Made by a program: the position numbers and the translations under genes. This document shows positions 1-64,000 of a stretch of 64,000 nucleotides of DNA, piece after piece. The notes below the pieces were generated by a model. That model was not told where the DNA came from, did not search any database, and worked only from the letters and a program-made list of their open reading frames with translations. The stretch's first letter is position 1, and every line of letters starts with the position of its first letter. Source of the stretch: Deltaproteobacteria bacterium (lineage in GTDB: Bacteria > UBA10199 > GCA-002796325 > JACPFF01); contig JACPFF010000006.1 of the NCBI GenBank assembly GCA_016183065.1, forward strand, positions 1 through 64,000, in the 5' to 3' direction.

Positions 1-158
1 CATGAAAGGGACCGGGCACCGTCACCGCGTTGACGGGGGGTTCTCACAATGAGGCGCCCGGCGGGGTGGCCTGGGCGTGCGGGTGGGGAAAAACGATGGC
101 ATTTCCGTCGGGTGCATGGTGCCCTGGGGTGGCCCGGATCTTGCTGCGCTGTGGGGGT

Positions 159-3100
159 ATGCGATGGGGACGCCGGTTGATCGGGCTGGTGCTGCTGAGC
201 GGGGGCTTGGGTGTGACGTTCTCCGCGGGGGCCACGACGAGCTATTACGGGGCCACCCCCGGGAGCCCCTTCGCGCAATACGTTGGCAATAATGTCTACG
301 GCTGTGGGTATACGTTTGGGGCGGCCGAGATCGCCCAAATTCCGGCGCTGCAGGGCTGTGCGATTACGGCCCAGCACTGGTATCTGCTCCTCGGCGGGGG
401 CGCCCAGGTCCCCATCGAACAGGGGCTGGGCCTTCAGCTCGGCTCGGGGACCATCGTGCTCGATGCGCAGTGGTCCCCCACCGCGCTGGATCTCTATGTG
501 AATCAGTCGATCGCCTGTAGCTATCCCCTGCCGATCGCCATGCAAGTCACGTCGACATGCCCGGGGGATGCCGCCCCGAAGCCGTCGCCCTCCAAAGAGG
601 AGTCCCAGCCGACCCCGAAGCCCTCGTGCAAGGACAAACCGTCGGTCAAGGTCTGCGTCGATCTCAACCAAAACGGCATCGGGGAGTTGAGCGGTGGAGC
701 CGTCTACGAGCGCTGTGCGTATGACGAGCTGGCGCAGACCCTCCCGCACCATTTTCTCACGGCGCCCGCAAAGCTATGTGGGGAAGAGTGTCAGACCTTC
801 AAAGCCATCGCGCAGTGTCCGGATTTTGATAAAAATGGCCAGGCGGATTTCTCCGGACAATGGATCACAGACAATATCTGCGACACGCTCTACGACTATG
901 TCCACAAGGGCGATGTCTATAATGGCATTCCCTATCAATACGGCTATATGTATCGGCTGAAGGGGGGGTGCCAGCCCTATGAGTGTACGACCAATCCCGA
1001 TGTCGCGATCTGTCCGGATGCCGATCAAGACGGATTTAAAGACACGGCGGGGAGCTGGTGGCCGGACTGTGCGTATCAACAGGCCTCGGTGAACGGCCAA
1101 TCTGCGCAGGGGTGGACACTGCCGAAACACTATTTTCTGGGCGATGATCACGGCTGCGGTCTGCTCGATTGCGATCCGACGGACAAGGCGATCCATCCGG
1201 GCCCCGACGGGCTCCTCGTGTGGGCGTGTCAGGATCATGATGGCGACGGATTTGCCAATGTGCCCGCCTCAAATCAGACCAACATGTGTGCCGCCGGCAA
1301 GGGGCTGCAGGCGCCGGCGCCCCCGGGCTATTTCTGGGGCTATCCGGATTGCCAACCGTCCGATTGCGACGATGACCCCACGGACGACATGCCGGGCGAG
1401 CCGCCGGCCAAGGCCAAATGGCAGCAAGTCGCTGCGTGGCGGGACTTGGACGGGGACGGATATTTCGGGGGGACGAAGCTCTACCTCTGCATCGGCCAGG
1501 AGCTCCCGCCGGGCTATACCGACGTGGCCCCCCCCGCGAATGCCGTCGATTGCAACGATTGGCCTGCCACCCCGTGGGCCGCGGAGACGAACCCCGAGAC
1601 GGTCTGGGTATTTGATGCCGATGGCGACGGGTGTCCGGGGACGTATGAGTATCCGTCGTGCACGACCCCCACGATCGATCCCGTGAAGTTTCCCCAGGGC
1701 GCGTGGATCCGGAAGGCCCAGATCGCGCAGGACCACCTTGAGACCGATTGCGAGGAGACGAATCCGAAGCGCTGCGTGCCAGACTGGTACGCCGATGCCG
1801 ATCGGGATGGGGTGGGGACGGTCTGGTGCAATCACGGGTGTCAGCCAGATCCCAAAGCGGCCGCCTGTCAAGCGGCCCTCACGGAGTGCGCGGCGACCAA
1901 TGCGCTCCTCGCGACCGCGACGGGCGCGGCGATCACTGTCGGCGCGGGCGCCGCGGGGGCGCCCCCGAGCAGCCTGTGGGCCACGATGTTGCAGCCAGCC
2001 GGGGCGGCCTCCTCTGCACAACGGCCCGGCGGCCCCCTGCCGCGGGCCGTGCCGCGCGCCGGCGCTCGCATTGAGATCGCGCAGGATTGGCACGTGCTGG
2101 GGCCGGGCGGGGGCCCCGCGGCGGCCCCATGGTGGGCCACGACACCGTGGTCGGCCGGCGCGGCCGGGGTCTTTGCCGCCACCGCGCCCGCCGCGCTGGG
2201 GAGTGCGGCCACGGCCCTGCCGGCCCCCTACGCCACCACCCCCGGCGATTGTGATCCCTGCAACCAAAACATCACCGATGGCAATCAGGAGGTTTATTTA
2301 GATATCGATGGGGATGGCTATGGGGATGGGGCGTCATTTACCCTCCCCTGTCACGCGTACGAAGAAAAGAAGCGCGACGAGACGCAAGCGAGCCTGCTGA
2401 AACCGGAGTGTGTGGAGCAGGCCACGCAAATCATGAAGCAACATCAACTCTCCGGATTAGATGCCGAAGCGGTCTGCACGCAGGCCATTGCCAGCGATAC
2501 CCTCTGGGTCGCCATGAAAAAGGGTGACGGCCTTGATCTCTCACCAGAGATATCGCCGGACATCACCTGGGGATTCGATGGAGATAGTGATGGATTTATC
2601 CGGGCTGCAGGAAGTAGCCCCATGCCCCTGTCGGAACTTTTTCTCCAGTGTTTTACGCCCTCAAGCCATTTATTCACCTTCAACGCCGCACATCCCCCGT
2701 GCCAAAAGGGAACCTTCGATTTCTGCCAGGCATATTGGAGTTCCCCAGAGTGCATAGAACTGTTCTACACGATGCAATTTGCGAAATATAATGGCTTTGC
2801 CGATTGCAACGATACCGATCCGCTCAACCTGAACACTTTTAGCGAAGATCTCGACGGCGACACCGTGCCCAATGCCAACACACTGTATTGTTCACTACCA
2901 AGCGGCGTTCCCGTAGTGGCCTATTCCCATGAAGGCGATTGCGAGGACCTGAATGCGCAAGTGGGCGAGGCTGAAAAAAAATACGCCGATGATGATGGCG
3001 ACGGCTTCGGGGATCCCCATCGAAAATGGTCATTGTGTCCGGGAGATCCGCACCCGGAAGGGGTCGTGTTGGTAGACCATCCCAACGACTTCGCTGATTA

Positions 3101-4544
3101 TTATCCGTCTCCCTCAGTAATAGAAAACATGGCCTTTCAGGCGGACGGAATATTCTATCTGGAAAAATCAACGGGATTTAAAGAACTCTGTTTTTTTGAA
3201 GACAGTGAGTGGGAGACTCTCGGAGAAGGTCCCAAAATATATTATTATGGGTGTCTGCCAATGGTCCTGTCTGAATTGCTGGCCAAATCCCTCTTATACC
3301 CGGAGAATATCCCTGTCCTTAATGAAGCTGAACTGAGCAGTGATGAAAATGGAACAGCTTTTTATATTAAAAACCTGACAACCCATGAGGTCATCGCGAA
3401 CTATCTTCAATTGAGATATGGCAATCTTCCGCTCATTATTGAAAACCCGCTCACAAAAAACAAGGTGATCATGATTAATGGCACGGTTTACGATACGACC
3501 GTTAAATCACTCAAAGAAGGCTTGGGAGGCTGCATCGCACCCGAGGGGCTGTTGGGGGTTCCGATTCAGCATCACGTTTTATCCGATATCGAGATGTCTC
3601 TGTTTAGTGATCTGGGATACTCAAAATCATTTGTATTTGAAAACATCAAAGAATGTCTTTTATACACGCATGGTATCTATAATATAAAAGGAACCAAGTA
3701 TCTTATCAAAATGGAAAGTGATGACTCGGGCCAATTTTTGACGGCTCATGCATTGGGCGTTCTAGCTGATGCAGTGCCAACACTGAGCGTACCAATTGAT
3801 TTTAAATATCTGAATGACACCGACAAGGACGGTCTCGCGAATGAGCGGGAAGATATCAACACGAATGGTATTGTGGAGAGCGGAGAAACCGATCCATGGA
3901 ATCCAGATACCGATGGAGACGGGCATGAGGATGGTGTAGAAGTTGTTGACGGCGATACGACTGCTGCACTCAATCCCCAATTGCAGCCCTATGCAGATTC
4001 CTGTTTTTTTCTGGTTCCCCAAATATTGACAAATGCAGAGAAGGAAATCTGGGATTCCCGAAAGGCTATGGCCTTAAAGGTGGCGCCGATTGTCTGGAAA
4101 AAAATACAGAAGACCATTCCCGTTGCTTTTTTTAGTGGGCGCATGCTGGAGGAGGCTATTCAGGTGGCCATTCCGGCGTATATTCGGATCAAGCCGAAGT
4201 GCAATGCTACGACATACAGCTACGCATCAGGAGGTTACGTAAAAGTTGAAGGAGCGTGGGGGTTACAGGCGAGCACCTACCCGAATGATGAAGTCTACAT
4301 TGATTTGAAAGCGATTCTGAAAGACTATCCACCAATGTCTATCGAGGCGTTTAAATCAATGAAGGATCCATGGAATACACATCTACTTGACACATTTCTC
4401 CACGAAGCCATGCATGCCGCTCTCGATTTTACAATGTTTTCAGAATCTAACAAGGACGAGGTAGCATTGGGGCATCTCTATATTTACAGCATTCTTTCAA
4501 ATGGAAAATATAAGACTCTAGAAGGAATTCAAGCATTTGAATAA
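159..4544 (+). CDS. Large secreted Ca-motif (MopE/TSP3-like) protein with C-terminal HEAMH motif
   Basis: This 1461-residue protein opens with a signal peptide (MRWGRRLIGLVLLSGGLG, small residues to about 25). That is why ATG 159 is preferred to in-frame starts upstream. About ten acidic calcium-type loops follow between residues 280 and 1270 (for example DHDGDG, DLDGDG, DADGDG, DIDGDG, DDDGDG), many next to DCDD/DCND cysteine motifs as in MopE-type metal-binding repeats. Residues about 581-696 are an Ala/Gly/Pro-rich insert. DTDKDG and DTDGDG loops at about 1219-1267 look like thrombospondin type-3 repeats. HEAMH at about 1415-1419 fits an HExxH zincin site, with acidic residues following (NKDEVALG). 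Base composition falls from very GC-rich before about 2.3 kb to AT-rich after it, which suggests a mosaic origin. Function is unknown; a cell-surface or secreted protein, possibly a protease, is inference. Confidence 0.8.
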   Translation: MRWGRRLIGLVLLSGGLGVTFSAGATTSYYGATPGSPFAQYVGNNVYGCGYTFGAAEIAQIPALQGCAITAQHWYLLLGGGAQVPIEQGLGLQLGSGTIVLDAQWSPTALDLYVNQSIACSYPLPIAMQVTSTCPGDAAPKPSPSKEESQPTPKPSCKDKPSVKVCVDLNQNGIGELSGGAVYERCAYDELAQTLPHHFLTAPAKLCGEECQTFKAIAQCPDFDKNGQADFSGQWITDNICDTLYDYVHKGDVYNGIPYQYGYMYRLKGGCQPYECTTNPDVAICPDADQDGFKDTAGSWWPDCAYQQASVNGQSAQGWTLPKHYFLGDDHGCGLLDCDPTDKAIHPGPDGLLVWACQDHDGDGFANVPASNQTNMCAAGKGLQAPAPPGYFWGYPDCQPSDCDDDPTDDMPGEPPAKAKWQQVAAWRDLDGDGYFGGTKLYLCIGQELPPGYTDVAPPANAVDCNDWPATPWAAETNPETVWVFDADGDGCPGTYEYPSCTTPTIDPVKFPQGAWIRKAQIAQDHLETDCEETNPKRCVPDWYADADRDGVGTVWCNHGCQPDPKAAACQAALTECAATNALLATATGAAITVGAGAAGAPPSSLWATMLQPAGAASSAQRPGGPLPRAVPRAGARIEIAQDWHVLGPGGGPAAAPWWATTPWSAGAAGVFAATAPAALGSAATALPAPYATTPGDCDPCNQNITDGNQEVYLDIDGDGYGDGASFTLPCHAYEEKKRDETQASLLKPECVEQATQIMKQHQLSGLDAEAVCTQAIASDTLWVAMKKGDGLDLSPEISPDITWGFDGDSDGFIRAAGSSPMPLSELFLQCFTPSSHLFTFNAAHPPCQKGTFDFCQAYWSSPECIELFYTMQFAKYNGFADCNDTDPLNLNTFSEDLDGDTVPNANTLYCSLPSGVPVVAYSHEGDCEDLNAQVGEAEKKYADDDGDGFGDPHRKWSLCPGDPHPEGVVLVDHPNDFADYYPSPSVIENMAFQADGIFYLEKSTGFKELCFFEDSEWETLGEGPKIYYYGCLPMVLSELLAKSLLYPENIPVLNEAELSSDENGTAFYIKNLTTHEVIANYLQLRYGNLPLIIENPLTKNKVIMINGTVYDTTVKSLKEGLGGCIAPEGLLGVPIQHHVLSDIEMSLFSDLGYSKSFVFENIKECLLYTHGIYNIKGTKYLIKMESDDSGQFLTAHALGVLADAVPTLSVPIDFKYLNDTDKDGLANEREDINTNGIVESGETDPWNPDTDGDGHEDGVEVVDGDTTAALNPQLQPYADSCFFLVPQILTNAEKEIWDSRKAMALKVAPIVWKKIQKTIPVAFFSGRMLEEAIQVAIPAYIRIKPKCNATTYSYASGGYVKVEGAWGLQASTYPNDEVYIDLKAILKDYPPMSIEAFKSMKDPWNTHLLDTFLHEAMHAALDFTMFSESNKDEVALGHLYIYSILSNGKYKTLEGIQAFE

Positions 4545-4734
4545 ATGTTCCAACGGAATAACCCTGCTCGGTTGATAGTTTCTTGGAGGCCCATCATTTT
4601 TTACGAGATCTCCGCTTTTGTCCTCCAGGACGTTCACATATCCGCAAAATGGACATCGATGGTGGGTGTCGTGCAGGACATACTTTCCAAGGCATGTGGC
4701 GAAACGGTCATGCCGCCAATTTTTTCCCGGCCGC
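4545..4734. other. Intergenic stretch with possible decayed zinc-ribbon reading frame
   Basis: No intact gene is supported here. Read on the minus strand between roughly 4700 and 4560, one frame gives HHRCPFCGYVNVLEDKSG, which contains a CxxC knuckle and could be the remnant of a zinc-ribbon protein. It has no start and no partner CxxC close by. The stretch is richer in A and T than the genes on either side, like the 3' half of the preceding gene. Confidence 0.2.
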
Positions 4735-5397
4735 TTACAGGTGTTGCGGGCACGCGAGGGCTTCGGCCGGGAGGAGTCCGATTGACGCGGGCGGACCGTG
4801 CGACCGGATGAACCAATAATTCGAGAGGGGTGCGATCAGTGGCGAGACCGCGTCCACCACGTCACCGTGGGCCACGTGGCGTGCCGTGGCCGTGACCCGT
4901 CCGGTGGAATCGAGAAAATCGTGCACGGTAGCACGGCGTATGTTTACGGTACAGACCAGTGGTGCGCGACGCCGTGCGCGTTGGAAGGCGTCGCGAGACC
5001 ACCCCGAGCCGCAGCAGTCGGGGAAGCCGCCATGGAGCCGGATCTGTCGCGGATCGACATCGAGAAACAGGGTGGGGGTGTTCGGTCCGAACGAGGCGGC
5101 ATAGCGCTCGATCCCAGCGGGCGACTCTTTCCAGGGATAGAGCGGACCCGCCACGCATTCACACTGATGGGCGGTGGGACCAAAGACGGCGGTGTAGCCG
5201 ATAAAGAGTGCGTGCGCATCCCCCACCACGACGAGTCGACTGCCACCGAGCGTGCCGTTGGGATAGAAGCCCATCAGGTCGCTTGCCCCACCCGACGGGG
5301 CTGGGGTACACTCGGCCGGTTCACAGGCAGGGAGATCGGATGGGATCGATATCATGACCGCACTGCAACAGCCGATCAGCAGGAGACTGAGACGCAT
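4735..5397 (-). CDS. Putative lipoprotein of unknown function
   Basis: The 220-residue product starts MRLSLLLIGC, a short lipoprotein signal with lipobox LLIGC, so ATG 5397 is preferred to the longer frame beginning at 5469. The mature part is Cys-rich early on (ACEPAECTPAP) and includes CECVAG and PDCCGSG. No family is recognised. Its start codon overlaps, on the opposite strand, the start codon of the small membrane protein that begins at 5396, so at least one promoter must lie inside the other gene. It could be an exported protein of any kind. Confidence 0.6.
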   Translation of the reverse strand: MRLSLLLIGCCSAVMISIPSDLPACEPAECTPAPSGGASDLMGFYPNGTLGGSRLVVVGDAHALFIGYTAVFGPTAHQCECVAGPLYPWKESPAGIERYAASFGPNTPTLFLDVDPRQIRLHGGFPDCCGSGWSRDAFQRARRRAPLVCTVNIRRATVHDFLDSTGRVTATARHVAHGDVVDAVSPLIAPLSNYWFIRSHGPPASIGLLPAEALACPQHL

Positions 5398-5761
5398 GTC
5401 GACACTCTCTAGCGTTGTCCCGACGAGAACGCAAGCGTGGGGAGGCTTAGTCGTCCTGTTGAGCGGCATCGCGCTCTACAAATCGGTCGTGATTCTGTCC
5501 CAGGCCTCGTGTGCCTATTACGAGGGGATTCTCCATCGATGTATAACCGGGGTCTTTTGGACTGGGATGATTCCACTCGGATTCCGGATTTTCGCCCAGT
5601 GGTTTTTTCATCTGTGCCGAAAAAAATGGCGACCACTGTTGGGCTACAGCGGTCTTATCGGTCTTCTCCTGCTGATCGCACTCTGGCTCGGTTGGTACGA
5701 TCTCGAATACTGCCTTCTGGGGTATGACGGTACCGGATTTCCGCCTGATCTGGCGGACTAG
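5396..5761 (+). CDS. Small membrane protein, unknown function
   Basis: The 121-residue product has three apparent hydrophobic spans, roughly residues 17-33 (LVVLLSGIALYKSVVIL), 45-65 and 77-95 (YSGLIGLLLLIALWLGW), separated by a basic loop (HLCRKKWRP). An ATG at 5354 would add 14 basic residues. ATG 5396 is chosen because it follows the head-to-head arrangement with the lipoprotein gene, but the choice is weak. No family is recognised. A MITE-like inverted repeat begins two bases after its stop codon. Confidence 0.5.
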   Translation: MSTLSSVVPTRTQAWGGLVVLLSGIALYKSVVILSQASCAYYEGILHRCITGVFWTGMIPLGFRIFAQWFFHLCRKKWRPLLGYSGLIGLLLLIALWLGWYDLEYCLLGYDGTGFPPDLAD

Positions 5762-5762
5762 T

Positions 5763-5885
5763 GTACTGCGTCAGAAATTCCTTTATGCTGCGTTACCCCC
5801 TCACTCGCGATCCTCACGTACAACCCAGTACGCTCCGGTGGCTCGTTCGCGGGTGCCTTGCCTAAAGGAATTTCTGACGCAGTAC
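5763..5885. repeat. MITE-like element with perfect 23-bp terminal inverted repeats
   Basis: Positions 5763-5785 and 5863-5885 are perfect reverse complements (23 bp, starting GTACTGCGTCAGAAATTCC). They enclose 77 bp with no gene. The centre holds CGCGATCCTCACG at 5806-5818 and GTACGCTCCGGT at 5828-5839; the same two blocks with nearly the same spacing recur at 59541-59573. The size and terminal arms fit a miniature inverted-repeat element or a structured dispersed repeat. No clear target duplication is visible. Confidence 0.7.
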
Positions 5886-5961
5886 TGTAAAGAAGCGTTG
5901 GACGCACTACACTAGAGGCCCCGTGATCTGTCCGGGAAGGGCGAAGTCTCCTTCCAGGGTG

Positions 5962-5981
5962 CCACGGGCGTGAGCCCGTGG
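5962..5981. repeat. Strong GC hairpin (REP-like or terminator)
   Basis: CCACGGGC at 5962-5969 pairs with GCCCGTGG at 5974-5981 across a GTGA loop, and GGGCCC follows. It lies just beyond the stop codon of the minus-strand ATPase gene, so it may stop or protect that transcript, although no T-tract follows. The GTGGGGCCC edge resembles the end of the modular repeat copies at 9 kb and 38.6 kb. Confidence 0.5.
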
Positions 5982-5997
5982 GGCCCTACTGAGACAC

Positions 5998-7125
5998 TCA
6001 CCGAAACTGCTGCAGAAATCGCTGAAAGAGTGGATCACTGAGCTGATATCCGCGATCAGACCGTTCAACAATCGACCGATTGAGCAGGTGTGCCATGATG
6101 AGCTGCATACCTCGCGGGCTCACGGAGACATTTTTCAGCACGGATTTCCCTGTCGGTTGCCGAATGATGGTCTCCTTTGCCATGACGATCAGGAGGCGCT
6201 CTTCTTTGGCGGAACATTGTGCCAGATACGTTTCGTACCGACTGCGCCGGTTTTCCACGGTGCGATCAATCGCCACATGCAGATCAGCACCGGTCACCGT
6301 GTGATGCGTAAACTCTCTGACGAGTGTGGCACAGACCATGTTGATGGCCTCGGGATTCCGATGTAACAGGTCTTGCAATTGTACTGAGCCCTCGGAGGAG
6401 ATCTGGATCTTGTGCGGAGCAAACCGTTCCGCCATGTAGTGGTAGTATTCCCGATAGGGGATTGGTCCAAAGGCAATATCTTCTCCAAATCCGGCCAGAG
6501 GCGCATTCGGTTTTGCAAGCATCCCGGCCAGCAGATGCTGCTTGGATCCCATCACAATGAGTGGAGTGTCGCGGAATTCCTGCAGCGCCTGCCGCATGAG
6601 TCCCTGCGCCTCTTCAACCAGGGCGATATCCTGGAACTCGTCGAAGACGACCAGTGTGGGGACTTGCGGGGCGATCTTCCCGCGAATAATGGCGAACAGT
6701 TCGCTGAACGACTCGCTTGCAGGGCGGGACGCGTTTCCGAGCGTTAACGTCGGCAGACCTGTGACCTCATCCACGCTGATCTGTGGACGCAGCCCTCGAA
6801 GGAATTGCTTGACCGATGTCAAAAACTGTTTTCCCGGGAAGGATTCGCCAAAAGAGTAGCCAAAAGCGTTGCGGATTCGCTCATGGATCGACGCCAACGT
6901 CTTCACCTCCATGACATCGACGAAAAGGACAAAGGCGCGTTTGTGCTTGCGGCGAAACTTCGGAATGATCACGCTCTTGAGGAGGGAGGTCTTGCCCGAA
7001 TTCCGGTGTCCATAGACCACCAATTTTGCTTTTCTTTCGATGCCGTCCCAAAGGGCCTTTTGTTCTGCATGGAGGTTGCAGATGTTTTCTGCATCCAGAA
7101 TCGTATCGAAATAGAATCCCTTCAT
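5998..7125 (-). CDS. Stand-alone AAA ATPase (ORC/Cdc6-like P-loop), possible DNA-associated
   Basis: The 375-residue protein has a Walker A motif GHRNSGKT at residues 39-46 and a Walker B LVVFDEFQD with DE at about 162-163. The C-terminal 70 residues (KSVLKNVSVSPRGMQLIMAHL to the end) look like a winged helix, as in archaeal-type ATPases of the AAA_16/ATPase_2 kind. These proteins are often lone accessory or mobile genes. It is a single gene with its own AT-rich promoter, which is covered by two tandem ATACTnnnAGTAT palindromes, so autoregulation or repression is likely. The substrate is unknown. Confidence 0.75.
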   Translation of the reverse strand: MKGFYFDTILDAENICNLHAEQKALWDGIERKAKLVVYGHRNSGKTSLLKSVIIPKFRRKHKRAFVLFVDVMEVKTLASIHERIRNAFGYSFGESFPGKQFLTSVKQFLRGLRPQISVDEVTGLPTLTLGNASRPASESFSELFAIIRGKIAPQVPTLVVFDEFQDIALVEEAQGLMRQALQEFRDTPLIVMGSKQHLLAGMLAKPNAPLAGFGEDIAFGPIPYREYYHYMAERFAPHKIQISSEGSVQLQDLLHRNPEAINMVCATLVREFTHHTVTGADLHVAIDRTVENRRSRYETYLAQCSAKEERLLIVMAKETIIRQPTGKSVLKNVSVSPRGMQLIMAHLLNRSIVERSDRGYQLSDPLFQRFLQQFR

Positions 7126-7137
7126 CGGGTTTATTTT

Positions 7138-7164
7138 ATACTTTCAGTATAATACTGCAAGTAT
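7138..7164 (-). promoter_or_regulatory. Tandem palindromic operator of the AAA ATPase gene
   Basis: Two 13-bp palindromes with identical arms lie side by side: ATACTTTCAGTAT at 7138-7150 and ATACTGCAAGTAT at 7152-7164 (plus-strand reading). Their centres are 14 bp apart, close to one and a third helical turns. They end 12 bp before the start codon and cover the only plausible -10 sequences (TATTAT or TATAAA on the minus strand). A dimeric regulator binding cooperatively is the natural reading. The regulator is not identified; the ATPase itself is one candidate. Confidence 0.6.
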
Positions 7165-7198
7165 AATCGATTGATTGCGCCATGACCCATTCGCCACC

Positions 7199-7352
7199 AT
7201 TACAGGGGCTCACGTTGCCCCCTCCAGCGGCAAAGCCGCTGGAGCCTCCCCCTCTCGCGCGCGGGGCGCGCTGGGGTACTTCCTCGTCCACCCAGCTTCG
7301 CGGGTCCCCGGACTCGGTCCTCGCCACAGCCCCCTCCAGTGGCACAGTGACC
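7199..7352 (+). repeat. Modular palindromic repeat, copy 1
   Basis: The copy begins TTACAGGGGCTCACGT, then carries a hairpin (CTCCAGCGGC/GCCGCTGGAG), a CTCTCGCGCGC/GCGCGCTGGGG hairpin, and the common block GTACTTCCTCGTCCACCC followed by GGGTCCCCGGACTCGGTC. Related copies lie at 8772-9022 in the same orientation and 38618-38797 inverted. It fills most of the space before the OmpH-like gene. The short frames through it on either strand are not credible genes. Confidence 0.75.
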
Positions 7353-7488
7353 GACGCCTTCCCGGTGTGCCTGGCCCCCCAGTCCAGGCCTCCGCGAAAA
7401 ATCCTTGTCATCTGGGGGATGCTCAACTATGCGACTCAGCACGTGTTGCAAAAAGGCACTGATTTTTCAAGGAAATGTGGAGGAGATT

Positions 7489-8064
7489 ATGCAACGGGTC
7501 GGAGTGCGATGGCGCAATGTGTGGTGTGGAGTGTCTGCGGCAGTGCTGTTGTGTGGTATCCCGTTGGTGCATGCCGCCTCGGAGAGCACACCGCGCATCG
7601 GGTACGTCGATCTGCAGCGGGCGCTCAATAACGTCAATGAAGGGCGGCGCGCAAAGGGCGAACTGGAACGGATCTTTACCAAGCGCCGGACCGAGCTGGA
7701 ATCGCTCAAGACAACGCTCGAAAAGAAACAGCAGGAACTCGAAAAAGATCGGCACATCCTGAGTGCAGAGGCATTGCAACAGAAGCAGGAAGCCTATCGC
7801 AATGAACTGCTAACGCTGACACAGAAAATGAATACCTATGAGGGGGAATTGGCGCAAAAAGAATCGGAGACCACGGGGGCCATTCTGAACGCCCTGCGGC
7901 ACGTGGTGCGCAAGCTCGGTGCAGATGAGGGGTTCGAGGTGATCCTCGAGACCTCGCAGGACGTCGTCCTCTTTTCACCGACCAAGTCCGATCTGACCGA
8001 GCGGGTGATTGAGCGATATAACGCCCTGCCAGAATCGCAGCGGCGGATTCCGGTGCGAAAGTAA
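7489..8064 (+). CDS. OmpH/Skp-family periplasmic chaperone-like protein
   Basis: The 191-residue protein has a signal peptide ending near VHAA (about residue 25) and then the Skp opening PRIGYVDLQRALNN. A long charged coiled-coil segment (about residues 48-130, rich in E, K and Q) follows, and then a C-terminal part GFEVILETSQDVVLF, typical of OmpH family members. Skp-like proteins hold unfolded outer-membrane proteins in the periplasm. ATG 7489 has a strong GGAGGAG site just upstream. It is followed closely by the zinc-ribbon-FHA gene. No bamA is adjacent in this window. Confidence 0.85.
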   Translation: MQRVGVRWRNVWCGVSAAVLLCGIPLVHAASESTPRIGYVDLQRALNNVNEGRRAKGELERIFTKRRTELESLKTTLEKKQQELEKDRHILSAEALQQKQEAYRNELLTLTQKMNTYEGELAQKESETTGAILNALRHVVRKLGADEGFEVILETSQDVVLFSPTKSDLTERVIERYNALPESQRRIPVRK

Positions 8065-8069
8065 CGCCC

Positions 8070-8726
8070 ATGGCGGTGGATCAGCAATTGTTGGAGATTC
8101 TGGCCTGCATTCAATGTCGGGGACCGTTGGTTGCCGTGGAAGGGGGACGCGGCCTGTTGTGTGAGGCGTGCAAACTCAAATTCCCCGTGCGGGACGACAT
8201 CCCCGTGCTCCTTCTCGAAGAAGTGCTCGACATGCAGAGCGGCGCCCGCGGCGCGACGTCAGTGGCCGCTGCGACCGACCTGCACGTCCCGACCGTGACA
8301 TTTCGGGTGACGGCCGGGCCGAAGAAGGGGATGACGATCCAGCTGGAACGGGGGACCTGCAAGGCGGTGGGCCGGACCGTGGGCGATCCGCACAAGACGA
8401 CCTCGTATCACCACATCGACGTCACCTTGAGTCTCGACGAGAATACACGCAAATTGATCCAGCAATATGTGGCCAAACAATTCCGCCGCGCCGATAACGG
8501 CCCGGGAAAAGAATTCGGTTTCCGACGGACCGGCGATATTGTCCTCGACGATGTCTCGGTGTCGCGGCTGCATGCCATGTTTTTTTACGATGACATCGGC
8601 GTCGGGATTCTCGATCTCGTGAGCAAGAATGGGACGTATGTCAACGGGGAAGAGGTGGAAAGTCGTCTCCTCCGCAAGGGGGATGTCATTGAATTGGGAG
8701 AGTCGAAGATTGTCTTGGAAGAATAG
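8070..8726 (+). CDS. Trm112-like zinc ribbon fused to an FHA domain
   Basis: Residues 1-55 match the Trm112p/UPF0434 pattern: LLEILACIQCRGPL, then LLCEACKLKFPVRDDIPVLL, giving two CxxC pairs. After a linker, residues from about 75 to the end form an FHA domain with the core VSRLHAMFFYDD, the loop SKNGTYVNGEEV, and a final GDVIELGESKIVL. FHA domains bind phosphothreonine peptides, and Trm112 modules usually activate methyltransferases. It begins five bases after the OmpH-like gene, so the two are probably co-transcribed. The role of the fusion is unknown. Confidence 0.8.
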   Translation: MAVDQQLLEILACIQCRGPLVAVEGGRGLLCEACKLKFPVRDDIPVLLLEEVLDMQSGARGATSVAAATDLHVPTVTFRVTAGPKKGMTIQLERGTCKAVGRTVGDPHKTTSYHHIDVTLSLDENTRKLIQQYVAKQFRRADNGPGKEFGFRRTGDIVLDDVSVSRLHAMFFYDDIGVGILDLVSKNGTYVNGEEVESRLLRKGDVIELGESKIVLEE

Positions 8727-8771
8727 GGGCGCGGCGTGCATAGTGTTCCGCGGTTGTATGGACGATCCACT

Positions 8772-9022
8772 ATTACAGGGGCTCACGTACCCTGCGGCTC
8801 CGCCTTCGGGTACTTCCTCGTCCACCCAGCTTCGCTGGGTCCCCGGACTCGGTCGTCGCCACTGCCCCCCCAACGGGCCAAGCCCGTTGGGTCCCCCCCC
8901 TCTCGCGCACGGTGCGCGCTGGGGTACTTCCTCGTCCACCCGCTTCGCGGGTCCCCGGACTCGGTCGTCGCCACATCCCCCCTCTCGTGCGCGGGGCGCG
9001 CTGGGTCGTGGGGCCCCACAAT
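8772..9022 (+). repeat. Modular palindromic repeat, copy 2 (tandem core)
   Basis: This is the longest copy. It starts TTACAGGGGCTCACGT and holds the block GTACTTCCTCGTCCACCC...GGTCCCCGGACTCGGTCGTC twice (about 8811-8862 and 8921-8973), a CCAACGGGC/GCCCGTTGG hairpin between them, two CTCTCGCGC...GCGCGCTGGG hairpins, and the perfect palindrome GTGGGGCCCCAC at the end. It occupies the gap between the FHA gene and yicC. It may form stable RNA structure between the two genes. Confidence 0.75.
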
Positions 9023-9031
9023 AGGCCGAAC

Positions 9032-9898
9032 ATGAAATCGATGACCGGATATGGCGCTGCAGAGGGAAAGGTGGGACGGGGCAAGGTCTTCATCGAGGTC
9101 CGGACCGTCAATCACCGCTACAGCGATATTACGCTCAAGGTGCCGCCGAAGTTGCATGTGCTCGATGCCGCGCTCCGCAGGGAAATCCAGCAGACAATCA
9201 GTCGCGGCAAGGTGGAGCTTTTTTTGAAAGAAGAGGAAGAAGTCGCACCGGCCCCGCGCGTGGTGTTGAATGTCCCCCTCGTCCAGGCCTATGAACGCGC
9301 CCTCCGGACCTTTGAACGGACCTTCGGCAAGAAGGGGGGCCATTACGACTTGCTCGACGTCATCGACCTGAGGGACTGTGTCCGCATGAAAGAGCCGGCC
9401 GTCAAATACGAACGGTTGTGGCGCGAGATCCGGCGCGTCTGTCGGGGGGCCCTCAAGCAGTTGGACCGGATGCGGGGAGCAGAAGGGGCGCATATCCGGC
9501 GCGACCAGTTGCAGCGCCTGCGATGCATTGTCCGCCATTGCGGGAGAATTGGGCAGCTGGCCGACCAGAATGCGCGCCAGCTGAAAAGTGCGTTGCGGAC
9601 GGCCGCGCCGACCAACGGAGAGCATGCGCGCAATGCGAGTGAATCGATCAGTGCCGCGATTGATCGGGCCGACGTGACGGAAGAGCGCATTCGTTTCGAG
9701 AGCCACCTGGCCCAATATCGGACATTTCTCGGGCGGAGTGGGGCCATTGGACGGCAGCTCGATTTTCTCATCCAGGAGATGAACCGAGAGGTCAATACCA
9801 TTGCGTCGAAGAGCGGGGATGCCCGTGTGTCGCAGCTGGTGGTCGAAATCAAGAGCGAACTGGAAAAATTGCGGGAACAAGCGCAAAATATTGAGTGA
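9032..9898 (+). CDS. yicC: YicC/YloC-family endoribonuclease
   Basis: The 288-residue protein starts MKSMTGYGAAEG and contains FIEVRTVNHRYSDITLKVP, the family signature. The C-terminal part, from ESHLAQYRTFL to DFLIQEMNREVNTIASKSGD, matches the conserved DUF1732 end. YicC-family proteins are RNases implicated in turnover of small RNAs and stationary-phase survival. The order yicC-gmk-rel is common in bacteria. ATG 9032 is the only start that gives the family N terminus; the open frame upstream runs through the palindromic repeat. Confidence 0.92.
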   Translation: MKSMTGYGAAEGKVGRGKVFIEVRTVNHRYSDITLKVPPKLHVLDAALRREIQQTISRGKVELFLKEEEEVAPAPRVVLNVPLVQAYERALRTFERTFGKKGGHYDLLDVIDLRDCVRMKEPAVKYERLWREIRRVCRGALKQLDRMRGAEGAHIRRDQLQRLRCIVRHCGRIGQLADQNARQLKSALRTAAPTNGEHARNASESISAAIDRADVTEERIRFESHLAQYRTFLGRSGAIGRQLDFLIQEMNREVNTIASKSGDARVSQLVVEIKSELEKLREQAQNIE

Positions 9899-9907
9899 AC
9901 GACGAAC

Positions 9908-10474
9908 ATGTCTGGCCATCTCATTGTGATCTCGGCCCCCTCGGGGGCGGGGAAGACGACTGTTGTGAATGCCATGTTGGCGCGGTTTCCCGATTTGGCG
10001 CTGTCGGTCTCGTATACCACACGTCCGCCGAGACGCGGTGAGCAGGAGGGGGTCCACTATTATTTTGTCGATCAGCCGACCTTTGACCGGATGATCGCGG
10101 ACGGTGCGTTCATTGAATGGGCGCGCGTCCATGACCACGCCTACGGCACCCCGCGGGCGCCCATTGTCCGGTGGCGTCGTGCAGGACGGGATGTCATCCT
10201 CGATGTCGATGTGCAGGGCGCAGCGGCGATCAAGGCCGATGACCCGACCGCGACGCTCATTTTCCTGGCGCCCCCGTCCCTGGCGGTCCTGGCGCAGCGC
10301 CTGCAACAGCGTGGCACTGATGCGCCGGAGACCATCGAACGGCGTCTGCGGCACGCGGCCGGAGAACTAGCCGCGCAGGCGCAGTACGACATCGTGCTTG
10401 TCAATGATGCCTTGGACGAAACCTGCCGCCAGGTCGCTGATGTCATCGTGGCCTGCCGGAGAGGGGAGTCATGA
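9908..10474 (+). CDS. gmk: Guanylate kinase
   Basis: The 188-residue enzyme phosphorylates GMP to GDP with ATP. The P-loop APSGAGKTT lies at about residues 10-18, followed by the GMP-binding region VSYTTRPPRRGEQEGVHYYF and the ILDVDVQGA segment. Length is normal for the family (about 190-210). Its last bases overlap the start of rel (ATGA), so GTP supply and (p)ppGpp metabolism are translationally coupled. No rpoZ gene sits between them, although gmk-rpoZ-spoT is frequent in proteobacteria. Confidence 0.95.
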   Translation: MSGHLIVISAPSGAGKTTVVNAMLARFPDLALSVSYTTRPPRRGEQEGVHYYFVDQPTFDRMIADGAFIEWARVHDHAYGTPRAPIVRWRRAGRDVILDVDVQGAAAIKADDPTATLIFLAPPSLAVLAQRLQQRGTDAPETIERRLRHAAGELAAQAQYDIVLVNDALDETCRQVADVIVACRRGES

Positions 10475-12630
10475 TCCGTCTGCACGACATCCTCGACGCC
10501 GTGGCGGCGTATATTCCCGACGCCGACCTGGAACCGATCCAGAAGGCGTACATTTTTTCTGCCAAGTCCCACAAGGGGCAGACGCGCCGCTCCGGCGAGC
10601 CGTACCTGATCCACCCGATGGAAGTGGCGTGGATCCTCACGCAGATGAAACTCGACGTGGCCAGTGTGGCCACGGGCCTCTTGCATGACACCGTGGAAGA
10701 CACGGTCGCCACACTTGAGGAAGTCGAGGCGCTCTTTGGGGAAGAGATCAGGGAAATGGTCGATGGCATCACCAAGCTCGGAAAAATCCGGTTTCAGACC
10801 ACGGAAGAAAAGCAGGCCGAAAATTTCCGCAAGATGATCATGGCCATGGCCAAGGATATCCGTGTCATCTTCGTCAAACTGGCCGATCGCCTCCATAACA
10901 TGCGCACGCTCTCGCATTTGCTCGAGCCCAAACGGGTCGAGATTGCCCAGGAGACCCTCGACATTTACGCGCCGATCGCCAACCGGCTCGGGATCCAGCA
11001 GATGAAAGTGGAGTTGGAGGATCTGGCGCTCAAATATCTGAAGCCGGATGTCTTCCACATGATTGAGGAGAGGATCGCGAAACGCAAAGTGCATCGCGAT
11101 CATTTTATGCAGGAGGTACGGGAGATCGCGCAGCGCGAACTGGCAAAGCACCAGCTCTCCTGCGAGATTGTGGGGCGGACCAAGCATCTCTTCAGTATTC
11201 ACCGCAAAATGGAAGCGCAGAACATTCCCTTTGATGAAGTGCACGATCTGGTGGCGTTTCGCATCATGGTGGGGACGCTCTCGGAATGTTACGAGGCCCT
11301 CGGCATCCTCCATGCCCTCTGGAAGCCGGTTCCAGGCCGGTTCAAGGACTACATCGCCATGCCGAAGCAGAACAACTACCGCTCGCTCCACACGACCGTG
11401 GTCGGACCGCATGGCGAGCGGTGCGAATTCCAGATCCGGACGCGCGAGATGCACGACATCGCGGAACGCGGGATTGCGGCCCACTGGCGGTACAAGGAGC
11501 GCGGGCGGAAGATCGACCAGCAGGACGAGATGAAATTCAAGTGGGTGCGCCAGCTCCTCCAGTGGCAACGAGAGCTCGACGAGCCGGCGGAATTTCTCGA
11601 TACGATCAAGCTCGATCTCTTTGCCGATGACATCTACGTCTTTACCCCCAATGGCGAACTCAAGGAACTCCCGCGCGGCGCCACGCCGATCGATTTTGCG
11701 TATGACATCCATACCGATGTGGGGCACGCGTGCGTGGGCGCGCGGGTCAACGGACGGATTATCCCGCTCCGGTATCAATTACACAGCGGGGATACGGTCG
11801 AGATCATTACCGGCAAACAGAAGCGGCCGAACAAGGACTGGTTGCAGTTTGTCCGGACCTCCCGCGCAAAGGCCAAGATTCGCCACTATCTCCGTCATGA
11901 AGAACGGGAGCAGGCCGAGGCGATCGGCCGGGAGCTGCTCGACAAGGCGGGACATCGGGTCGGGGTCTCTGCGGCGAAAATCCTGAAGAGTAAAGAGGTC
12001 GCATCGTTCATGGTCCAGCACGGAATCAAAGATGTGGAGGGACTCCTTGCAACGATTGGCTATGGCAAGATGACGACCGATGAAGTCCTGGCCCTGGTGA
12101 TACCGAGGGAAGAGTGGCAGCAGGCCGAGTCGGTGCCGGCGCCGGCATCGAAGATGTCCCGGCTCGTCGGCAAAATCACGCGCCGCTCGCACAGTCCGGT
12201 CAAGATCAGCGGGATCAGCGACGTGCTGGTCCATTTTGGCAAATGTTGCAACCCCGTGCCGGGGGACTCGATTGTCGGTTTTGTCACCCGCGGGCGCGGT
12301 GTGAGCATCCATACGATCGATTGCGCCCGCGTGCTGGCGAGCGATCCGGCGCGGTGTCTCCCGGTGGAGTGGAATGTCGAGGCCGGGGCGGTCCGTATCG
12401 CGAAAATTCGCATCTCCTGCGTCGATCGTCCGGGACTTCTTGCCAAAATGACCGAGGCGATTACGGAACAGGAGGTCAATATTGTCGAGGCCTCCATCCG
12501 GACGATGGAGGATCAAAAGGCGGTCAATGTTTTCTCCATCGAGATCTCCGATCTGAACCAGTTGCGACAGGTGATCCATGCCCTGGAGAAAGTGAAGGGA
12601 GTCATCGCGGTCGAGCGGGTGCGTGGATAG
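10471..12630 (+). CDS. rel: Bifunctional (p)ppGpp synthetase/hydrolase, Rel/SpoT family
   Basis: The 719-residue protein has the four expected regions. The HD hydrolase part comes first, with RRSGEPYLIHPMEVAWIL and LLHDTVEDT (HD at 72-73) and LADRLHNMRTL. The synthetase part contains RFKDYIAMPKQNNYRSLHTT and CEFQIRTREMHDIAERG. A TGS domain follows (DIYVFTPNGELKELPRGATP), and an ACT domain closes the protein. An intact HD pair argues for a bifunctional enzyme rather than a RelA-type synthetase. It makes and degrades the stringent-response alarmone. It overlaps gmk by four bases. Confidence 0.95.
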   Translation: MIRLHDILDAVAAYIPDADLEPIQKAYIFSAKSHKGQTRRSGEPYLIHPMEVAWILTQMKLDVASVATGLLHDTVEDTVATLEEVEALFGEEIREMVDGITKLGKIRFQTTEEKQAENFRKMIMAMAKDIRVIFVKLADRLHNMRTLSHLLEPKRVEIAQETLDIYAPIANRLGIQQMKVELEDLALKYLKPDVFHMIEERIAKRKVHRDHFMQEVREIAQRELAKHQLSCEIVGRTKHLFSIHRKMEAQNIPFDEVHDLVAFRIMVGTLSECYEALGILHALWKPVPGRFKDYIAMPKQNNYRSLHTTVVGPHGERCEFQIRTREMHDIAERGIAAHWRYKERGRKIDQQDEMKFKWVRQLLQWQRELDEPAEFLDTIKLDLFADDIYVFTPNGELKELPRGATPIDFAYDIHTDVGHACVGARVNGRIIPLRYQLHSGDTVEIITGKQKRPNKDWLQFVRTSRAKAKIRHYLRHEEREQAEAIGRELLDKAGHRVGVSAAKILKSKEVASFMVQHGIKDVEGLLATIGYGKMTTDEVLALVIPREEWQQAESVPAPASKMSRLVGKITRRSHSPVKISGISDVLVHFGKCCNPVPGDSIVGFVTRGRGVSIHTIDCARVLASDPARCLPVEWNVEAGAVRIAKIRISCVDRPGLLAKMTEAITEQEVNIVEASIRTMEDQKAVNVFSIEISDLNQLRQVIHALEKVKGVIAVERVRG

Positions 12631-12640
12631 GGAGAACGGT

Positions 12641-13012
12641 ATGGCACGACATCAGTGCGTGGGGGCCTGTGGCGAGGAGATCGGCGCGGCCTTTTTGACC
12701 GCGCGCGGGTTTCGGGTCTGCACGCGCAATTATCGCACGCGCTGGGGCGAAATCGATCTGATTGTCGAGCAGCGGGAGACGCTCCACTTTGTCGAGGTGA
12801 AAACCACGACCCGGGGAGGTCAGCAGGAACCCGCGGAATGGGTCACGGCGAAAAAACGGCAGACCATTGCCCGCGTGGCCGGGAGCTATCTCGCCCTGCA
12901 TCGCATCGACGTGGCCGTGGCCTTTTCTGTCTTGACCGTCAATCTCTCGGTGCATCCGCCGCAATGCCACTGGTATCCAGCGGTGTTTGATGGGGATGGT
13001 GTCTGTTGGTAA
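12641..13012 (+). CDS. YraN/UPF0102 family endonuclease-like protein
   Basis: The 123-residue protein shows the family core: GEEIGAAFLTARGFRVCTRNYRTRWGEIDLI followed by TLHFVEVKTT, a Holliday-junction-resolvase-like fold with the E-D-ExK residues of PD-(D/E)xK nucleases. The C terminus is AFSVLTVNL. A GTG at 12623 is possible, but ATG 12641 has a good GGGAG site. It follows rel by ten bases and is likely in the same transcript. The in vivo role of the family is still unclear. Confidence 0.88.
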   Translation: MARHQCVGACGEEIGAAFLTARGFRVCTRNYRTRWGEIDLIVEQRETLHFVEVKTTTRGGQQEPAEWVTAKKRQTIARVAGSYLALHRIDVAVAFSVLTVNLSVHPPQCHWYPAVFDGDGVCW

Positions 13013-13099
13013 GGCCATTTCTCTTCAAGTTTTTGATGAGAGAAGAGAAATAACATTCTGAAATCCTGATATTTAGGCCTGTTTTTCTCTGGAGAGCCA

Positions 13100-13128
13100 T
13101 TGACAACACTCCGAAACCAGTTTATAGG
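13100..13128 (+). promoter_or_regulatory. Sigma-70 promoter of rpsA
   Basis: TTGACA at 13100-13105, a 17-base spacer and TATAGG at 13123-13128 fit the housekeeping consensus very closely. They lie about 54 bases before the rpsA start codon. The leader upstream (13017-13051) also contains a nine-base-pair inverted repeat ATTTCTCTT/AAGAGAAAT, which could be a weak terminator for yraN. Confidence 0.75.
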
Positions 13129-13181
13129 ACGCCGACTTACGGGTTTTTGTGTCATAAACACTTGATCGAAAAGGAAAAATC

Positions 13182-14765
13182 ATGGTGGTCGCAGTGAGAG
13201 ATGAAGAGAGAGATACTGAGAAGCGGTCCGATTTTGCCCAGTTGCTTGAGCAGAGTTTCGGGATGTCGCCGGTGGAAGAGGGGGAGATTGTCAAGGGGAC
13301 GATCGTTGGGATTACGAACGATATGGTGATCGTCGATATCGGTTTTAAATCCGAAGGCCAGATCTCCGCGAGTGAATTCAGAAACCCCAAGGGAGAGATG
13401 ACCCATAAAGTGGGCGATGTGGTGAATGTCTTTGTGGAAGAAGTCGAGAACGCCTCGGGGTTGGTGGGACTCTCCCGCGAACGGGCCGAAATGGTCCAGA
13501 CCTGGGATCATCTGGTCGAGGCGAGCGAAAAGGATGTGACGGTTGAAGGGACGGTGGTCGGCAAGGTCAAAGGGGGCCTCTCGGTCGATATTGGGGTGAA
13601 GGCATTTCTCCCAGGGTCGCAGGTCGATATCCGGCCGGGTCGGAGTCTCGACTCCTATATTGGGGAAACGTTCGCGTTCAAGATTATCAAGCTGAATAAA
13701 AAGCGGGGGAATGTCGTGGTGTCGCGCAAGGTCGTCCTGGAGAAGGAGCGGGAACGGCTCAAGCACGAAGTCCTCGCCAATCTGCAGGAGGGCCAGATCC
13801 TGGATGGCATGGTCAAAAACCTGACCGACTATGGGGCGTTTGTCGATCTCGGCGGTCTCGACGGGCTGTTGCATATCACCGACATGAGCTGGGGACGGAT
13901 CAATCACCCGTCAGAACTCTTTTCCGTCGGGCAAACCATTCGGGTGAAGGTCCTCAAATATGATGAAAAGAGTGAGCGGGTCTCGCTGGGCTACAAACAC
14001 CTCCAACAGGATCCATGGTCGGGTGTCGAGGAGCGCTATGCCGTGGGGGCCCGAGTGACCGGGCGGATCGTGAACATTACGGACTACGGTGCGTTTGTCG
14101 AACTGGAGCCTGGGGTGGAAGGCTTGGTCCATATCTCGGAGATGAGTTGGTCGAAAAAGATCAAGCATCCCTCGAAGATTGTGGCGGTCGGGCAATCGGT
14201 CGATGCGGTCATTCTCGATATTGATCCGGACAACAAACGGATCGCCCTGGGACTCAAACAGCTCCTCGAAAATCCGTGGGACTTATTGCGCGAACAGTTT
14301 TCGCTCGGGGCGCGCGTCTCCGGGACCGTCAAAAATATCGCCGATTTTGGCCTCTTTGTGGAGGTCGGGTGCGAGATCGATGCCCTGGCCCATATCTCCG
14401 ATCTCTGTTGGGTACAGACCTTCGACAGTCCCGCAGAGGTTTTCCACAAGGGGGATCAGGTGGAAGGGGTTGTGCTGCAGATCGATCCGGAAAATGAACG
14501 CTTTGCCATCGGATTAAAGCAGTTACTCGATGATCCGTGGGAGATCATCGAGCGGAAATATCCGGTGGGTGGCACGGCGCAGGGCCGGGTGGTGCGACTC
14601 TCCAAGATTGGGGCAGTCGTTGAGTTGGAGCCGGGAGTGCAGGGCGTCATCCCCCGGCAGGACCTTGCGGAAGAGCCGCCGATCGGCACCGAATACCCCG
14701 CGTTGGTTGTCAGCCACGCGGATCCGCGAGAGCGGCGCTTCTTCGTCAAACCCCAGGGAGTCTAA
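13182..14765 (+). CDS. rpsA: 30S ribosomal protein S1
   Basis: The 527-residue protein carries six S1 (OB-fold) domains. The first contains GTIVGITNDMVIVDIGFKSEGQIS. Later ones repeat the pattern VxGxVxNITDYGAFVxL...GLVHISEMSW (for example at about residues 205-275 and 290-360). It binds mRNA and helps the 30S subunit load leader sequences. It has its own strong promoter and an AAGGAAA site. Length is a little short of the E. coli protein (557). It is followed by sppA and an ihf-like gene, a common neighbourhood (rpsA-ihfB). Confidence 0.95.
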   Translation: MVVAVRDEERDTEKRSDFAQLLEQSFGMSPVEEGEIVKGTIVGITNDMVIVDIGFKSEGQISASEFRNPKGEMTHKVGDVVNVFVEEVENASGLVGLSRERAEMVQTWDHLVEASEKDVTVEGTVVGKVKGGLSVDIGVKAFLPGSQVDIRPGRSLDSYIGETFAFKIIKLNKKRGNVVVSRKVVLEKERERLKHEVLANLQEGQILDGMVKNLTDYGAFVDLGGLDGLLHITDMSWGRINHPSELFSVGQTIRVKVLKYDEKSERVSLGYKHLQQDPWSGVEERYAVGARVTGRIVNITDYGAFVELEPGVEGLVHISEMSWSKKIKHPSKIVAVGQSVDAVILDIDPDNKRIALGLKQLLENPWDLLREQFSLGARVSGTVKNIADFGLFVEVGCEIDALAHISDLCWVQTFDSPAEVFHKGDQVEGVVLQIDPENERFAIGLKQLLDDPWEIIERKYPVGGTAQGRVVRLSKIGAVVELEPGVQGVIPRQDLAEEPPIGTEYPALVVSHADPRERRFFVKPQGV

Positions 14766-14788
14766 CCGTCGGGCAGCACGGGAAGAGC

Positions 14789-15679
14789 ATGAAACGGGCG
14801 TGGGTGTGGGGCATCAGCATTCTCTTGATCGGCGGAGTGGTGGTGATTGCCGGTCTCTTTCTGGCCACGCTCCTTGTGGTATCCCCCCAACACGGGTGCC
14901 AGGCCATGTGGGGGGATGGCGTTGCGCTTCTCGATCTGCATGGTCCCATTGTTGAAGTCGATGCCCTGCTCGAACAGATCGAGGAGGCCCGTCGCGACGA
15001 TGCCGTCAAGGCGGTCGTGTTGCGGGTGAATTCCCCGGGCGGTTCGGTCGGGAGTTCACAGGAGCTCTTTCATGCCTTGCGACGGCTCGATCGTGAAAAG
15101 CCGCTTGTCGCCTCGTTTGGGATGATGGCAACCTCGGGGGGCTATTACGCCGGGGTTGCGGCCCGCAAGATCTTTGCCCTCCCCGGAACCGCCACCGCAA
15201 GCATCGGTGTCCGGATGTCCCATCTCGATGCCGAGGCCCTGCTGCAGTGGAGCGGCCTCAAGCCGGAGATATTAAAAAGTGGATATTTCAAGGATGTGGG
15301 GGCCATGCACCGACCAATGCGCGAGGATGAGCGGGCCTTATTGCTCGGCGTCCTGGGCGACATGCATGAACAATTCCGTGCAACGGTCGCCGAGCGGCGG
15401 GGCATTCCCCGGGAACAGCTCGATCCCATGGCCGATGGCCGGGTGATGACGGGCGATGCCGCGCGGGCGGCAGGATTGATCGACGCCATCGGGGACCTGC
15501 AGGATGCCATCAATGCTGCGGCCGCCTATGCCGGGCTCGATCCCGATCCGCGCGTGATCCACTTCGAGCCGCAGCGACCGTGGTGGATGGCGTTGCTGGG
15601 AGGCCGCGTCCGTGCAGCGATGCAGGGCGTGTTGGCACAATTCCCTTTGCCGGGGTTTGGATATTATTGGCTCCCGTGA
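14789..15679 (+). CDS. sppA: Signal peptide peptidase SppA (short, single-domain form)
   Basis: The 296-residue protein has an N-terminal membrane anchor (VWGISILLIGGVVVIAGLFLATLL). The serine-protease core is VNSPGGSVGSSQEL, then MMATSGGYYAG with the likely nucleophile Ser, and LKSGYFKDVGAMHRPM with the likely catalytic Lys. The length matches the tetrapeptide-type SppA36K subfamily rather than the double-length E. coli enzyme. It degrades cleaved signal peptides at the membrane. It lies between rpsA and the ihf-like gene. Confidence 0.92.
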   Translation: MKRAWVWGISILLIGGVVVIAGLFLATLLVVSPQHGCQAMWGDGVALLDLHGPIVEVDALLEQIEEARRDDAVKAVVLRVNSPGGSVGSSQELFHALRRLDREKPLVASFGMMATSGGYYAGVAARKIFALPGTATASIGVRMSHLDAEALLQWSGLKPEILKSGYFKDVGAMHRPMREDERALLLGVLGDMHEQFRATVAERRGIPREQLDPMADGRVMTGDAARAAGLIDAIGDLQDAINAAAAYAGLDPDPRVIHFEPQRPWWMALLGGRVRAAMQGVLAQFPLPGFGYYWLP

Positions 15680-15710
15680 GCGCACGATGAGACAAGGGAA
15701 GGAGGGCGGG

Positions 15711-16004
15711 GTGAATAAGAGTGATCTCATTACCGCGGTGGCGGGGCAGATGCCGAATCTGGCCATGAAAGATGTCGAGATCATCGTGAATACCATTTTC
15801 CATAGCATGACGGACGCCCTCTCCACTGGCGATCGGATCGAAATCCGTGGGTTCGGCAGCTTCGAGGTCCGCGTGCGGCAGCCACGGTCGGGACGGAATC
15901 CGAAGACTGGTGAAAATGTCAGTGTCGGTCTCCGGCGCGTCCCGTTTTTCAAGGTGGGGAAGGAGCTGCGCGAGCGGATTCGCGATGACGAGCGTGGCGC
16001 GTGA
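15711..16004 (+). CDS. HU/IHF-family DNA-binding protein, IHF-beta-like
   Basis: The 97-residue product begins VNKSDLITAVAGQMP and carries the DNA-arm motif GRNPKTGENV preceded by IEIRGFGSFEVRVRQPRSGRN, characteristic of the HU/IHF family. GTG 15711 is chosen over an upstream ATG because AAGGAGG at 15699-15705 is correctly spaced for it. Its position after rpsA recalls ihfB, but HU cannot be excluded. The last four bases overlap the HIT gene. Confidence 0.9.
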   Translation: MNKSDLITAVAGQMPNLAMKDVEIIVNTIFHSMTDALSTGDRIEIRGFGSFEVRVRQPRSGRNPKTGENVSVGLRRVPFFKVGKELRERIRDDERGA

Positions 16005-16510
16005 AGGCCCTCTGGGCGCCATGGCGGATGGAATATATCGCGGCCCCCAAGCCGCGGGGCGGGGAATGCCTCTTGTGTGCACTGCAGACGACGGGCGATG
16101 AGCGGTCGCGTCTCATCCTCTGGCGTGGGCCATCCGCCTGTTGCATCCTGAATCGCTATCCCTATAATCCGGGACACCTCATGGTTTCGCCGTATGCCCA
16201 TACGGACCAACTTGCGGCGCTGCCGGCTGCGACACAACAGGAGTTGATCTGGATGCTCGGCGAGGCGAGTGCGATCGCGCTGCGGGTGTTGCGCGCCGAA
16301 GGACTGAATTGCGGCATGAATATCGGACGCACCGCAGGCGCGGGTATCGTGGATCATCTCCATTTTCACATCGTTCCGCGATGGAACGGCGACACGAACT
16401 TTTTACCGGTCTTGGCGGACACCAAGGCGATGCCGCAATATCTCGACGAGACATACAGAGCGCTGGCGCCCGATTTCGCGGCGCTTCCCGGGGGAGGGCC
16501 CAATGCGTAG
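16001..16510 (+). CDS. HIT-family nucleotide hydrolase/phosphorylase
   Basis: The 169-residue protein starts from GTG with MKALWAPWRMEYI, followed by the CLLC zinc knuckle and the histidine triad HLHFHIVPR. The PYNPGHLMVSPY segment is typical of Ap4A-phosphorylase-like HIT proteins. These enzymes cleave dinucleoside polyphosphates or related nucleotides. It overlaps the ihf-like gene by four bases and lapA by eight, so the three genes are co-translated. Confidence 0.9.
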   Translation: MKALWAPWRMEYIAAPKPRGGECLLCALQTTGDERSRLILWRGPSACCILNRYPYNPGHLMVSPYAHTDQLAALPAATQQELIWMLGEASAIALRVLRAEGLNCGMNIGRTAGAGIVDHLHFHIVPRWNGDTNFLPVLADTKAMPQYLDETYRALAPDFAALPGGGPNA

Positions 16511-16880
16511 ACTGTTGTTTGCCCTGTTGTTGGCGCTCTTTTTCCTGGTCCTCGTGATCTTTGTCCTCTCCAATCGCGATGACACGACCTTTGGCTATGA
16601 AATGATCTTTCAATTTCATGTTCCCCATCTCTTTTCACGGCACACCAAGCCGATTCCGGTCGGATTTGTCCTGATGATCGCCTTCTGTCTCGGCATGGTC
16701 ACCACGCCGTTCCTGGAGGCGTTGCCGAATCTCTACAAATCGTTGGAGCTCCGCGCGAAGAACAAGCGGATCCGGCAGCTCGAGCGGGAACTGACCATGG
16801 TCCGTGAAATGGTGGTCTCGGAGAAACACCAATATCGGAGTGAGGTGCTCTCCACATCCCAACCGCCCGAGACGTCCTAG
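16503..16880 (+). CDS. LapA-domain (DUF1049) inner-membrane protein
   Basis: The 125-residue protein has two transmembrane segments, residues about 3-23 (LLFALLLALFFLVLVIFVLS) and 52-70, followed by a charged helix (LRAKNKRIRQLERELTMVREM). The NRDDTTFGYEMIF strand between the spans is the DUF1049/LapA core. E. coli LapA works with LapB in controlling LPS synthesis; here no lapB follows. It ends convergently with the next gene, with a four-base overlap. Confidence 0.8.
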   Translation: MRRLLFALLLALFFLVLVIFVLSNRDDTTFGYEMIFQFHVPHLFSRHTKPIPVGFVLMIAFCLGMVTTPFLEALPNLYKSLELRAKNKRIRQLERELTMVREMVVSEKHQYRSEVLSTSQPPETS

Positions 16881-17623
16881 CTCCGGATCCCCCGGCGACT
16901 CCGGCGGATCGCTTTGAGACGCGGCCCGCGGTCCTCTGGCCTGTCCGGCCCGACCGACGCCGGCAACTTCGCTTTTTCCAGTGCCTTGAGCGCACGCTGT
17001 TTCTCCGCACCCACCGTGTTCGAGAGCATGCTGAATGTCGAGGCCTCGGCCCGGGCCAATTGCTGCGGCGTTGCAGGTCCGTCGGGGTTGAGTGCCAGTT
17101 CGGTCGCGAGCATGGTGGCAAAGAGGAGTTCCAGCCGGCGCAACGGCGAGGGGTGTTCTTCGAGCCACTGTTGAATGCGCGCCTTGGCCGTCCGATCAAC
17201 TGTGAGCAACCCGCCCGGCTGACGGATCTCTTTTTTCAAGGTGTCGATCTGCTGCTGGAGCGTGCGGTGATTCCACCCACAGGAGGGGGCAATGCTCGCG
17301 TCGACGAGTTCTTGAAACCCCTCGTCGGTATACTGTCCTTCATTGATCAGGCGCGGTTCAAAGGGGGCATACAGCTCACCTTGGTATCGATAGTGATCGA
17401 GTGTCATAAAATCGGGCTTTGAAAGGATATAGGTCCCCTGGGTAGTCCGAAAGGGGGCAAAGGCGTTCTGCCATGCTTCCATCGCGAATTGGGTCGTATC
17501 GACGAAACCGAGCTGCCAGAGGAGTTCGATGTCCACATCCAGATAGGTGATATGCTCACTGTCAGGGGCCTTGGGGATGTGTCCCCACAGATACTCACAC
17601 ATATCGATATCGGCGGCTTTCAT
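16877..17623 (-). CDS. Hypothetical protein
   Basis: The 248-residue protein is soluble, begins MKAADIDMCEYLWGHIPKAP and has an Arg-rich C terminus (RLKAIRRSRRGIRS). Residues about 160-225 form a helical, Ala/Leu-rich region. A near-perfect AAGGAGGAG site precedes ATG 17623. No family is recognised. It is a lone minus-strand gene between lapA and the insertion sequence. Confidence 0.7.
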   Translation of the reverse strand: MKAADIDMCEYLWGHIPKAPDSEHITYLDVDIELLWQLGFVDTTQFAMEAWQNAFAPFRTTQGTYILSKPDFMTLDHYRYQGELYAPFEPRLINEGQYTDEGFQELVDASIAPSCGWNHRTLQQQIDTLKKEIRQPGGLLTVDRTAKARIQQWLEEHPSPLRRLELLFATMLATELALNPDGPATPQQLARAEASTFSMLSNTVGAEKQRALKALEKAKLPASVGPDRPEDRGPRLKAIRRSRRGIRS

Positions 17624-17757
17624 GGTCTCCTCCTTTGTTCCCGATCAGCATAGCACTTAAATCCGGCGTGAAAATGCCATTTTTCAGACCAGCGAATCAA
17701 GTTTTTTGATTTTTTTCATCGCAAATTCGAACACATCCTGATGGGGACTATTTTTTG

Positions 17758-19125
17758 GGGTCATCGTAAAACCGAGTGGGTAAATTGAAGGGATTGAAGC
17801 GCCTGCAAGTCGCTCTAGAAGCGGCTAAGAAAAAGATTGAAGGGGTCCAGAAACCTGTAGGACTGAGGGATGCGAAAGAAGAGATGCCTTGGGGATGAAT
17901 ATCGGTTCCCCGGATTGTATCCCAAGTCAGGCGTTCAGAGGATTTTTGGAGACCCGAAAGCCCGCAGTATTGTTCTCATCCGTCGTCAAAAAAAACGAGA
18001 TGCGGTTCTTGCGGAACCTTCCATCGGAGCTTCTACGACCGGAAGATGCGTTGGGTACGGGACTTGTCGTGCGGGGATGCTCGGATCTATCTGGACCTGG
18101 AGATTCGACGGGTCTTTTGCCGGAGCTGCGGGAAGGTGAGGCAGGAGAAGCTCGATTGGTTGGCCGACAATCCGTTCTACACGAAGAGATTCGCTTTCTT
18201 TGTCGGGAGACGGTGCCGGGCGATGACGATCCAGGACGTGGCCAAGGAGACCCGTCTGGACTGGCACACGATCAAGGAGTTGGAGAAGCAGTACATGAAG
18301 GAACAGCTCCGGAGGACGGGGACGCCGGCGCCGAAGGTCATCGGCATCGACGAGATCTCGATCAAAAAAGGGCATACATATCGGATCGTGGTGAGCGATC
18401 TGGAGAGGCGGCGTCCCATCTGGTTCGGTGGAATGGACCGGTCGGAAGAAAGCATGGATCTGTTTTACCAATCCCTGGGGTCCAGGAAGGCCAAGAAGAT
18501 CCGGTCGGCGGTGATGGACATGTGGAAGGCTTTCGAAAAGTCGGCGAAGAAGAATATCCCGGAGGCCGCAATCCTTTACGACAAGTTCCATGTGATGCGG
18601 CATTTGGGCGAGGCGATGGATACGGTGAGGAAGAAGGAATACGGGAGGCTTGCGGGAAAAGACCGGTCGTTTATCAAGGGGCAGAAGTACACGTTACTTT
18701 CGCGGAAGGAAAACCTGGATCTTCCGGGTCGTCAATCGCTTCGGAAGCTCTTGAAGGCGAACAAGAGGCTGAATACGGCCCATCTTTTGACGGAGACCTT
18801 TGGGCAGTTGTGGAGTTACGAGACGGAAGGCTGGGCGCGTCGGTTCTTCGACAACTGGAAAGCATCGTTGAAGTGGCAGAGGCTCAAGCCCTACGAAGAG
18901 TTCGCCGAGATGATCGAGCGGCATTGGGAGGGGATCGCGGCCTACTGTCATCCCGAAAACAAAGTGGCCTTGGGATTTGTGGAAGGCTTAAACAACAAGA
19001 TCCGGGTGATCCAACGACGGGCCTACGGTCTACGAGACGAAGAATATCTTCGGCTCAAGATCCTGACTTGTATGCTCAAGGGGATTTGAAACCGTGAAAA
19101 TCACCCACTCGGAAACGCGAAGACC
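17758..19125 (+). mobile_element. ISL3-family insertion sequence
   Basis: Imperfect terminal inverted repeats bound the element: GGGTCATCG...CCGAGTGGGTAAAT at 17758-17785, and the reverse complement of 19098-19125, which reads GGTCTTCGCG...CCGAGTGGGTGA. The GGTCTTCG-type end is characteristic of ISL3 elements. One transposase gene fills the right part. About 288 bases of leader precede the transposase ATG. No clear 8-bp target duplication is visible, so the exact ends may be off by one or two bases. Confidence 0.8.
18046..19089 (+). CDS. ISL3-family DDE transposase
   Basis: The 347-residue product carries the DDE residues in VIGIDEISIKKGHTYR, AILYDKFHVMRHL and LGFVEGLNNKIRVIQRRAYG, as in the DDE_Tnp_ISL3 family. 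Its N terminus (MRWVRDLSCGDARIYLDLEIRR then CRSCG) is only the second half of the usual zinc ribbon. The first knuckle, CGSCGTFHRSFYDRK, is encoded in frame immediately upstream (about 18001-18045), but no standard start codon is seen there. The real start may be non-canonical, or the gene may be 5'-damaged. Confidence 0.85.
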   Translation: MRWVRDLSCGDARIYLDLEIRRVFCRSCGKVRQEKLDWLADNPFYTKRFAFFVGRRCRAMTIQDVAKETRLDWHTIKELEKQYMKEQLRRTGTPAPKVIGIDEISIKKGHTYRIVVSDLERRRPIWFGGMDRSEESMDLFYQSLGSRKAKKIRSAVMDMWKAFEKSAKKNIPEAAILYDKFHVMRHLGEAMDTVRKKEYGRLAGKDRSFIKGQKYTLLSRKENLDLPGRQSLRKLLKANKRLNTAHLLTETFGQLWSYETEGWARRFFDNWKASLKWQRLKPYEEFAEMIERHWEGIAAYCHPENKVALGFVEGLNNKIRVIQRRAYGLRDEEYLRLKILTCMLKGI

Positions 19126-19134
19126 TAAATAAAA

Positions 19135-19986
19135 CTATCGTTTTTTCTTTCCGGACACTCTTGTCTTTTTATTCACACCATTCTTTTTCCTCACCGTTTT
19201 ATTTTTTGGCACAATGCGTGTAGATGAAATGCTCTTTTTTCCAGGTGCGATAACACCACCGGAATCCAATTCAATTCCAAACAACTGTGACAGATTTTTA
19301 GATTTAAGAACTTTGTCAGTTTGTTTACCACTTGTGGTGATTCCAGTTGTCCCTGCGGCAATGAGTTCCAAGTGATCCACATGACGCAGCTCGAAAAAGA
19401 GTTCCGGCTTTTCATCCAAACGTGCGCCGACACCATAAAGTGCTGCGGCCACATGCTTACACATGACAGCACCATCCGGACAAGAGCAATCCATCGAAAT
19501 TTGTTGGGGAGAAGGAAATAAACCTTTTTGTTTGTCGGTAATGACGCCCATGACAGCTTTTGAAAACCTTCCCTGCAACAGTTCAATCAGTGAGTCGATT
19601 TGTCCTGAGCAGTTTTTGATTAAAGATTGCCAACGATCTTTTTCGAGAGCCCGAATGACAATCTCAACAGTGTAAAGCGACGAACCGTTGACCAGCGCTG
19701 TGACTTTACCTTTGCCGATTTGTAAATCCAAGACGGAACCGTTGCGTAAATAACTGCGTCCACGCGGGAGGCGGTTTTCAAAATCGCTATAGGCTTCGAG
19801 ATTACTGCACCAAGATTTACCCCAGAACGTTTTGGCAATCGTCCGGCCTTCGAGTTGAACGGGACTAATGGATCGTCCCTTTTTCTGCAGGGCTTTGATT
19901 TTTTTAGCGGCCTGTAGCTTTCGTTTAGCCACCGATACATAAGGCGCAAAACCTCCGTAACTGTAATAACCATAAGACATATTCAC
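19135..19986 (-). CDS. SWIM zinc-finger protein
   Basis: The 283-residue protein has a SWIM motif CSCPDGAVMCKH (CxCx6CxH) at about residues 165-176, preceded by QISMD. The N terminus is SYGYYSYGGFAPYVSVAKRK, and the last 40 residues are very rich in Lys and Arg. SWIM proteins of this type often sit beside SNF2-like helicases in bacteria, as here, where the helicase gene lies one base upstream in the same operon. A DNA- or nucleoprotein-binding partner of the helicase is a reasonable inference. The gene is AT-rich compared with the chromosome. Confidence 0.85.
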   Translation of the reverse strand: MNMSYGYYSYGGFAPYVSVAKRKLQAAKKIKALQKKGRSISPVQLEGRTIAKTFWGKSWCSNLEAYSDFENRLPRGRSYLRNGSVLDLQIGKGKVTALVNGSSLYTVEIVIRALEKDRWQSLIKNCSGQIDSLIELLQGRFSKAVMGVITDKQKGLFPSPQQISMDCSCPDGAVMCKHVAAALYGVGARLDEKPELFFELRHVDHLELIAAGTTGITTSGKQTDKVLKSKNLSQLFGIELDSGGVIAPGKKSISSTRIVPKNKTVRKKNGVNKKTRVSGKKKR

Positions 19987-19987
19987 C

Positions 19988-22762
19988 TCAGCTTTCTTCT
20001 ATGGCACTCTTCAAATCAAGCGAAACAAGTTTGATGAGGTCTGTGTTAGACATTTCTGTCAGCACAGCATCTTGACTGCCCTCTAAAATTTCTTGAGACA
20101 ATTTCTGTTTTGATTTGATGAGTTCATCAATACGTTCTTCAATTGTTCCGCGACAAATAAATTTATGCACCAGCACGTTCTTTTTTTGCCCGATACGAAA
20201 AGCGCGGTCGGTGGCTTGGTTTTCCACCGCAGGGTTCCACCATCGATCAAAGTGAATCACGTGCGAAGCCGCCGTTAAATTCAAACCTGTACCTCCCGCT
20301 TTGAGCGAAAGCACAAAATGGGGAGGGCCTTGTTCCTCTTGGAATTCTTTAACCATATCACCACGGTTTTTAACAGTGGTTTCTCCATGCAAAACAAGAC
20401 CTGTTCTAGCAAAAATACCGGCCAGGAAGCGCGAGAGTGGTTCCGTGATTTCACGAAACTGCGTGAAGACCAAAAGCTTTTCCTGCTTGGCGGCAATCTC
20501 CTCACAAATCTCGCGCAGCCGGTTAAACTTACCGCTATCTTGTGGGGCATATTTGCCGTCCGAAAACCATTGGGATGGATGATTGCAAATCTGTTTGAAA
20601 CGCATGAGCGAGGCAAGAATAATGCCGCGTCGCTGAATGCCGTCCGCTTCGTCTAATTGTCTGGCCAAGGTATCCACCGATTGCTGATACAGCGCCGCTT
20701 GCGCTTTGGTGAGCGGGCAGTAAACCGAGAGTTCGGTCTTGTCTGGTAAATCAGAGATAATACGTTTGTCGGTTTTGAGGCGTCGTAACAAATACGGTCG
20801 CACCAAATCACGCAACGCACCATACGGCTGGGTCGCATCATTCTTTTCGCAAGCTTTAACAAATTTTTCAAATGCCTTGGCCGAACTCAAAAGCCCTGGG
20901 CACAGAAAGTCATAAATCGACCACAAATCGGAGAGATGATTTTCAACCGGCGTACCCGTCAATGCCAAACGATGACGACTTTTCAAGTCTTTGACTGCAC
21001 GAGTTTGTTTGGTTCCTGGGTTTTTAATGGCCTGTGCCTCATCAATGACAATAACATTCCAAGAAGTTTTTTTCAGCCAATTCAGTCGCCCTAAAAAACC
21101 ATAAGTTGTGATGACAACATCTGTGTCTTGCAAAATCTTTTGCGAAGGATTTTCGATATCACCGGTTTTTTGACCATCAGTTCCAATGGCTGATGGATGA
21201 GCAATAAAATATTTAAGGCTAGGGGCAAATTTTTCGATTTCGGATTTCCAATTTCCAATGAGCGAGGCCGGAACAACCAGCAGATTGATTCTCGATTCAT
21301 TTTGAGAAACTTTCATTTTTTCTTTTTGTAGCATCAAAAATAACGCAATTACCTGCACTGTTTTACCAAGACCCATATCGTCAGCCAAGCACGCACCAAG
21401 TCCTAATCGATTGAGGAACCACAGCCACTGCACTCCAATTTGCTGGTAAGGTCGCAGTGTGGTTTTGAGTTCTGCCCCAAGAGCAGTATTTGACTTTATT
21501 TTGCCCTGTGGGTCTTTAAGTTCGGCGAGCTGTTTTGCCAAAACTTCCCCGGCAACCACTTGGGACCAATCTGCAGAAGCCTGAGAAAATAATTCTCCAT
21601 CATCGCCGCCAATGGCTGCTCCCGAAAGCAATCGCATCCCTTCGATAAACGATAAGCCATCTTCAGCGTGACGTTCAACGGTCTTCCAATGTTTGAGCGC
21701 TTCTTTGAGCTTGTCCTTGTCGACCTCTGTCCATTGGCCACGTAGCAAAACTAACCCATTGGTGCCTGCAAGAATTTGCCGCAATTCCTCCTCACTCAAT
21801 TTTTCACCGCCCAAAGTGACAGAAACAGAAAAATCCAATAGCGCGTTGGCTCCAACTGCTGACATTCCCTTGTTGCCGATAGTCACCGAAACTTGAGGCC
21901 TTGATGGCTGTTTTGGCTTCCACCAGTCTGGAATACGCACAACAACACCTGATGATTCCAGCACAGGAATATTTTTTAGAAATTGATGAGCCTCTTGCGG
22001 TGTCCAGGCGAGCGGGTGATAAACCTCTCCGGAGTCAACAAGCCCTTTGATAAATTCGCTTTGGCTGGCTGCTTTTTGAACGGGCGTTAAGAGTTGCAAA
22101 AGCTGAACCTTGTTTTTGGCTCCGGCATATTCTTCCAGCGCTTTTCCCAAGGGAATGTGTTGTGCCTTTCCTTGCATCGAGAGTTTGTGTGTGTAGGTGG
22201 CCAGAAAGGCAAAGGGCGCCACAGGGTTATTTTTATTCTCGGCCAAATGAAAACAAACGCGCCCGATAAGATTCAAAACAGAACCATGACTTTCAAAAAA
22301 AGACTGAACAGGGTTTTCTGTGCTTTTTGAAAGGGAGGCAAGAAATCCGCTCAACTCTTTTTGAAAAGCAGTTTGCAATTGATCCCAAATTTGAGTGAGC
22401 ACATCCACGTTTAAATATTCGGCTCCCATCATGGGCGGTGGTGTTGTGGCGAATGTTGTCAATTCGTCGTGAGGCACGGGGATTTGAATGGTAATAGCCA
22501 AGTCAGGATTTGTCAGTTCCGGTAATCTGCAGAGATGAGAAAAAAACAGTCTGGAAAAATCAATCCAATAAGAAATATCCGGTGGCAAGTCATCAGAGGT
22601 TGGAGATAAACCAAGATACAAAAGTCCGACGATGCCACTACGCGCAAAAGTCAAGCGAATCTTATCTGACAAGTTCTTGCCCGCATCGGGCAGAAGATGC
22701 ACCATGCCTTGCGGCGAAAGCGCGATTGAAAAATGTTCGTGCTCCATAATCTGATTTGTCAC
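19988..22762 (-). CDS. SNF2/Rad54-family DEAD-like ATPase (helicase)
   Basis: The 924-residue protein has all SNF2 motifs: DDMGLGKTVQ at about 459-468, LVVPASLIGNWKSEI, VIDEAQAIKN at about 567-576, LTGTPVENHLSDLWSIYDFL, LVFTQFRE, and HFDRWWNPAVENQATDRAFRIGQ near residue 845. The N-terminal 400 residues resemble the bacterial SNF2-associated region. Such enzymes translocate on double-stranded DNA. It starts from GTG 22762, overlapping the upstream ATPase gene (GTGA), and is followed by the SWIM gene. The gene is AT-rich and probably horizontally acquired. Confidence 0.92.
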   Translation of the reverse strand: MTNQIMEHEHFSIALSPQGMVHLLPDAGKNLSDKIRLTFARSGIVGLLYLGLSPTSDDLPPDISYWIDFSRLFFSHLCRLPELTNPDLAITIQIPVPHDELTTFATTPPPMMGAEYLNVDVLTQIWDQLQTAFQKELSGFLASLSKSTENPVQSFFESHGSVLNLIGRVCFHLAENKNNPVAPFAFLATYTHKLSMQGKAQHIPLGKALEEYAGAKNKVQLLQLLTPVQKAASQSEFIKGLVDSGEVYHPLAWTPQEAHQFLKNIPVLESSGVVVRIPDWWKPKQPSRPQVSVTIGNKGMSAVGANALLDFSVSVTLGGEKLSEEELRQILAGTNGLVLLRGQWTEVDKDKLKEALKHWKTVERHAEDGLSFIEGMRLLSGAAIGGDDGELFSQASADWSQVVAGEVLAKQLAELKDPQGKIKSNTALGAELKTTLRPYQQIGVQWLWFLNRLGLGACLADDMGLGKTVQVIALFLMLQKEKMKVSQNESRINLLVVPASLIGNWKSEIEKFAPSLKYFIAHPSAIGTDGQKTGDIENPSQKILQDTDVVITTYGFLGRLNWLKKTSWNVIVIDEAQAIKNPGTKQTRAVKDLKSRHRLALTGTPVENHLSDLWSIYDFLCPGLLSSAKAFEKFVKACEKNDATQPYGALRDLVRPYLLRRLKTDKRIISDLPDKTELSVYCPLTKAQAALYQQSVDTLARQLDEADGIQRRGIILASLMRFKQICNHPSQWFSDGKYAPQDSGKFNRLREICEEIAAKQEKLLVFTQFREITEPLSRFLAGIFARTGLVLHGETTVKNRGDMVKEFQEEQGPPHFVLSLKAGGTGLNLTAASHVIHFDRWWNPAVENQATDRAFRIGQKKNVLVHKFICRGTIEERIDELIKSKQKLSQEILEGSQDAVLTEMSNTDLIKLVSLDLKSAIEES

Positions 22763-24177
22763 GTCTTTCCGAAGAGAGCCCGTACTGTGATATATTTTTG
22801 TTTTTTACTTCTTGGAACATCCGGCAACGTATAAGCCAGTTTTCTTTCTTTAATAAGACGTGGAAGCAATTCTTTTCGGACATAGTCCAAACTAAGGCCG
22901 GTCTCCGCAATAATTTGGTCCCGGCTTTTTGCTGTTTTGCAAAATTCCAAAATCTTCAGTTCAGATGACGAAATATCATCATGATCATGGGGGGTATCAT
23001 GGGGGGTATCATGGGGGGTATCATGGGGGGTATCATGACGGGCAGCATCAGCCGGTTTTGCGCCAAAGGTGACTTTAAATCCTTGGTCTTCTTCTAGAAT
23101 TGGTTCGGGATGTCCGGCGGCCTTTGTCTCCTCAATCATCTTCATCACGCCGCTTCCCCATTGCTCAATGAGCCCCACATAAAAGAACATTTTGGCAATC
23201 AGTTTGTTTTTGGGAAATGAGCGGTGTTCTTTTTTCAATTTTTCAACGGACAAGTTCTGAGGCAGGTCTCCCGGATTCCAGACCAGAATATGATCATCGT
23301 AAATTCGAATTTGGGTGTGACCGGTTTCTGCATAATCCCTGTGGCAAACGGCATTGGTGACAGCCTCACGCAGAGCATCAAGCGGATATTCCCAAATCAC
23401 ATCTCTTTGAGGTTTGCCGGTCATTCTGAATTCAGTTTGCAGGCGGTCACGAAAATACTGCATGGTATTTTCAACTTGATCAAAGAGTGTTTCTTCAACT
23501 TCACGATCATCCACAATCAGGGTTTCCGATCTAAAACGTCCGATTTTTATGACGGCATGCGAATAAAATTTTTGTGGATTCTTACCAAACAGAAGCACAG
23601 CAGCTCGGGTGAGTTTGCCATCTTTCATCAAGTCCAGTTTTCCCAACAATTCCGGTATTGAAATAGAGGCTGGAATGGGTCTTCTTCCAATTTCGTTTGC
23701 CTTGCGAATGAAAGTTTTGATTTTGGTTGTGCTGATGTCAGCGATTTTGGCACGAGGCTCTGGCAACGCATCCCATGTGACACCGATATGATCCAAAACC
23801 AGGCGGGTTAATTCGTTGGCTCCCATCTGCCGCGTTGTACTGCCAACACGACGATAGGCACGCCCACGATACATGACAGGCTTGATCTTGTTTTCCGAAA
23901 CCTGAATTAAAATGATGTTTTTTTCATCGACTCGGACCGCCTTGATGGATGGCTGTAGCCCCGTGCCTTGATCGATTTGGTTGGCCATGTCCTTGAGTAC
24001 GGACTGATCGGCTTTGACTCCAACCACAACACCCTTGTCGTTGACGCCAACAAACACAATGCCCCCCTTGGTATTGGCAAGGGCCGAAAGCGACTCAAGC
24101 ACCTCACGGGAAAACGACTGCTTGAATTCAACGATTTCCGATTCACCGGACTTAAGCATTTTTGTGATGTTGTCCAT
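22759..24177 (-). CDS. AlbA_2/Schlafen-type ATP-binding protein with C-terminal winged helix
   Basis: The 472-residue protein opens with the AlbA_2 (AAA_4, Schlafen-like) domain: GESEIVEFKQSF, then ALANTKGGIVFVGVNDKGVV. The middle contains the GHKL-like segment DALREAVTNAVCHRDY and the G-box-like LIEQWGSGVMKMIEE. Four HDTP repeats (from 22987-23034) link this part to a C-terminal winged-helix-like region (ILEFCKTAKSRDQIIAETGLS). Longer starts at 24189 or 24213 are possible, and none has a clear ribosome site. It is the first gene of the AT-rich three-gene unit. Family members are found as regulators or defence-associated proteins; the role here is unknown. Confidence 0.8.
   Translation of the reverse strand: MDNITKMLKSGESEIVEFKQSFSREVLESLSALANTKGGIVFVGVNDKGVVVGVKADQSVLKDMANQIDQGTGLQPSIKAVRVDEKNIILIQVSENKIKPVMYRGRAYRRVGSTTRQMGANELTRLVLDHIGVTWDALPEPRAKIADISTTKIKTFIRKANEIGRRPIPASISIPELLGKLDLMKDGKLTRAAVLLFGKNPQKFYSHAVIKIGRFRSETLIVDDREVEETLFDQVENTMQYFRDRLQTEFRMTGKPQRDVIWEYPLDALREAVTNAVCHRDYAETGHTQIRIYDDHILVWNPGDLPQNLSVEKLKKEHRSFPKNKLIAKMFFYVGLIEQWGSGVMKMIEETKAAGHPEPILEEDQGFKVTFGAKPADAARHDTPHDTPHDTPHDTPHDHDDISSSELKILEFCKTAKSRDQIIAETGLSLDYVRKELLPRLIKERKLAYTLPDVPRSKKQKYITVRALFGKT
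22987..23034 (-). repeat. Four tandem 12-bp units encoding HDTP repeats
   Basis: The 12-base unit ATGGGGGGTATC (plus-strand reading) is repeated four times without mismatch and encodes His-Asp-Thr-Pro repeats in the AlbA_2 protein. Each unit contains a six-G run, and the length is a multiple of three, so slippage would change the linker length without breaking the frame. Confidence 0.85.
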
Positions 24178-24213
24178 TTTTTGGCGCATTTGAAATGAAA
24201 CATATACCACCAA

Positions 24214-24439
24214 ATACCAGAAATCAAAGAGCTATTTCGTTTTTCAGATCTGAAACTCACCTTAGTTTACGGTCATTGCATAATACCTCATGTGCGGTCG
24301 CGTTGTGCCGCATTCAAATGGGAAAAATGTGATGACTATCAGCGCGGACGGCATGCCCACGACCTTCATCAGCCTCGCCAGCTCGCGCTTCCGCCGCGCC
24401 CTCCACCCGGCCTTCATCAACGAAGTTGTCGGTTTCTCC
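24214..24439. other. Gap between island operon and IS remnant
   Basis: The first part is AT-rich and should hold the promoter of the minus-strand operon, although no convincing -35/-10 pair was picked. From about 24290 the composition returns to GC-rich. Short open frames on both strands here (including one starting MCGRVVP) do not match a family over any length and are not called. Confidence 0.3.
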
Positions 24440-24633
24440 CCGGTCGTAGAAACTCGGGTAGGTGACTCCGTAAGACCCACAGGCTGTAGTTTTTGACGAC
24501 GCCGGAGCGTGCCACCTCTCGTCCCCGGATTGCCAAGAATCCCCTGAACCCTCGCTTTAGGATGAAATCCGGGGAACCGATACGCATCCCCAAGGCCTCT
24601 CTTTTTTTGCCTCCCTTATTCATCCAGGTTTTT
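24440..24633 (-). mobile_element. Decayed inverted copy of an ISL3-type 5' region
   Basis: Read on the minus strand, this stretch parallels the left part of the ISL3 element at about 17850-18045. Shared runs include GGCCTTGGGGATG (element: TGCCTTGGGGATG), TATCGGTTCCCCGGATT and GTCGTCAAAAA, and the same 13-base offset leads to a zinc-knuckle frame (CGSYGVTYPSFYDRG against CGSCGTFHRSFYDRK). Similarity stops after FYDR, and no terminal inverted repeat is left. It is a truncated relative in opposite orientation to the intact IS, on the far side of the AT-rich operon. Confidence 0.65.
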
Positions 24634-24652
24634 AGTTCTCACGCGAAGGATG

Positions 24653-24681
24653 TTGCGTCGCCGCGTGGCACCTTTTATAAT
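24653..24681 (+). promoter_or_regulatory. Promoter giving a near-leaderless histidine kinase mRNA
   Basis: TTGCGT at 24653-24658, a 17-base spacer and a perfect TATAAT at 24676-24681 form a strong sigma-70 promoter. The expected start of transcription falls at about 24687-24689, only two to four bases before ATG 24691, so the message would have almost no leader. Confidence 0.65.
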
Positions 24682-24690
24682 GCAGGCACC

Positions 24691-26034
24691 ATGTCATTGA
24701 CCATCCCGTGGAATCTCTACGGCTCGATAGTTGCGCTCGCGCTGGGTCTCGTGGTGATCGGCATGGGGGTCCGGTATTGGCCGATGCTCCAGACCGTGTG
24801 GCAGCGGGTGCGCGGAAGCACTCCCGACACCAGTCATGATGCCGCGATGGCCGATCTGAGCGTCGCGGCCCTGCGGGATGGCGACCGCGCCGTGGGCCGC
24901 AATCTCCTCCTCTTCCTGACCGAGTTTGTCGATGCCGAGGGGAGTTCGTTGTTGACCTGCGACCCGGCAACAGGGCGCTTCCAGCTCCAGGAGATCGTTG
25001 GGGCCAAACCCGGGTCCTTTCAGGTCGGCGACATCGATACCTTCCTTCAAGCCCTCCGGGAACGCCGCCAGATGATCACCCGGCGGGCCCTGGTCAATGA
25101 CAAGGCCCTGGCCGAGATGAAGACCATCGGGCTGCAGTACGCCGTGCAATTTCATGCCGAGGCGTGTCTCCCCTCTTTTCTCGGCGAACACTTGTTGGCG
25201 GTGGTCAATTTTGGCCCGCGAAAAAATAATACGCTGTATGATGATGCCCTATGCCAGCAGCTCGGTCGCCTGGCATCGCAATGTGCCCTGTTGCTGCAGC
25301 ATGCGCAGTTGTCCGCCGCGCTGCGGCGTGCGGATCGGGAAATGGCAGGTCATGCCGCCCTGCGCCGGCAGTTGCTGGCCAATATGTCCCACGAGCTCCG
25401 GACGCCCCTGTCGAGTATCATCGGATTGACCGAACAGCTGATGGACACGGAGAGTGTTGCGACACCGGAAGAACGGCGCGCCCACTTAGGCATGGTGCAC
25501 GACTCTGGCCAGCGGTTGCTCCGGACGGTGACGGCGCTCGTTGACCTGGCAAAACTCGAGGCGCATGGAGAGGGGCTGGCCATCGGGCGCATTCATCTCA
25601 GTCGCGTCCTGGAAGCACTCACCCCCCAGCTCCGACCGACAGCGGCGACCCAGCTCCTGCTGCGGCTCGATGACGGCATTCCCCCCATTTATGGGGACGA
25701 GACGTGGGTCCGCTGCCTGCTCAACCATCTCCTCGAGAATGCGGTCAAATTTACGCCGCAGGGGCGTGTGTGGGTCGATGCGGAACGCCGCGGCGACATG
25801 CTGAAGGTCGGGGTCCACGATACCGGCATCGGGATTCGGCCGGAAAAACAGGAGGTCATTTTTTCAGGGTTTATCCAGGCCAATGGCGGTCCGGAACGCT
25901 CACACGAGGGGAGCGGCATCGGGTTGGCGATCTCCCGCCGCGTTGTGGAACTGCATGGGGGACGGCTGTGGCTGCAGAGTCAACCGGGCATGGGGAGTCA
26001 CTTCTTTTTTACCCTCCCGCTCAAACCGTCGTAG
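24691..26034 (+). CDS. Membrane sensor histidine kinase with GAF-like domain
   Basis: The 447-residue protein has one N-terminal transmembrane segment (YGSIVALALGLVVIGMGVRY), a GAF-like sensory region at about residues 45-200, and a HisKA/HATPase core. The H-box is LLANMSHELRTPLSSIIGL, the N-box LLNHLLENAVKF, and the G-boxes HDTGIGI and EGSGIGLAIS. It autophosphorylates on His and passes the phosphate to a response regulator, which is not encoded nearby. An in-frame upstream extension to 24493 would run through the IS remnant and is rejected. Confidence 0.9.
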   Translation: MSLTIPWNLYGSIVALALGLVVIGMGVRYWPMLQTVWQRVRGSTPDTSHDAAMADLSVAALRDGDRAVGRNLLLFLTEFVDAEGSSLLTCDPATGRFQLQEIVGAKPGSFQVGDIDTFLQALRERRQMITRRALVNDKALAEMKTIGLQYAVQFHAEACLPSFLGEHLLAVVNFGPRKNNTLYDDALCQQLGRLASQCALLLQHAQLSAALRRADREMAGHAALRRQLLANMSHELRTPLSSIIGLTEQLMDTESVATPEERRAHLGMVHDSGQRLLRTVTALVDLAKLEAHGEGLAIGRIHLSRVLEALTPQLRPTAATQLLLRLDDGIPPIYGDETWVRCLLNHLLENAVKFTPQGRVWVDAERRGDMLKVGVHDTGIGIRPEKQEVIFSGFIQANGGPERSHEGSGIGLAISRRVVELHGGRLWLQSQPGMGSHFFFTLPLKPS

Positions 26035-26091
26035 GGTCCGCACAATTCTATTGATCGCCCCTCCCCCCTTTGCTATTCCGCATGGCCGTTT

Positions 26092-27525
26092 ATGCGTCAT
26101 ATGTCCCGGATCATAGGGAGGGTCCTCCTGGGGGTTGCCGCGTCCATGATGGGGCTTTCTGCGGCCCACGCGGACGAGGCGCGCCAAGCATATCTCATGC
26201 AGGTGCGCAGTGCCCTCCTCGATTCCCCGCTCCATCAGCTCCGCGGGAGGCCCGTGGCCTTGTCGCTCGACGAATGTGTCCGGTTGGCGCTGGCGCACAA
26301 TGCCAAAATCGGGGCGAGCGATCATGCCATTGATGCGGCAAAGGCCCAGCAAAGAGAGGCCCATGCCCGCGGATGGCCGGTGTTCGAGTACGAATACCGG
26401 ACCGCCCCGGTCCCGCGCGATCTGAGCGATGCGGCCGGGAGTTTTTTTTCGGGCGATCTCGCCTGGTTTCACTCGTTATCGCTCAAGGTCGGCATTCCCC
26501 TCTATGCCTTTGGCAAGCTCTCCATTGCGCAAGCATTGGCCGAGCGCGGCGTGGTCGCCGAGCATGAGAAAAAACGGAAAGAGGGGGCCTCGGCGGTCGC
26601 AAAGGTGCGGCAGCTCTATTACGGGGTGCAACTCGCCGAAGAACTGGCCGGTGTCAGCCAGGAAGCGATCGACCGACTGACGGAGCGGATCGAGATCGAC
26701 CGCGACGAGGCCCGCAAAAAACGCGTCTCGCCCGTGGAACAATTGCGACTCCAGATTGTCCGTGCGGAAATCGAGAAGCAGCTGGCAGAGGCCCGCACCA
26801 AGCAGCGGCTCGCGCTGGAAGGCCTGCGGATCCAGGTCGGCCTTCCGGAAATGACCCCCGTCACGGTCACCTCGCGCGCCTTGCATGCACGGCGGGTCTC
26901 GTTGGCATCGATCGATGCCTATCTCCAGGAGGCCCGCACAGGACGTCCCGATGCGCGCCTTGTCGACATCGGTGTGGAGGCCAAGGCGCTCGAATATCAA
27001 TTGGAACGGAAAAAGGATCTCCCCGACATCGGGGTGGGCGGGTTTGTCGACATGGGGCGCACCATCGGTTCGATTCGCGGTATTACGAGCACGGACGATT
27101 TCAATCACCCGTTTCGGTACGCGCGGGCGGGGGTCGGGGTCCAACTGAAAGGCCGATTTGATCCGCACGGCGGGGCGGCGAGGATCCGCAAAAAGCGGAG
27201 CGAATATTACAAGGTCACTCTGGAGCGGGATCTGGCCAAGGAAGGGATCGCGCTCGAGGTCCGACAGACCTTCCTGGAGGCCAAGGCGGCGCATGAACAG
27301 GTGATGCGGGCCGATGAAAGCCGGGAATTGGCGCGCCGGATGTTTTTCTTGACGAAGAGTAATAATGAACTAGGGATCGGCGACAGTCGAGAATATGCCG
27401 ATGCCGTACAGATGCTCCTGATGACCCAGGGGCGGTATTTTGAGGCAGTGTTTGCCTGGAATAGTGCGCTCGCCTCCCTCGATGACAAGATTGGATTGGT
27501 GCCGTATGCGGAATCGATGGAATAA
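26092..27525 (+). CDS. TolC-family outer-membrane efflux protein
   Basis: The 477-residue protein has a signal peptide (IIGRVLLGVAASMMGLSAAHA) and the helical hairpin repeat architecture of TolC: LSLDECVRLALAHNAKIGASDHAIDAAKAQQREAHA opens the first repeat, and a second starts near residue 280. TolC proteins form outer-membrane exit ducts for efflux pumps or type I secretion. Here the gene is followed by an MlaC-like gene, with overlap, rather than by an inner-membrane pump. ATG 26101 is an alternative start. Confidence 0.88.
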   Translation: MRHMSRIIGRVLLGVAASMMGLSAAHADEARQAYLMQVRSALLDSPLHQLRGRPVALSLDECVRLALAHNAKIGASDHAIDAAKAQQREAHARGWPVFEYEYRTAPVPRDLSDAAGSFFSGDLAWFHSLSLKVGIPLYAFGKLSIAQALAERGVVAEHEKKRKEGASAVAKVRQLYYGVQLAEELAGVSQEAIDRLTERIEIDRDEARKKRVSPVEQLRLQIVRAEIEKQLAEARTKQRLALEGLRIQVGLPEMTPVTVTSRALHARRVSLASIDAYLQEARTGRPDARLVDIGVEAKALEYQLERKKDLPDIGVGGFVDMGRTIGSIRGITSTDDFNHPFRYARAGVGVQLKGRFDPHGGAARIRKKRSEYYKVTLERDLAKEGIALEVRQTFLEAKAAHEQVMRADESRELARRMFFLTKSNNELGIGDSREYADAVQMLLMTQGRYFEAVFAWNSALASLDDKIGLVPYAESME

Positions 27526-28255
27526 ATGGATGGTGATCCCTGTTGGAGGGGCTCTCTGTGCGATGTTGCTCACCTCGGGCGCGATGGCCGACTCGCCAAA
27601 ATCTGTGTGGTCCTCCGTGGTCACACCGTGGCTGCAGTTTCGGGCAAGACCGTTGCAGCGCAATGGCAGCGCCACGAGCCCGACGGCGGCCATTGAGGAG
27701 CTCGACCGCCTGCTGGATGACTACCGGACCGGCGCACACCTCTCGCCCGCGGATCGTCAGCACAACCGGGAGCTGAAGAAAAAAATCCTCTCGGGGACGT
27801 TTGATATTCGCGAACTCTGCCGGACAGCGCTGGGATCGCACTGGGTCGAGCGGTCGGAGAAGCAGCAGGACGAACTTGTCGATCTCATGACCTCGTTGAT
27901 GGAAGAGAAGGCCATTACCTCCAAAGAGCAGACGGTGAAGAAGAGTCGCTCCAAGGAGGTGTATCGTGTGCGGTACACCGGCGAGCGGTATCTCGATCCG
28001 CAGAAACAACGGGCGCTGGTCTTGTCGCGGGTCTATATTCCGGCCCACGATCTGACGATTGGGATCGATTACAAATTGGAGCAGATGGGCGGTGTGTGGA
28101 AGATTTACGATGTCGTGGTCGACGGTTCCAGTCTGGTCGACAATTATGCCTATCAATTCGATACGATCATCTCGGAACATGGGTATGACGAGCTCGTCCG
28201 GCGCATGGAACGGAAACTCGCTGAATTTCGCGCGGAGGAACGCGAGGCGGGATGA
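27506..28255 (+). CDS. MlaC/Ttg2D-family periplasmic phospholipid-binding protein
   Basis: The 249-residue protein has a signal peptide (MRNRWNKWMVIPVGGALCAMLLTSGAMA) and the MlaC pattern: FDIRELCRTALGSHWVERSEKQQDELVDLMTSLME, then VYRVRYTGERYL, YKLEQMGGVWKIYDVVVDGSSLVDNYAYQFD and IISEHGYDELVRRMERKL. MlaC shuttles phospholipids between the outer and inner membranes. The start overlaps the tolC-like gene by 20 bases, and the end overlaps the next gene (ATGA). No MlaD/E/F genes are visible in this window. Confidence 0.88.
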   Translation: MRNRWNKWMVIPVGGALCAMLLTSGAMADSPKSVWSSVVTPWLQFRARPLQRNGSATSPTAAIEELDRLLDDYRTGAHLSPADRQHNRELKKKILSGTFDIRELCRTALGSHWVERSEKQQDELVDLMTSLMEEKAITSKEQTVKKSRSKEVYRVRYTGERYLDPQKQRALVLSRVYIPAHDLTIGIDYKLEQMGGVWKIYDVVVDGSSLVDNYAYQFDTIISEHGYDELVRRMERKLAEFRAEEREAG

Positions 28256-29673
28256 GCTTCCGACGCGCCCTCATGGTGATGATCGATGGGGCTCGCGCCG
28301 ATTGTTTTGAGCAGCTCGTCGCGCGCGGGGATTTGCCGAACATCTCCCGATATCTGATCGAACGCGGATCCTACCGCCGCGCCGTGACCGCCTTCCCCTC
28401 CACCACGGGTCCGGCCTACCTCCCCTTTCTGACCGGCTGCCTCCCCGCCACCTGTAATGTCCCCGGCATTCGCTGGATGGAGAAAGCGCGCTATCGCGAT
28501 GGCGGCCGGCGCGGTATTCGCAGTTACGTCGGCATTGAAACGTTCCGGATCAATCCCGACATCACTCCCGGTATCGAGACGCTCTTTTCGATCTTCCCGG
28601 AGAGTTACAATGTCTTCAATTCCGTCTGTCGCGATGTTCCGTTTTGGCACAATCTCACCCGCTTCATCCGGATCCTCTACTGGTACTATGCCCATCTCAC
28701 GGACCGGTGGGCCTTTGTCGACGCCGCAGCCGCGGCCAAACTCCTCTCGGTGATCGAACGGGATTTCCAGTTCGGCTTTGTCGTCTTTCCCGGCGTCGAT
28801 GAATATTCGCACCTCGATGACCCGTTTGGAGAGGAGACGCGCGCCGCCTATCGCGTGGTGGATGCCGCGATCGGAAAGGGGGTGCACCAGTTGAAGCGGC
28901 GGGGGATGTTTGACGAGACCGTCTGGTGGATCATCAGCGATCATGGGTTGTCCTCGACGCATACGCATTTCTGCATGAACCGCTTTCTGGAGTCCGCGGG
29001 GCGGCGTCCCCTCTATTATCCCATGATCCATCGACGCCGCTGCAGGGCCGCGAACATGATGTCCGGCAACGGGATGACGCATCTCTATTTTCGGCACGCA
29101 ACGGGGTGGAGAACGCCCATGACGATGACGCATCTTGAGGAAGAGAGCCCCGATCTCCTGCCGCGTCTCCTGGAAGAACCTGCGGTCGATCTGGCGGCAG
29201 TCCGGGTTGCGGATGGACGGATTGCCCTCCTGTGCCATGGCGGTCGCGCAACGATCGAATGGGTGGGGGCCCAGATCCGGTATACGGATCACGGCGGGGA
29301 CCCCCTACAGCTCATGGGCCATACCGGCAGTTGCCATCGCCAATTCTCTGCCGAGCAGGTGCTCTGTGAGACCGCGGACGCGCGCTATCCGGATGCCGCG
29401 TATCAGTTGGCGCATCTCTTTCGGAGTCCACGGACGGGCGATGTCGTTGTCAGTGCAACGCCGGGGTATGATCTCCGTGCGGAGTATGAAACCCCGGAGC
29501 ATCGGAGTTCGCACGGTTCACTCCACCGCGATCACATGATCGTCCCGCTGGTCTGCAATGTCCCCTTGGCGGAAGGGCCGTTGCGGACCGTCGACGTCTT
29601 TCCCACCACGCTCCATCTGATGGGCCGTGCCGCGGTCCGGCCGATCGATGGCTCCGTACGCGCTGTCACATAG
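28252..29673 (+). CDS. Alkaline-phosphatase-superfamily phosphodiesterase
   Basis: The 473-residue protein starts MSFRRALMVMIDGARAD and has the type I phosphodiesterase/nucleotide pyrophosphatase layout: the DG metal site in MIDGAR, a Thr nucleophile region FPSTTGPAYLPFLTG, a GVDEYSHLDD metal loop, ISDHGLSSTHTHF, and a final HGSLHRDHM. It has no signal peptide. The substrate is unknown; family members cleave phosphodiesters or transfer phospho-head-groups. Overlap with the mlaC-like gene and the tolC-mlaC context suggest an envelope lipid or efflux role. Confidence 0.82.
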   Translation: MSFRRALMVMIDGARADCFEQLVARGDLPNISRYLIERGSYRRAVTAFPSTTGPAYLPFLTGCLPATCNVPGIRWMEKARYRDGGRRGIRSYVGIETFRINPDITPGIETLFSIFPESYNVFNSVCRDVPFWHNLTRFIRILYWYYAHLTDRWAFVDAAAAAKLLSVIERDFQFGFVVFPGVDEYSHLDDPFGEETRAAYRVVDAAIGKGVHQLKRRGMFDETVWWIISDHGLSSTHTHFCMNRFLESAGRRPLYYPMIHRRRCRAANMMSGNGMTHLYFRHATGWRTPMTMTHLEEESPDLLPRLLEEPAVDLAAVRVADGRIALLCHGGRATIEWVGAQIRYTDHGGDPLQLMGHTGSCHRQFSAEQVLCETADARYPDAAYQLAHLFRSPRTGDVVVSATPGYDLRAEYETPEHRSSHGSLHRDHMIVPLVCNVPLAEGPLRTVDVFPTTLHLMGRAAVRPIDGSVRAVT

Positions 29674-29787
29674 CGTTCAACATGGCATGATGGGGCGCCA
29701 TTGAGAGAAAAAACACGATCTCTTGCGCAAGGCGTCAATCATATGTTAGCCGATGGCGTTCACATGGGGTTGCTGTCAGGAGGGGGC

Positions 29788-30558
29788 ATGAAGATTGGCG
29801 TCCTTGTCAAACAGGTACCAGACACCGCAACAAAAATCGTCCTAACCGCAAATGGGCGCGGCATTGAGGAAGGGAACGTCAAATGGGTGATGAATCCGTA
29901 TGACGAATATGCCGTCGAAGCAGCCTTGCGACTCCAGGGCCCATTGTCTGCGGAAGTCGTCGTTTTTTCGTTGGGGCCGGCTCGTGCGGTCGAGACGTTG
30001 CGCATGGCATTGGCCATGGGTTGTGACCGCGCGGTGCGGATTCATGCGGAGACCCCGCTCGACGCGTTTGCCACGGGAAATGCGTTGGCGGTTGCGATTG
30101 CGGCCAGTGGCTGCGAGCTCGTCTTTGGCGGCAAGCAGGCGGTCGATGACGATGCCGGCCAGGTCCTGCAAATTGTGGCTGAAGTCTTGCACTGGCCCGT
30201 GGTTTCCGTCGCAAACCAGCTCCACGTGCATGCGGGCAACGACGGGATCACGGTCCATCGGCCTGCTGCGGGCGGCGTCACCGAAGTCGTGGAGCTCGGC
30301 TTTCCGGCCGTGATCGGATGCGACAAGGGGTTGAATACGCCGCGCTACCCTTCACTCCCCGGTATCATGAAGGCCAAACAGAAACCGCTCACCGAACAAC
30401 AGAGTCGCGACCTGCTGGGGGGGGTGTCACCGCACGTCGTCTTGCAACAGTTTTCTCTGCCGCCCGACCGTCCGGCGGGACGAAAAATTACCGGTGACCC
30501 CGAAAATGTGGCGCAGCAATTGGTCGATTGGTTGCACAACGAGATCAAAGTGATCTGA
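29788..30558 (+). CDS. etfB: Electron transfer flavoprotein beta subunit
   Basis: The 256-residue protein starts MKIGVLVKQVPDTATKIVL and includes WVMNPYDEYAVEAALRL, CELVFGGKQAVDDDAGQV and the PRYPSLPGIMKAKQKPL signature. With EtfA it binds FAD and AMP and carries electrons from acyl-CoA dehydrogenase to the quinone pool. ATG 29788 has an AGGAGGGGG site. The next genes are etfA and an acyl-CoA dehydrogenase, the expected partners. Confidence 0.95.
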   Translation: MKIGVLVKQVPDTATKIVLTANGRGIEEGNVKWVMNPYDEYAVEAALRLQGPLSAEVVVFSLGPARAVETLRMALAMGCDRAVRIHAETPLDAFATGNALAVAIAASGCELVFGGKQAVDDDAGQVLQIVAEVLHWPVVSVANQLHVHAGNDGITVHRPAAGGVTEVVELGFPAVIGCDKGLNTPRYPSLPGIMKAKQKPLTEQQSRDLLGGVSPHVVLQQFSLPPDRPAGRKITGDPENVAQQLVDWLHNEIKVI

Positions 30559-30568
30559 CGAGGGGATC

Positions 30569-31549
30569 ATGGGCAATGACATTGTGGTCGTCTGCGAAGG
30601 CGACGCCGGAAGACTCAAAAAGTATTCGCTGGAACTCGTTGCCAAGGCCGCGGAGATGGCGACGGCGCTGGACGCGACCGTGCGGGCGGTTGCCGTGGGG
30701 AAGGGGCTTGCCGAGGCCCTGCAGGTCGTCGGACCGTATGGCGTGACGCGCGCCACGGCGATCGATGCCCCCGGGCTGACCGGACACTACAACAGCGATG
30801 CCGCGACCGCCGCGCTCTCCACGTGGCTGCAGCAGGTGCAGCCGATGGCGGTTCTCTCCAGCACGTCCGCGCACGGCCGCGATTACCTTCCGCGCGTGGC
30901 CACGCGTCTCAAGACCGGATTCATCTCCGACGCCATTGCCCTCACGGTGACCGATGGCCGGCTGGTGGCCCGTCGTCCGATCTACGCGGGGAAGGCCCTC
31001 GTCGATTGCGTCGTCACGGGGAGCCCGCAAATGATCGGCATTCGGCCCAATGTCTTCGGGCTCCCCGCGGCAACGGGGGGCGTGGCGACCGTGGAGACCG
31101 TGACGGTGGAGATCGCGCCGCCGCGGGAAACGATCCGCGAAGTCGTGGCCGCCGCACAACGGGTGGTCGATCTGACCGAGGCCGAGATCATCGTCTCGGG
31201 CGGGCGCGCGATGGGGAGCAGCGACAATTTTCGGTACATCCGGGATTTGGCGGACGCCCTAGGCGGCACGGTCGGCGCATCGCGGGCTGCGGTCGATGCC
31301 GGGTACATTCCCCACGCCCATCAGGTCGGACAAACCGGCAAGACCGTCAATCCGACCCTCTATGTGGCCTGCGGGATCTCGGGGGCCATTCAACATCTGG
31401 CCGGCATGCGGACGGCGCGCCACATTGTGGCCATCAACAAGGATGCCGACGCCCCGATTTTTGCCAGGGCCGATTTCGGGATCGTCGGCGATCTCTTCAC
31501 GATCCTCCCGATCCTCACGGAGAAGATACGCAAAGTGAGATCCGCATGA
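30569..31549 (+). CDS. etfA: Electron transfer flavoprotein alpha subunit
   Basis: The 326-residue protein has the C-terminal FAD-binding signature: VSGGRAMGSSDNFRYIRDLADALGG, AVDAGYIPHAHQVGQTGKTV, YVACGISGAIQHLAGM and VAINKDADAPIFARADFGIVGD. It forms the EtfAB heterodimer with the preceding gene. It overlaps the acyl-CoA dehydrogenase gene by four bases. A long open frame overlapping most of etfA in another phase is a high-GC artefact. Confidence 0.95.
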   Translation: MGNDIVVVCEGDAGRLKKYSLELVAKAAEMATALDATVRAVAVGKGLAEALQVVGPYGVTRATAIDAPGLTGHYNSDAATAALSTWLQQVQPMAVLSSTSAHGRDYLPRVATRLKTGFISDAIALTVTDGRLVARRPIYAGKALVDCVVTGSPQMIGIRPNVFGLPAATGGVATVETVTVEIAPPRETIREVVAAAQRVVDLTEAEIIVSGGRAMGSSDNFRYIRDLADALGGTVGASRAAVDAGYIPHAHQVGQTGKTVNPTLYVACGISGAIQHLAGMRTARHIVAINKDADAPIFARADFGIVGDLFTILPILTEKIRKVRSA

Positions 31550-33321
31550 CGCACGGGGTGCAGGGTGGTCGATTTCTGGTCCGCCCCGTGGGTGAGGCGG
31601 ACCCGTTCATCCCGGAAGAGTTGAGCCCGGAATTGCAGCAGTTGCGCGGGCTCGCGATCGACTTTGTTGAGGGCGAAGTCATTCCGCGCGACGACGACAT
31701 TGAGGCGCAGACGCCCGGAGTCCTTCCCACTCTCCTCAAGAAAGCGGGGGAATTGGGACTGATGATGGTCGAGGTGCCGGAGGCATTCGGGGGCCTGGGG
31801 CTCGGCAAGATTGCGGCCACGGTTGTCGCCGAGGGGGCGGCTGGACAGGGGTCGTTTACCGCGGCCCTCATGTGCCAGACCGGCATCGCCACCATGCCCG
31901 TCCTCTATTTTGGCACGTGCGAACAGCAGGAGAAGTATCTCTCAAAGCTGGCCACCGGCGAATTTTTGGGGGCCTATGCACTGACCGAGGCAGGTGCCGG
32001 CTCGGACGCCCTTGCTGCGCGGACGAAGGCCGTCAAAACGCCGGATGGCAAATGGTATCTCCTCAACGGCGAGAAACAATTTATCACCAATGGCGGATTT
32101 GCCGACCTCATGACGGTCTTTGCCAAGGTTGATGGAGAACATTTCTCGGCATTCTTGGTGGAACGGACCATGCCCGGTGTGTCGCATGGCCCAGAAGAGA
32201 AAAAGATGGGGATCTACGGGTCGTCGACCGTACCGCTGATCTTGCAGGATGCCAAAGTCCCGGCGGCCAATCTCCTGGGGGAGGTGGGGAAGGGACACCA
32301 GATCGCCTTTGCGAGTCTCAACATCGGACGGTGGAAACTCGGGGCCGCCACCATGGGCCAGTGCAAGCGGATCCTCCGGCGCGTGGTGCAATACGTCAAG
32401 GAGCGCCATCAGTTCGGGGAGCCGCTGGCGGCCTTTGAACTGACGCAACAGAAGATTGCCGAGATGGCGATCAAGATTTTTCTCTGCGAGTCGATTGTCT
32501 ATCGCTATGCCGGCGAGATCGATCGGGGTGTGGCTGCACTCGACCCTGCAGGGGCAACGCATTTTCGTGAACGGGCCAAGATCAACGAAGCACTGGCGAT
32601 CGAGGCCTCGATCAGCAAGGTCTTCTGTTCGGAGTCCCTCTTCGAATGTGCGGATGAAGCCGTGCAATTGTTTGGCGGATATGGCTATCTGCGCGAGTAC
32701 CGCCCGGAACGATACTACCGCGACAATCGGATCAACCGCATCTGGGAGGGGACCAACGAAATCAACCGCTTTTTGATCCCCGGGACGTTGATGAAACGGA
32801 TGGCCAAGGGGGGGATCGACTTTCTGACTGAGTTGACGACCATTCTTGGCGAATTGAAGAGTGGATTTGCCACTGTGGATCCCGCGGTGCCCCTGGCCGT
32901 CTGGCAGGATCAGGTCAACCAGCTCAAGAAGTTGGTCATCTATGTCGGTGGCGTTGCCGTGAACGTCTATGGTCCCGACATCCAGCAGCGACAGCAGATA
33001 TTGCATGACATGGCCGACCTCGCCATTGCCGCCTATGTGGCGGATTCGGCCCTGGCGCGCGTTTTGAAATTGCATCGGCGCGATGCGGCGGCCGCACAAC
33101 TGCCGTTGTGCATGGTGACGGCGTACCTCGCGCGACGGCTGCCGGAACTCAAGATGTTGGCCAATCAGGCCGTGGCCAACATTGCCGCTGGTGATGCCGA
33201 AAAATACCGGCCGTATGGCAAAGCGGTCGGAAAATTCCTCCACTATCTCCCCTTCGATCTGGTGGCCGCCCGTCGCGATATTGCCGCGGTGATCCTCGCC
33301 CGTGGGGAGTATGGATGGTAG
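31546..33321 (+). CDS. Acyl-CoA dehydrogenase, long form with C-terminal extension
   Basis: The 591-residue protein has the acyl-CoA dehydrogenase core: AYALTEAGAGSDA (FAD contact), GEKQFITNGGFADLM, RHQFGEPLAAFELTQQKIAEM, and ECADEAVQLFGGYGYLREYRPERYYRD with the usual catalytic-base region, then IWEGTNEINRFLIP. About 190 extra residues follow, as in VLCAD/ACAD9-like enzymes and Bacillus FadE. It oxidises acyl-CoA in beta-oxidation and passes electrons to EtfAB, encoded just upstream. ATG 31546 is set by the ATGA overlap with etfA. Confidence 0.93.
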   Translation: MTHGVQGGRFLVRPVGEADPFIPEELSPELQQLRGLAIDFVEGEVIPRDDDIEAQTPGVLPTLLKKAGELGLMMVEVPEAFGGLGLGKIAATVVAEGAAGQGSFTAALMCQTGIATMPVLYFGTCEQQEKYLSKLATGEFLGAYALTEAGAGSDALAARTKAVKTPDGKWYLLNGEKQFITNGGFADLMTVFAKVDGEHFSAFLVERTMPGVSHGPEEKKMGIYGSSTVPLILQDAKVPAANLLGEVGKGHQIAFASLNIGRWKLGAATMGQCKRILRRVVQYVKERHQFGEPLAAFELTQQKIAEMAIKIFLCESIVYRYAGEIDRGVAALDPAGATHFRERAKINEALAIEASISKVFCSESLFECADEAVQLFGGYGYLREYRPERYYRDNRINRIWEGTNEINRFLIPGTLMKRMAKGGIDFLTELTTILGELKSGFATVDPAVPLAVWQDQVNQLKKLVIYVGGVAVNVYGPDIQQRQQILHDMADLAIAAYVADSALARVLKLHRRDAAAAQLPLCMVTAYLARRLPELKMLANQAVANIAAGDAEKYRPYGKAVGKFLHYLPFDLVAARRDIAAVILARGEYGW

Positions 33322-33327
33322 CGGGTG

Positions 33328-34113
33328 ATGCGACTGGTTACGAGCCATGCGATGTCTGAGACGGGCTGGCGCATCGCCGTGCTCCAGCCCATGTTGCATC
33401 ACGAGACCCACGACGCCAATCTCCAGACCATTGCGGCATTGCTGGAGGGGACGCACGCCGACCTGATCCTCCTCCCGGAACTATTTTTCCGGACCAATGA
33501 CGTGTCGGCCTATCAGCACTATCTGCAGCAGCTCGCCGCCCGTACCGGGGCCCTCGTGGTTGGCGGGTCTTTCTGGATGCCCCAGGGAGAGCGCTGCATC
33601 AATGCCGGCTTCGTCGTGTCGCCGGCGGGGGAGATTGTGGCGCGATATAGCAAGCGGCATCCCTATGGGCGCGAACAGGCACAGGGCGTTTGCAGTGGAG
33701 CGGGGCCGGTGCGGTTTGCCTGGCGTGGGGGGAGGGTGGCCGTCATGATCTGTGCCGATCTCTGGGACCGCCGGCTGGTGGCCGATGTGAGCCTCGACTG
33801 CGAGCTCCTCTGTGTGGTGGCCGAGAGTGTGGCCGAGGCGCATCCGCCGGGCGTTGCGCGGACATTATGGCATCAGCTCATGGCCGTGCGGGCGTATGAG
33901 GGTGCCCAACTGGTCGCCGTGAGTGATTGGGCCGAGGCCCACCACCCGGATGGGAGCGCGACGTGTGGTGTCGCGGGTGTGGTCGATCCGGGCGACCTCC
34001 AGCTGGCACGGGTCTCTCCGCCGGTCTCTGGTGGGGTCGCGGTGGCCTGCTGCGAGTGGCCGCGCCTGATGGCGCATCGTCAGACCCGTCGGCAGCGCAC
34101 CTTTCTCTTTTAG
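33328..34113 (+). CDS. Carbon-nitrogen hydrolase (nitrilase superfamily)
   Basis: The 261-residue protein contains the Glu-Lys-Cys triad of the family: LILLPELFF (E), ARYSKRHPYGREQ (K) and VAVMICADLWDRR (C). It hydrolyses a C-N bond in an amide or nitrile; the substrate cannot be told. GTG 33325, ATG 33328 and ATG 33352 are all possible starts, and none has a strong ribosome site. It is the last gene of the etf-acyl-CoA dehydrogenase operon. Confidence 0.85.
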   Translation: MRLVTSHAMSETGWRIAVLQPMLHHETHDANLQTIAALLEGTHADLILLPELFFRTNDVSAYQHYLQQLAARTGALVVGGSFWMPQGERCINAGFVVSPAGEIVARYSKRHPYGREQAQGVCSGAGPVRFAWRGGRVAVMICADLWDRRLVADVSLDCELLCVVAESVAEAHPPGVARTLWHQLMAVRAYEGAQLVAVSDWAEAHHPDGSATCGVAGVVDPGDLQLARVSPPVSGGVAVACCEWPRLMAHRQTRRQRTFLF

Positions 34114-34199
34114 GCCATTTTCTCAACTCAATTTGAAAAAACGTCAAAAATTTGACAGGATGAAAAATCTAACCCACTGAAATCCGGTGATTTTTCCAT

Positions 34200-34228
34200 G
34201 TGACATCTTGGCAAGGCTTTTGTAGAAT
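34200..34228 (+). promoter_or_regulatory. Promoter of the secreted FG-GAP/TSP3 protein gene
   Basis: GTGACA at 34200-34205, a 17-base spacer and TAGAAT at 34223-34228 make a plausible sigma-70 promoter, about 28 bases before ATG 34257. Upstream (34112-34185) the text GGCCATTT...CTGAAATCC echoes the block before the rpsA promoter. Confidence 0.5.
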
Positions 34229-34256
34229 AGAGCGTCTAGAGCGAAGGAGCTTTGGC

Positions 34257-37200
34257 ATGAGGTTGCGTTTCTCTCTCATCATGATCGGTTGCATTGCCCT
34301 GACGGGCATATGGCGTGCCGATGCCGCAGAGCCCGTGTTGCAGGCCGGACAGGTCAAGATGTCCACGCCCATTCCGCTGACCCTTTCGCCGGGCATGGTG
34401 GATACCGCGGTCGACGCCCGGTTTTTTGCCCGGCACCCCCAACAGGCGACACCGTGGAAGAATTTCACGACCGCCCTCAAGGATATTCTCTTCCCCGACC
34501 AGACCGTCCAGATCGACGATGTGGCGCTCTTTGGCATCTCCAAGGGCGGCAAATGCAAGGAACTGACGGCCATTTTGGGGAAGCACGTCACCATGGTGTC
34601 GCAGACGGCCGAGCCATTCACGGATGTCGGATATGGAGAAAACCTTGAGGTCTTCAAGCCGCTCTGTGCGCAACTAATGACATTCGATGCAGCGATTGAT
34701 GGAGAGTTTGTGCCAGCGCAGGGTATTCCGATCACACCCAATTGGTGCGAAACCTTTCATGAGGGGTTCGATGCCAATGGGAATAATGCCAATTTGGATC
34801 CGCTGTGTGAGCCAATCGCGAATGCAGAGCTGGCCTTTGGTGGGGTGATATTCGGTGGATTTTGCTCCTCCTATCTGTCATGTCCGTCGACGCATAAATG
34901 GGGCAGTACCTTTGGCTATGCAGTCGATGCCTACTGTTGGAAACAGTCATTGACCGCCGAATGTATAAATGCGGGTTATTATGACCCAGGTGATAATCCG
35001 CCGGAAACGTTTGACGTCAAGAAAGAGGAGTGCCTTATGGCGCTGTACACCAATACAGCACTCTTTTGCGACGGGAAAGTGGCACCAGACGCGAAAATCG
35101 GACTCAAAGCGATTGTCAATCAGTGTCTCTCACCGAATACCCTCTGTACGGGTGTGGATGCCACGACCTGCAGTCAACGGAAATCGGTCTGCAAGGATTT
35201 GGTGCAGTTGGCGGTGGCACACTCCGATGCCGTCTGTAATCTGAGCGGGGGGAATTGTTACGGAGGGGTCGCCCACGATTTTCTCTCCTATTGTGATAAA
35301 AAGAAAGCCTTGAAAGAGGTGAACGACTTTACTGCAGAGGGAGAGGAACAGTGCGCTGCCACGGAGTCGCAGCTGGGCCCGCTTGCGGAGGTGGCCGGTG
35401 CCTGTACGGTGTTTCTCGGGTGTGCCGGGGGGACGGCGCTCGCAGGGACCTGCCCTGCGTGGCAGGCGCTCTGCCAGGAGAAGGGATATCCCACGAATGT
35501 CGCCGACGACGGATGTTTTTCGGCTGGATGGACGACACAATGCCAGACAATGCAACCGATCCTTGCCAGCTGCGGCAGCGACAATATGTGCCAGGGACTC
35601 GACGACAATGCCTGCATGCAGCTGCAGCTCATCTGCGGCCTGCTGAGTGGGGAATTCCCGCTCTCCCGCATTGTCCTTGGCGATATCCGGTCGGCAACCG
35701 GGACCGCGCAGGTGACGAACGAGTCCGAGGTGGTCTTTAGCGGAGAGAATGTCCTCCCTTATCCCTTGTCCGACTTTGGTGTGACCTATCCCGCCTCGCT
35801 GATGGGCGTCCGGAGTGGTGCGGTGGTCGAGGGAGAGGAGTGGATCGACGGGATGGCCGTGATTTTGAAAGACCCGCGTCCGCAAAAAGTGTCGGGTCTC
35901 TCCAATTCCGCACAACTCTCCCTGATGACCTATGGCTATCCCGGTGTGGCCTATTACCGGTTTTCCACGACCAATGCCGTGCCACTGCTCCGGATGCATT
36001 CGGTCAGTCCGGGCTTTCTCACCGATCACCTCATCGGACCAAAAGGGGCCTGTGAATATAATCCAAAACTCGGTGCCACCGGTGCCGCGACCTTCTTCCA
36101 GAGTCGTGGATGTGTCTTGGAGCAGAATCCCATTGCCATTGTCGCACTCGATTTTGTGGGGCATGCCGATCCCAAAGGACGCGATCTGGTCATTGTCAAC
36201 GATGCGACCTTGCCGGCCGATCCGGCACGGGCCTATGTGACGGTCCATGAAAATGTCGATCCGACCTTTGCGGCGAATGCCAAGACTTATACAGACCTCT
36301 TTGCCTATGCCGGATTTGGCGCACTGAGCAGCCGGAAGCCCTTTGGGCAGTGTGTGCACGGGAACGCCCTCTATGTCCCACTCAATCGGCCGCGCGACGG
36401 AAAATATTATGTCGATCGTGTCACCTACAATACGGAGGAGCCGTTGCTGGCGAAAAAAGTCGTGGTGGAGCCGATTGTGGTCGGAGAGGAGATCACCCCC
36501 GATAACAAGCTCAATAGCTTCGGCCCCTACAAGATTGCCTGCGGGGACTGGAACGGGGATACCCTTCCCGATTTTGCCCTGACCTGGGCAGAGCTCGACG
36601 ACACGGGGATGGCCATTGATTTTCGTCCGGACGTCTCCATTTTTGCGAAAACGCCGGCAGGGACCTATCTCTTGAGTAATAGTCTCGGTGCCATGGCGTT
36701 AAAACACGATGGGACCGATCAGCCCACGGCCGCGGATACCGAATTCTCGGCCATCGTTCGCTGCGATTTGAACAAGGACGGGCGCGATGACCTCTGTGTG
36801 GGCGATCAACGCGTCTATCAGATCGACGGCAAACCGTCCGTCTTCATGACGTACTTTCGGATGAATGACTTTGGCTATAGTCCGGCGGAGACGCACCAGC
36901 AACTCATCCCGGTCAATGCCGGGACGTCGGTCGTCTTTGAGAATGAGATTGCCGGTGTGACGGCCCTCACCGTGGATCGTTTTGAAAATCTGGTGGCCGT
37001 GCTCAGGCCGCCGGCATTGCCAGGATTTGCGCTGGAGGTGGTCTGCTTTGACCGTGACAACGACGGCATCGGGGATTATCCGGACAAAGTCATCTTTAAT
37101 GCCAATATCAAAGACTTCTCCGAACTCAATCCGGTGACCGAGGCCGAGCTGATTGCAGCGGCCAATGCCATTTGCCTCAAGGATAACTGCCCCGAAGGGT

Positions 37201-37358
37201 TCCCGGATGGGACGAAAAATAATGCCTGCCAGACAGAAGTGGAGGGGAATAGCGAAGGGGAACACCCATGCTGGAATCCCTCGCAGTTGGATGCCGATGG
37301 GGATGGGAAGGGTGATGTGTGTGAGGGCGCTGCCAATGTGGATGGAGGGAAAGGGTGA
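34257..37358 (+). CDS. Large secreted Cys-rich protein with FG-GAP-like and TSP3-like repeats
   Basis: The 1033-residue protein has a signal peptide (MRLRFSLIMIGCIALTGIWRADA) and an AAGGAG site before ATG 34257. Residues about 100-480 are Cys-rich with spaced pairs. FG-GAP-like units occur at about 763 (GDWNGDTLPDFAL) and 837 (DLNKDGRDDLCVG). Acidic calcium-type loops close the protein (DRDNDGIGDYPD, DADGDGKGDVC), as in thrombospondin type-3 repeats. It probably sits outside the cell or on its surface. It overlaps the next lipoprotein gene by one base, so the two are probably made together. Confidence 0.8.
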   Translation: MRLRFSLIMIGCIALTGIWRADAAEPVLQAGQVKMSTPIPLTLSPGMVDTAVDARFFARHPQQATPWKNFTTALKDILFPDQTVQIDDVALFGISKGGKCKELTAILGKHVTMVSQTAEPFTDVGYGENLEVFKPLCAQLMTFDAAIDGEFVPAQGIPITPNWCETFHEGFDANGNNANLDPLCEPIANAELAFGGVIFGGFCSSYLSCPSTHKWGSTFGYAVDAYCWKQSLTAECINAGYYDPGDNPPETFDVKKEECLMALYTNTALFCDGKVAPDAKIGLKAIVNQCLSPNTLCTGVDATTCSQRKSVCKDLVQLAVAHSDAVCNLSGGNCYGGVAHDFLSYCDKKKALKEVNDFTAEGEEQCAATESQLGPLAEVAGACTVFLGCAGGTALAGTCPAWQALCQEKGYPTNVADDGCFSAGWTTQCQTMQPILASCGSDNMCQGLDDNACMQLQLICGLLSGEFPLSRIVLGDIRSATGTAQVTNESEVVFSGENVLPYPLSDFGVTYPASLMGVRSGAVVEGEEWIDGMAVILKDPRPQKVSGLSNSAQLSLMTYGYPGVAYYRFSTTNAVPLLRMHSVSPGFLTDHLIGPKGACEYNPKLGATGAATFFQSRGCVLEQNPIAIVALDFVGHADPKGRDLVIVNDATLPADPARAYVTVHENVDPTFAANAKTYTDLFAYAGFGALSSRKPFGQCVHGNALYVPLNRPRDGKYYVDRVTYNTEEPLLAKKVVVEPIVVGEEITPDNKLNSFGPYKIACGDWNGDTLPDFALTWAELDDTGMAIDFRPDVSIFAKTPAGTYLLSNSLGAMALKHDGTDQPTAADTEFSAIVRCDLNKDGRDDLCVGDQRVYQIDGKPSVFMTYFRMNDFGYSPAETHQQLIPVNAGTSVVFENEIAGVTALTVDRFENLVAVLRPPALPGFALEVVCFDRDNDGIGDYPDKVIFNANIKDFSELNPVTEAELIAAANAICLKDNCPEGFPDGTKNNACQTEVEGNSEGEHPCWNPSQLDADGDGKGDVCEGAANVDGGKG

Positions 37359-38785
37359 TGACGCCACGCGATCATGCATCATGGCTGATGCGTCAAGGCC
37401 GCTATCTCTCCCTGATTCTGTTGCTCGGGAGTGCAATGGCCTGCAAAACGGGAGAGCAGGCGGCACAAACGGTAACGCTCCTCAATCTCGGCGTGGTAGC
37501 AGTGGTTGACGAACCACCGCCGCCGCCGCCTCCACCACCACCTCCACCACCTCCACCACCGCCGCCTCCGCCTGGGGAATCACCGCTTCCGTTGGGGAGT
37601 CAATGCGAGCTCCGCGTGGGACGCGAGCCGTCAATGGTCCATCCCGTCAAGCAGGCCCAAGAGTGGCAACTCTACTGGAACAATCAGCTCCGGATTGCCG
37701 GACTGACCACGGATCTCTTTGTCTTTGAAGATGGAGGGCGCGCACTGCTGAATTGCAATATCCCGCGGGCGGCGACGCGCGAGACCGAGGCGGGACTGAC
37801 AGCACAATTCTATCAACACAAGGGGATGCCGCCGCTCAATTACTTTCTCAGCAATAATCGGGTCGGCGTCGATCATGTGATTGGGCGGGATGGCCATGCC
37901 CTGCAACTCTTGCCGATTCAACTCCCGGTGGTCGCGACAAAAGATGCCGAGGCCTACATGAACATCATTGCGACCTTTCCCAGTCCCAGTTTTGATGTGT
38001 CGCCCATGACATCCGTCCTTCCGGATGCCAACATCGCGATCGGGGGCGATGGCCTCTATCAGATCAACAATGTCCTCCGGTTTGAGGTGAAGCCGATCAC
38101 TGGCGGGCCGGAGAAGATGTCAGCCGCCGCCCCGGTCGCAGACGAAGCAGGCGGTTTTGGCGCGCAGGGCATTTCGCCAAACGAGGCGCCGGATGCGGAG
38201 CGCGCACAATTCCTGATGACGAGCGTTGTCGGTCCTGACGGACCGGCCTGGGGGGATGTCACGGGACGGGTCCCGAACATCCAGGATCGATTCCTACTCG
38301 ATGGAAAGAAGATCGAGTTCGGAAAGGCAGCAGAAGTCCTCGTACAGACGGTGAAGGAAGAAATTGAGGCACGGAAAGCGAGTGGTCAGGCGCTCGACGA
38401 TCAGGAGGTCTTGGAAGCGGTTTTTGCGCGTCTGACGTATGATACGAGTGACTGGCTCCATCAGGTGTACACATTGACGACCGCGGATGATATCTTCGTC
38501 GATCCGACAGCCAAGGTCACAGCACCAGACGGCGAAGTGAAAATCCACCTCTTGACCCTGATTCCGGAAATCTCCGTGGGTGGCGCCAGCATGGGATCCG
38601 GGTGTTCACTGATCCCACAGGTGGGGCCCCACGGCCCAGCGCGCACCGCGCGCGAGAGGGGGCGCAGTGGCGACGACCGAGTCCGGGGACCCAGCGAAGC
38701 TGGGTGGACGAGGAAGTCCCCCAGCGCGCACCGCGCGCGAGAGGGGGGGACCCAACGGGCTTTGCCCGTTGGGGGGGCGACGTGA
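37358..38785 (+). CDS. Lipoprotein with poly-proline linker; C terminus read from a repeat
   Basis: The 475-residue product has a lipoprotein signal with lipobox SAMAC (cleavage at about residue 29), then a run of 20 prolines encoded by CCG/CCA/CCT codons and a large unrecognised domain. After SGCSLIPQ (about residue 420, nucleotide 38618), the frame runs into the inverted copy of the modular palindromic repeat. It gives an Arg/Gly-rich tail that is clearly not native. The original C terminus was therefore probably replaced or extended by insertion of the repeat. It is co-transcribed with the secreted protein upstream. Confidence 0.75.
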   Translation: MTPRDHASWLMRQGRYLSLILLLGSAMACKTGEQAAQTVTLLNLGVVAVVDEPPPPPPPPPPPPPPPPPPPPGESPLPLGSQCELRVGREPSMVHPVKQAQEWQLYWNNQLRIAGLTTDLFVFEDGGRALLNCNIPRAATRETEAGLTAQFYQHKGMPPLNYFLSNNRVGVDHVIGRDGHALQLLPIQLPVVATKDAEAYMNIIATFPSPSFDVSPMTSVLPDANIAIGGDGLYQINNVLRFEVKPITGGPEKMSAAAPVADEAGGFGAQGISPNEAPDAERAQFLMTSVVGPDGPAWGDVTGRVPNIQDRFLLDGKKIEFGKAAEVLVQTVKEEIEARKASGQALDDQEVLEAVFARLTYDTSDWLHQVYTLTTADDIFVDPTAKVTAPDGEVKIHLLTLIPEISVGGASMGSGCSLIPQVGPHGPARTARERGRSGDDRVRGPSEAGWTRKSPSAHRAREGGTQRALPVGGAT

Positions 38786-38797
38786 GCCCCTGTAATA
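38618..38797 (-). repeat. Modular palindromic repeat, copy 3 (inverted)
   Basis: Read on the minus strand, it starts TTACAGGGGCTCACGT and continues with the CAACGGGC/GCCCGTTG hairpin, a CTCTCGCGC...GCGCGCTGGG hairpin, the block ACTTCCTCGTCCACCCAGC...GGGTCCCCGGACTCGGTC, a second CTCTCGCGC hairpin and GTGGGGCCCCAC. That is the same order as copy 2. It lies over the 3' end of the lipoprotein gene and ends 56 bases before tRNA-Lys(TTT). Confidence 0.8.
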
Positions 38798-38852
38798 GTA
38801 GATTTTCCTGTGAAATCAAAAGCAGGCTCGGTGTCACGATGGCCATCCCGGG

Positions 38853-38925
38853 TGAGGCGCCCGGGATTCGAACCCGGGACACCCGCCTTAAAAGGGCGGT
38901 GCTCTACCGGCTGAGCTAGCGCCTC
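38853..38925 (-). tRNA. tRNA-Lys (anticodon TTT)
   Basis: The 73-base sequence folds as a standard cloverleaf. The acceptor arms are GAGGCGC/GCGCCTC, the D-arm AGCTCAGCCGGTAGAGC, the anticodon stem CCGCC/GGCGG with loop CTTTTAA, and the T-arm CCGGGTTCGAATCCCGG. The discriminator base is A and CCA is not encoded. Confidence 0.95.
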
Positions 38926-39096
38926 GATGACATCCGGGGGTCCATCCGGTGCTCGCCGCCTCAAGCGGCTGCGCCCTCCGAGACCCCCGGCCCCCGCGTT
39001 CGCAGCGGCCAAGCCACTGCTCACTTTCCATGCTGCACAGGCGGGAGCCATCACAAATAACCGACGCGTGGTAGCAGGGGGGGGGGGACGTGTCAA

Positions 39097-39471
39097 CTAC
39101 CGACCAACGCGAATGACTTTTTTCGGAGGGCCTTTTTCGGCCAGCGACTTGCGGGTGTGGCCATATTGACGATTAAACATGCCGCTGCGAGAGTCCGGGC
39201 TCTGCATGGTGTTGCGCAGATCGTCGCTCACATTGAATGCGTCCGCACACTTTACACAGAGCCACGTCCCCCGCAGGATGCGATTTTTGTGGGCATACTG
39301 TTCGACGTTCGGGCGGAACTCCTCACAATGCTCGCATTGGTTACGGATTTCATGGCCTTTCCGTTCGGCATCGAGGGCGATTTCTTTCCGCTGCCGCTCC
39401 TTGGCCTTTCCGCGGGTCTGCTCGCTGCTAAACATGCCGGCCTTCTGCAGCGCTTTTTTCAACTGATCCAT
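39097..39471 (-). CDS. Small zinc-ribbon protein, unknown function
   Basis: The 124-residue protein is very basic and charged at the N terminus (MDQLKKALQKAGMFSSEQTRGKAKERQRKE), then has two CxxC knuckles: CEHCEEF and, about 30 residues later, CVKCADAF. The C terminus is MFNRQYGHTRKSLAEKGPPKK. A zinc ribbon binding RNA or protein is likely. No named family is recognised. It is a single gene convergent with the preceding plus-strand genes. Confidence 0.75.
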   Translation of the reverse strand: MDQLKKALQKAGMFSSEQTRGKAKERQRKEIALDAERKGHEIRNQCEHCEEFRPNVEQYAHKNRILRGTWLCVKCADAFNVSDDLRNTMQSPDSRSGMFNRQYGHTRKSLAEKGPPKKVIRVGR

Positions 39472-39626
39472 AAGAGGGGGAAATCATGCCTTGGGAGGGG
39501 AGAGACGTCAAGGGGGCTGTGGAGGATTTTCTGGGTGACATGCCACGAAATATATGAATATAGATGGCCGCTCATGCAGCATTGACAAGGGTTGTAGGGC
39601 AGTGCGATTCCAAAGGAGCAGGGGCA

Positions 39627-40763
39627 ATGGTCCAAGGAAATAACGGAGCAGTGGGAGGGCGGCTCACGGGGATCCGTTTTGGGAGGCCGACCATCGGCGA
39701 TCGGGTGAAGCGAATGCTCAGTCCCCTTGGCCTGTCGGGTGTCTCCACCGCGGCCTTTGCTCGACCCGCCCACTACCGGCAATTTCATCGGACACTGGTG
39801 GAGTTGGGGCATCCACCGGCGCGCGCATGGGGCCTGTGGCAGGTGCGTCGCACCGTCTGTCGCGGGGTGTTTGCGATGGATGACGGAGCGTTGATCATGC
39901 TGGTCGCCCGGCAGGAAAAAGATGCCACTGGTGCACTGGCGGAGATCGTGGGAGCGGCCACGTTAAAGGGCCGAGCAATAAGCAATCCCGGAGATGTTGC
40001 GCGGGCGTGCAGCAATCTTGGGATTCAGACATCGTACGGTTGCTATGAAAACGTCTTGACCTACACGCCAGTATGCGGCGCGGCCATTGTCACCCTGAAG
40101 GGACGGCGGCCCTGTGACCGGCTCAACCCAGAGCAATGGGACCTTCCTCAGGGGCCATGCTGGCAGGTGCTGCCGCAGCGATCAGGTGCCGTGATCAAGA
40201 CAGCGGAATGTAAGATCATTGGGGATTTGCGGGCCCAGGCCACGTACATACTGATTCCTGACCTGGCCATTCTGGCCACTGCCGCACAATCGATCCGGTC
40301 CGAGCTGATCCAGGGGAATGGCCAGTTCACGCAGTTTCTCCCTGCGGTGGTCGAGTATTTTCGGTGGCGACCGGGGAGGGACACACCGGCGGATGCCACA
40401 CAGTCTGGTGCTGCAGAAGGAGACGACGGATACGATGCCATGCTCCGGTGGGCCATGACGCAATGGATGGTCGAAGAGGGCGGGATTACGGTCGAGACGA
40501 TCGATCGTCTCAATATTGGCGGTCTCTTTTTTGCCCGTGGAGCCCGTGTTGGCGAGGTCATGGCCCTGGGGTGCTCACCAAGAAAAATCAAACCGGAGGC
40601 GATGCTGGCTGCGGTATTGTCCGGGGGACTGGATCACCGGAACGGAAATGGTCGCGGATCGTACCGCATCGTCAGCCAGCAGGTGCTTACACCATTTGCC
40701 CCGCCGGCGAGGAAAACGCCAGGAAGACCATTGCGATTTGCCGCGACCCTGCGGGTGGCGTAA
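39627..40763 (+). CDS. Hypothetical protein
   Basis: The 378-residue protein starts at ATG 39627 after an AAAGGAG site (an in-frame ATG at 39564 is less likely). It has no signal peptide, transmembrane segment or recognised motif. Its C terminus is basic (PPARKTPGRPLRFAATLRVA). It lies between the two tRNA-Lys genes, on the opposite strand to them. Confidence 0.65.
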   Translation: MVQGNNGAVGGRLTGIRFGRPTIGDRVKRMLSPLGLSGVSTAAFARPAHYRQFHRTLVELGHPPARAWGLWQVRRTVCRGVFAMDDGALIMLVARQEKDATGALAEIVGAATLKGRAISNPGDVARACSNLGIQTSYGCYENVLTYTPVCGAAIVTLKGRRPCDRLNPEQWDLPQGPCWQVLPQRSGAVIKTAECKIIGDLRAQATYILIPDLAILATAAQSIRSELIQGNGQFTQFLPAVVEYFRWRPGRDTPADATQSGAAEGDDGYDAMLRWAMTQWMVEEGGITVETIDRLNIGGLFFARGARVGEVMALGCSPRKIKPEAMLAAVLSGGLDHRNGNGRGSYRIVSQQVLTPFAPPARKTPGRPLRFAATLRVA

Positions 40764-40786
40764 GAGGGCATCGCCCATATCTGTAA

Positions 40787-40825
40787 ACACAAACGCCGCA
40801 CCTTCGGGGGCGGCGTGTGTTGTGC
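40787..40825 (-). terminator. Hairpin terminator downstream of tRNA-Lys(CTT)
   Basis: On the minus strand, CACACGCCGC and GCGGCGTTTGTG pair around a CCCCGAAGGT loop and are followed by TTTGTGTTT. It starts a few bases after the 3' end of the tRNA and fits a Rho-independent terminator. On the plus strand it would also follow the preceding coding sequence. Confidence 0.6.
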
Positions 40826-40827
40826 GG

Positions 40828-40900
<73 letters not shown>

Positions 40901-40986
40901 CACAAGAACGATGCCGCGCTCTGTAGCGGAGCGCGCGGGTGCTGTCAATTCTTGACTAATGGCGCGCCCTTGTCTAGGCCCCGATT

Positions 40987-41526
40987 ATGGGGACACGGGG
41001 CCGGACCGAACCTTTTGACATCTTGATCAGCGAGAAGGCGATCCAGGAACGGATCGTCGCACTCGGGGCGGAGATCGACCGCGACCTGAAAGATGGCGAC
41101 CTCGTGGTGGTCGGTGTCCTGAAGGGGTCGTTCGTTTTCATGGCCGATCTTATCCGGGCGATCAAACGGCCGGTCAGTTGCGATTTCATCCGTGTGGCCA
41201 GCTACGACCACGATCATTCCACCGGCGTGGTCCGTCTCGAGTTCGATCTGACCCAGCCGATCGCCGACAAGTCGGTCCTCCTCATCGAGGATATTGTCGA
41301 CACCGGTAGGACGCTCCGCTTTTTGCTCAAATATCTCCAGGCCAAGCGCCCGGCCCGGATTCGCGTCGCGAGCCTTCTCTACAAGGAGATCAATCCTGAA
41401 GTCCGCGGATTTATCGATTACTGTGGATTCACCGTCCCCGACAAATATGTCGTCGGCTATGGCCTCGATAGTGAGGGGCTCTACCGTTCGCTGCCGCACA
41501 TTGGCTGTCGGGCTGAGGAACGTTGA
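40987..41526 (+). CDS. hpt: Hypoxanthine phosphoribosyltransferase
   Basis: The 179-residue enzyme salvages hypoxanthine or guanine with PRPP. Evidence is VVVGVLKGSFVFMADLIR, the PRPP-binding loop VLLIEDIVDTGRTL, the flexible-loop region VASYDHDHSTG, and the C-terminal DYCGFTVPDKYVVGYGLD, which is diagnostic for bacterial HPRT. Length is normal. It stands alone, convergent with the Nudix gene. Confidence 0.94.
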   Translation: MGTRGRTEPFDILISEKAIQERIVALGAEIDRDLKDGDLVVVGVLKGSFVFMADLIRAIKRPVSCDFIRVASYDHDHSTGVVRLEFDLTQPIADKSVLLIEDIVDTGRTLRFLLKYLQAKRPARIRVASLLYKEINPEVRGFIDYCGFTVPDKYVVGYGLDSEGLYRSLPHIGCRAEER

Positions 41527-41533
41527 TCGCCTG

Positions 41534-42088
41534 TCATGCTCGAGGGAGACATGGTGATCGTGATGGAACGGCCATTTTTGCAAAGTGGAGGCCGGCATAG
41601 ACCTTCACATCGATGGCCATTCCCGCCTTCCGGTGCGTCGTGAGCCAGGAATCGATGTCGGCCAGCGGGACGGTGTGGACGGTAATCTGTTCGTGGGCAT
41701 CGCCACCGCCGTTGCTAATCTTGTGCAATCCGCTCGCGAGAAAAAAATCGACACGTTCACTGGTCAGACCGGCAGATGTCGGTCCGGAGAGGAGTGGTGT
41801 GAAGGTGGCGGCCTCATAGCCGGTTTCCTCGCGGAGCTCCCTCCGCGCCGCGGTCTCCGGGGCCTCGGCGGGATTGTCCGCATCGCCGACCAGGCCGGCG
41901 GGAAGTTCCAGGACGCGGCCATTGAGTGCCGCACGATATTGTTCCACCAAAATAAGCTCGTGATTCGGTGTGATCGCCACAAGGGCCACGGCGCCACGGC
42001 AGTTGATTCGGTCGACGTATTCCCAGCGGCCGATACGCCGCAGGGCCAGAAATTTTCCCGAACCGAGTGTGGTGACGGGTGCAGTCAT
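41534..42088 (-). CDS. Nudix hydrolase, ADP-ribose pyrophosphatase-like
   Basis: The 184-residue protein has a complete Nudix box: GLVGD followed by EAPETAARRELREETGYEA (GX5EX7REUXEEXGU pattern with a short insertion). ELPAGLVGDAD and the upstream VEQYRAAL are typical of the ADP-ribose pyrophosphatase subgroup. It hydrolyses a nucleoside diphosphate linked to another group. It starts four bases inside the end of the MBL-fold gene (ATGA overlap) and is probably co-translated with it. Confidence 0.9.
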   Translation of the reverse strand: MTAPVTTLGSGKFLALRRIGRWEYVDRINCRGAVALVAITPNHELILVEQYRAALNGRVLELPAGLVGDADNPAEAPETAARRELREETGYEAATFTPLLSGPTSAGLTSERVDFFLASGLHKISNGGGDAHEQITVHTVPLADIDSWLTTHRKAGMAIDVKVYAGLHFAKMAVPSRSPCLPRA

Positions 42089-43035
42089 AGTGAAAACTCC
42101 TCTGTGATGGTTGCTCCATTACTTTCGCTGACGATGTGATGCGTCAGCGTGGTGAAAATTGCAATGCCATGTTTTTTCAACCGCGCCAGGACTTCAGCAT
42201 GGGGATGTCCGAAGTCGTTGTTGGGTCCGACAGAAATAATGGCAGTGTCCGGCGTTGTCAGCACAAGGAGCGTGTCGTTCGTGGCCGTCCGGCTGCCGTG
42301 ATGGCTGACGTGCAGGACGTCGACATCTCCTGCCAGCGGTGCAAGCGGCGATTCGAGATTGATCGTCTGGTAGGGCGGAATGCCACCGCCACCCGGGAGG
42401 TCACCCATGTGGAGATAGGTGGTGGCACCGTAGGTGACCTGGAGCACCATGGAGTGGGCATTTTCATCGTCGGGATCAATGGCGATCTGCGTGCCATCGG
42501 CAAACGTCCCATTGACGGCGAGGAGTGTGAGGGCGGCGCCCCCGATGGGGAGCGTCTCGCCGGCGGTCAGAGTGTGCGTACATCCTGAGCGGATGGTGAG
42601 GTAGGTCTTGCTGCTCCATGTGGCCGGTGTTTCAGCAGGCGCGCCGCGGTCGAAACAGGCAATGCGCGGCAGACGGTCGTCGGCCGTGGCGGGCGTGGCA
42701 TCGGGACCGATCAGATATTCCACCAGGCCACCGATGTGATCGAGGTCGTAGTGCGTGGCGAGCGTGTAGTCGGGTCTGTCGATCTGTCGTGTCGCAAGCG
42801 CTTCCTCGAGGATCGGAAGACTCCCCGGCGGGCCTCCGTCGATCAAGAGTGTGGTGCCATCGGGAAACTCGACCAGGGTCGCATCCCCCTGGCCGATGGC
42901 GAGGGCGGTGATGCGGAGAGTGCCGGCGTCAAGCGCCTGCAGAGAAGGCGGGGGGCCGTGGGCGTAGAGTGCCGGTGCGGGCGTGATCGGTCCCCCACAC
43001 CCGAGACAACCGCAGAGGAGGAGCAGCGCGCGCAT
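42085..43035 (-). CDS. ComEC/Rec2-type MBL-fold lipoprotein
   Basis: The 316-residue protein starts MRALLLLCGCLGCGG, a lipoprotein-like signal; longer frames upstream pass through the 43.2-kb palindrome and are rejected. The metallo-beta-lactamase core is GDATLVEFPDGTTLLIDGG, then THYDLDHIGGL (HxDxDH type) and VLHVSHHGSRTATND, ending with ISVGPNNDFGHPHAEVLARL. This matches the hydrolase domain of ComEC/Rec2 without its membrane channel. A surface or periplasmic phosphodiesterase or nuclease is likely. Confidence 0.88.
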   Translation of the reverse strand: MRALLLLCGCLGCGGPITPAPALYAHGPPPSLQALDAGTLRITALAIGQGDATLVEFPDGTTLLIDGGPPGSLPILEEALATRQIDRPDYTLATHYDLDHIGGLVEYLIGPDATPATADDRLPRIACFDRGAPAETPATWSSKTYLTIRSGCTHTLTAGETLPIGGAALTLLAVNGTFADGTQIAIDPDDENAHSMVLQVTYGATTYLHMGDLPGGGGIPPYQTINLESPLAPLAGDVDVLHVSHHGSRTATNDTLLVLTTPDTAIISVGPNNDFGHPHAEVLARLKKHGIAIFTTLTHHIVSESNGATITEEFSL

Positions 43036-43178
43036 CGCTGCGGGTTGATGCAAGGGTTGTGCCGGAGTTACAGCCCGACAGACAGTTGACTCCTTAAGTA
43101 AAATGTGTGCCGTGACTGCCTGCCGACTGAAGCGATTTTGTGCACGACTGTGTGAGACTTGGTCATGGGATGTGGCTT

Positions 43179-43293
43179 CAGGAGTGGGGACCCGCCGGTG
43201 CGCTGGTGCGTAGGGAGGGGGACCCGCCTTTTTGCCGGGGAAACGGAGTTTCCCCTGTTTTCGCGTCAGCGCACCGGCGGGTCCCCACTCCTG
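43179..43293. repeat. 115-bp palindromic element with perfect 27-bp arms and a nested hairpin
   Basis: Positions 43179-43205 and 43267-43293 are perfect 27-bp reverse complements (starting CAGGAGTGGGGACCCGCC). The 61-base centre contains a second perfect hairpin, GGGGAAAC-gga-GTTTCCCC at 43237-43255, and a direct repeat of GGGGACCCGCC. It lies in the divergent space between the MBL-fold gene and the next plus-strand gene. It may be a MITE-like insertion or a structured regulatory element. Confidence 0.8.
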
Positions 43294-43365
43294 GCGTCGA
43301 CATCCATCGACATACTTTGGACACGACCCTCCAGTTGCGCAACTTGGCATCGCATTTGCTTTCTC

Positions 43366-44046
43366 ATGGCCGCGATGCTGCGCCTCTTCCTGATGCTCTC
43401 TTCCCTGTTCTTGCAGGTTTCACCGGCGGTCGGTGCCGCGAAAACCACCCGGTCTCCCTTCGCACATGCCGCCATGGCGCGCGTGACACCACTCCAGATG
43501 GTGCAGGCGCAACAACAGATGCCCTCGATGGCCGCACTCCATGCCGCGGTTCGTGCCCATGCGCAGCTTTCATCGCAGACGCCCGTCCAATGGGCGCGCC
43601 GTGCCAAGCGGGCCGCGTGGTTACCCAGGCTGCAACTCGGGACACGCTACGGTTTTCGCGACGACTTGCAGCTCGATCTCGACGACTCGGTCTCGGTGAG
43701 TGGGAGTGGGGTGGTGATCGGGCCACGCACGAGCGATTTCATGTCCAAAAATAATCGGCAATGGCAGTTCGATCTCCACGCCCTCTGGGATCTCAACGAA
43801 CTGATGTTTACGCCAGACGTCATTTACATCAGTCGAGAGGCCCGTGAGCGGCGCAAAGAACTCCGGGGAGTGCTGCAGGAGGCGAATCGACTCTACGCCC
43901 AATGGCGCGCCCTTGCGGCCATGCAGTTGGCGCAGACCAACGGGACCATCGTCAGTGAGCTCGACTTTCTCACCGCGGAACTCGATGCGCTGACCGGCGG
44001 ATGGTTTTCGAAATCACTGGCGGAAATTGCGGGGAGGCGTTCATGA
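43366..44046 (+). CDS. Exported hypothetical protein, possibly TolC-like fragment
   Basis: The 226-residue protein has a signal peptide (MAAMLRLFLMLSSLFLQVSPAVGA). The mature part has LPRLQLGTRYGFRDDLQLDLDDSVSVS and then a helical C-terminal half (REARERRKELRGVLQEANRLYAQWRALAAMQLA). Together these recall one strand-helix unit of outer-membrane efflux proteins, but the protein is too short for TolC. It overlaps the following lipoprotein gene by four bases. Function is unknown. Confidence 0.65.
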   Translation: MAAMLRLFLMLSSLFLQVSPAVGAAKTTRSPFAHAAMARVTPLQMVQAQQQMPSMAALHAAVRAHAQLSSQTPVQWARRAKRAAWLPRLQLGTRYGFRDDLQLDLDDSVSVSGSGVVIGPRTSDFMSKNNRQWQFDLHALWDLNELMFTPDVIYISREARERRKELRGVLQEANRLYAQWRALAAMQLAQTNGTIVSELDFLTAELDALTGGWFSKSLAEIAGRRS

Positions 44047-45176
44047 AGCGATATGGTCTGGTGGGAATCCTGGTTTTGCTGGCGGGGTGCGGCATGTTGC
44101 CGTTTGGGCAGCCGGGCGATTTGGTCAGTCGACAACCGACGGTCGTCGATATTGCGCCAGCCGCTGGTGCGGCAATTGCCCACGATGCCGCGTGGGCAGT
44201 ACAGTTTTCGCAGGCCATCAACCCGAAAAGCGTCCACGAGGATTCTCTTGTAGTGTATGGGCCGTTGAAGGATGCCACCACGGAAGAAGAGGTCACGGCA
44301 AAATGGGAGGCCTTTGTCCATGGTGACGTGCCGTTGCAATTTCTCTGGTCTGAAGACCATTACAGCCTGCAGCTATTGCCAGGGACACCATTGCCGGTCG
44401 GGATGGTTGCGCTTTTCATTTCGGGTGCCATCTATTCAGCAGAGGGCATTCCATTGTCGCAGAGCCCTGGCGTAGGGAGTCGGCCGTTTGTGGCCTTTTT
44501 CACGGTCAGCAAGGAAGGCGTCCTTTCGGATGGAGACGATAGCGTCTTCTCTGCGAGTGGGGAGTCCGTCCAGCCGATCGGTGAAAACAGTCAGGCAAGC
44601 CCAGTCAGCGGTGCAGCGACTGCTGATACGGCTGGGTCTTCCACCCCTCCAGAGCAATTGATGCTCAACGAAGTGCTCTACGATGTCCCAGGAAGCGATA
44701 CCGATGGCGTCCTCTTCATCGAACTCCATGGGACGCCCCAGGGCAACATTGGTGGATACGTGATTCGCTGTGTGAATGGCGATGGTGGTGGGGTGACGGA
44801 GACCATTGTGTTACCAGACGATGCTGTCATCCCCGACGACGGCGTCTTTGTCATTGCCGATGCCTCGACCGGTTCCCCCGGTGTGACGGCGGTACCCAAC
44901 GCGGATTGGGTGGCCAACTTTGATCCCCAAAATGGTCCCGATGCCGTGCAGCTCCTTGCACCAGATGGGAGTGTGGTCGATGTCATCGGCTATGGTACGC
45001 CCCTGCCACTCCACGATGCCGACGGGCTCCCCATGTATGAAAGTCAGCCTGGTCCCGACGCACCATCCGGGAGCAGTCTGAGTCGCCGCGAGGGAGTTGA
45101 TACCAACGATAATACATTGGATTTATTCGTGAATTCAGTGCCAACCCCCGGTGTTATGGATAGTGATATGCAATAA
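44043..45176 (+). CDS. Lipoprotein with Ig-like and lamin-tail-like domains
   Basis: The 377-residue protein has a lipoprotein signal (GILVLLAGC; lipobox LLAGC). Residues about 30-150 look like a bacterial Big_5 Ig-like domain (PTVVDIAPAAGAAIAHDAAWAVQFSQAINP). Residues about 215-377 (LMLNEVLYDVPGSDTDGVLFIELHG to SGSSLSRREGVDTNDNTLDLF) match the lamin-tail domain layout used by extracellular bacterial proteins. A cell-surface role is inferred. It follows and overlaps the exported protein gene upstream. Confidence 0.75.
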   Translation: MKRYGLVGILVLLAGCGMLPFGQPGDLVSRQPTVVDIAPAAGAAIAHDAAWAVQFSQAINPKSVHEDSLVVYGPLKDATTEEEVTAKWEAFVHGDVPLQFLWSEDHYSLQLLPGTPLPVGMVALFISGAIYSAEGIPLSQSPGVGSRPFVAFFTVSKEGVLSDGDDSVFSASGESVQPIGENSQASPVSGAATADTAGSSTPPEQLMLNEVLYDVPGSDTDGVLFIELHGTPQGNIGGYVIRCVNGDGGGVTETIVLPDDAVIPDDGVFVIADASTGSPGVTAVPNADWVANFDPQNGPDAVQLLAPDGSVVDVIGYGTPLPLHDADGLPMYESQPGPDAPSGSSLSRREGVDTNDNTLDLFVNSVPTPGVMDSDMQ

Positions 45177-45188
45177 GAGTTGAAAAAG

Positions 45189-45215
45189 TATGAAATATGT
45201 ATAATATATTTCATA
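45189..45215 (+). promoter_or_regulatory. Palindromic operator with embedded -10 of vapBC
   Basis: TATGAAATAT at 45189-45198 and ATATTTCATA at 45206-45215 are perfect 10-bp inverted arms around a seven-base spacer. The spacer and its left edge hold a perfect TATAAT at 45200-45205. The right arm reaches the vapB start codon. This is the classical layout for toxin-antitoxin autorepression, and it implies a leaderless vapB message. Confidence 0.75.
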
Positions 45216-45421
45216 TGCGAACAACTATCCAGCTTTCAGAGGAACTCTTGCAGCATGTCATGAAAGAGACCGGCGCGAAGACGATGACGCAGGCGATTCG
45301 AGAGGCCCTCCAGGAATATCTCGAAGGGCGAAAACGCCGACGGCTCATTGCGAGCTTTGGCCAGTATAAGGACTGGCAACCCGACATTCGGCGGATGCGG
45401 AGAGATCGTGATCTTGGTTGA
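45215..45421 (+). CDS. vapB: VapB-type antitoxin (ribbon-helix-helix)
   Basis: The 68-residue protein starts MRTTIQLSEELLQHVMKETG and continues TMTQAIREALQEYLEGRKRRRLI, the VapB (PF09957-like) pattern with an RHH DNA-binding N terminus and a toxin-binding tail. ATG 45215 gives the family start; an in-frame ATG at 45197 lies inside the operator. It should neutralise the following VapC and repress the operon. It overlaps vapC by 14 bases. Confidence 0.88.
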   Translation: MRTTIQLSEELLQHVMKETGAKTMTQAIREALQEYLEGRKRRRLIASFGQYKDWQPDIRRMRRDRDLG

Positions 45422-45842
45422 TTCGAGTGTCTGGATTGCGGCCTGGCGGGGGAGTGACGCAGAGACTGTCGCGCAACTCACACAGCTGATCGAAAGGGAA
45501 ACGGTCGCGATCAATTGGCTCATCCGCACCGAGTTACTCCAAGGGGCGCGCGATCGTACCCATGCCCGCACAGTGCAGCGCCTGCTGGAACCGATCCCTG
45601 TGATCCCGTTTCCAGATGCACTCTGGGATGCCGCGCCAGGGTTCTATCTGGAGTGCCGTCAGGCCGGTGTGACGCTGACAACGATCGATTCCCTGATTGC
45701 GACGCATGTCAAGGTCGCGCGCTACCAACTCTGGAGCCTTGACCACATATTCACAAAGATCCCCCATTTTTCCTCACATGCGTATGACGGATGCTCGAAC
45801 AGCCACAGGAATGCCGCGATGTTGACCCGCCGCTCACGATGA
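45408..45842 (+). CDS. vapC: VapC-type PIN-domain toxin ribonuclease
   Basis: The 144-residue protein starts from GTG with MILVDSSVWIAAWRG. It keeps the PIN acidic residues: D in VDSSVW, E in IRTELLQGAR, D in TLTTIDSLIATH and a further D in LWSLDHIF. VapC toxins cleave tRNA or rRNA. The start is fixed by overlap with vapB and a GGAGAG site. The last 20 residues extend beyond the usual family end. Confidence 0.88.
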   Translation: MILVDSSVWIAAWRGSDAETVAQLTQLIERETVAINWLIRTELLQGARDRTHARTVQRLLEPIPVIPFPDALWDAAPGFYLECRQAGVTLTTIDSLIATHVKVARYQLWSLDHIFTKIPHFSSHAYDGCSNSHRNAAMLTRRSR

Positions 45843-45866
45843 TTGCCTCTCCGATGTTGTCCAAGG

Positions 45867-46712
45867 TTATGCGAGGACGCTGCCAAGCAGAAAGACGATG
45901 CTGATCCAGCCGTTCACGGTGAAAAAGGCGGCATTCAGCCGGGAGAGGTCCGTGGGACGGATCAGCAGGTGTTCAACAACGAGTGCCGCGCCAATCACCG
46001 CACATCCAAGGAAATAGGCCGCCTGCAGGTGCACGAGGAGGCCGAAGCCGGCAAAGGCCCCGATTGTACAGACGTGCAGCCCGCGTGCGACAACCAAGGC
46101 CCGGACCACGCCGAGGCGCGCTGGAATGGAGTGCAGGCCATGCGCCCGATCGAAATCGACATCCGCCAGGGCATAGAGGATATCGAACCCCGCCACCCAG
46201 CAGGTGACACCGCATCCAAGGAGGAGAAAGGGGAGTGTGATGGTTCCCGCAACGGCGACCTGTGCACCAATCGGTGCGAGTCCCAGTGCTGCGCCGAGCA
46301 CGAGATGGGAAAAACTCGTGTATCGTTTCATCAACGAGTATCCGCAGATGATGCACAGGGCGATCGGAGCCAAGCCGATGGCGAGCGGATTGATCATGGC
46401 GCAACAGAGGAGAAACGCGAGTGCGCCGAGAAGGGCGAGGCCGGCCATATAGCGCGGCGAGAGCCGGCCATCGACGGACGGGCGGTTTTGCGTGCGCGGA
46501 TTGAGTGCGTCAAAACGGCGGTCGACGAGACGGTTGAAGGCCATGGCTGTGGTGCGGGCCGTGATCATGGCGAGGAGGATCAGGAGGAAGAGGCGGGTGC
46601 CCGGCCATCCCTTCGCCGCAATCCACACGGCGGCCAACGCAAAGGGGAGCGCGAAAAGGGTGTGGGAGAATCTGATTAATTCCAGCGTGTGATGGACGAC
46701 GTGCCGAGTCAT
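45867..46712 (-). CDS. ubiA: UbiA-family prenyltransferase (MqnP-like)
   Basis: The 281-residue membrane protein has eight or nine predicted spans and the aspartate motif AMAFNRLVDRRFDALNPRT (NxxxDxxxD). The second acidic loop is YALADVDFDRAHGLHSIPARLG. It attaches a polyprenyl chain to an aromatic ring in quinone synthesis. ATG 46712 overlaps ubiX (ATGA). With ubiX, ubiE, ubiD and an amidohydrolase on the same strand, it probably acts in menaquinone formation by the futalosine route, where the homologue is called MqnP. Confidence 0.9.
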   Translation of the reverse strand: MTRHVVHHTLELIRFSHTLFALPFALAAVWIAAKGWPGTRLFLLILLAMITARTTAMAFNRLVDRRFDALNPRTQNRPSVDGRLSPRYMAGLALLGALAFLLCCAMINPLAIGLAPIALCIICGYSLMKRYTSFSHLVLGAALGLAPIGAQVAVAGTITLPFLLLGCGVTCWVAGFDILYALADVDFDRAHGLHSIPARLGVVRALVVARGLHVCTIGAFAGFGLLVHLQAAYFLGCAVIGAALVVEHLLIRPTDLSRLNAAFFTVNGWISIVFLLGSVLA

Positions 46713-47281
46713 GACGCGCCCCACCGCCCGGTGTGCGGCTGGTATGGAATCCCGAGGTGGTCAACGATGCGCGCGACCACCGTGTCCACGGCCGCTTCGA
46801 TGCTCGCGGGGCGACCGTAGAAGGATGGTGACGCCGGGAGGACAACGGCACCGGCATCCGTGAGTCGCAGCATGTTCTCCAAGTGGACGCGGCTGTACGG
46901 AGTCTCGCGCGGAACTACGATGAGTTGCCGCCGTTCCTTCAGGCAGACATCGGCCGTGCGGGCGATGAGATCTTCGGCCGTGCCGTGCGCGATGCGTCCG
47001 AGCATTCCCATGCTGCAGGGAATGATGACGCACGCATCGCAGGCATTGGATCCGCTGGCAAACGGGACGTCAAAGTTGTGGACGTCATATTGGGGGCAAT
47101 CGACCGCCGCAGGGTCACTCCCCAGTTCGTCCTGCCAGATCCGGCGGGCATGCGCGGAAAATATCACGGCGATGTCATGCGTGGTCGCGACCAAAATATC
47201 GAGGAGCTGTCGGGCATAAATCGACCCCGATGCGCCGCCGACGCCCACCACAATGCGCCGCTCTTTCCGGTGTGCGCTCAT
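46709..47281 (-). CDS. ubiX: UbiX-family flavin prenyltransferase
   Basis: The 190-residue protein shows GVGGASGSIYARQLLDIL near its start, then CDACVIIPCSMGMLGRIAHGTAEDLIARTADVCLKERRQLIVVPRETPYS, the diagnostic UbiX block. It makes prenylated FMN, the cofactor of the UbiD decarboxylase encoded two genes upstream in the operon. It overlaps both neighbours by four bases. Confidence 0.94.
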   Translation of the reverse strand: MSAHRKERRIVVGVGGASGSIYARQLLDILVATTHDIAVIFSAHARRIWQDELGSDPAAVDCPQYDVHNFDVPFASGSNACDACVIIPCSMGMLGRIAHGTAEDLIARTADVCLKERRQLIVVPRETPYSRVHLENMLRLTDAGAVVLPASPSFYGRPASIEAAVDTVVARIVDHLGIPYQPHTGRWGAS

Positions 47282-47964
47282 GCGATCTTTCGTGCGACGA
47301 TGAGATGCGCGATGCCGCCGGAGAGCGGGTCCGATCGCGTCACGTCAAAGCCGTGCGTGTGGAGCAATGCCCGATAGGCCGCGACCGGATAAAAGGCGAG
47401 CGTCGATTCGTGAAGATATCGGTAGGCCTGCGGCCGCTTTGAGATCCATCCGCCGAGCCATGGAATGACAAATCGCCCATAGGTGGCCGCAAAGAGCCGC
47501 GAACGCCACGTCGTTGGTCGAAAAAAATCGAGGATGACCAGTACACCATCCGGGGTGAGGACGCGAGCGAGTTCCGAGAGGCTCTTCCCCTGGTCGGGGA
47601 TATTCCGCATCCCAAAGGCACAGAGGGTGGCATCGACCGAGGCATCCGGGAGAGAGAGTGCCTGAGCGTCTTCACATTTGCAGGTGACTTGCGGCCAGAA
47701 GACCCGCGGAATTTTTTTCAGACCGAGATCGAGCATGGCCTGGCTGAAATCAACGGCGGTGATCCGTGCATGGGGAAAGCGCTGCAGGAGCGTCTGGGTC
47801 ATGTCGAGGGTGCCGGCGCACAGATCGAGGACGTGGAGATTGAGACGCATCCCGATCGCCTCGACAGCGCGTCTACGCCATGTCGCATCGCGGGAGAAGC
47901 TGAGCCACCGGTTGAGTGTGTCGTAACTCGGGGCGATATCGGTAAACATCTCGGCAATATTCAT
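47278..47964 (-). CDS. ubiE: UbiE/MenG-family quinone C-methyltransferase
   Basis: The 228-residue SAM-dependent enzyme starts MNIAEMFTDIAPSYDTLNRWLSFSRDATWRR. It contains the SAM motif VLDLCAGTLDMTQTLLQRFP and the conserved DATLCAFGMRNIPDQGKSLSELARVLTPDGVLVILDF. It methylates the quinone ring in the last steps of menaquinone or ubiquinone synthesis. ATG 47964 overlaps the ubiD stop codon (ATGA). Confidence 0.93.
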   Translation of the reverse strand: MNIAEMFTDIAPSYDTLNRWLSFSRDATWRRRAVEAIGMRLNLHVLDLCAGTLDMTQTLLQRFPHARITAVDFSQAMLDLGLKKIPRVFWPQVTCKCEDAQALSLPDASVDATLCAFGMRNIPDQGKSLSELARVLTPDGVLVILDFFRPTTWRSRLFAATYGRFVIPWLGGWISKRPQAYRYLHESTLAFYPVAAYRALLHTHGFDVTRSDPLSGGIAHLIVARKIA

Positions 47965-49436
47965 CGCGGTGCTCCGTGTGCCGCCGTGGCTGGTGTCAGG
48001 CCGAGACGGTCCCAGAGGGCATCGATCCGGTGCCGTGTCCCGACATCCATCATGATGTCGGGCGGCCATGGCCGGTAATGCGCCTCCCCGGGGATCTTCC
48101 GCGTTCCGTCGATCCCCATTTTGGAGCCGACCAGTGCCTGCGGAGCCGCGTGATCGAGGGCATCAACGGGGCCGTCGGTGAAGAGGACGTCACGTCGCGG
48201 GTCGATATTGTTTGTCACGCGCCAGAGCACTTCGGCAGCGTTGTGCGGATTGACATCATGATCGACCACAATAATCGTTTTCGAGAACATCAGTTGTCCG
48301 GTCCCCCACAGCGTGTGCATGATTTTGTGCGCATGGCCCGGATACAGTTTCTTGATCGCGACAATCGCCAGGTTGTGAAAACAGGCCTCTACCGGGAGAT
48401 TCAGATCCACCAGCTCCGGGAGTTGCATGGTGAGCAGGGGGAGTGAGAGGCGTTCAACGGCCTTTCCCATCCACCCATCTTCCATGGGCGGGCGACCGAC
48501 GATGGTCGTGAGATAGAGAGGATGCCGGCGATGGGTGATGGCGGTCACGTGAAAGACCGGATAGGGCTCCTGCAGAGTATAATACCCGGTATGATCGCCA
48601 AAAGGGCCTTCGTCGCGGAGCGGTTCCGTCGGATCAACATAGCCCTCAATGACAAAATCGCACTCCGCCGGGACCTCCAGCGGAATGGTGAGACATGGAA
48701 CCAGATCGACCGGCTTGCGACGCAAGAGTCCGGCAATCATCAATTCATCCACGCCGTCCGGGAGCGGGGCGCAGGCGGTCCACGTTAGGATGGGATCGCC
48801 GCCAATGGCAACCGCCACAGGCATCCGCTCCCGGCGTTCCTTGTAATATTGATAGTGCCGCGCGCCGACCTTGTGGATCTGCCAATGCATCCCTGTTGTG
48901 GTACGGTCATAGATCTGCATGCGGTAGATACCGACGTTGCGCAGTCCCGACACCGGATCTTTGGTGATGACCATGGGAAACGTGATGAAAGGACCCCCAT
49001 CGTCGGGCCAACAGGTGAGGATCGGGAGCCGGGTGAGATCGGGCGGCGTCATCCGGACGTCTTGGCAGGGCGCATGTTTTGTGGGGCGTGGCATGTAGGA
49101 ACCGAACTTGGCGAGTTTGGGGAGCATCTGCAATTTTTCGAGGAAAGAGCTCGGGGGTGTCGTCTTGACGAAGGCCTCGACTTCCCGTGCAGCGGCTGCC
49201 AACGAATCGGCCCCGAGAATCTGCGCCATGCGGGCCTCGCTGCCAAAGAGGTTGATGGCCACGGGAAAGTCCGAGCCTTTCACATTTTCGAAGAGGAGTG
49301 CCGGACCGCCAGCCTTCACCACACGATCGGCAATTTCCGTGATTTCGCATCGCGGATCGACCAGCTCCCGAATACGGACCAATGTCCGGCGCTCTTCGAA
49401 CGCGCAAATGGCATCGTGGAGACTATTGAAGGCCAT
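47961..49436 (-). CDS. ubiD: UbiD-family decarboxylase
   Basis: The 491-residue protein matches the full family: PALLFENVKGSDFPVAINLFGSEARMAQ, then GPFITFPMVITKDPVSGLRNVGIYRMQ, GPFGDHTGYYTLQEPYPVF with the conserved acidic residues, and MFSKTIIVVDHDVNPHNAAEVLWRV. It removes a carboxyl group from an aromatic acid using prenylated FMN made by UbiX. In the futalosine pathway the equivalent is MqnL. It overlaps the amidohydrolase gene by 14 bases. Confidence 0.94.
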   Translation of the reverse strand: MAFNSLHDAICAFEERRTLVRIRELVDPRCEITEIADRVVKAGGPALLFENVKGSDFPVAINLFGSEARMAQILGADSLAAAAREVEAFVKTTPPSSFLEKLQMLPKLAKFGSYMPRPTKHAPCQDVRMTPPDLTRLPILTCWPDDGGPFITFPMVITKDPVSGLRNVGIYRMQIYDRTTTGMHWQIHKVGARHYQYYKERRERMPVAVAIGGDPILTWTACAPLPDGVDELMIAGLLRRKPVDLVPCLTIPLEVPAECDFVIEGYVDPTEPLRDEGPFGDHTGYYTLQEPYPVFHVTAITHRRHPLYLTTIVGRPPMEDGWMGKAVERLSLPLLTMQLPELVDLNLPVEACFHNLAIVAIKKLYPGHAHKIMHTLWGTGQLMFSKTIIVVDHDVNPHNAAEVLWRVTNNIDPRRDVLFTDGPVDALDHAAPQALVGSKMGIDGTRKIPGEAHYRPWPPDIMMDVGTRHRIDALWDRLGLTPATAAHGAPR

Positions 49437-50652
49437 GATAGTTCTTTCCTCTCACCAGGCGGCCGCCGATAACCACCATCGTCGCCGTCTCCGCCGAGAA
49501 AATTGCCTCGTACGGATCCTTCGGCATCTGCCGCGGCGCCGGGATGGCGATACAATCCCCCCGCATGCCAACGGTCAGTGTCCCCCGATCGTTCAACCAC
49601 AGTGCCGCTGCAGCCACTGTGGTGGCGGTGGCCAACAGGTCACGCGGAGCAGCGTGGGGATACTTCTGGCGCAGAAGACGGAGTTCCGTCAACATATTCA
49701 ATCGGGCGGTGCATGGATGACCGTCAGTCCCCAGGGCCACTGGAATACCGGCGGCGCACAATCGTTCGAAGGGAAACGGGGCATGGTCAAAGTAGGCATG
49801 GCTTTGCGGAGAGTGGACCACGGTGATATCGGCGGCCTTCATGGCGATCATGTCGGCCGCTGTCAGATAATTTGCATGGATGAGGAGGCTCCGTCGTGGC
49901 AGGCCGCCGTGCCGCCGGAGATAGTCGACCGGGGAATCTACCGGGGGACCGTATTCGTACCCATATTCGACCATGCGTGTGGCAAGCGGGCCGCGGTGTG
50001 TGGTGAAGAGTTCCACCTCTTCACGGCTCTCCGCGCAATGGATGGCGAGCGGGCCCTGCGGATCTCCCTCATGTTGCAGCAGGAGGGTCTGCAAGGTCTC
50101 ACGGTCGAGGGTGTGTGCGGCGTGCGGGGTCACTCCCCACTCCCAGCCCGGAGTGTACGGGCGCACACAGGCAATCTCTGCACGGAGGGCGGCCTGACGT
50201 GCAGCGGCCGCTCCCGGGCCATTCGCGATCAGTTCACAGAAGGCGCGACCCGTGAACGGCGTGGTCTGGAGCTGCGCGAGCATGCGCAGATCCCCGACAT
50301 AATCGCCGAGCGTGGTGGTTCCTCCCGCCAGGAGCTCTGCGGTCGCCTGTGCGACCCCCTGCGCGAGCGCTTCAGCCGTCATCTGGCGTCGAAAGGCCGT
50401 GACGGCATCGACCCACTCGGTAAAGGTCGGTGGAGAGGGGAGTGGTGCGGCCGTCATGCTAAGATCGAGATGACAATGCGGATTGACCAGCCCGGGGAGG
50501 AGAATCGATCTGCCGAGATCGTGCACGACTTCGCCAGTCTGGGGTGCCAGTCCGCGACCGATCTCCACAATACGGTCCCCTGCAATGCGGAGCGCCCCAC
50601 GGGGAATCGCCTCCCCCTGGCCGGGAAGAATGTAGGCGGCCTGCAAGAACAT
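49423..50652 (-). CDS. Amidohydrolase, aminodeoxyfutalosine-deaminase-like
   Basis: The 409-residue protein has the metal-dependent hydrolase layout: LLPGLVNPHCHLDLSM (HxH pair), LAIHCAESREEVELF, SLLIHANYLTAADM, and the final Asp in VALGTDGHPCTARLNMLTEL. These match the cytosine-deaminase/TrzN-like group that includes MqnX and MqnF. The gene heads an operon with ubiD, ubiE, ubiX and ubiA, so deamination of aminodeoxyfutalosine is the best guess. Other amidohydrolase substrates remain possible. ATG 50652 lacks a clear ribosome site; an in-frame TTG at 50691 is an alternative. Confidence 0.82.
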   Translation of the reverse strand: MFLQAAYILPGQGEAIPRGALRIAGDRIVEIGRGLAPQTGEVVHDLGRSILLPGLVNPHCHLDLSMTAAPLPSPPTFTEWVDAVTAFRRQMTAEALAQGVAQATAELLAGGTTTLGDYVGDLRMLAQLQTTPFTGRAFCELIANGPGAAAARQAALRAEIACVRPYTPGWEWGVTPHAAHTLDRETLQTLLLQHEGDPQGPLAIHCAESREEVELFTTHRGPLATRMVEYGYEYGPPVDSPVDYLRRHGGLPRRSLLIHANYLTAADMIAMKAADITVVHSPQSHAYFDHAPFPFERLCAAGIPVALGTDGHPCTARLNMLTELRLLRQKYPHAAPRDLLATATTVAAAALWLNDRGTLTVGMRGDCIAIPAPRQMPKDPYEAIFSAETATMVVIGGRLVRGKNYHGLQ

Positions 50653-50772
50653 CGTGAAAGAACTCAAAACATAGGTCGTGGAACCATTCAATCAATTTCG
50701 GTGCTGAAGACTTGGGAGGTGTCGTCAACTCGATTACGGTGGGAAAGTGTAGTACAGTGACTATTAGTTAGC

Positions 50773-50806
50773 ATATTATCATAACTTCTGATAACTTCCC
50801 TATACT
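50773..50806 (+). promoter_or_regulatory. AT-rich promoter with direct repeats before second AAA ATPase
   Basis: TATTAT at 50774-50779 is a possible -10. It is followed by two direct copies of ATAACTTC (50781-50788 and 50791-50798), ten bases apart, and TATACT touching the start codon. One-turn spacing of the repeats on the same DNA face suggests a regulator site. No Shine-Dalgarno sequence is visible. Confidence 0.4.
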
Positions 50807-51997
50807 ATGGATCCGCGGACGAATCCCTATGCCCCAGGCGCAGGAACAATTCCTCCTGAATTAACAGGGCGTGATGAAATTCTTGAAAAGGGAGCCATTG
50901 CGTTAGATCGATGTCGAAATGGCCTTTCGTCCCGTGGCCTCTTGTTGGTCGGTCTGCGAGGCGTGGGAAAAACCGTCTTGCTCACTCGTATCTCACGAGA
51001 GGCCGAAGCAAATGGTTTTGCTGTGGTTTCGATTGAAACACCAGAAAAGCGCTCACTACCGGCATTGCTCATCCCGACCCTGAGAACTGTTCTGCTCAAA
51101 CTCGATAAGGTGGTTGCCGCAGGAGATTTAGGGAAACGTGTATTGCGGGTCCTTGGTGGTTTTGTTGGAGCAATGAAGCTCAAGTACCACGATGTCGAAT
51201 TTGGAGTAGATCTGGGAAATGAGCGGGGAGTCGCTGATTCAGGTGATCTAGAATACGACCTGGCGGCTCTTTTTACCGAAATAGGGAAAGTGGCAAAAGC
51301 AAAGAAGACCGCTCTGGTGCTTTTTATCGATGAAATTCAATATATAGAAGAAGAGCAATTTGCTGCACTGATTGTGGCTCTCCACAAATGTGCGCAGAAC
51401 CAGCTCCCCGTTATCCTGATAGGCGCTGGTTTGCCACAGCTGGTCGGCCAAGCAGGACGCGCAAAATCTTACGCTGAGAGATTATTTGAATATCCCAAGA
51501 TTGGGCCGTTGAGTCAGTCTGCAGCAAGAGAAGCACTTGAGGCACCTGCCGCAAAATTGAATATATTCTATCAAAAGAAAGCTCTGGATGATATTTTGTT
51601 TCAGACACAATCCTATCCATATTTTTTGCAAGAGTGGGGTAAGCACAGTTGGCAGTGCGCAAAACAATCTCCAATTACTCCAAATGACGTACAATCTGCC
51701 ACCGAGTTGGCCATTTCGGAACTTGACGCCAGTTTTTTTCGAGTGCGATTTGACCGTGTGACTCCAGCAGAAAAAAAATACCTCCGCGCAATGGCGGAAC
51801 TTGGTCCGGGGCCTCACAGATCAGGAGATATTGCGACTCTTCTACAGAGAGAAGTTCAGGCTGTTGCGCCCACTCGAGCGACACTCATTGGTAAAGGGAT
51901 GATCTACAGTCCATCCCATGGAGACAATAGTTTCACAGTACCGTTATTCGATGGTTATATGAAACGGGTTATTCCAGATTTCAACACGTCGTCCTGA
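50807..51997 (+). CDS. Stand-alone AAA ATPase (second copy, different subfamily)
   Basis: The 396-residue protein begins MDPRTNPYAPGAGTIPPELTGRDEIL, with Walker A GLRGVGKT at residues 49-56 and Walker B LVLFIDEIQYI with DE at 175-176. A sensor-like segment LPVILIGAGLPQL follows, and the C-terminal 80 residues (TPAEKKYLRAMAELGPGPHRSGDIATLLQ) look like a winged helix. The layout is that of ORC/Cdc6-like accessory ATPases. Lower GC than its neighbours and a solo position suggest recent acquisition. It overlaps the next gene convergently by 17 bases. Confidence 0.8.
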   Translation: MDPRTNPYAPGAGTIPPELTGRDEILEKGAIALDRCRNGLSSRGLLLVGLRGVGKTVLLTRISREAEANGFAVVSIETPEKRSLPALLIPTLRTVLLKLDKVVAAGDLGKRVLRVLGGFVGAMKLKYHDVEFGVDLGNERGVADSGDLEYDLAALFTEIGKVAKAKKTALVLFIDEIQYIEEEQFAALIVALHKCAQNQLPVILIGAGLPQLVGQAGRAKSYAERLFEYPKIGPLSQSAAREALEAPAAKLNIFYQKKALDDILFQTQSYPYFLQEWGKHSWQCAKQSPITPNDVQSATELAISELDASFFRVRFDRVTPAEKKYLRAMAELGPGPHRSGDIATLLQREVQAVAPTRATLIGKGMIYSPSHGDNSFTVPLFDGYMKRVIPDFNTSS

Positions 51998-52886
51998 AGA
52001 CCCTCTTGGTTCTCCGCACAAAATCACTCACCACGCTGGCCATGGCCTGTTCGCGTCCGTGAAAACTGTGGCCGGCATGCGGGACAAGTTGCACGGGAAG
52101 TTTCGGGCAGGTCGCTGTGAGAAAATCACGGATCGCTGCGGCTGATGTCGGAAGATATTCATCGTTGACACCAAGGACGATCATGCCGGGGATCTGCTGC
52201 CGGGCCAGCCGGCGCCATTTGGCGGATCGTTGCAACATGCGGAAGGGGAACTGGTCCATGCGACTGCGCTCTCCGTACAGGCTATGATAACTCGCCGCGG
52301 AGATGTCGAGATATCCCAGATTTTTCACCGGCATCAACCGGAATGGATCCCGGCGTCGCAGCCGCACCGCAAGCCGTTGCATGGCGTGATAGCGGGCCAC
52401 ACCTAGCCACCGTCGCTGGATGCCAATGTCATCGCCCGGTGCGAGGTAGACGGCACTGGCGATCCGCAGGCCGCGGACGCGACATCGGCGTTGTAGCGCA
52501 TAGGCAATCTTGTTGGCACCTGTGCTATGCCCGATCAATGACACGGTGCGGACGCCGCGCGTGCGCAGGTAGGTCATGGCCCCGCGGAGATCATGCAGAC
52601 ATTCGGTAAAGACCTCGTAGACCGCGCCATTGGTGTTCGAACGTCGCCGGCCCCGTGTGCGTGCGGCCACAATGTCGTGACCGCGCGTATTGATCGCAAA
52701 CAATCCGATCCCGGAACGACGCAGGGCACCGGCCAGTGCGGGGATCATCGTCGCCCGATAGCCGTTGCCGCCAAGGCCGTGCAGGTAGAGTGCCACATGG
52801 TGGCAGCGGGCGCCGGTGAGGAAACCGGTGAGCTCGACGCCATCGGACGCCGCCCATCGTACGCATTCATACGTCACCGGCCTCAT
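51981..52886 (-). CDS. Alpha/beta hydrolase
   Basis: The 301-residue protein has the oxyanion segment VALYLHGLGGNGYRATMIPALAGAL, the nucleophile elbow SLIGHSTGANKIAYAL, the acid region MIVLGVNDEYLPTSAAA, and the histidine in VPHAGHSFHGREQA. The fold is that of serine hydrolases or esterases of the UPF0017/DUF1749-like kind. There is no signal peptide. ATG 52886 is chosen because longer frames run into the divergent gene. It is divergent from the glutamine amidotransferase across 75 bases. Confidence 0.85.
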   Translation of the reverse strand: MRPVTYECVRWAASDGVELTGFLTGARCHHVALYLHGLGGNGYRATMIPALAGALRRSGIGLFAINTRGHDIVAARTRGRRRSNTNGAVYEVFTECLHDLRGAMTYLRTRGVRTVSLIGHSTGANKIAYALQRRCRVRGLRIASAVYLAPGDDIGIQRRWLGVARYHAMQRLAVRLRRRDPFRLMPVKNLGYLDISAASYHSLYGERSRMDQFPFRMLQRSAKWRRLARQQIPGMIVLGVNDEYLPTSAAAIRDFLTATCPKLPVQLVPHAGHSFHGREQAMASVVSDFVRRTKRVFRTTC

Positions 52887-52961
52887 CGGATCTTTATAAA
52901 GAGTTTTCACTTGGCCCGCAATAGGCTCTGCGATAGAGCAGGATAGCGTCGAGGATGAGCG

Positions 52962-53693
52962 ATGTGTCGAATGATGGCCGTGGTCGGGGATGCGCGCATG
53001 CAGGCTCAAGTGCTTGAGGCCTTTCATCCCCTGGGTAAAGACGGAAAAGTCCGTCCGTGGGAGACTCCCGGGCATCTCGACGGCTGGGGGATGGCAAAGT
53101 ACACACCGCAAGGGCCTTTGCTCATGACCCGGTCGGGCGGCGATGTTGATCGGGAAGGGGAGGCCTATGGGGCCGCCAGCATGCATGCCATTGCCCTGGA
53201 AGGTGCCCTGGTCATGGTCCATTTTCGGAAGGCCACCATCGGCGACGTGCGACCGGAGAATGCGCAGCCATTTGTGCATCGGCGATGGCTCTTTGCGCAT
53301 AATGGGACGATCATGGATCTGGAAAAATTCGGGCCAAAACCGGTCACGGAAGGATCGACCGACAGCGAGGATTTTTTCCGCCGCTGGTGTGCGCAGGGGA
53401 AGGACATGGATGGATATCGCGGCTGGGTGGAAACAGTCGCCAACGGTTGCCGGTACACGTCATTGACATCGCTCCTCTGCGATGGCGAGGTCTTGTTGGC
53501 CTGTCGTCGGTCGAGTGGGAGACTCTTTGAGGGGTGTCCGGCGGATGTCGATCCCGCCTCTCTCCCCTCTCCCTATACTTTGTACCATTGGACAGACGGA
53601 AGGTCGCATCTCTTCTGTTCGGAGCCACTCCCGTTGTTGGGAAGCGGCTGGAGGGCGTTGGAAAATGGCGAATTGCTTACGATCCATTTGTAG
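52962..53693 (+). CDS. Class II glutamine amidotransferase (YafJ/EgtC-like)
   Basis: The 243-residue protein starts MCRMMAVVG, which leaves Cys2 as the N-terminal nucleophile after Met removal. It keeps GHLDGWGMAKYT, MVHFRKATIGDVRPENAQPF and FAHNGTIMDLEKF, the glutaminase pocket of the GATase_4 group. No synthase domain is fused to it. It presumably supplies ammonia from glutamine or cleaves a glutamyl-like amide, as EgtC does. It leads a tight series of genes running to 56.8 kb. Confidence 0.85.
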   Translation: MCRMMAVVGDARMQAQVLEAFHPLGKDGKVRPWETPGHLDGWGMAKYTPQGPLLMTRSGGDVDREGEAYGAASMHAIALEGALVMVHFRKATIGDVRPENAQPFVHRRWLFAHNGTIMDLEKFGPKPVTEGSTDSEDFFRRWCAQGKDMDGYRGWVETVANGCRYTSLTSLLCDGEVLLACRRSSGRLFEGCPADVDPASLPSPYTLYHWTDGRSHLFCSEPLPLLGSGWRALENGELLTIHL

Positions 53694-54144
53694 TGGGTTT
53701 GCGGTGCTTGCCCTCTGGGGGAGTGGTGTGACCATGGCCGGTCCCCTGTCGACCGATCTTTCGGTGGAGGATCGCAGCCACGCGACCATCGGGTATCTAC
53801 GCGCGAGTGGGATGGTCGAAGCCGCGGGGCATGTCACGATCGGGTATCTCCGTGCCGATGGCATGGTGGAAGATCGGGGCCATGGCACAGTGGGGTATTA
53901 TCGAGGGAGCGGCATGATCGAAGATCGGGGACACGGCGCCGTCGGATACTTTCAAGTGCGCGGGGGAACTACAGTGCTGGAAGATCGCGGGCACAGTATC
54001 ATGGGGTATCTGGACCACACGGGGATCATCGAGAATCGCCATCATGGCATTGTGGGATATGTCCGGGGACCGGTGGAGGGGCATCAGGGACCGATTGCCG
54101 CGTATCTCTTCTTGTTGCAGCCGGAACTGTTGTCGGTGCCATGA
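53665..54144 (+). CDS. Exported beta-flower repeat protein
   Basis: The 159-residue protein has a signal peptide (SICSGFAVLALWGSGVTMAG) and then six tandem repeats of about 17-20 residues with the pattern VEDRGHGTVGYLRADGM (VEDRSHATIGYLRASG, VEAAGHVTIGYLRADG, VEDRGHGTVGYYRGSG, IEDRGHGAVGYFQVRG, LEDRGHSIMGYL, IENRHHGIVGYV). This is the signature of 4- or 5-fold beta-flower domains. It starts inside the end of the amidotransferase gene, with GGAGGG upstream. The binding partner is unknown. Confidence 0.8.
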   Translation: MANCLRSICSGFAVLALWGSGVTMAGPLSTDLSVEDRSHATIGYLRASGMVEAAGHVTIGYLRADGMVEDRGHGTVGYYRGSGMIEDRGHGAVGYFQVRGGTTVLEDRGHSIMGYLDHTGIIENRHHGIVGYVRGPVEGHQGPIAAYLFLLQPELLSVP

Positions 54145-55022
54145 TCGAGCTCCCAAACGGTCATCGACTCGAATATGTCGCTGCGAGCGGTGCCCTCGCC
54201 TTTGACGGGCGTGGATGGTGGTGGGAGTGGCCGCTGCGCTGGTGCGGACTCCTCGACCCCTCCAAATTTGCGATTGTCATCAAGACCGTTACACGGAGAC
54301 CCCGGCGAGGCAACCTGCGTTGGTCGCGACCCTGGGAGGTCGTCCGCCTCCTCAAAGGCGGGGTGGTCAATGCCATCGGCCTGACAAATCCCGGGATCGC
54401 GTGGTGGTGCCGGACTGTTGGCACGCAGGTGCCGAAGCGCTCCTACCGCCTGATCGGATCTATTTATGGGGAGTCGCCCGAAGAGATTGCGGAAATGGCC
54501 TCCATGCTCGACACCGTTCCGCTGGTGGCAGTGGAGGTCAACTGTTCGTGCCCCAATGTCGGTGCGCGTGCGGTGAGCCAGACGGAGGCGATTCTTGCCG
54601 CGATGGAGGGCGCCCGTCAGGCGACGCAACATCCGCTGATCGCGAAACTCTCCGTGGCACATGACTATTGTGCCATTGCACGCGGGCTGCAGGGAAAGGT
54701 CTCGGCGATTGCGATCAACAGTGTCCCTTGGGCGATGGCCTGTCAGGGAGCGGAGAGTCCGCTCGCGCAGTTTGGCGGCGGCGGGGTGTCGGGCCGGGCT
54801 GCACAACTCTACACCTGGCGCATGTTGCAGGAGTTGGTTGACGTGACCAGTATTCCGGTCATCGGGCCCAGTGTCTGGACCTATGAAGACATCGGACGAT
54901 TGCGTCGTCTGGGGGCGCGTGCCATCAGTTTTGGATCGATCTTCCTCCGCTATCCATGGCGACCGACGGCGTATGTCCGACGGGAACAACGGGAGCATTC
55001 ATGCGCACGCATGCGCGGGTAA
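54141..55022 (+). CDS. Dihydroorotate-dehydrogenase-like flavoenzyme
   Basis: The 293-residue TIM-barrel protein resembles PyrD: VVNAIGLTNPGIAWW, VAVEVNCSCPNVG, HPLIAKLSV, AIAINSVPW, FGGGGVSGRAAQLYTWRMLQEL and IPVIGPSVWTYEDIGRLRRLGARAISFGSIF. These cover the FMN- and substrate-binding loops of class 1 enzymes. The genomic setting (amidotransferase, exported repeat protein, SRPBCC protein) is not a pyrimidine operon, so it may be a paralogue with another substrate. It overlaps both neighbours. Confidence 0.82.
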   Translation: MIELPNGHRLEYVAASGALAFDGRGWWWEWPLRWCGLLDPSKFAIVIKTVTRRPRRGNLRWSRPWEVVRLLKGGVVNAIGLTNPGIAWWCRTVGTQVPKRSYRLIGSIYGESPEEIAEMASMLDTVPLVAVEVNCSCPNVGARAVSQTEAILAAMEGARQATQHPLIAKLSVAHDYCAIARGLQGKVSAIAINSVPWAMACQGAESPLAQFGGGGVSGRAAQLYTWRMLQELVDVTSIPVIGPSVWTYEDIGRLRRLGARAISFGSIFLRYPWRPTAYVRREQREHSCARMRG

Positions 55023-55726
55023 CGGATGGTTTTTCGTCCGAAGGCATCCGGGCGGTCACGTATGGATTGGTGCTGCTTGGGTTGGTCTTGTCACTCGTTG
55101 GGGCACACACAGGACGTGCCGGCGAACGGGAGGACACGGCGATCACGCTCGCTTTTCCCAAGGCGGAGGCCTATGGCACCGTTCATGTCGAGGCCGTGAT
55201 TGCCGCGTCACCGGAGGTGGTGTGGGTGGTCCTCACAGACGTCGATCGATGGCGCGGGTGGATGCCACTCGTCATGCGCGCCCAGTTTTTCTCGGCAGCC
55301 GCGACCACGGCCATCCCCACCGGAGTCACAAAAGACCGGGCCCTCTTCACGGAGTTGCTGGACCAGCATCCTGGCACGGCGGGTGCCCCGTCGATGCATG
55401 GCGTCACGCCGCGCACGACCTTCGAGGCGTACGATCTTCCCTGGCCGATCAAAAACGAGTGGGTCGTGCGGCACTACACCTACGATGCCTCGCAGGCTGC
55501 GAAGCATCGCTTCCGCGCCACGTGGCGCAAGGCCTGGGGCGATGGACAACCGGAGGGCTACTGGGAGATCTCCCCGCATGGCGACGCCGTGACGGCGTCA
55601 CGCCTGGTGTATCACTACCGTGTCAAGGCGAAACGCGGGCTGGCATTGGGCCTCTTTAAGGCCGGTGTCAAGCGCGCCTCCCGCCAGCTTGTCGAGGCCA
55701 TTCGCCGCGAGGCCCTCCGCCGTTAG
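55001..55726 (+). CDS. Exported SRPBCC/START-like protein
   Basis: The 241-residue protein has a long hydrophobic N-terminal segment (AVTYGLVLLGLVLSLVGAHTGRA) and then the START/SRPBCC pattern: YGTVHVEAVIAASPEVVWVVLTDVDRWRGWMPLV, KNEWVVRHYTYD and a final amphipathic helix (LFKAGVKRASRQLVEAIRREALRR). Such domains hold hydrophobic ligands in a helix-grip pocket. ATG 55001 overlaps the DHODH-like gene by 22 bases and has a GGAG site. Confidence 0.8.
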   Translation: MRTHARVTDGFSSEGIRAVTYGLVLLGLVLSLVGAHTGRAGEREDTAITLAFPKAEAYGTVHVEAVIAASPEVVWVVLTDVDRWRGWMPLVMRAQFFSAAATTAIPTGVTKDRALFTELLDQHPGTAGAPSMHGVTPRTTFEAYDLPWPIKNEWVVRHYTYDASQAAKHRFRATWRKAWGDGQPEGYWEISPHGDAVTASRLVYHYRVKAKRGLALGLFKAGVKRASRQLVEAIRREALRR

Positions 55727-55817
55727 CCGGCGTCGTCAGGGGAAAATGGGGATTCCAGCGAGAGGATGTCTGCAACGCGATCGCGGATCCGGTGGAACAG
55801 ACGACGCCATCCGGTCC

Positions 55818-56672
55818 GTGATCCGGTCAAGCACCGTTTGTCTGTTGGCCACGCAACTTTCTCTGGCATGTGCCGATGCTGCGAGAGGTGGGAGCGGCCT
55901 TTTGGCACGGGATGGGAATAGGGTGCGTTGCATGGGTATTCGAGGAGGGTCCATTGTCATTCAGGGGAAGAGTGCGCGCGACACGTCGCGTGGGGTGTGG
56001 TTTCACCTTCCTCCTGAAAATCCGCAATCCGTTCCTCGCACATTGCGCCGCTGCCTGGTGGTGGGAGGGGCCGATGAAGTCCGCGCTGATACGCAGGTTG
56101 AGGCCGTGGGTCGACTCCCTACTCGAGACTATGCGCAGGCACACCTGAGTCGGCAATATACGATTGATCACATGCAAACCACATCAGGTCCGCATGGTGT
56201 TTTCCATCAGTTTATGGCTCACCAGGATCAGCGTGAACCCATAGCGCTTGCTAATGCGGATATCACACGTCTTTGTGCAGCATTGGGCGGTGCCGCACAA
56301 CCGTTATACACGGCATATTCTGTTGAGGCAGAGGTGACAGGGTGGCAGAATAGCCCCATCCCCATTGCACCCGAGGTGCTCTCCCCAATCATGGCGTCGG
56401 CCGTTGCTACGTGGACCGGTCTCTTTGGTGTGAAACCCGTACAGATGATAGAGGTTCGGTACTGGGATTGCAGTGGCAAACAGCAGAGAACCATGCGCCC
56501 AAATGCCGCGACAAGAGCGATTGACACAATGATCTGGAGTTCGACGGTGGGGAATGGATGGGGAGCGCAATGCATCGCAACGTTGGTTTTTCAATTGATG
56601 TACTCGAATGGGCGTACTGGGTATTTTCTCACATCACAGGGGGGGGCTCGTCTTGACCATAGGGGTGGATGA
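55818..56672 (+). CDS. Putative lipoprotein, probably frameshifted at a G8 tract
   Basis: The 284-residue frame starts from GTG with MIRSSTVCLLATQLSLAC, a compact lipoprotein signal (lipobox LSLAC). ATG 55746, with GGGG upstream, would add 24 residues and is possible. No family is recognised. It has many Cys and Trp residues and the segment GVKPVQMIEVRYWDCSGKQQ. After TSQ the frame enters eight G residues at 56639-56646 and stops 11 codons later. With seven G it would continue into the next open frame. Confidence 0.55.
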   Translation: MIRSSTVCLLATQLSLACADAARGGSGLLARDGNRVRCMGIRGGSIVIQGKSARDTSRGVWFHLPPENPQSVPRTLRRCLVVGGADEVRADTQVEAVGRLPTRDYAQAHLSRQYTIDHMQTTSGPHGVFHQFMAHQDQREPIALANADITRLCAALGGAAQPLYTAYSVEAEVTGWQNSPIPIAPEVLSPIMASAVATWTGLFGVKPVQMIEVRYWDCSGKQQRTMRPNAATRAIDTMIWSSTVGNGWGAQCIATLVFQLMYSNGRTGYFLTSQGGARLDHRGG

Positions 56673-56865
56673 TCCGATAGATCAGCATATTTCCTTACTC
56701 GAGGGTGGCCTTTCCGTTGTCATACGTCGTACGATCGAAAGTGCCGGTGGAATCGTGAGACGAGATGCGCTTTCTTTGCCTGTGCTCGACACGTCAGAGC
56801 GGTCGCAGGCCCTTTTCGCACAGCTCGGCATCGATCAATACGGTCGGATTGCGAAGTACGTGTAA
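56608..56865 (+). pseudogene. Likely 3' part of the preceding lipoprotein gene (frame +1)
   Basis: This frame encodes LVLTIGVDDPIDQHISLLEGG and on to QLGIDQYGRIAKYV, a well-behaved soluble sequence with no good start of its own. Dropping one G from the G8 tract at 56639-56646 joins it directly to the upstream frame (TSQGGLVLTIGVDDP). It is therefore better seen as the displaced C terminus than as a separate gene. A sequencing error at the homopolymer cannot be excluded. Confidence 0.5.
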
Positions 56866-56981
56866 TCATCGCAGCCATCGTTTCCTCCCTCTCTCCCTCT
56901 TCGGACTCAGGTGACGGCATATCGCATAAATCCCCATTTTTTCTTGCAGTTGCCCTCCCCCTCGATTAGAGGCGGGGGACC

Positions 56982-58166
56982 ATGAAGCTCCACGAATATC
57001 AGGCCAAGGCCTTGTTGAAGCGGTTTGGTGTCCGGGTCCCCGATGGCGAAGTGGCCGACAGTGTGGCGGCTGTGCGAAAGATTGCGACGACCCTCGGTGG
57101 CACCGTGGTGGTCAAGGCCCAGATTCATGCCGGGGGTCGCGGCAAAGGGGGGGGGATCAAGGTGGCCAAGACCCCGGATGAGGCCTCGGCAGCGGCGGAG
57201 CAGATGCTCGGTATGCGGCTGGTGACGCCGCAGACCGGTCCGCAGGGTCGGCGCGTCAAAAAGGTGCTCGTGGAACGGGGTTCTGCCATTGCCCGTGAGC
57301 TCTATCTCGGCCTCGTCCTCGATCGGGCCACAGGTCGTGTAACGATTATGACCTCTTCAGAGGGTGGGGTGGAGATCGAAGAAGTGGCGGCGCGCAGCCC
57401 GGAGAAAATTTTGAAAGTTGCCGTCGATCCCGCGGTCGGTTTCCAGGGATATCAGGGACGCCAGTTGGCCTTTGGGCTCGGGCTCTTGGGGAATCAGCAA
57501 AAGGCCTTTGTGCGGATGGTTTCAGCGCTGTATGACACCTATATGAATGCCGACTGTTCGCTTGCGGAAATCAACCCCCTCGTCGTGACGGCAGACGGAG
57601 AGCTCCTGCCGCTCGATGGCAAGATCACCCTTGACGACAACGCCCTCTATCGCCACAAAGACCTTGAAGAGTGGCGGGATTTGGATGAGGAAGATCCGGC
57701 GGAACTCGAGGCCACAGCGCAAGGCTTAAGTTATATTCCCCTCGATGGCACGATTGGCTGTATGGTGAATGGGGCGGGTCTTGCCATGGCCACGATGGAT
57801 ATCATCAAGCTCTGTGGCGGCGAGCCGGCCAATTTCCTCGATGTGGGGGGATCGGCATCCAGGGAGGCGGTGGCCAAGGCCTTCGACATTATCCTCCGCG
57901 ATGCCAAGGTTGAGGCGATCTTGGTCAATATCTTTGGCGGCATCATGAAGTGCGATGTGATTGCCGAGGGTATTCTGGCGGCGGCCGCCGAGGTGCAATT
58001 GCGGGTCCCGGTGGTCGTACGGCTCCAGGGGACGCATGTGGATCGTGGCCGGGCCATTCTGGCTGGATCCGCGCTCCGCATTGACACCGCGGAACGTCTC
58101 GATGAAGCGGCGGAAAAAGTGGTGCGCGCCTGTCAGGGATCCCAGTCGGGGATCAGAGGACACTGA
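56982..58166 (+). CDS. sucC: Succinyl-CoA synthetase beta subunit (ADP-forming type)
   Basis: The 394-residue protein starts [17 protein letters not shown], with an ATP-grasp fold: [20 protein letters not shown], then [34 protein letters not shown], and the CoA-ligase part [37 protein letters not shown] and [16 protein letters not shown]. With SucD it makes ATP or GTP from succinyl-CoA in the TCA cycle. A GAGGCGGGGG site precedes it. Confidence 0.96.
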
Positions 58167-58178
58167 GGAGACGGACGT

Positions 58179-59051
58179 ATGGCCATCTGGATCGACAAAA
58201 CGACACGCGTCATTACGCAGGGGATCACGGGCCAACACGGGCTCTTTCATACGCAACAGTGCCTCGCCTATGGCACGAAGATTGTGGGGGGCGTGACCCC
58301 CGGCAAGGGCGGGGGGTCAGTCGAGGGCGTCCCCATTTTCGATACGGTGGCAGCGGCGGTGCGTGCCACGCACGCAACGGCCTCGATGATTTTTGTCCCG
58401 CCCCCCTTTGCCGCTGATGCCATCCTCGAGGGGGTGGATGCCGGATTGGCGCTGGTGGTCTGCATCACTGAAGGGATCCCGGTCAACGACATGCTCAAGG
58501 TCCGTCGCGCCATGGCAGGGTGTGCGACGCGGCTCATTGGACCGAATTGTCCGGGCATTCTGACCGCCGATGTGTGCAAGATCGGTATTATCCCCGGGAT
58601 GATTTGCAAGAAAGGCCGCGTCGGCGTGGTCTCGCGCAGTGGTACGTTGACGTATGAAGCGATCGATCAACTCACGCGCCTCGGTTTGGGACAGACGACT
58701 TGCGTCGGTATCGGAGGCGATCCGCTTCCGGGGACCAATTTTATCGATTGTCTTTCGGCATTTGAAGCCGATGCGGACACCAAAGGGATGGTCATGATCG
58801 GCGAGATTGGTGGCACGGCCGAAGAAGAGGCCGCCGACTTTATCGCCGCGCACGTCTCCAAACCGGTGGTCGCGTATATTGCGGGAGTCACCGCGCCGGC
58901 AGGAAAACGGATGGGCCATGCCGGTGCGATTATTGCGGCGGGGAAGGGGAGAGCCAATGAAAAGATGGCAGCCCTCCGCGCGGCCCGTGTAACAGTAACT
59001 GACAGCCCGGCAGCGATTGGCAAGACTCTTGCCGATCTCATGGCCGCATGA
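58179..59051 (+). CDS. sucD: Succinyl-CoA synthetase alpha subunit
   Basis: The 290-residue protein starts [27 protein letters not shown], with the CoA-binding segment [26 protein letters not shown], and [31 protein letters not shown]. The phosphohistidine is in MGHAGAII. It partners SucC, twelve bases upstream, and ndk follows, an arrangement frequent in bacteria. Confidence 0.96.
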
Positions 59052-59061
59052 AGGAGTGATT

Positions 59062-59496
59062 ATGGCACTTGAACGGACTTTGGCGATTATCAAACCCGAT
59101 GCGATCCAGAAAGGCGTGATCGGAGAGATCATCCAGAAAATGGAAGAGGCGAATCTGAAACCGATCGGCATCAAGATGCTTCACCTCGATCATGCCCGTG
59201 CCGAGGCCTTTTATGCCGTCCACAAGGAAAAGGCGTTTTTTGCCGATCTCGTCAACTTCATGGCCTCGGGCCCCATCATTGTGTTGTGCCTCGAAGGGGA
59301 GAACGGAGTGGCCAAATGGCGGGTGACCATGGGGGCGACGAATCCCGACCAGGCCGCAGACGGGTCCCTCCGGAAAGATTACGGCTCCGACGTCCAATGC
59401 AATGCCGTCCATGGGTCCGATGGCCCAGATACCGCACAATTCGAGATCAACTTCTTTTTCGAGCAGAACGATCTCTATGCCTACGAGTGGGTGTAA
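59062..59496 (+). CDS. ndk: Nucleoside diphosphate kinase
   Basis: The 144-residue protein starts MALERTLAIIKPDAIQKGVIGEII and carries the active-site histidine in NAVHGSDGPDTAQFEI, preceded by DYGSDVQC. Length and motifs are standard. It uses ATP to phosphorylate NDPs through a phosphohistidine and balances the nucleotide made by SucCD. AAGGAGTG precedes ATG 59062. Confidence 0.96.
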   Translation: MALERTLAIIKPDAIQKGVIGEIIQKMEEANLKPIGIKMLHLDHARAEAFYAVHKEKAFFADLVNFMASGPIIVLCLEGENGVAKWRVTMGATNPDQAADGSLRKDYGSDVQCNAVHGSDGPDTAQFEINFFFEQNDLYAYEWV

Positions 59497-59540
59497 CAGG
59501 CCGCAAAAAAGAGGCCATCTGCGTCGTTGGACCACCATCC

Positions 59541-59573
59541 CGCGATCCTCACGACACCGCCGTACGCTCCGGT
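59541..59573. repeat. Second copy of the dispersed core CGCGATCCTCACG...GTACGCTCCGGT
   Basis: CGCGATCCTCACG at 59541-59553 and GTACGCTCCGGT at 59562-59573 reproduce the centre of the MITE-like element at 5806-5839, with an eight-base instead of nine-base spacer. The 23-bp terminal arms seen at 5.76 kb are absent here. It lies between ndk and the TPR lipoprotein gene, just before the latter's GGAG site. Confidence 0.6.
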
Positions 59574-59584
59574 CGCGGAGCGGC

Positions 59585-61222
59585 GTGAGTCGGCGAGGCA
59601 TATGCCTCATCTTCTGGTGTCTGGGCGGCATGGTGGCCTGTGGCACGCAGCGCATCCAGCACCCCATCGCATCGGCACCCGGTGTGCAACGAGAAACCGC
59701 GGCAGATCGCCAGGCCATCAGGGCGATGGACGCCGTGGTGCGTGCAGAGCTGCGCGAGCTGGACAAGGGAGATCCCGATCTGATCATCGAGGATCTCGAA
59801 ACCGCGATCGCCACATTCCCGCAGGCGACCTCCCTCTATCTCGCGCTCGCACAACAATATATCCGGCAGCAGCAGTGGACGCTCGCCCAGGCCGCAGTCG
59901 ATCAGGCAGTCAGGGAATCGCCGGACGATGTCGCCGCCCATCTCTTGCATGCGCGACTCCTCCTCTTTCGCGATGAACGGTCGGAGGCGATCGCTGAATT
60001 GGAAACGCTGCGGCGGCAACATCCGCGGGAAGAAGAGATCTACACAACGCTGGCCCGTCTCTATATTCAGGAACAGCAATATCGGCAGGGAGAACGGATC
60101 ATGCGCCAGTTGCAACAGGTCGACCCGGACTCGCTGACCGCGTATTACTATCTGGGGACGCTCTATGGAATGCATATGCAGCGTCCCCAAGAGGCCATCC
60201 AGATGTTTCGACGACTGATCCACTTGCAACCCGGCAATGTCCCGGCACGCAAGGCCTTGGCACAGATGTACCTCAACGCCGAACGTCTGCGCGAGGCCTT
60301 GACGGAATTTCTGGAGATGGAACGCTACGCGGCCGGCGATGTGGATGTCCAGTTGCGGATTGCCGTGCTCCATTATGAATTGCGCGAGTATCGCGAGGCG
60401 ATCGCGCGTCTCGAACGAGTGTTGATCAAGCATCCGAAGGCCCATAAATTACGGTACTATCTCGGCGTGATCCATGAAGAGGCCGGCGACGATGTGCAGG
60501 CCATCGCCGTCTATGCCACGATCCCGGCGCATTCCAAGTATTTCAACGACGCGATCCTGCGGCGGGCCGCCCATGCCGTGGAAGCCAAGGCGTGGAGCGA
60601 CGCCATTGCCGTGTTGGAGTTCGCCCTTCGCCACAAAAAGGGGGTCCCGGAATTTTATCAATATCTGGCGTTTCTCCATCAGCAGGCGGGGAATGCGCAT
60701 GAGGCCGCGCGGATTTTGCGGCGGGCAATCCGGACCCTCCCGGAACGGGATCGCCCCTACTATGATCTGGCGATCCTCTACGACACGATGCAGCAGTCTC
60801 CGAAGGCCGTGCAGATGATGCTCGAGGTCTTGAAACAGAATCCCAAACATGTGAAGGCGCTCAATTATGTCGGATACACATACGTCGAGTGGGGACGCCA
60901 TCTCGACGAGGCCGAGCGGCTGCTGCAGGAGGCGATTGCCGTGGAGCCGGAGAACGGTCATGTGCTGGATAGTCTCGGGTGGCTCTATCATCGCAAGGGA
61001 GAGCCGACAAAGGCCCTGACATTGTTGGAGCGCGCGCACGAGCTGTTGTCCTCGGAACCGACCATCATGCGGCATCTGGCCGAGGTGTTGATCGCGTTGG
61101 GGGAGACGACCGAGGCACGGCAGTGGTTGACAAAGGCGTTGCGCTCTGCGCGGCAGCTGGGGACTGCGGGTGCCACGGAGGTGGGAAACATTGAGCGAAT
61201 CTTGCACACATTGTCCGTGTAA
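59585..61222 (+). CDS. TPR-repeat lipoprotein
   Basis: The 545-residue protein is read from GTG 59585 because this gives a compact lipoprotein signal (MSRRGICLIFWCLGGMVAC) and follows GGAG. The frame is open upstream into ndk, but that stretch is not coding-like. From residue about 55 on, it is a chain of about 13 tetratricopeptide repeats (for example AHLLHARLLLFRDERSEAIAELETLRRQHP, and near the end EPTKALTLLERAHELL). It is probably an outer-membrane-anchored scaffold. It overlaps the LolB/DUF4292-like gene. Confidence 0.88.
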   Translation: MSRRGICLIFWCLGGMVACGTQRIQHPIASAPGVQRETAADRQAIRAMDAVVRAELRELDKGDPDLIIEDLETAIATFPQATSLYLALAQQYIRQQQWTLAQAAVDQAVRESPDDVAAHLLHARLLLFRDERSEAIAELETLRRQHPREEEIYTTLARLYIQEQQYRQGERIMRQLQQVDPDSLTAYYYLGTLYGMHMQRPQEAIQMFRRLIHLQPGNVPARKALAQMYLNAERLREALTEFLEMERYAAGDVDVQLRIAVLHYELREYREAIARLERVLIKHPKAHKLRYYLGVIHEEAGDDVQAIAVYATIPAHSKYFNDAILRRAAHAVEAKAWSDAIAVLEFALRHKKGVPEFYQYLAFLHQQAGNAHEAARILRRAIRTLPERDRPYYDLAILYDTMQQSPKAVQMMLEVLKQNPKHVKALNYVGYTYVEWGRHLDEAERLLQEAIAVEPENGHVLDSLGWLYHRKGEPTKALTLLERAHELLSSEPTIMRHLAEVLIALGETTEARQWLTKALRSARQLGTAGATEVGNIERILHTLSV

Positions 61223-62063
61223 CGCCGATGCGCCAAGGGTCTGCGGGGAGAGCAGGCGTATCCGGGAACTGGCATGCCAACACCCGTGGTGGCGCACGGT
61301 GGCACTGTACGGGATGATGGCCGTGCTCGTGGCCTGTGCCACGACGGGCCAGCCCGTCTCCACCGGACGACGAGGCGATGTGTATGGGGCGGCGCCGGGA
61401 GCGATGGAGGCCGGTCTTGCGCTCTTGGAGGATCGCGCCCAAAACACGAATACCTTGCGTGGCCGGGGGACCTTGACGGGGACGTGGGCCGGACGGAGCG
61501 GACAGCACCCCTTTGCGTTTGCCTTGCGGCATCCGGACCGGTTGCGCGTCGACATTCTTGATCCCGCCATGGGGACGGTGGGAATCCTGTTGATGCACGA
61601 TACCACGCTCTATTGGTATCTGCCGGGCGAGCGCCGACTCTATGCCTCGGTGGCCGATATGCGGAGTCTGCAGAAAATTGCGCATATCGATCTCGATCCG
61701 GAACAATTGCTCCAGATGCTCTCGGGATTGCCGCCGGCACGGACATCGGCCTGGCTGGCGCGCGAAGGGCGGCTTGTCGCCCCGGACGGACGATCCGAAA
61801 TTCTCATGGATGCGGAGGGTCGCCAGGTCTCCGCCTATCGCCATTTTCGTGGTGCCGATGGGAAAAAAGTCGACACCGAGGTGACCTTCGCGGATTATCG
61901 CCCACTCCGTAATGTCCGCTTCCCCTATCGCATCGCGGTGAATACCGGGCGCGGCGGGGGGGAAATCCGGGTCGAATATCACGATCTCGAAATGAATCCG
62001 CGGCTGGAAGGTGAGCTCTTTACGATTGAAGTGCCGGCAACCACCGATATTGTACAGTGGTGA
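61191..62063 (+). CDS. LolB/DUF4292-like outer-membrane lipoprotein
   Basis: The frame has a lipobox VLVAC at about residue 50, then LRGRGTLTGTWAGRSGQHPFAFALRHPDRLRVDILDP and DTTLYWYLPGERRLYASVADMRSL. This is the LolA/LolB-like beta-barrel half-pipe used for lipoprotein or lipid handling. TTG 61191 is taken as the start because GGAGG lies nine bases before it; a GTG near 61300 would give a shorter leader without positive charge. The start is therefore uncertain. It follows and overlaps the TPR lipoprotein gene. Confidence 0.75.
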   Translation: MSESCTHCPCNADAPRVCGESRRIRELACQHPWWRTVALYGMMAVLVACATTGQPVSTGRRGDVYGAAPGAMEAGLALLEDRAQNTNTLRGRGTLTGTWAGRSGQHPFAFALRHPDRLRVDILDPAMGTVGILLMHDTTLYWYLPGERRLYASVADMRSLQKIAHIDLDPEQLLQMLSGLPPARTSAWLAREGRLVAPDGRSEILMDAEGRQVSAYRHFRGADGKKVDTEVTFADYRPLRNVRFPYRIAVNTGRGGGEIRVEYHDLEMNPRLEGELFTIEVPATTDIVQW

Positions 62064-62077
62064 GGGACAACGGACGT

Positions 62078-63679
62078 ATGCGAATCGGACGTGTCACGAT
62101 GATGCTCACGCTCTGTGCCGTCGGGAGCGCCTGTCAATACCGCGTGGAGCGCGATCCACAGGTCATGGTGCGCTATTTTGGGAGCGATCCCTCGTCGCTC
62201 AATCCGATTATTGCCACCGATGCCTATGAAAATGTCGCCAACCAATTCGTCATGGAGACCCTGCTCGAGCGCGACAATGCGACCATGGCGCTCCGTCCGA
62301 AATTGGCGCAGGCGTGGGAGAGTGCTCCCGATCATCTCGAATACCGCTTTCACCTCCGTCCCGACGTGCACTGGCATGACGGGGTCCCGCTGACGGCCGC
62401 CGATGTTGTCTATTCCTTTGACCGGATCAACGATCCGGAGGTGGGGGCCGGCCACCTCCGCTCCTATTTCTTGAAGGCCGGCATTATTGCCGCCGACGCG
62501 ATCAATGCGCAGACGGTCCGCTTTCGTCTCGAGCGGCCCTATTTTTTGGCGCTGGAGACCATCGGCTGGATGCCGATCGTGGCCCGGCACGTCTTCGACG
62601 ACGGGACGCCGTTCCGGACGCATCCTGCCGGCCGCGTGCCGATCGGGACCGGGCCGATGCGCTTTCGTGAATGGAAGGCGGGGCGCTATCTCGCCCTGGA
62701 GCGGAATCCGCACTATTGGGGCCGGCCCATGGCCTTGCGCGGGATGACGTTCAAGGTTATCCCCGATCAGGGTGTGGCGTTTCAGGCCATGAAAAAGGGG
62801 GAAATTGATTACACCGGCATTCGCCCCATTCAGTGGGCGCGCCAGACCGCATCGCCGGGATTTTTGGCCCGGTTTGTCAAAATGAAATATCTGCCGGACT
62901 CGGCCGGATATTTTTATATCGGCTGGAATCTGACCCATCCCATTTTGGGGGACCAACAGGTCCGACAGGCCCTGACCATGCTCCTGCCGCGGCAATCCAT
63001 TCTCGCCGCGCTCCTCTTTGACCGCGGCGCGATGACGACCGGGCCCTTTTATCCGCGCGGTCCGCAATACGATCCGGCCATTCCGCCATGGCCCTATGAT
63101 CCTGCCGCCGCGGGCGAGCGCCTTGCCGCGGCCGGATGGAGCGATCACGACGGCGACGGCATTCGCGACAAAGGGGGGCGTCCCTTTGCCATCACGATCG
63201 TCTATCCCGGGCCCTCGCGGTTCTACGATGCGCTGGCCAATATTGTCCGCGAGGATTTTCGGCAGGCCGGCATTGCGGTCACGGCGCAGCTGATGGAATG
63301 GACGGTCTTTTTGAAAACCGTGAACGACAAAAAATACGACGCCTATTTCGGGGGTTGGGCCGGCGGCGGATATGAAATGGATCCGCACCAGATCTGGCAT
63401 TCCTCGCAGATCGAGCAGGGATCGAATTATGTCGGCTTTGTCAATGCCGAGGCCGATGCCCTGATCGACCGCGCCCGTCAGGAGTTTGATCCCGGGCGGC
63501 GCAATGCCATGTATCATCGCCTGCACCAGATCATTCACGAGGTCCAACCATACACCTTTCTCTATGTGTTGGAGGCCCTGGCCGTGCGTCATCACCGTTT
63601 TACCAATGTCATGCTCTACCCGAATGGTCCGGATCTGGCCGAGTGGGGTGTCGGCTCGAGCGGGCCATTGTTGCAGTAA
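62078..63679 (+). CDS. ABC transporter substrate-binding lipoprotein, dipeptide/oligopeptide type
   Basis: The 533-residue protein has a lipoprotein signal (MRIGRVTMMLTLCAVGSAC) and the SBP_bac_5 fold: YFGSDPSSLNPIIATDAYENVANQFVMETLLE, WHDGVPLTAADVVYSFDRI, GTGPMRFREWKAGRYLALERNPHYWG, and IGWNLTHPILGDQQVRQALTM. It captures peptides or similar solutes for the ABC permease encoded next. ATG 62078 is preferred over a GTG at 62057 because it gives the proper signal sequence. Confidence 0.92.
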   Translation: MRIGRVTMMLTLCAVGSACQYRVERDPQVMVRYFGSDPSSLNPIIATDAYENVANQFVMETLLERDNATMALRPKLAQAWESAPDHLEYRFHLRPDVHWHDGVPLTAADVVYSFDRINDPEVGAGHLRSYFLKAGIIAADAINAQTVRFRLERPYFLALETIGWMPIVARHVFDDGTPFRTHPAGRVPIGTGPMRFREWKAGRYLALERNPHYWGRPMALRGMTFKVIPDQGVAFQAMKKGEIDYTGIRPIQWARQTASPGFLARFVKMKYLPDSAGYFYIGWNLTHPILGDQQVRQALTMLLPRQSILAALLFDRGAMTTGPFYPRGPQYDPAIPPWPYDPAAAGERLAAAGWSDHDGDGIRDKGGRPFAITIVYPGPSRFYDALANIVREDFRQAGIAVTAQLMEWTVFLKTVNDKKYDAYFGGWAGGGYEMDPHQIWHSSQIEQGSNYVGFVNAEADALIDRARQEFDPGRRNAMYHRLHQIIHEVQPYTFLYVLEALAVRHHRFTNVMLYPNGPDLAEWGVGSSGPLLQ

Positions 63680-63698
63680 GGAGCGAGTGGACACCCGT

Positions 63699-64000
63699 AT
63701 GATGACCTATCTCATTCGTCGACTCCTCCTCATGGTTCCGACCTTGTTCGGCATCACCGTCATGACGTTTCTTATCGTCCATCTGACCCCGGGAGATCCC
63801 GCTGCTCTGCAGTCCGGGGAAGAAGGGATGAACGCCAATGTCGTGGCCAGCGAGGTGATCGAGCAGACGCGCAAACTGTACGGTCTCGATCAACCGATCC
63901 CGGTCCAATACGCCAAATGGGTGGGGCGACTCGTCCGCCTCGATTTTGGGACGTCGTTTGCCGACGACCGGCCGGTGTTGGACAAGATCTGGGAGGCGAT
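63699..64000 (+). CDS. ABC transporter permease DppB/OppB-like, cut by the window edge
   Basis: The visible 100 codons begin MMTYLIRRLLLMVPTLFGITVMTFLIVHLTPGDPA, the classic first membrane span and periplasmic start of DppB/OppB-type permeases. They continue VIEQTRKLYGLDQPIPVQYAKWVGRLVRLDFGTSF. It partners the substrate-binding protein just upstream. GTG 63687 is an alternative start. The remainder lies outside the window. Confidence 0.93.
   Translation, partial: MMTYLIRRLLLMVPTLFGITVMTFLIVHLTPGDPAALQSGEEGMNANVVASEVIEQTRKLYGLDQPIPVQYAKWVGRLVRLDFGTSFADDRPVLDKIWEA

Follow-up and report, generated by a model that had tools for sequence, protein, structure and literature searches.

An SNF2-SWIM gene pair of foreign composition with an AlbA_2 neighbour: a candidate accessory DNA-remodelling module

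The SWIM-associated SWI2/SNF2 pair of the SsoRad54 type, in which an SNF2 ATPase is accompanied by a SWIM protein, has already been described, also from mobile systems (PMC5512222). The SNF2 proteins HepA and YwqA of B. subtilis are discussed as RNA-polymerase/replication-conflict factors and are called poorly characterized (PMC7385302); by analogy, therefore, a housekeeping role may still apply to SNF2-SWIM. A pair of the known 'SWIM-associated SNF2/SsoRad54' kind, which is widespread and in bacteria poorly understood, forms the core of an operon in the 64,000 nucleotides of deltaproteobacterial DNA analyzed here (the window). The pair is preceded by a gene for an AlbA_2 protein, and for the combination AlbA_2-SNF2-SWIM nothing was found in the searched literature. 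What is new is the exchangeable AlbA_2 partnership, the SNF2-SWIM core being already known.

The operon consists of only three genes and is flanked by the LapA/RpsA and HK/OEP regions. Domain searches agreed with the first-pass annotation, made from the letters, as to the three minus-strand genes, their order AlbA_2-SNF2-SWIM and their families. The first gene (22759-24213, minus strand) encodes AlbA_2, with an SLFN_AlbA_2 domain (PF04326, 2.8e-20) and a HATPase_c_4 domain (PF13749, 2.1e-21); the second (19988-22762, minus strand) an SNF2-family protein with N-terminal DUF3670 (SNF2-rel_dom 3.6e-66, DUF3670 1.4e-33, Helicase_C 1.3e-18); and the third (19135-19986, minus strand) a SWIM zinc-finger protein with a basic tail. 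The GTGA overlap that had been read between AlbA_2 and SNF2 is genuine in the window. The one-base gap between SNF2 and SWIM holds only with a GTG start for SWIM, for which the ATG of M3 (~19980), with AGGTGA just 5' of it, is the likelier start, because M3 hardly varies in the family alignment. For AlbA_2 the ATG of M13 (~24177) is more likely to be the start than TTG.

The GC content is near 0.60 in most of the surrounding window and falls to 0.44-0.47 in the island (0.444, 0.457 and 0.456 for SWIM, SNF2 and AlbA_2, respectively). That GC lies much below that of the flanks is borne out by GC3, which is 0.419, 0.439 and 0.458 for the three genes in the same order and 0.71-0.77 in the seven host genes measured; the GC3 of the ISL3 transposase (see below) is host-like at 0.76. 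A second low-GC gene (about 0.47), encoding an AAA_16 ATPase (50807-51997, plus strand), is probably a further recent acquisition. In a 1504-codon ORF with many Asp-type calcium-binding-like repeats the GC falls from about 0.66 to 0.45 in the 3' half (window 2500-4544), which suggests that the gene is a mosaic with a metallopeptidase-like end (HEAMHAAL).

The other five genomes of the order gave no SNF2 orthologue; one was present in 10 of 385 genomes of a diverse set and, in another phylum, in 28 of 395. The host assembly itself comprises 1.97 Mb in 30 contigs at 88.8% completeness. The locus is thus neither shared by all close relatives nor matched to its surroundings in GC. SNF2-SWIM pairs of ~50-56% identity are present on conjugative Bradyrhizobium and other plasmids. 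The GC3 gap, the absence of SNF2 from the five order relatives, the patchy distribution and the occurrence of the same pair on conjugative plasmids together make a horizontal origin of the island, as first proposed, well supported. To the right of the island the relatives keep the order HK-OEP-next two genes; beside this block the five relatives have no left-flank gene, and the island therefore sits at a synteny break. For the same reason no clean empty site was found in these five genomes. A phage origin was rejected, since the viral_contigs scan gave no SNF2 relative and the matches in phage records were all partial, each spanning less than 80% of the query.

The island is bracketed by insertion sequences, as had been noted. 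On its left lies an intact ISL3-family element (17757..19125, plus strand) with matching terminal inverted repeats GGTC..CCGAGTGGGT read from the sequence at both ends, whose transposase gene (18046-19089, plus strand; DDE_Tnp_ISL3, E 4.5e-66) scores 282 bits against an NCBIfam cut-off of 180 bits. On its right lies what is left, decayed and inverted, of the 5' region of a second ISL3-type sequence (24440..24631, minus strand), in which 192 bp (24631-24440) are 70.3% identical to 17851-18042 of the intact element (E 9e-20). One further transposase copy, at G000:C25, was all that the genome yielded; it shows 80% protein and 75% DNA identity. Inverted ISL3-type sequences to the left and right of the island would be expected if the three genes had been carried as a unit by an IS composite transposon. 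This is very improbable, however, because the right copy is a 192-bp fragment that lacks an end and is only 70% identical to the left one and because no target-site duplication was seen when it was looked for around the intact element; a composite transposon defined by two like, complete IS copies and a target-site duplication was therefore rejected. The two copies differ in age or origin, and the mobilizing event is not readable from them.

The solved structure closest to the SNF2 protein is 1z63, a helicase of the snf2/rad54 family (E 2e-128). The motifs DDMGLGKT and DEAQ are 100% conserved in 37 orthologues, and both Walker A and Walker B are intact. By analogy with its family (PMC5512222) we infer that the window SNF2 acts as an ATP-driven translocase on double-stranded DNA. 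SNF2 and SWIM are indeed often paired: of the 41 other SNF2 loci, 40 have a SWIM gene next to SNF2 or close to it, and plasmids of Bradyrhizobium, Variovorax, Mesorhizobium and Azospirillum are among these loci. Other genes can intervene: a Bro-N/DinD-like gene lies between SNF2 and SWIM in L097 (678-1559) and an antitoxin/PIN pair in L143 (10321-11057), and RhuM and Fic genes lie beside or between the two in L146 (12650-13657) and L145 (6205-7272), respectively.

In the SWIM protein C167, C169, C176 and H178 are invariant among the 25 orthologues of the family alignment, the CxC..CxH motif of the window protein being CSCPDGAVMCKH (PF04434). Its residue 172 is glycine, where most orthologues have the tryptophan of a CPDWA motif. 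The AlphaFold model matches ZSWIM8 over 94 residues (Z 8.7, 3.1 Å), and VIA-align brought up nothing else above background; for the fold of the rest of the protein no match at E below 0.001 was obtained with Foldseek. Members of the family have a basic tail. A C-terminal HTH is present in about one third of the orthologues or more and is, in many of the SWIM partners (e.g. L143, L144, L181, L184, L190, L204, L205), XRE-like or of another type. The SWIM proteins of the window and of its class relatives have no such HTH; an AlbA_2 with a winged helix is the neighbour there instead.

When the 41 other SNF2 loci were searched with six different AlbA_2 queries, AlbA_2 was found in G026 and G008 only; with the window, it thus lies beside SNF2-SWIM at all three loci of the host class and at none of the 39 loci elsewhere (Fisher, about 1e-4), where absence refers to the available flank only, several contigs being short. 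In the reverse search none of the 71 AlbA_2 loci from genome_contigs had a full-length SNF2 nearby. The recurrent three-gene combination suspected in the first-pass annotation is therefore supported in part, namely within the class, and on the two counts a general three-gene system outside the class was rejected. Gene order and spacing vary between the three loci. In G026 the order is AlbA_2-SWIM-SNF2 on one strand, with TAA, a 5-nt gap and ATG at the junction, and in G008 AlbA_2 is convergent to SWIM-SNF2 at about 20 bp distance. A topoisomerase VI A/Spo11-like gene (L096 8215-9357, minus strand) is a neighbour of both AlbA_2 (GHKL) and SNF2-SWIM in G008. On the E. coli IncC plasmid pNDM102337 (L212) AlbA_2 overlaps with TrlF on its upstream side and with HsdS on its downstream side, which is another partnership that recurs in the family.

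The class SNF2s form a single group in the tree with moderate support (82/65; 1 change). Their AlbA_2 partners lie apart at three positions in the tree, divided by well-supported branches (3 changes), and form one group in 0% of the bootstrap trees. One SNF2 lineage, three AlbA_2 branches and differing gene orders together argue that AlbA_2 joined on separate occasions; judged from the trees, non-orthologous AlbA_2 partners appear to have been acquired or replaced repeatedly beside one lineage of the pair. G008 does have an orthologue of the window AlbA_2 (62-63% identical), which is encoded elsewhere and not at its SNF2 locus. Repeated recruitment to a widespread and poorly understood pair gives SNF2-SWIM a concrete partner to test.

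The same neighbourhoods could have arisen by two unrelated acquisitions, one of a stand-alone SNF2-SWIM remodeller of repair, transcription or recombination and the other of a hitch-hiking mobile AlbA_2 that inserts near mobile genes. AlbA_2 genes are numerous in the class (with E up to 1e-20, 26 matches spread over 14 of the 46 class genomes), their kin and contexts are very varied (e.g. TrlF-AlbA_2-HsdS on the E. coli plasmid), and Fic, RhuM, PIN/antitoxin and DinD-like genes too occur beside or within the pair. This explanation has to account for the fact that AlbA_2 is the immediate neighbour at three of three class loci, co-oriented at two of them with an overlap or 5-nt spacing. The chance of having an AlbA_2 as immediate neighbour is about 0.002 per genome (0.0014-0.0023 by a simple neighbour null, which is generous since mobile genes cluster in islands, and such clustering would raise the figure). 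For this reason the adjacency is suggestive of function and not proof of it, and we consider two unrelated acquisitions a serious possibility, although not the probable one.

The AlbA_2 model (pLDDT 90) comprises a Schlafen-fold domain (residues 13-144), a Bergerat/GHKL domain (about 204-392) and a winged helix (411-483). Residues 13-144 match SAMD9 and SLFN5 (Z about 10; SAMD9 tRNase domain, Z 10.1), the GHKL domain matches SpoIIAB and histidine kinases (Z about 10) and the winged helix NolR (Z 9.3), and 3lmm matches the first two domains over 360 residues (Z 24.9). E24, E29 and D59 align with the site of the Schlafen protein SLFN11, whose catalytic residues we take to be E209, E214 and D252, and the three carboxylates are intact. 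In the AlbA_2 partner of G008 the position of E29 is occupied by K, one Schlafen glutamate thus being lost. None of E283, N287, G353 and G355 varies among 38 members, which is consistent with ATP binding by AlbA_2. A Fic-like C-terminal domain is common to 7 of the 38 members, and the C-terminal tail is therefore an exchanged module.

Between the ATPase domain and the winged helix of the window AlbA_2 the linker is encoded by a perfect 12-bp tandem repeat, CATGATACCCCC (HDTP; 22984-23048, minus strand). Perfect or near-perfect linker repeats were found in 28 of 87 full-length AlbA_2 proteins (e.g. at L003, L011, L020, L030, L033, L058-L062, L095, L100, L102, L104-L106, L113 and L114) and in 2 of 486 other ORFs; none was seen in the homologues from Rhodothermus, Pseudosulfitobacter and the E. 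coli plasmid. Nearly all units are 12 bp/4 aa long; the units of one gene are practically the same, those of different genes mostly unrelated, about 19 in total (HDTP, TPQA, PESQ, NDTV, DKSV, TREK, EQVS, TPQV, TSQK and others). Copy number differs between near-identical proteins (TSQK 3 vs 4, TPQV 6 vs 7, and VNVNAAK 1 vs 3 at about 99% core identity), most of these proteins coming from metagenome assemblies. Tetrapeptide repeat linkers of AlbA_2 were not found described in the searched literature, and the arrays are perhaps the most surprising element of the locus. Independent 12-bp repeat linkers at one fixed place would offer a natural example of how repeats drive the evolution of a linker, here within a regulator that binds DNA.

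The explanation that we favour, with confidence that is about evenly balanced, is that the island carries a foreign accessory DNA-remodelling module, composed of an SNF2-SWIM core and a repeatedly gained AlbA_2 acting as ATP-gated nucleic-acid-binding regulator or effector. The SNF2 protein would move along double-stranded DNA at the expense of ATP, and SWIM, with its zinc finger and basic tail, would bind DNA as its partner and so target or anchor it. The pair has, in the host class, repeatedly gained a non-orthologous AlbA_2-GHKL-winged-helix neighbour, whose winged helix might dock either on the operon's own promoter or on the site where the translocase acts. Binding of ATP to the Bergerat domain would switch AlbA_2, and the Schlafen-fold domain would bind RNA, which the window copy may also cleave. 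The three proteins would then be coupled physically or functionally. Against this explanation, 39 of the 42 pair loci are without AlbA_2, so that the pair works without it, and the three co-occurrences all come from one class, in which the single origin of SNF2 is moderately supported. The G008 partner, with K in place of E29 and not co-oriented, indicates that neither nuclease activity nor co-transcription is general. More tentatively, AlbA_2 might be an exchangeable third component, recruited at least three times, that serves as an ATP-gated RNA-cleaving or regulatory effector and whose hypervariable linker tunes the reach to an exchangeable winged helix.

A role of the module in conflict with phages or plasmids is conceivable. 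In anti-phage defence SNF2-SWIM might scan or strip incoming DNA and signal to AlbA_2, whose Schlafen-type domain would cut tRNA or other RNA and thus abort infection. The module is mobile, foreign and patchy, an SNF2 core is also part of DISARM, Zorya and Dpd, and the window AlbA_2 retains the three carboxylates in a fold like that of the SAMD9 tRNase domain. Schlafen-family RNases are among the most widespread auxiliary endoRNases in BREX neighbourhoods (PMC12839542), and a preprint is cited in that article for bacterial Schlafens in anti-phage defence. However, of the 95 proteins encoded around the pair loci most are ordinary (radical SAM, TPR, transport) and few match defence proteins, AlbA_2 is missing from most pairs and E29 from the G008 partner, and the viral_contigs scan gave no relative. 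The defence function proposed at first thus draws no support from context: partner genes of known defence systems are absent, and the PADLOC and NCBIfam matches reflect the generic SNF2 core. We consider it possible but rather doubtful. An anti-restriction or establishment function, in which an element-borne module helps an incoming plasmid or island to protect or remodel its DNA, a role that has been suggested for the SNF2 proteins of phages and conjugative elements, would fit the presence of the pair on conjugative Bradyrhizobium plasmids and the discussion of SNF2 ATPases in mobile-element DNA transfer (PMC5512222). It is improbable in view of the lack of an adenine methylase adjoining the pair in the window and of the many examined orthologues that adjoin ordinary genes.

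Compared with known systems, the window operon shares with DISARM, Zorya and Dpd only the similarity of the SNF2 core; it scores far below the NCBIfam cut-offs, and the partner genes are absent. DISARM was rejected at 101.6 bits for DrmD (cut-off 950 bits), drmA/B/C and the methylase not being in the three-gene operon; Zorya type I at 289.7 bits for ZorD (1500 bits), with no other Zor genes beside SNF2; and Dpd at 45.5 bits for DpdE (500 bits). With the SsoRad54-type pair (1z63) it has in common the DUF3670/SNF2 core, the neighbouring SWIM gene and the presence in mobile systems, but the first gene of the window operon is AlbA_2-GHKL-winged-helix, and its SWIM protein is without the C-terminal HTH of many orthologues. 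With the Schlafen/SAMD9 RNases AlbA_2 shares the fold of residues 13-144 and the three aligned carboxylates; unlike them it is a putative RNase, known from sequence and model, that is fused to GHKL and winged-helix domains and whose SNF2-linked relative in G008 is short of one carboxylate. Corynebacterium DIP2311 (3lmm) and a Nitrosomonas RecG-related protein (2kyy) are AlbA_2/HATPase_c_4 regulators, the former with the same domain order and fold; the window AlbA_2 differs from both in being linked to SNF2-SWIM and in having an expanded 12-bp repeat linker.
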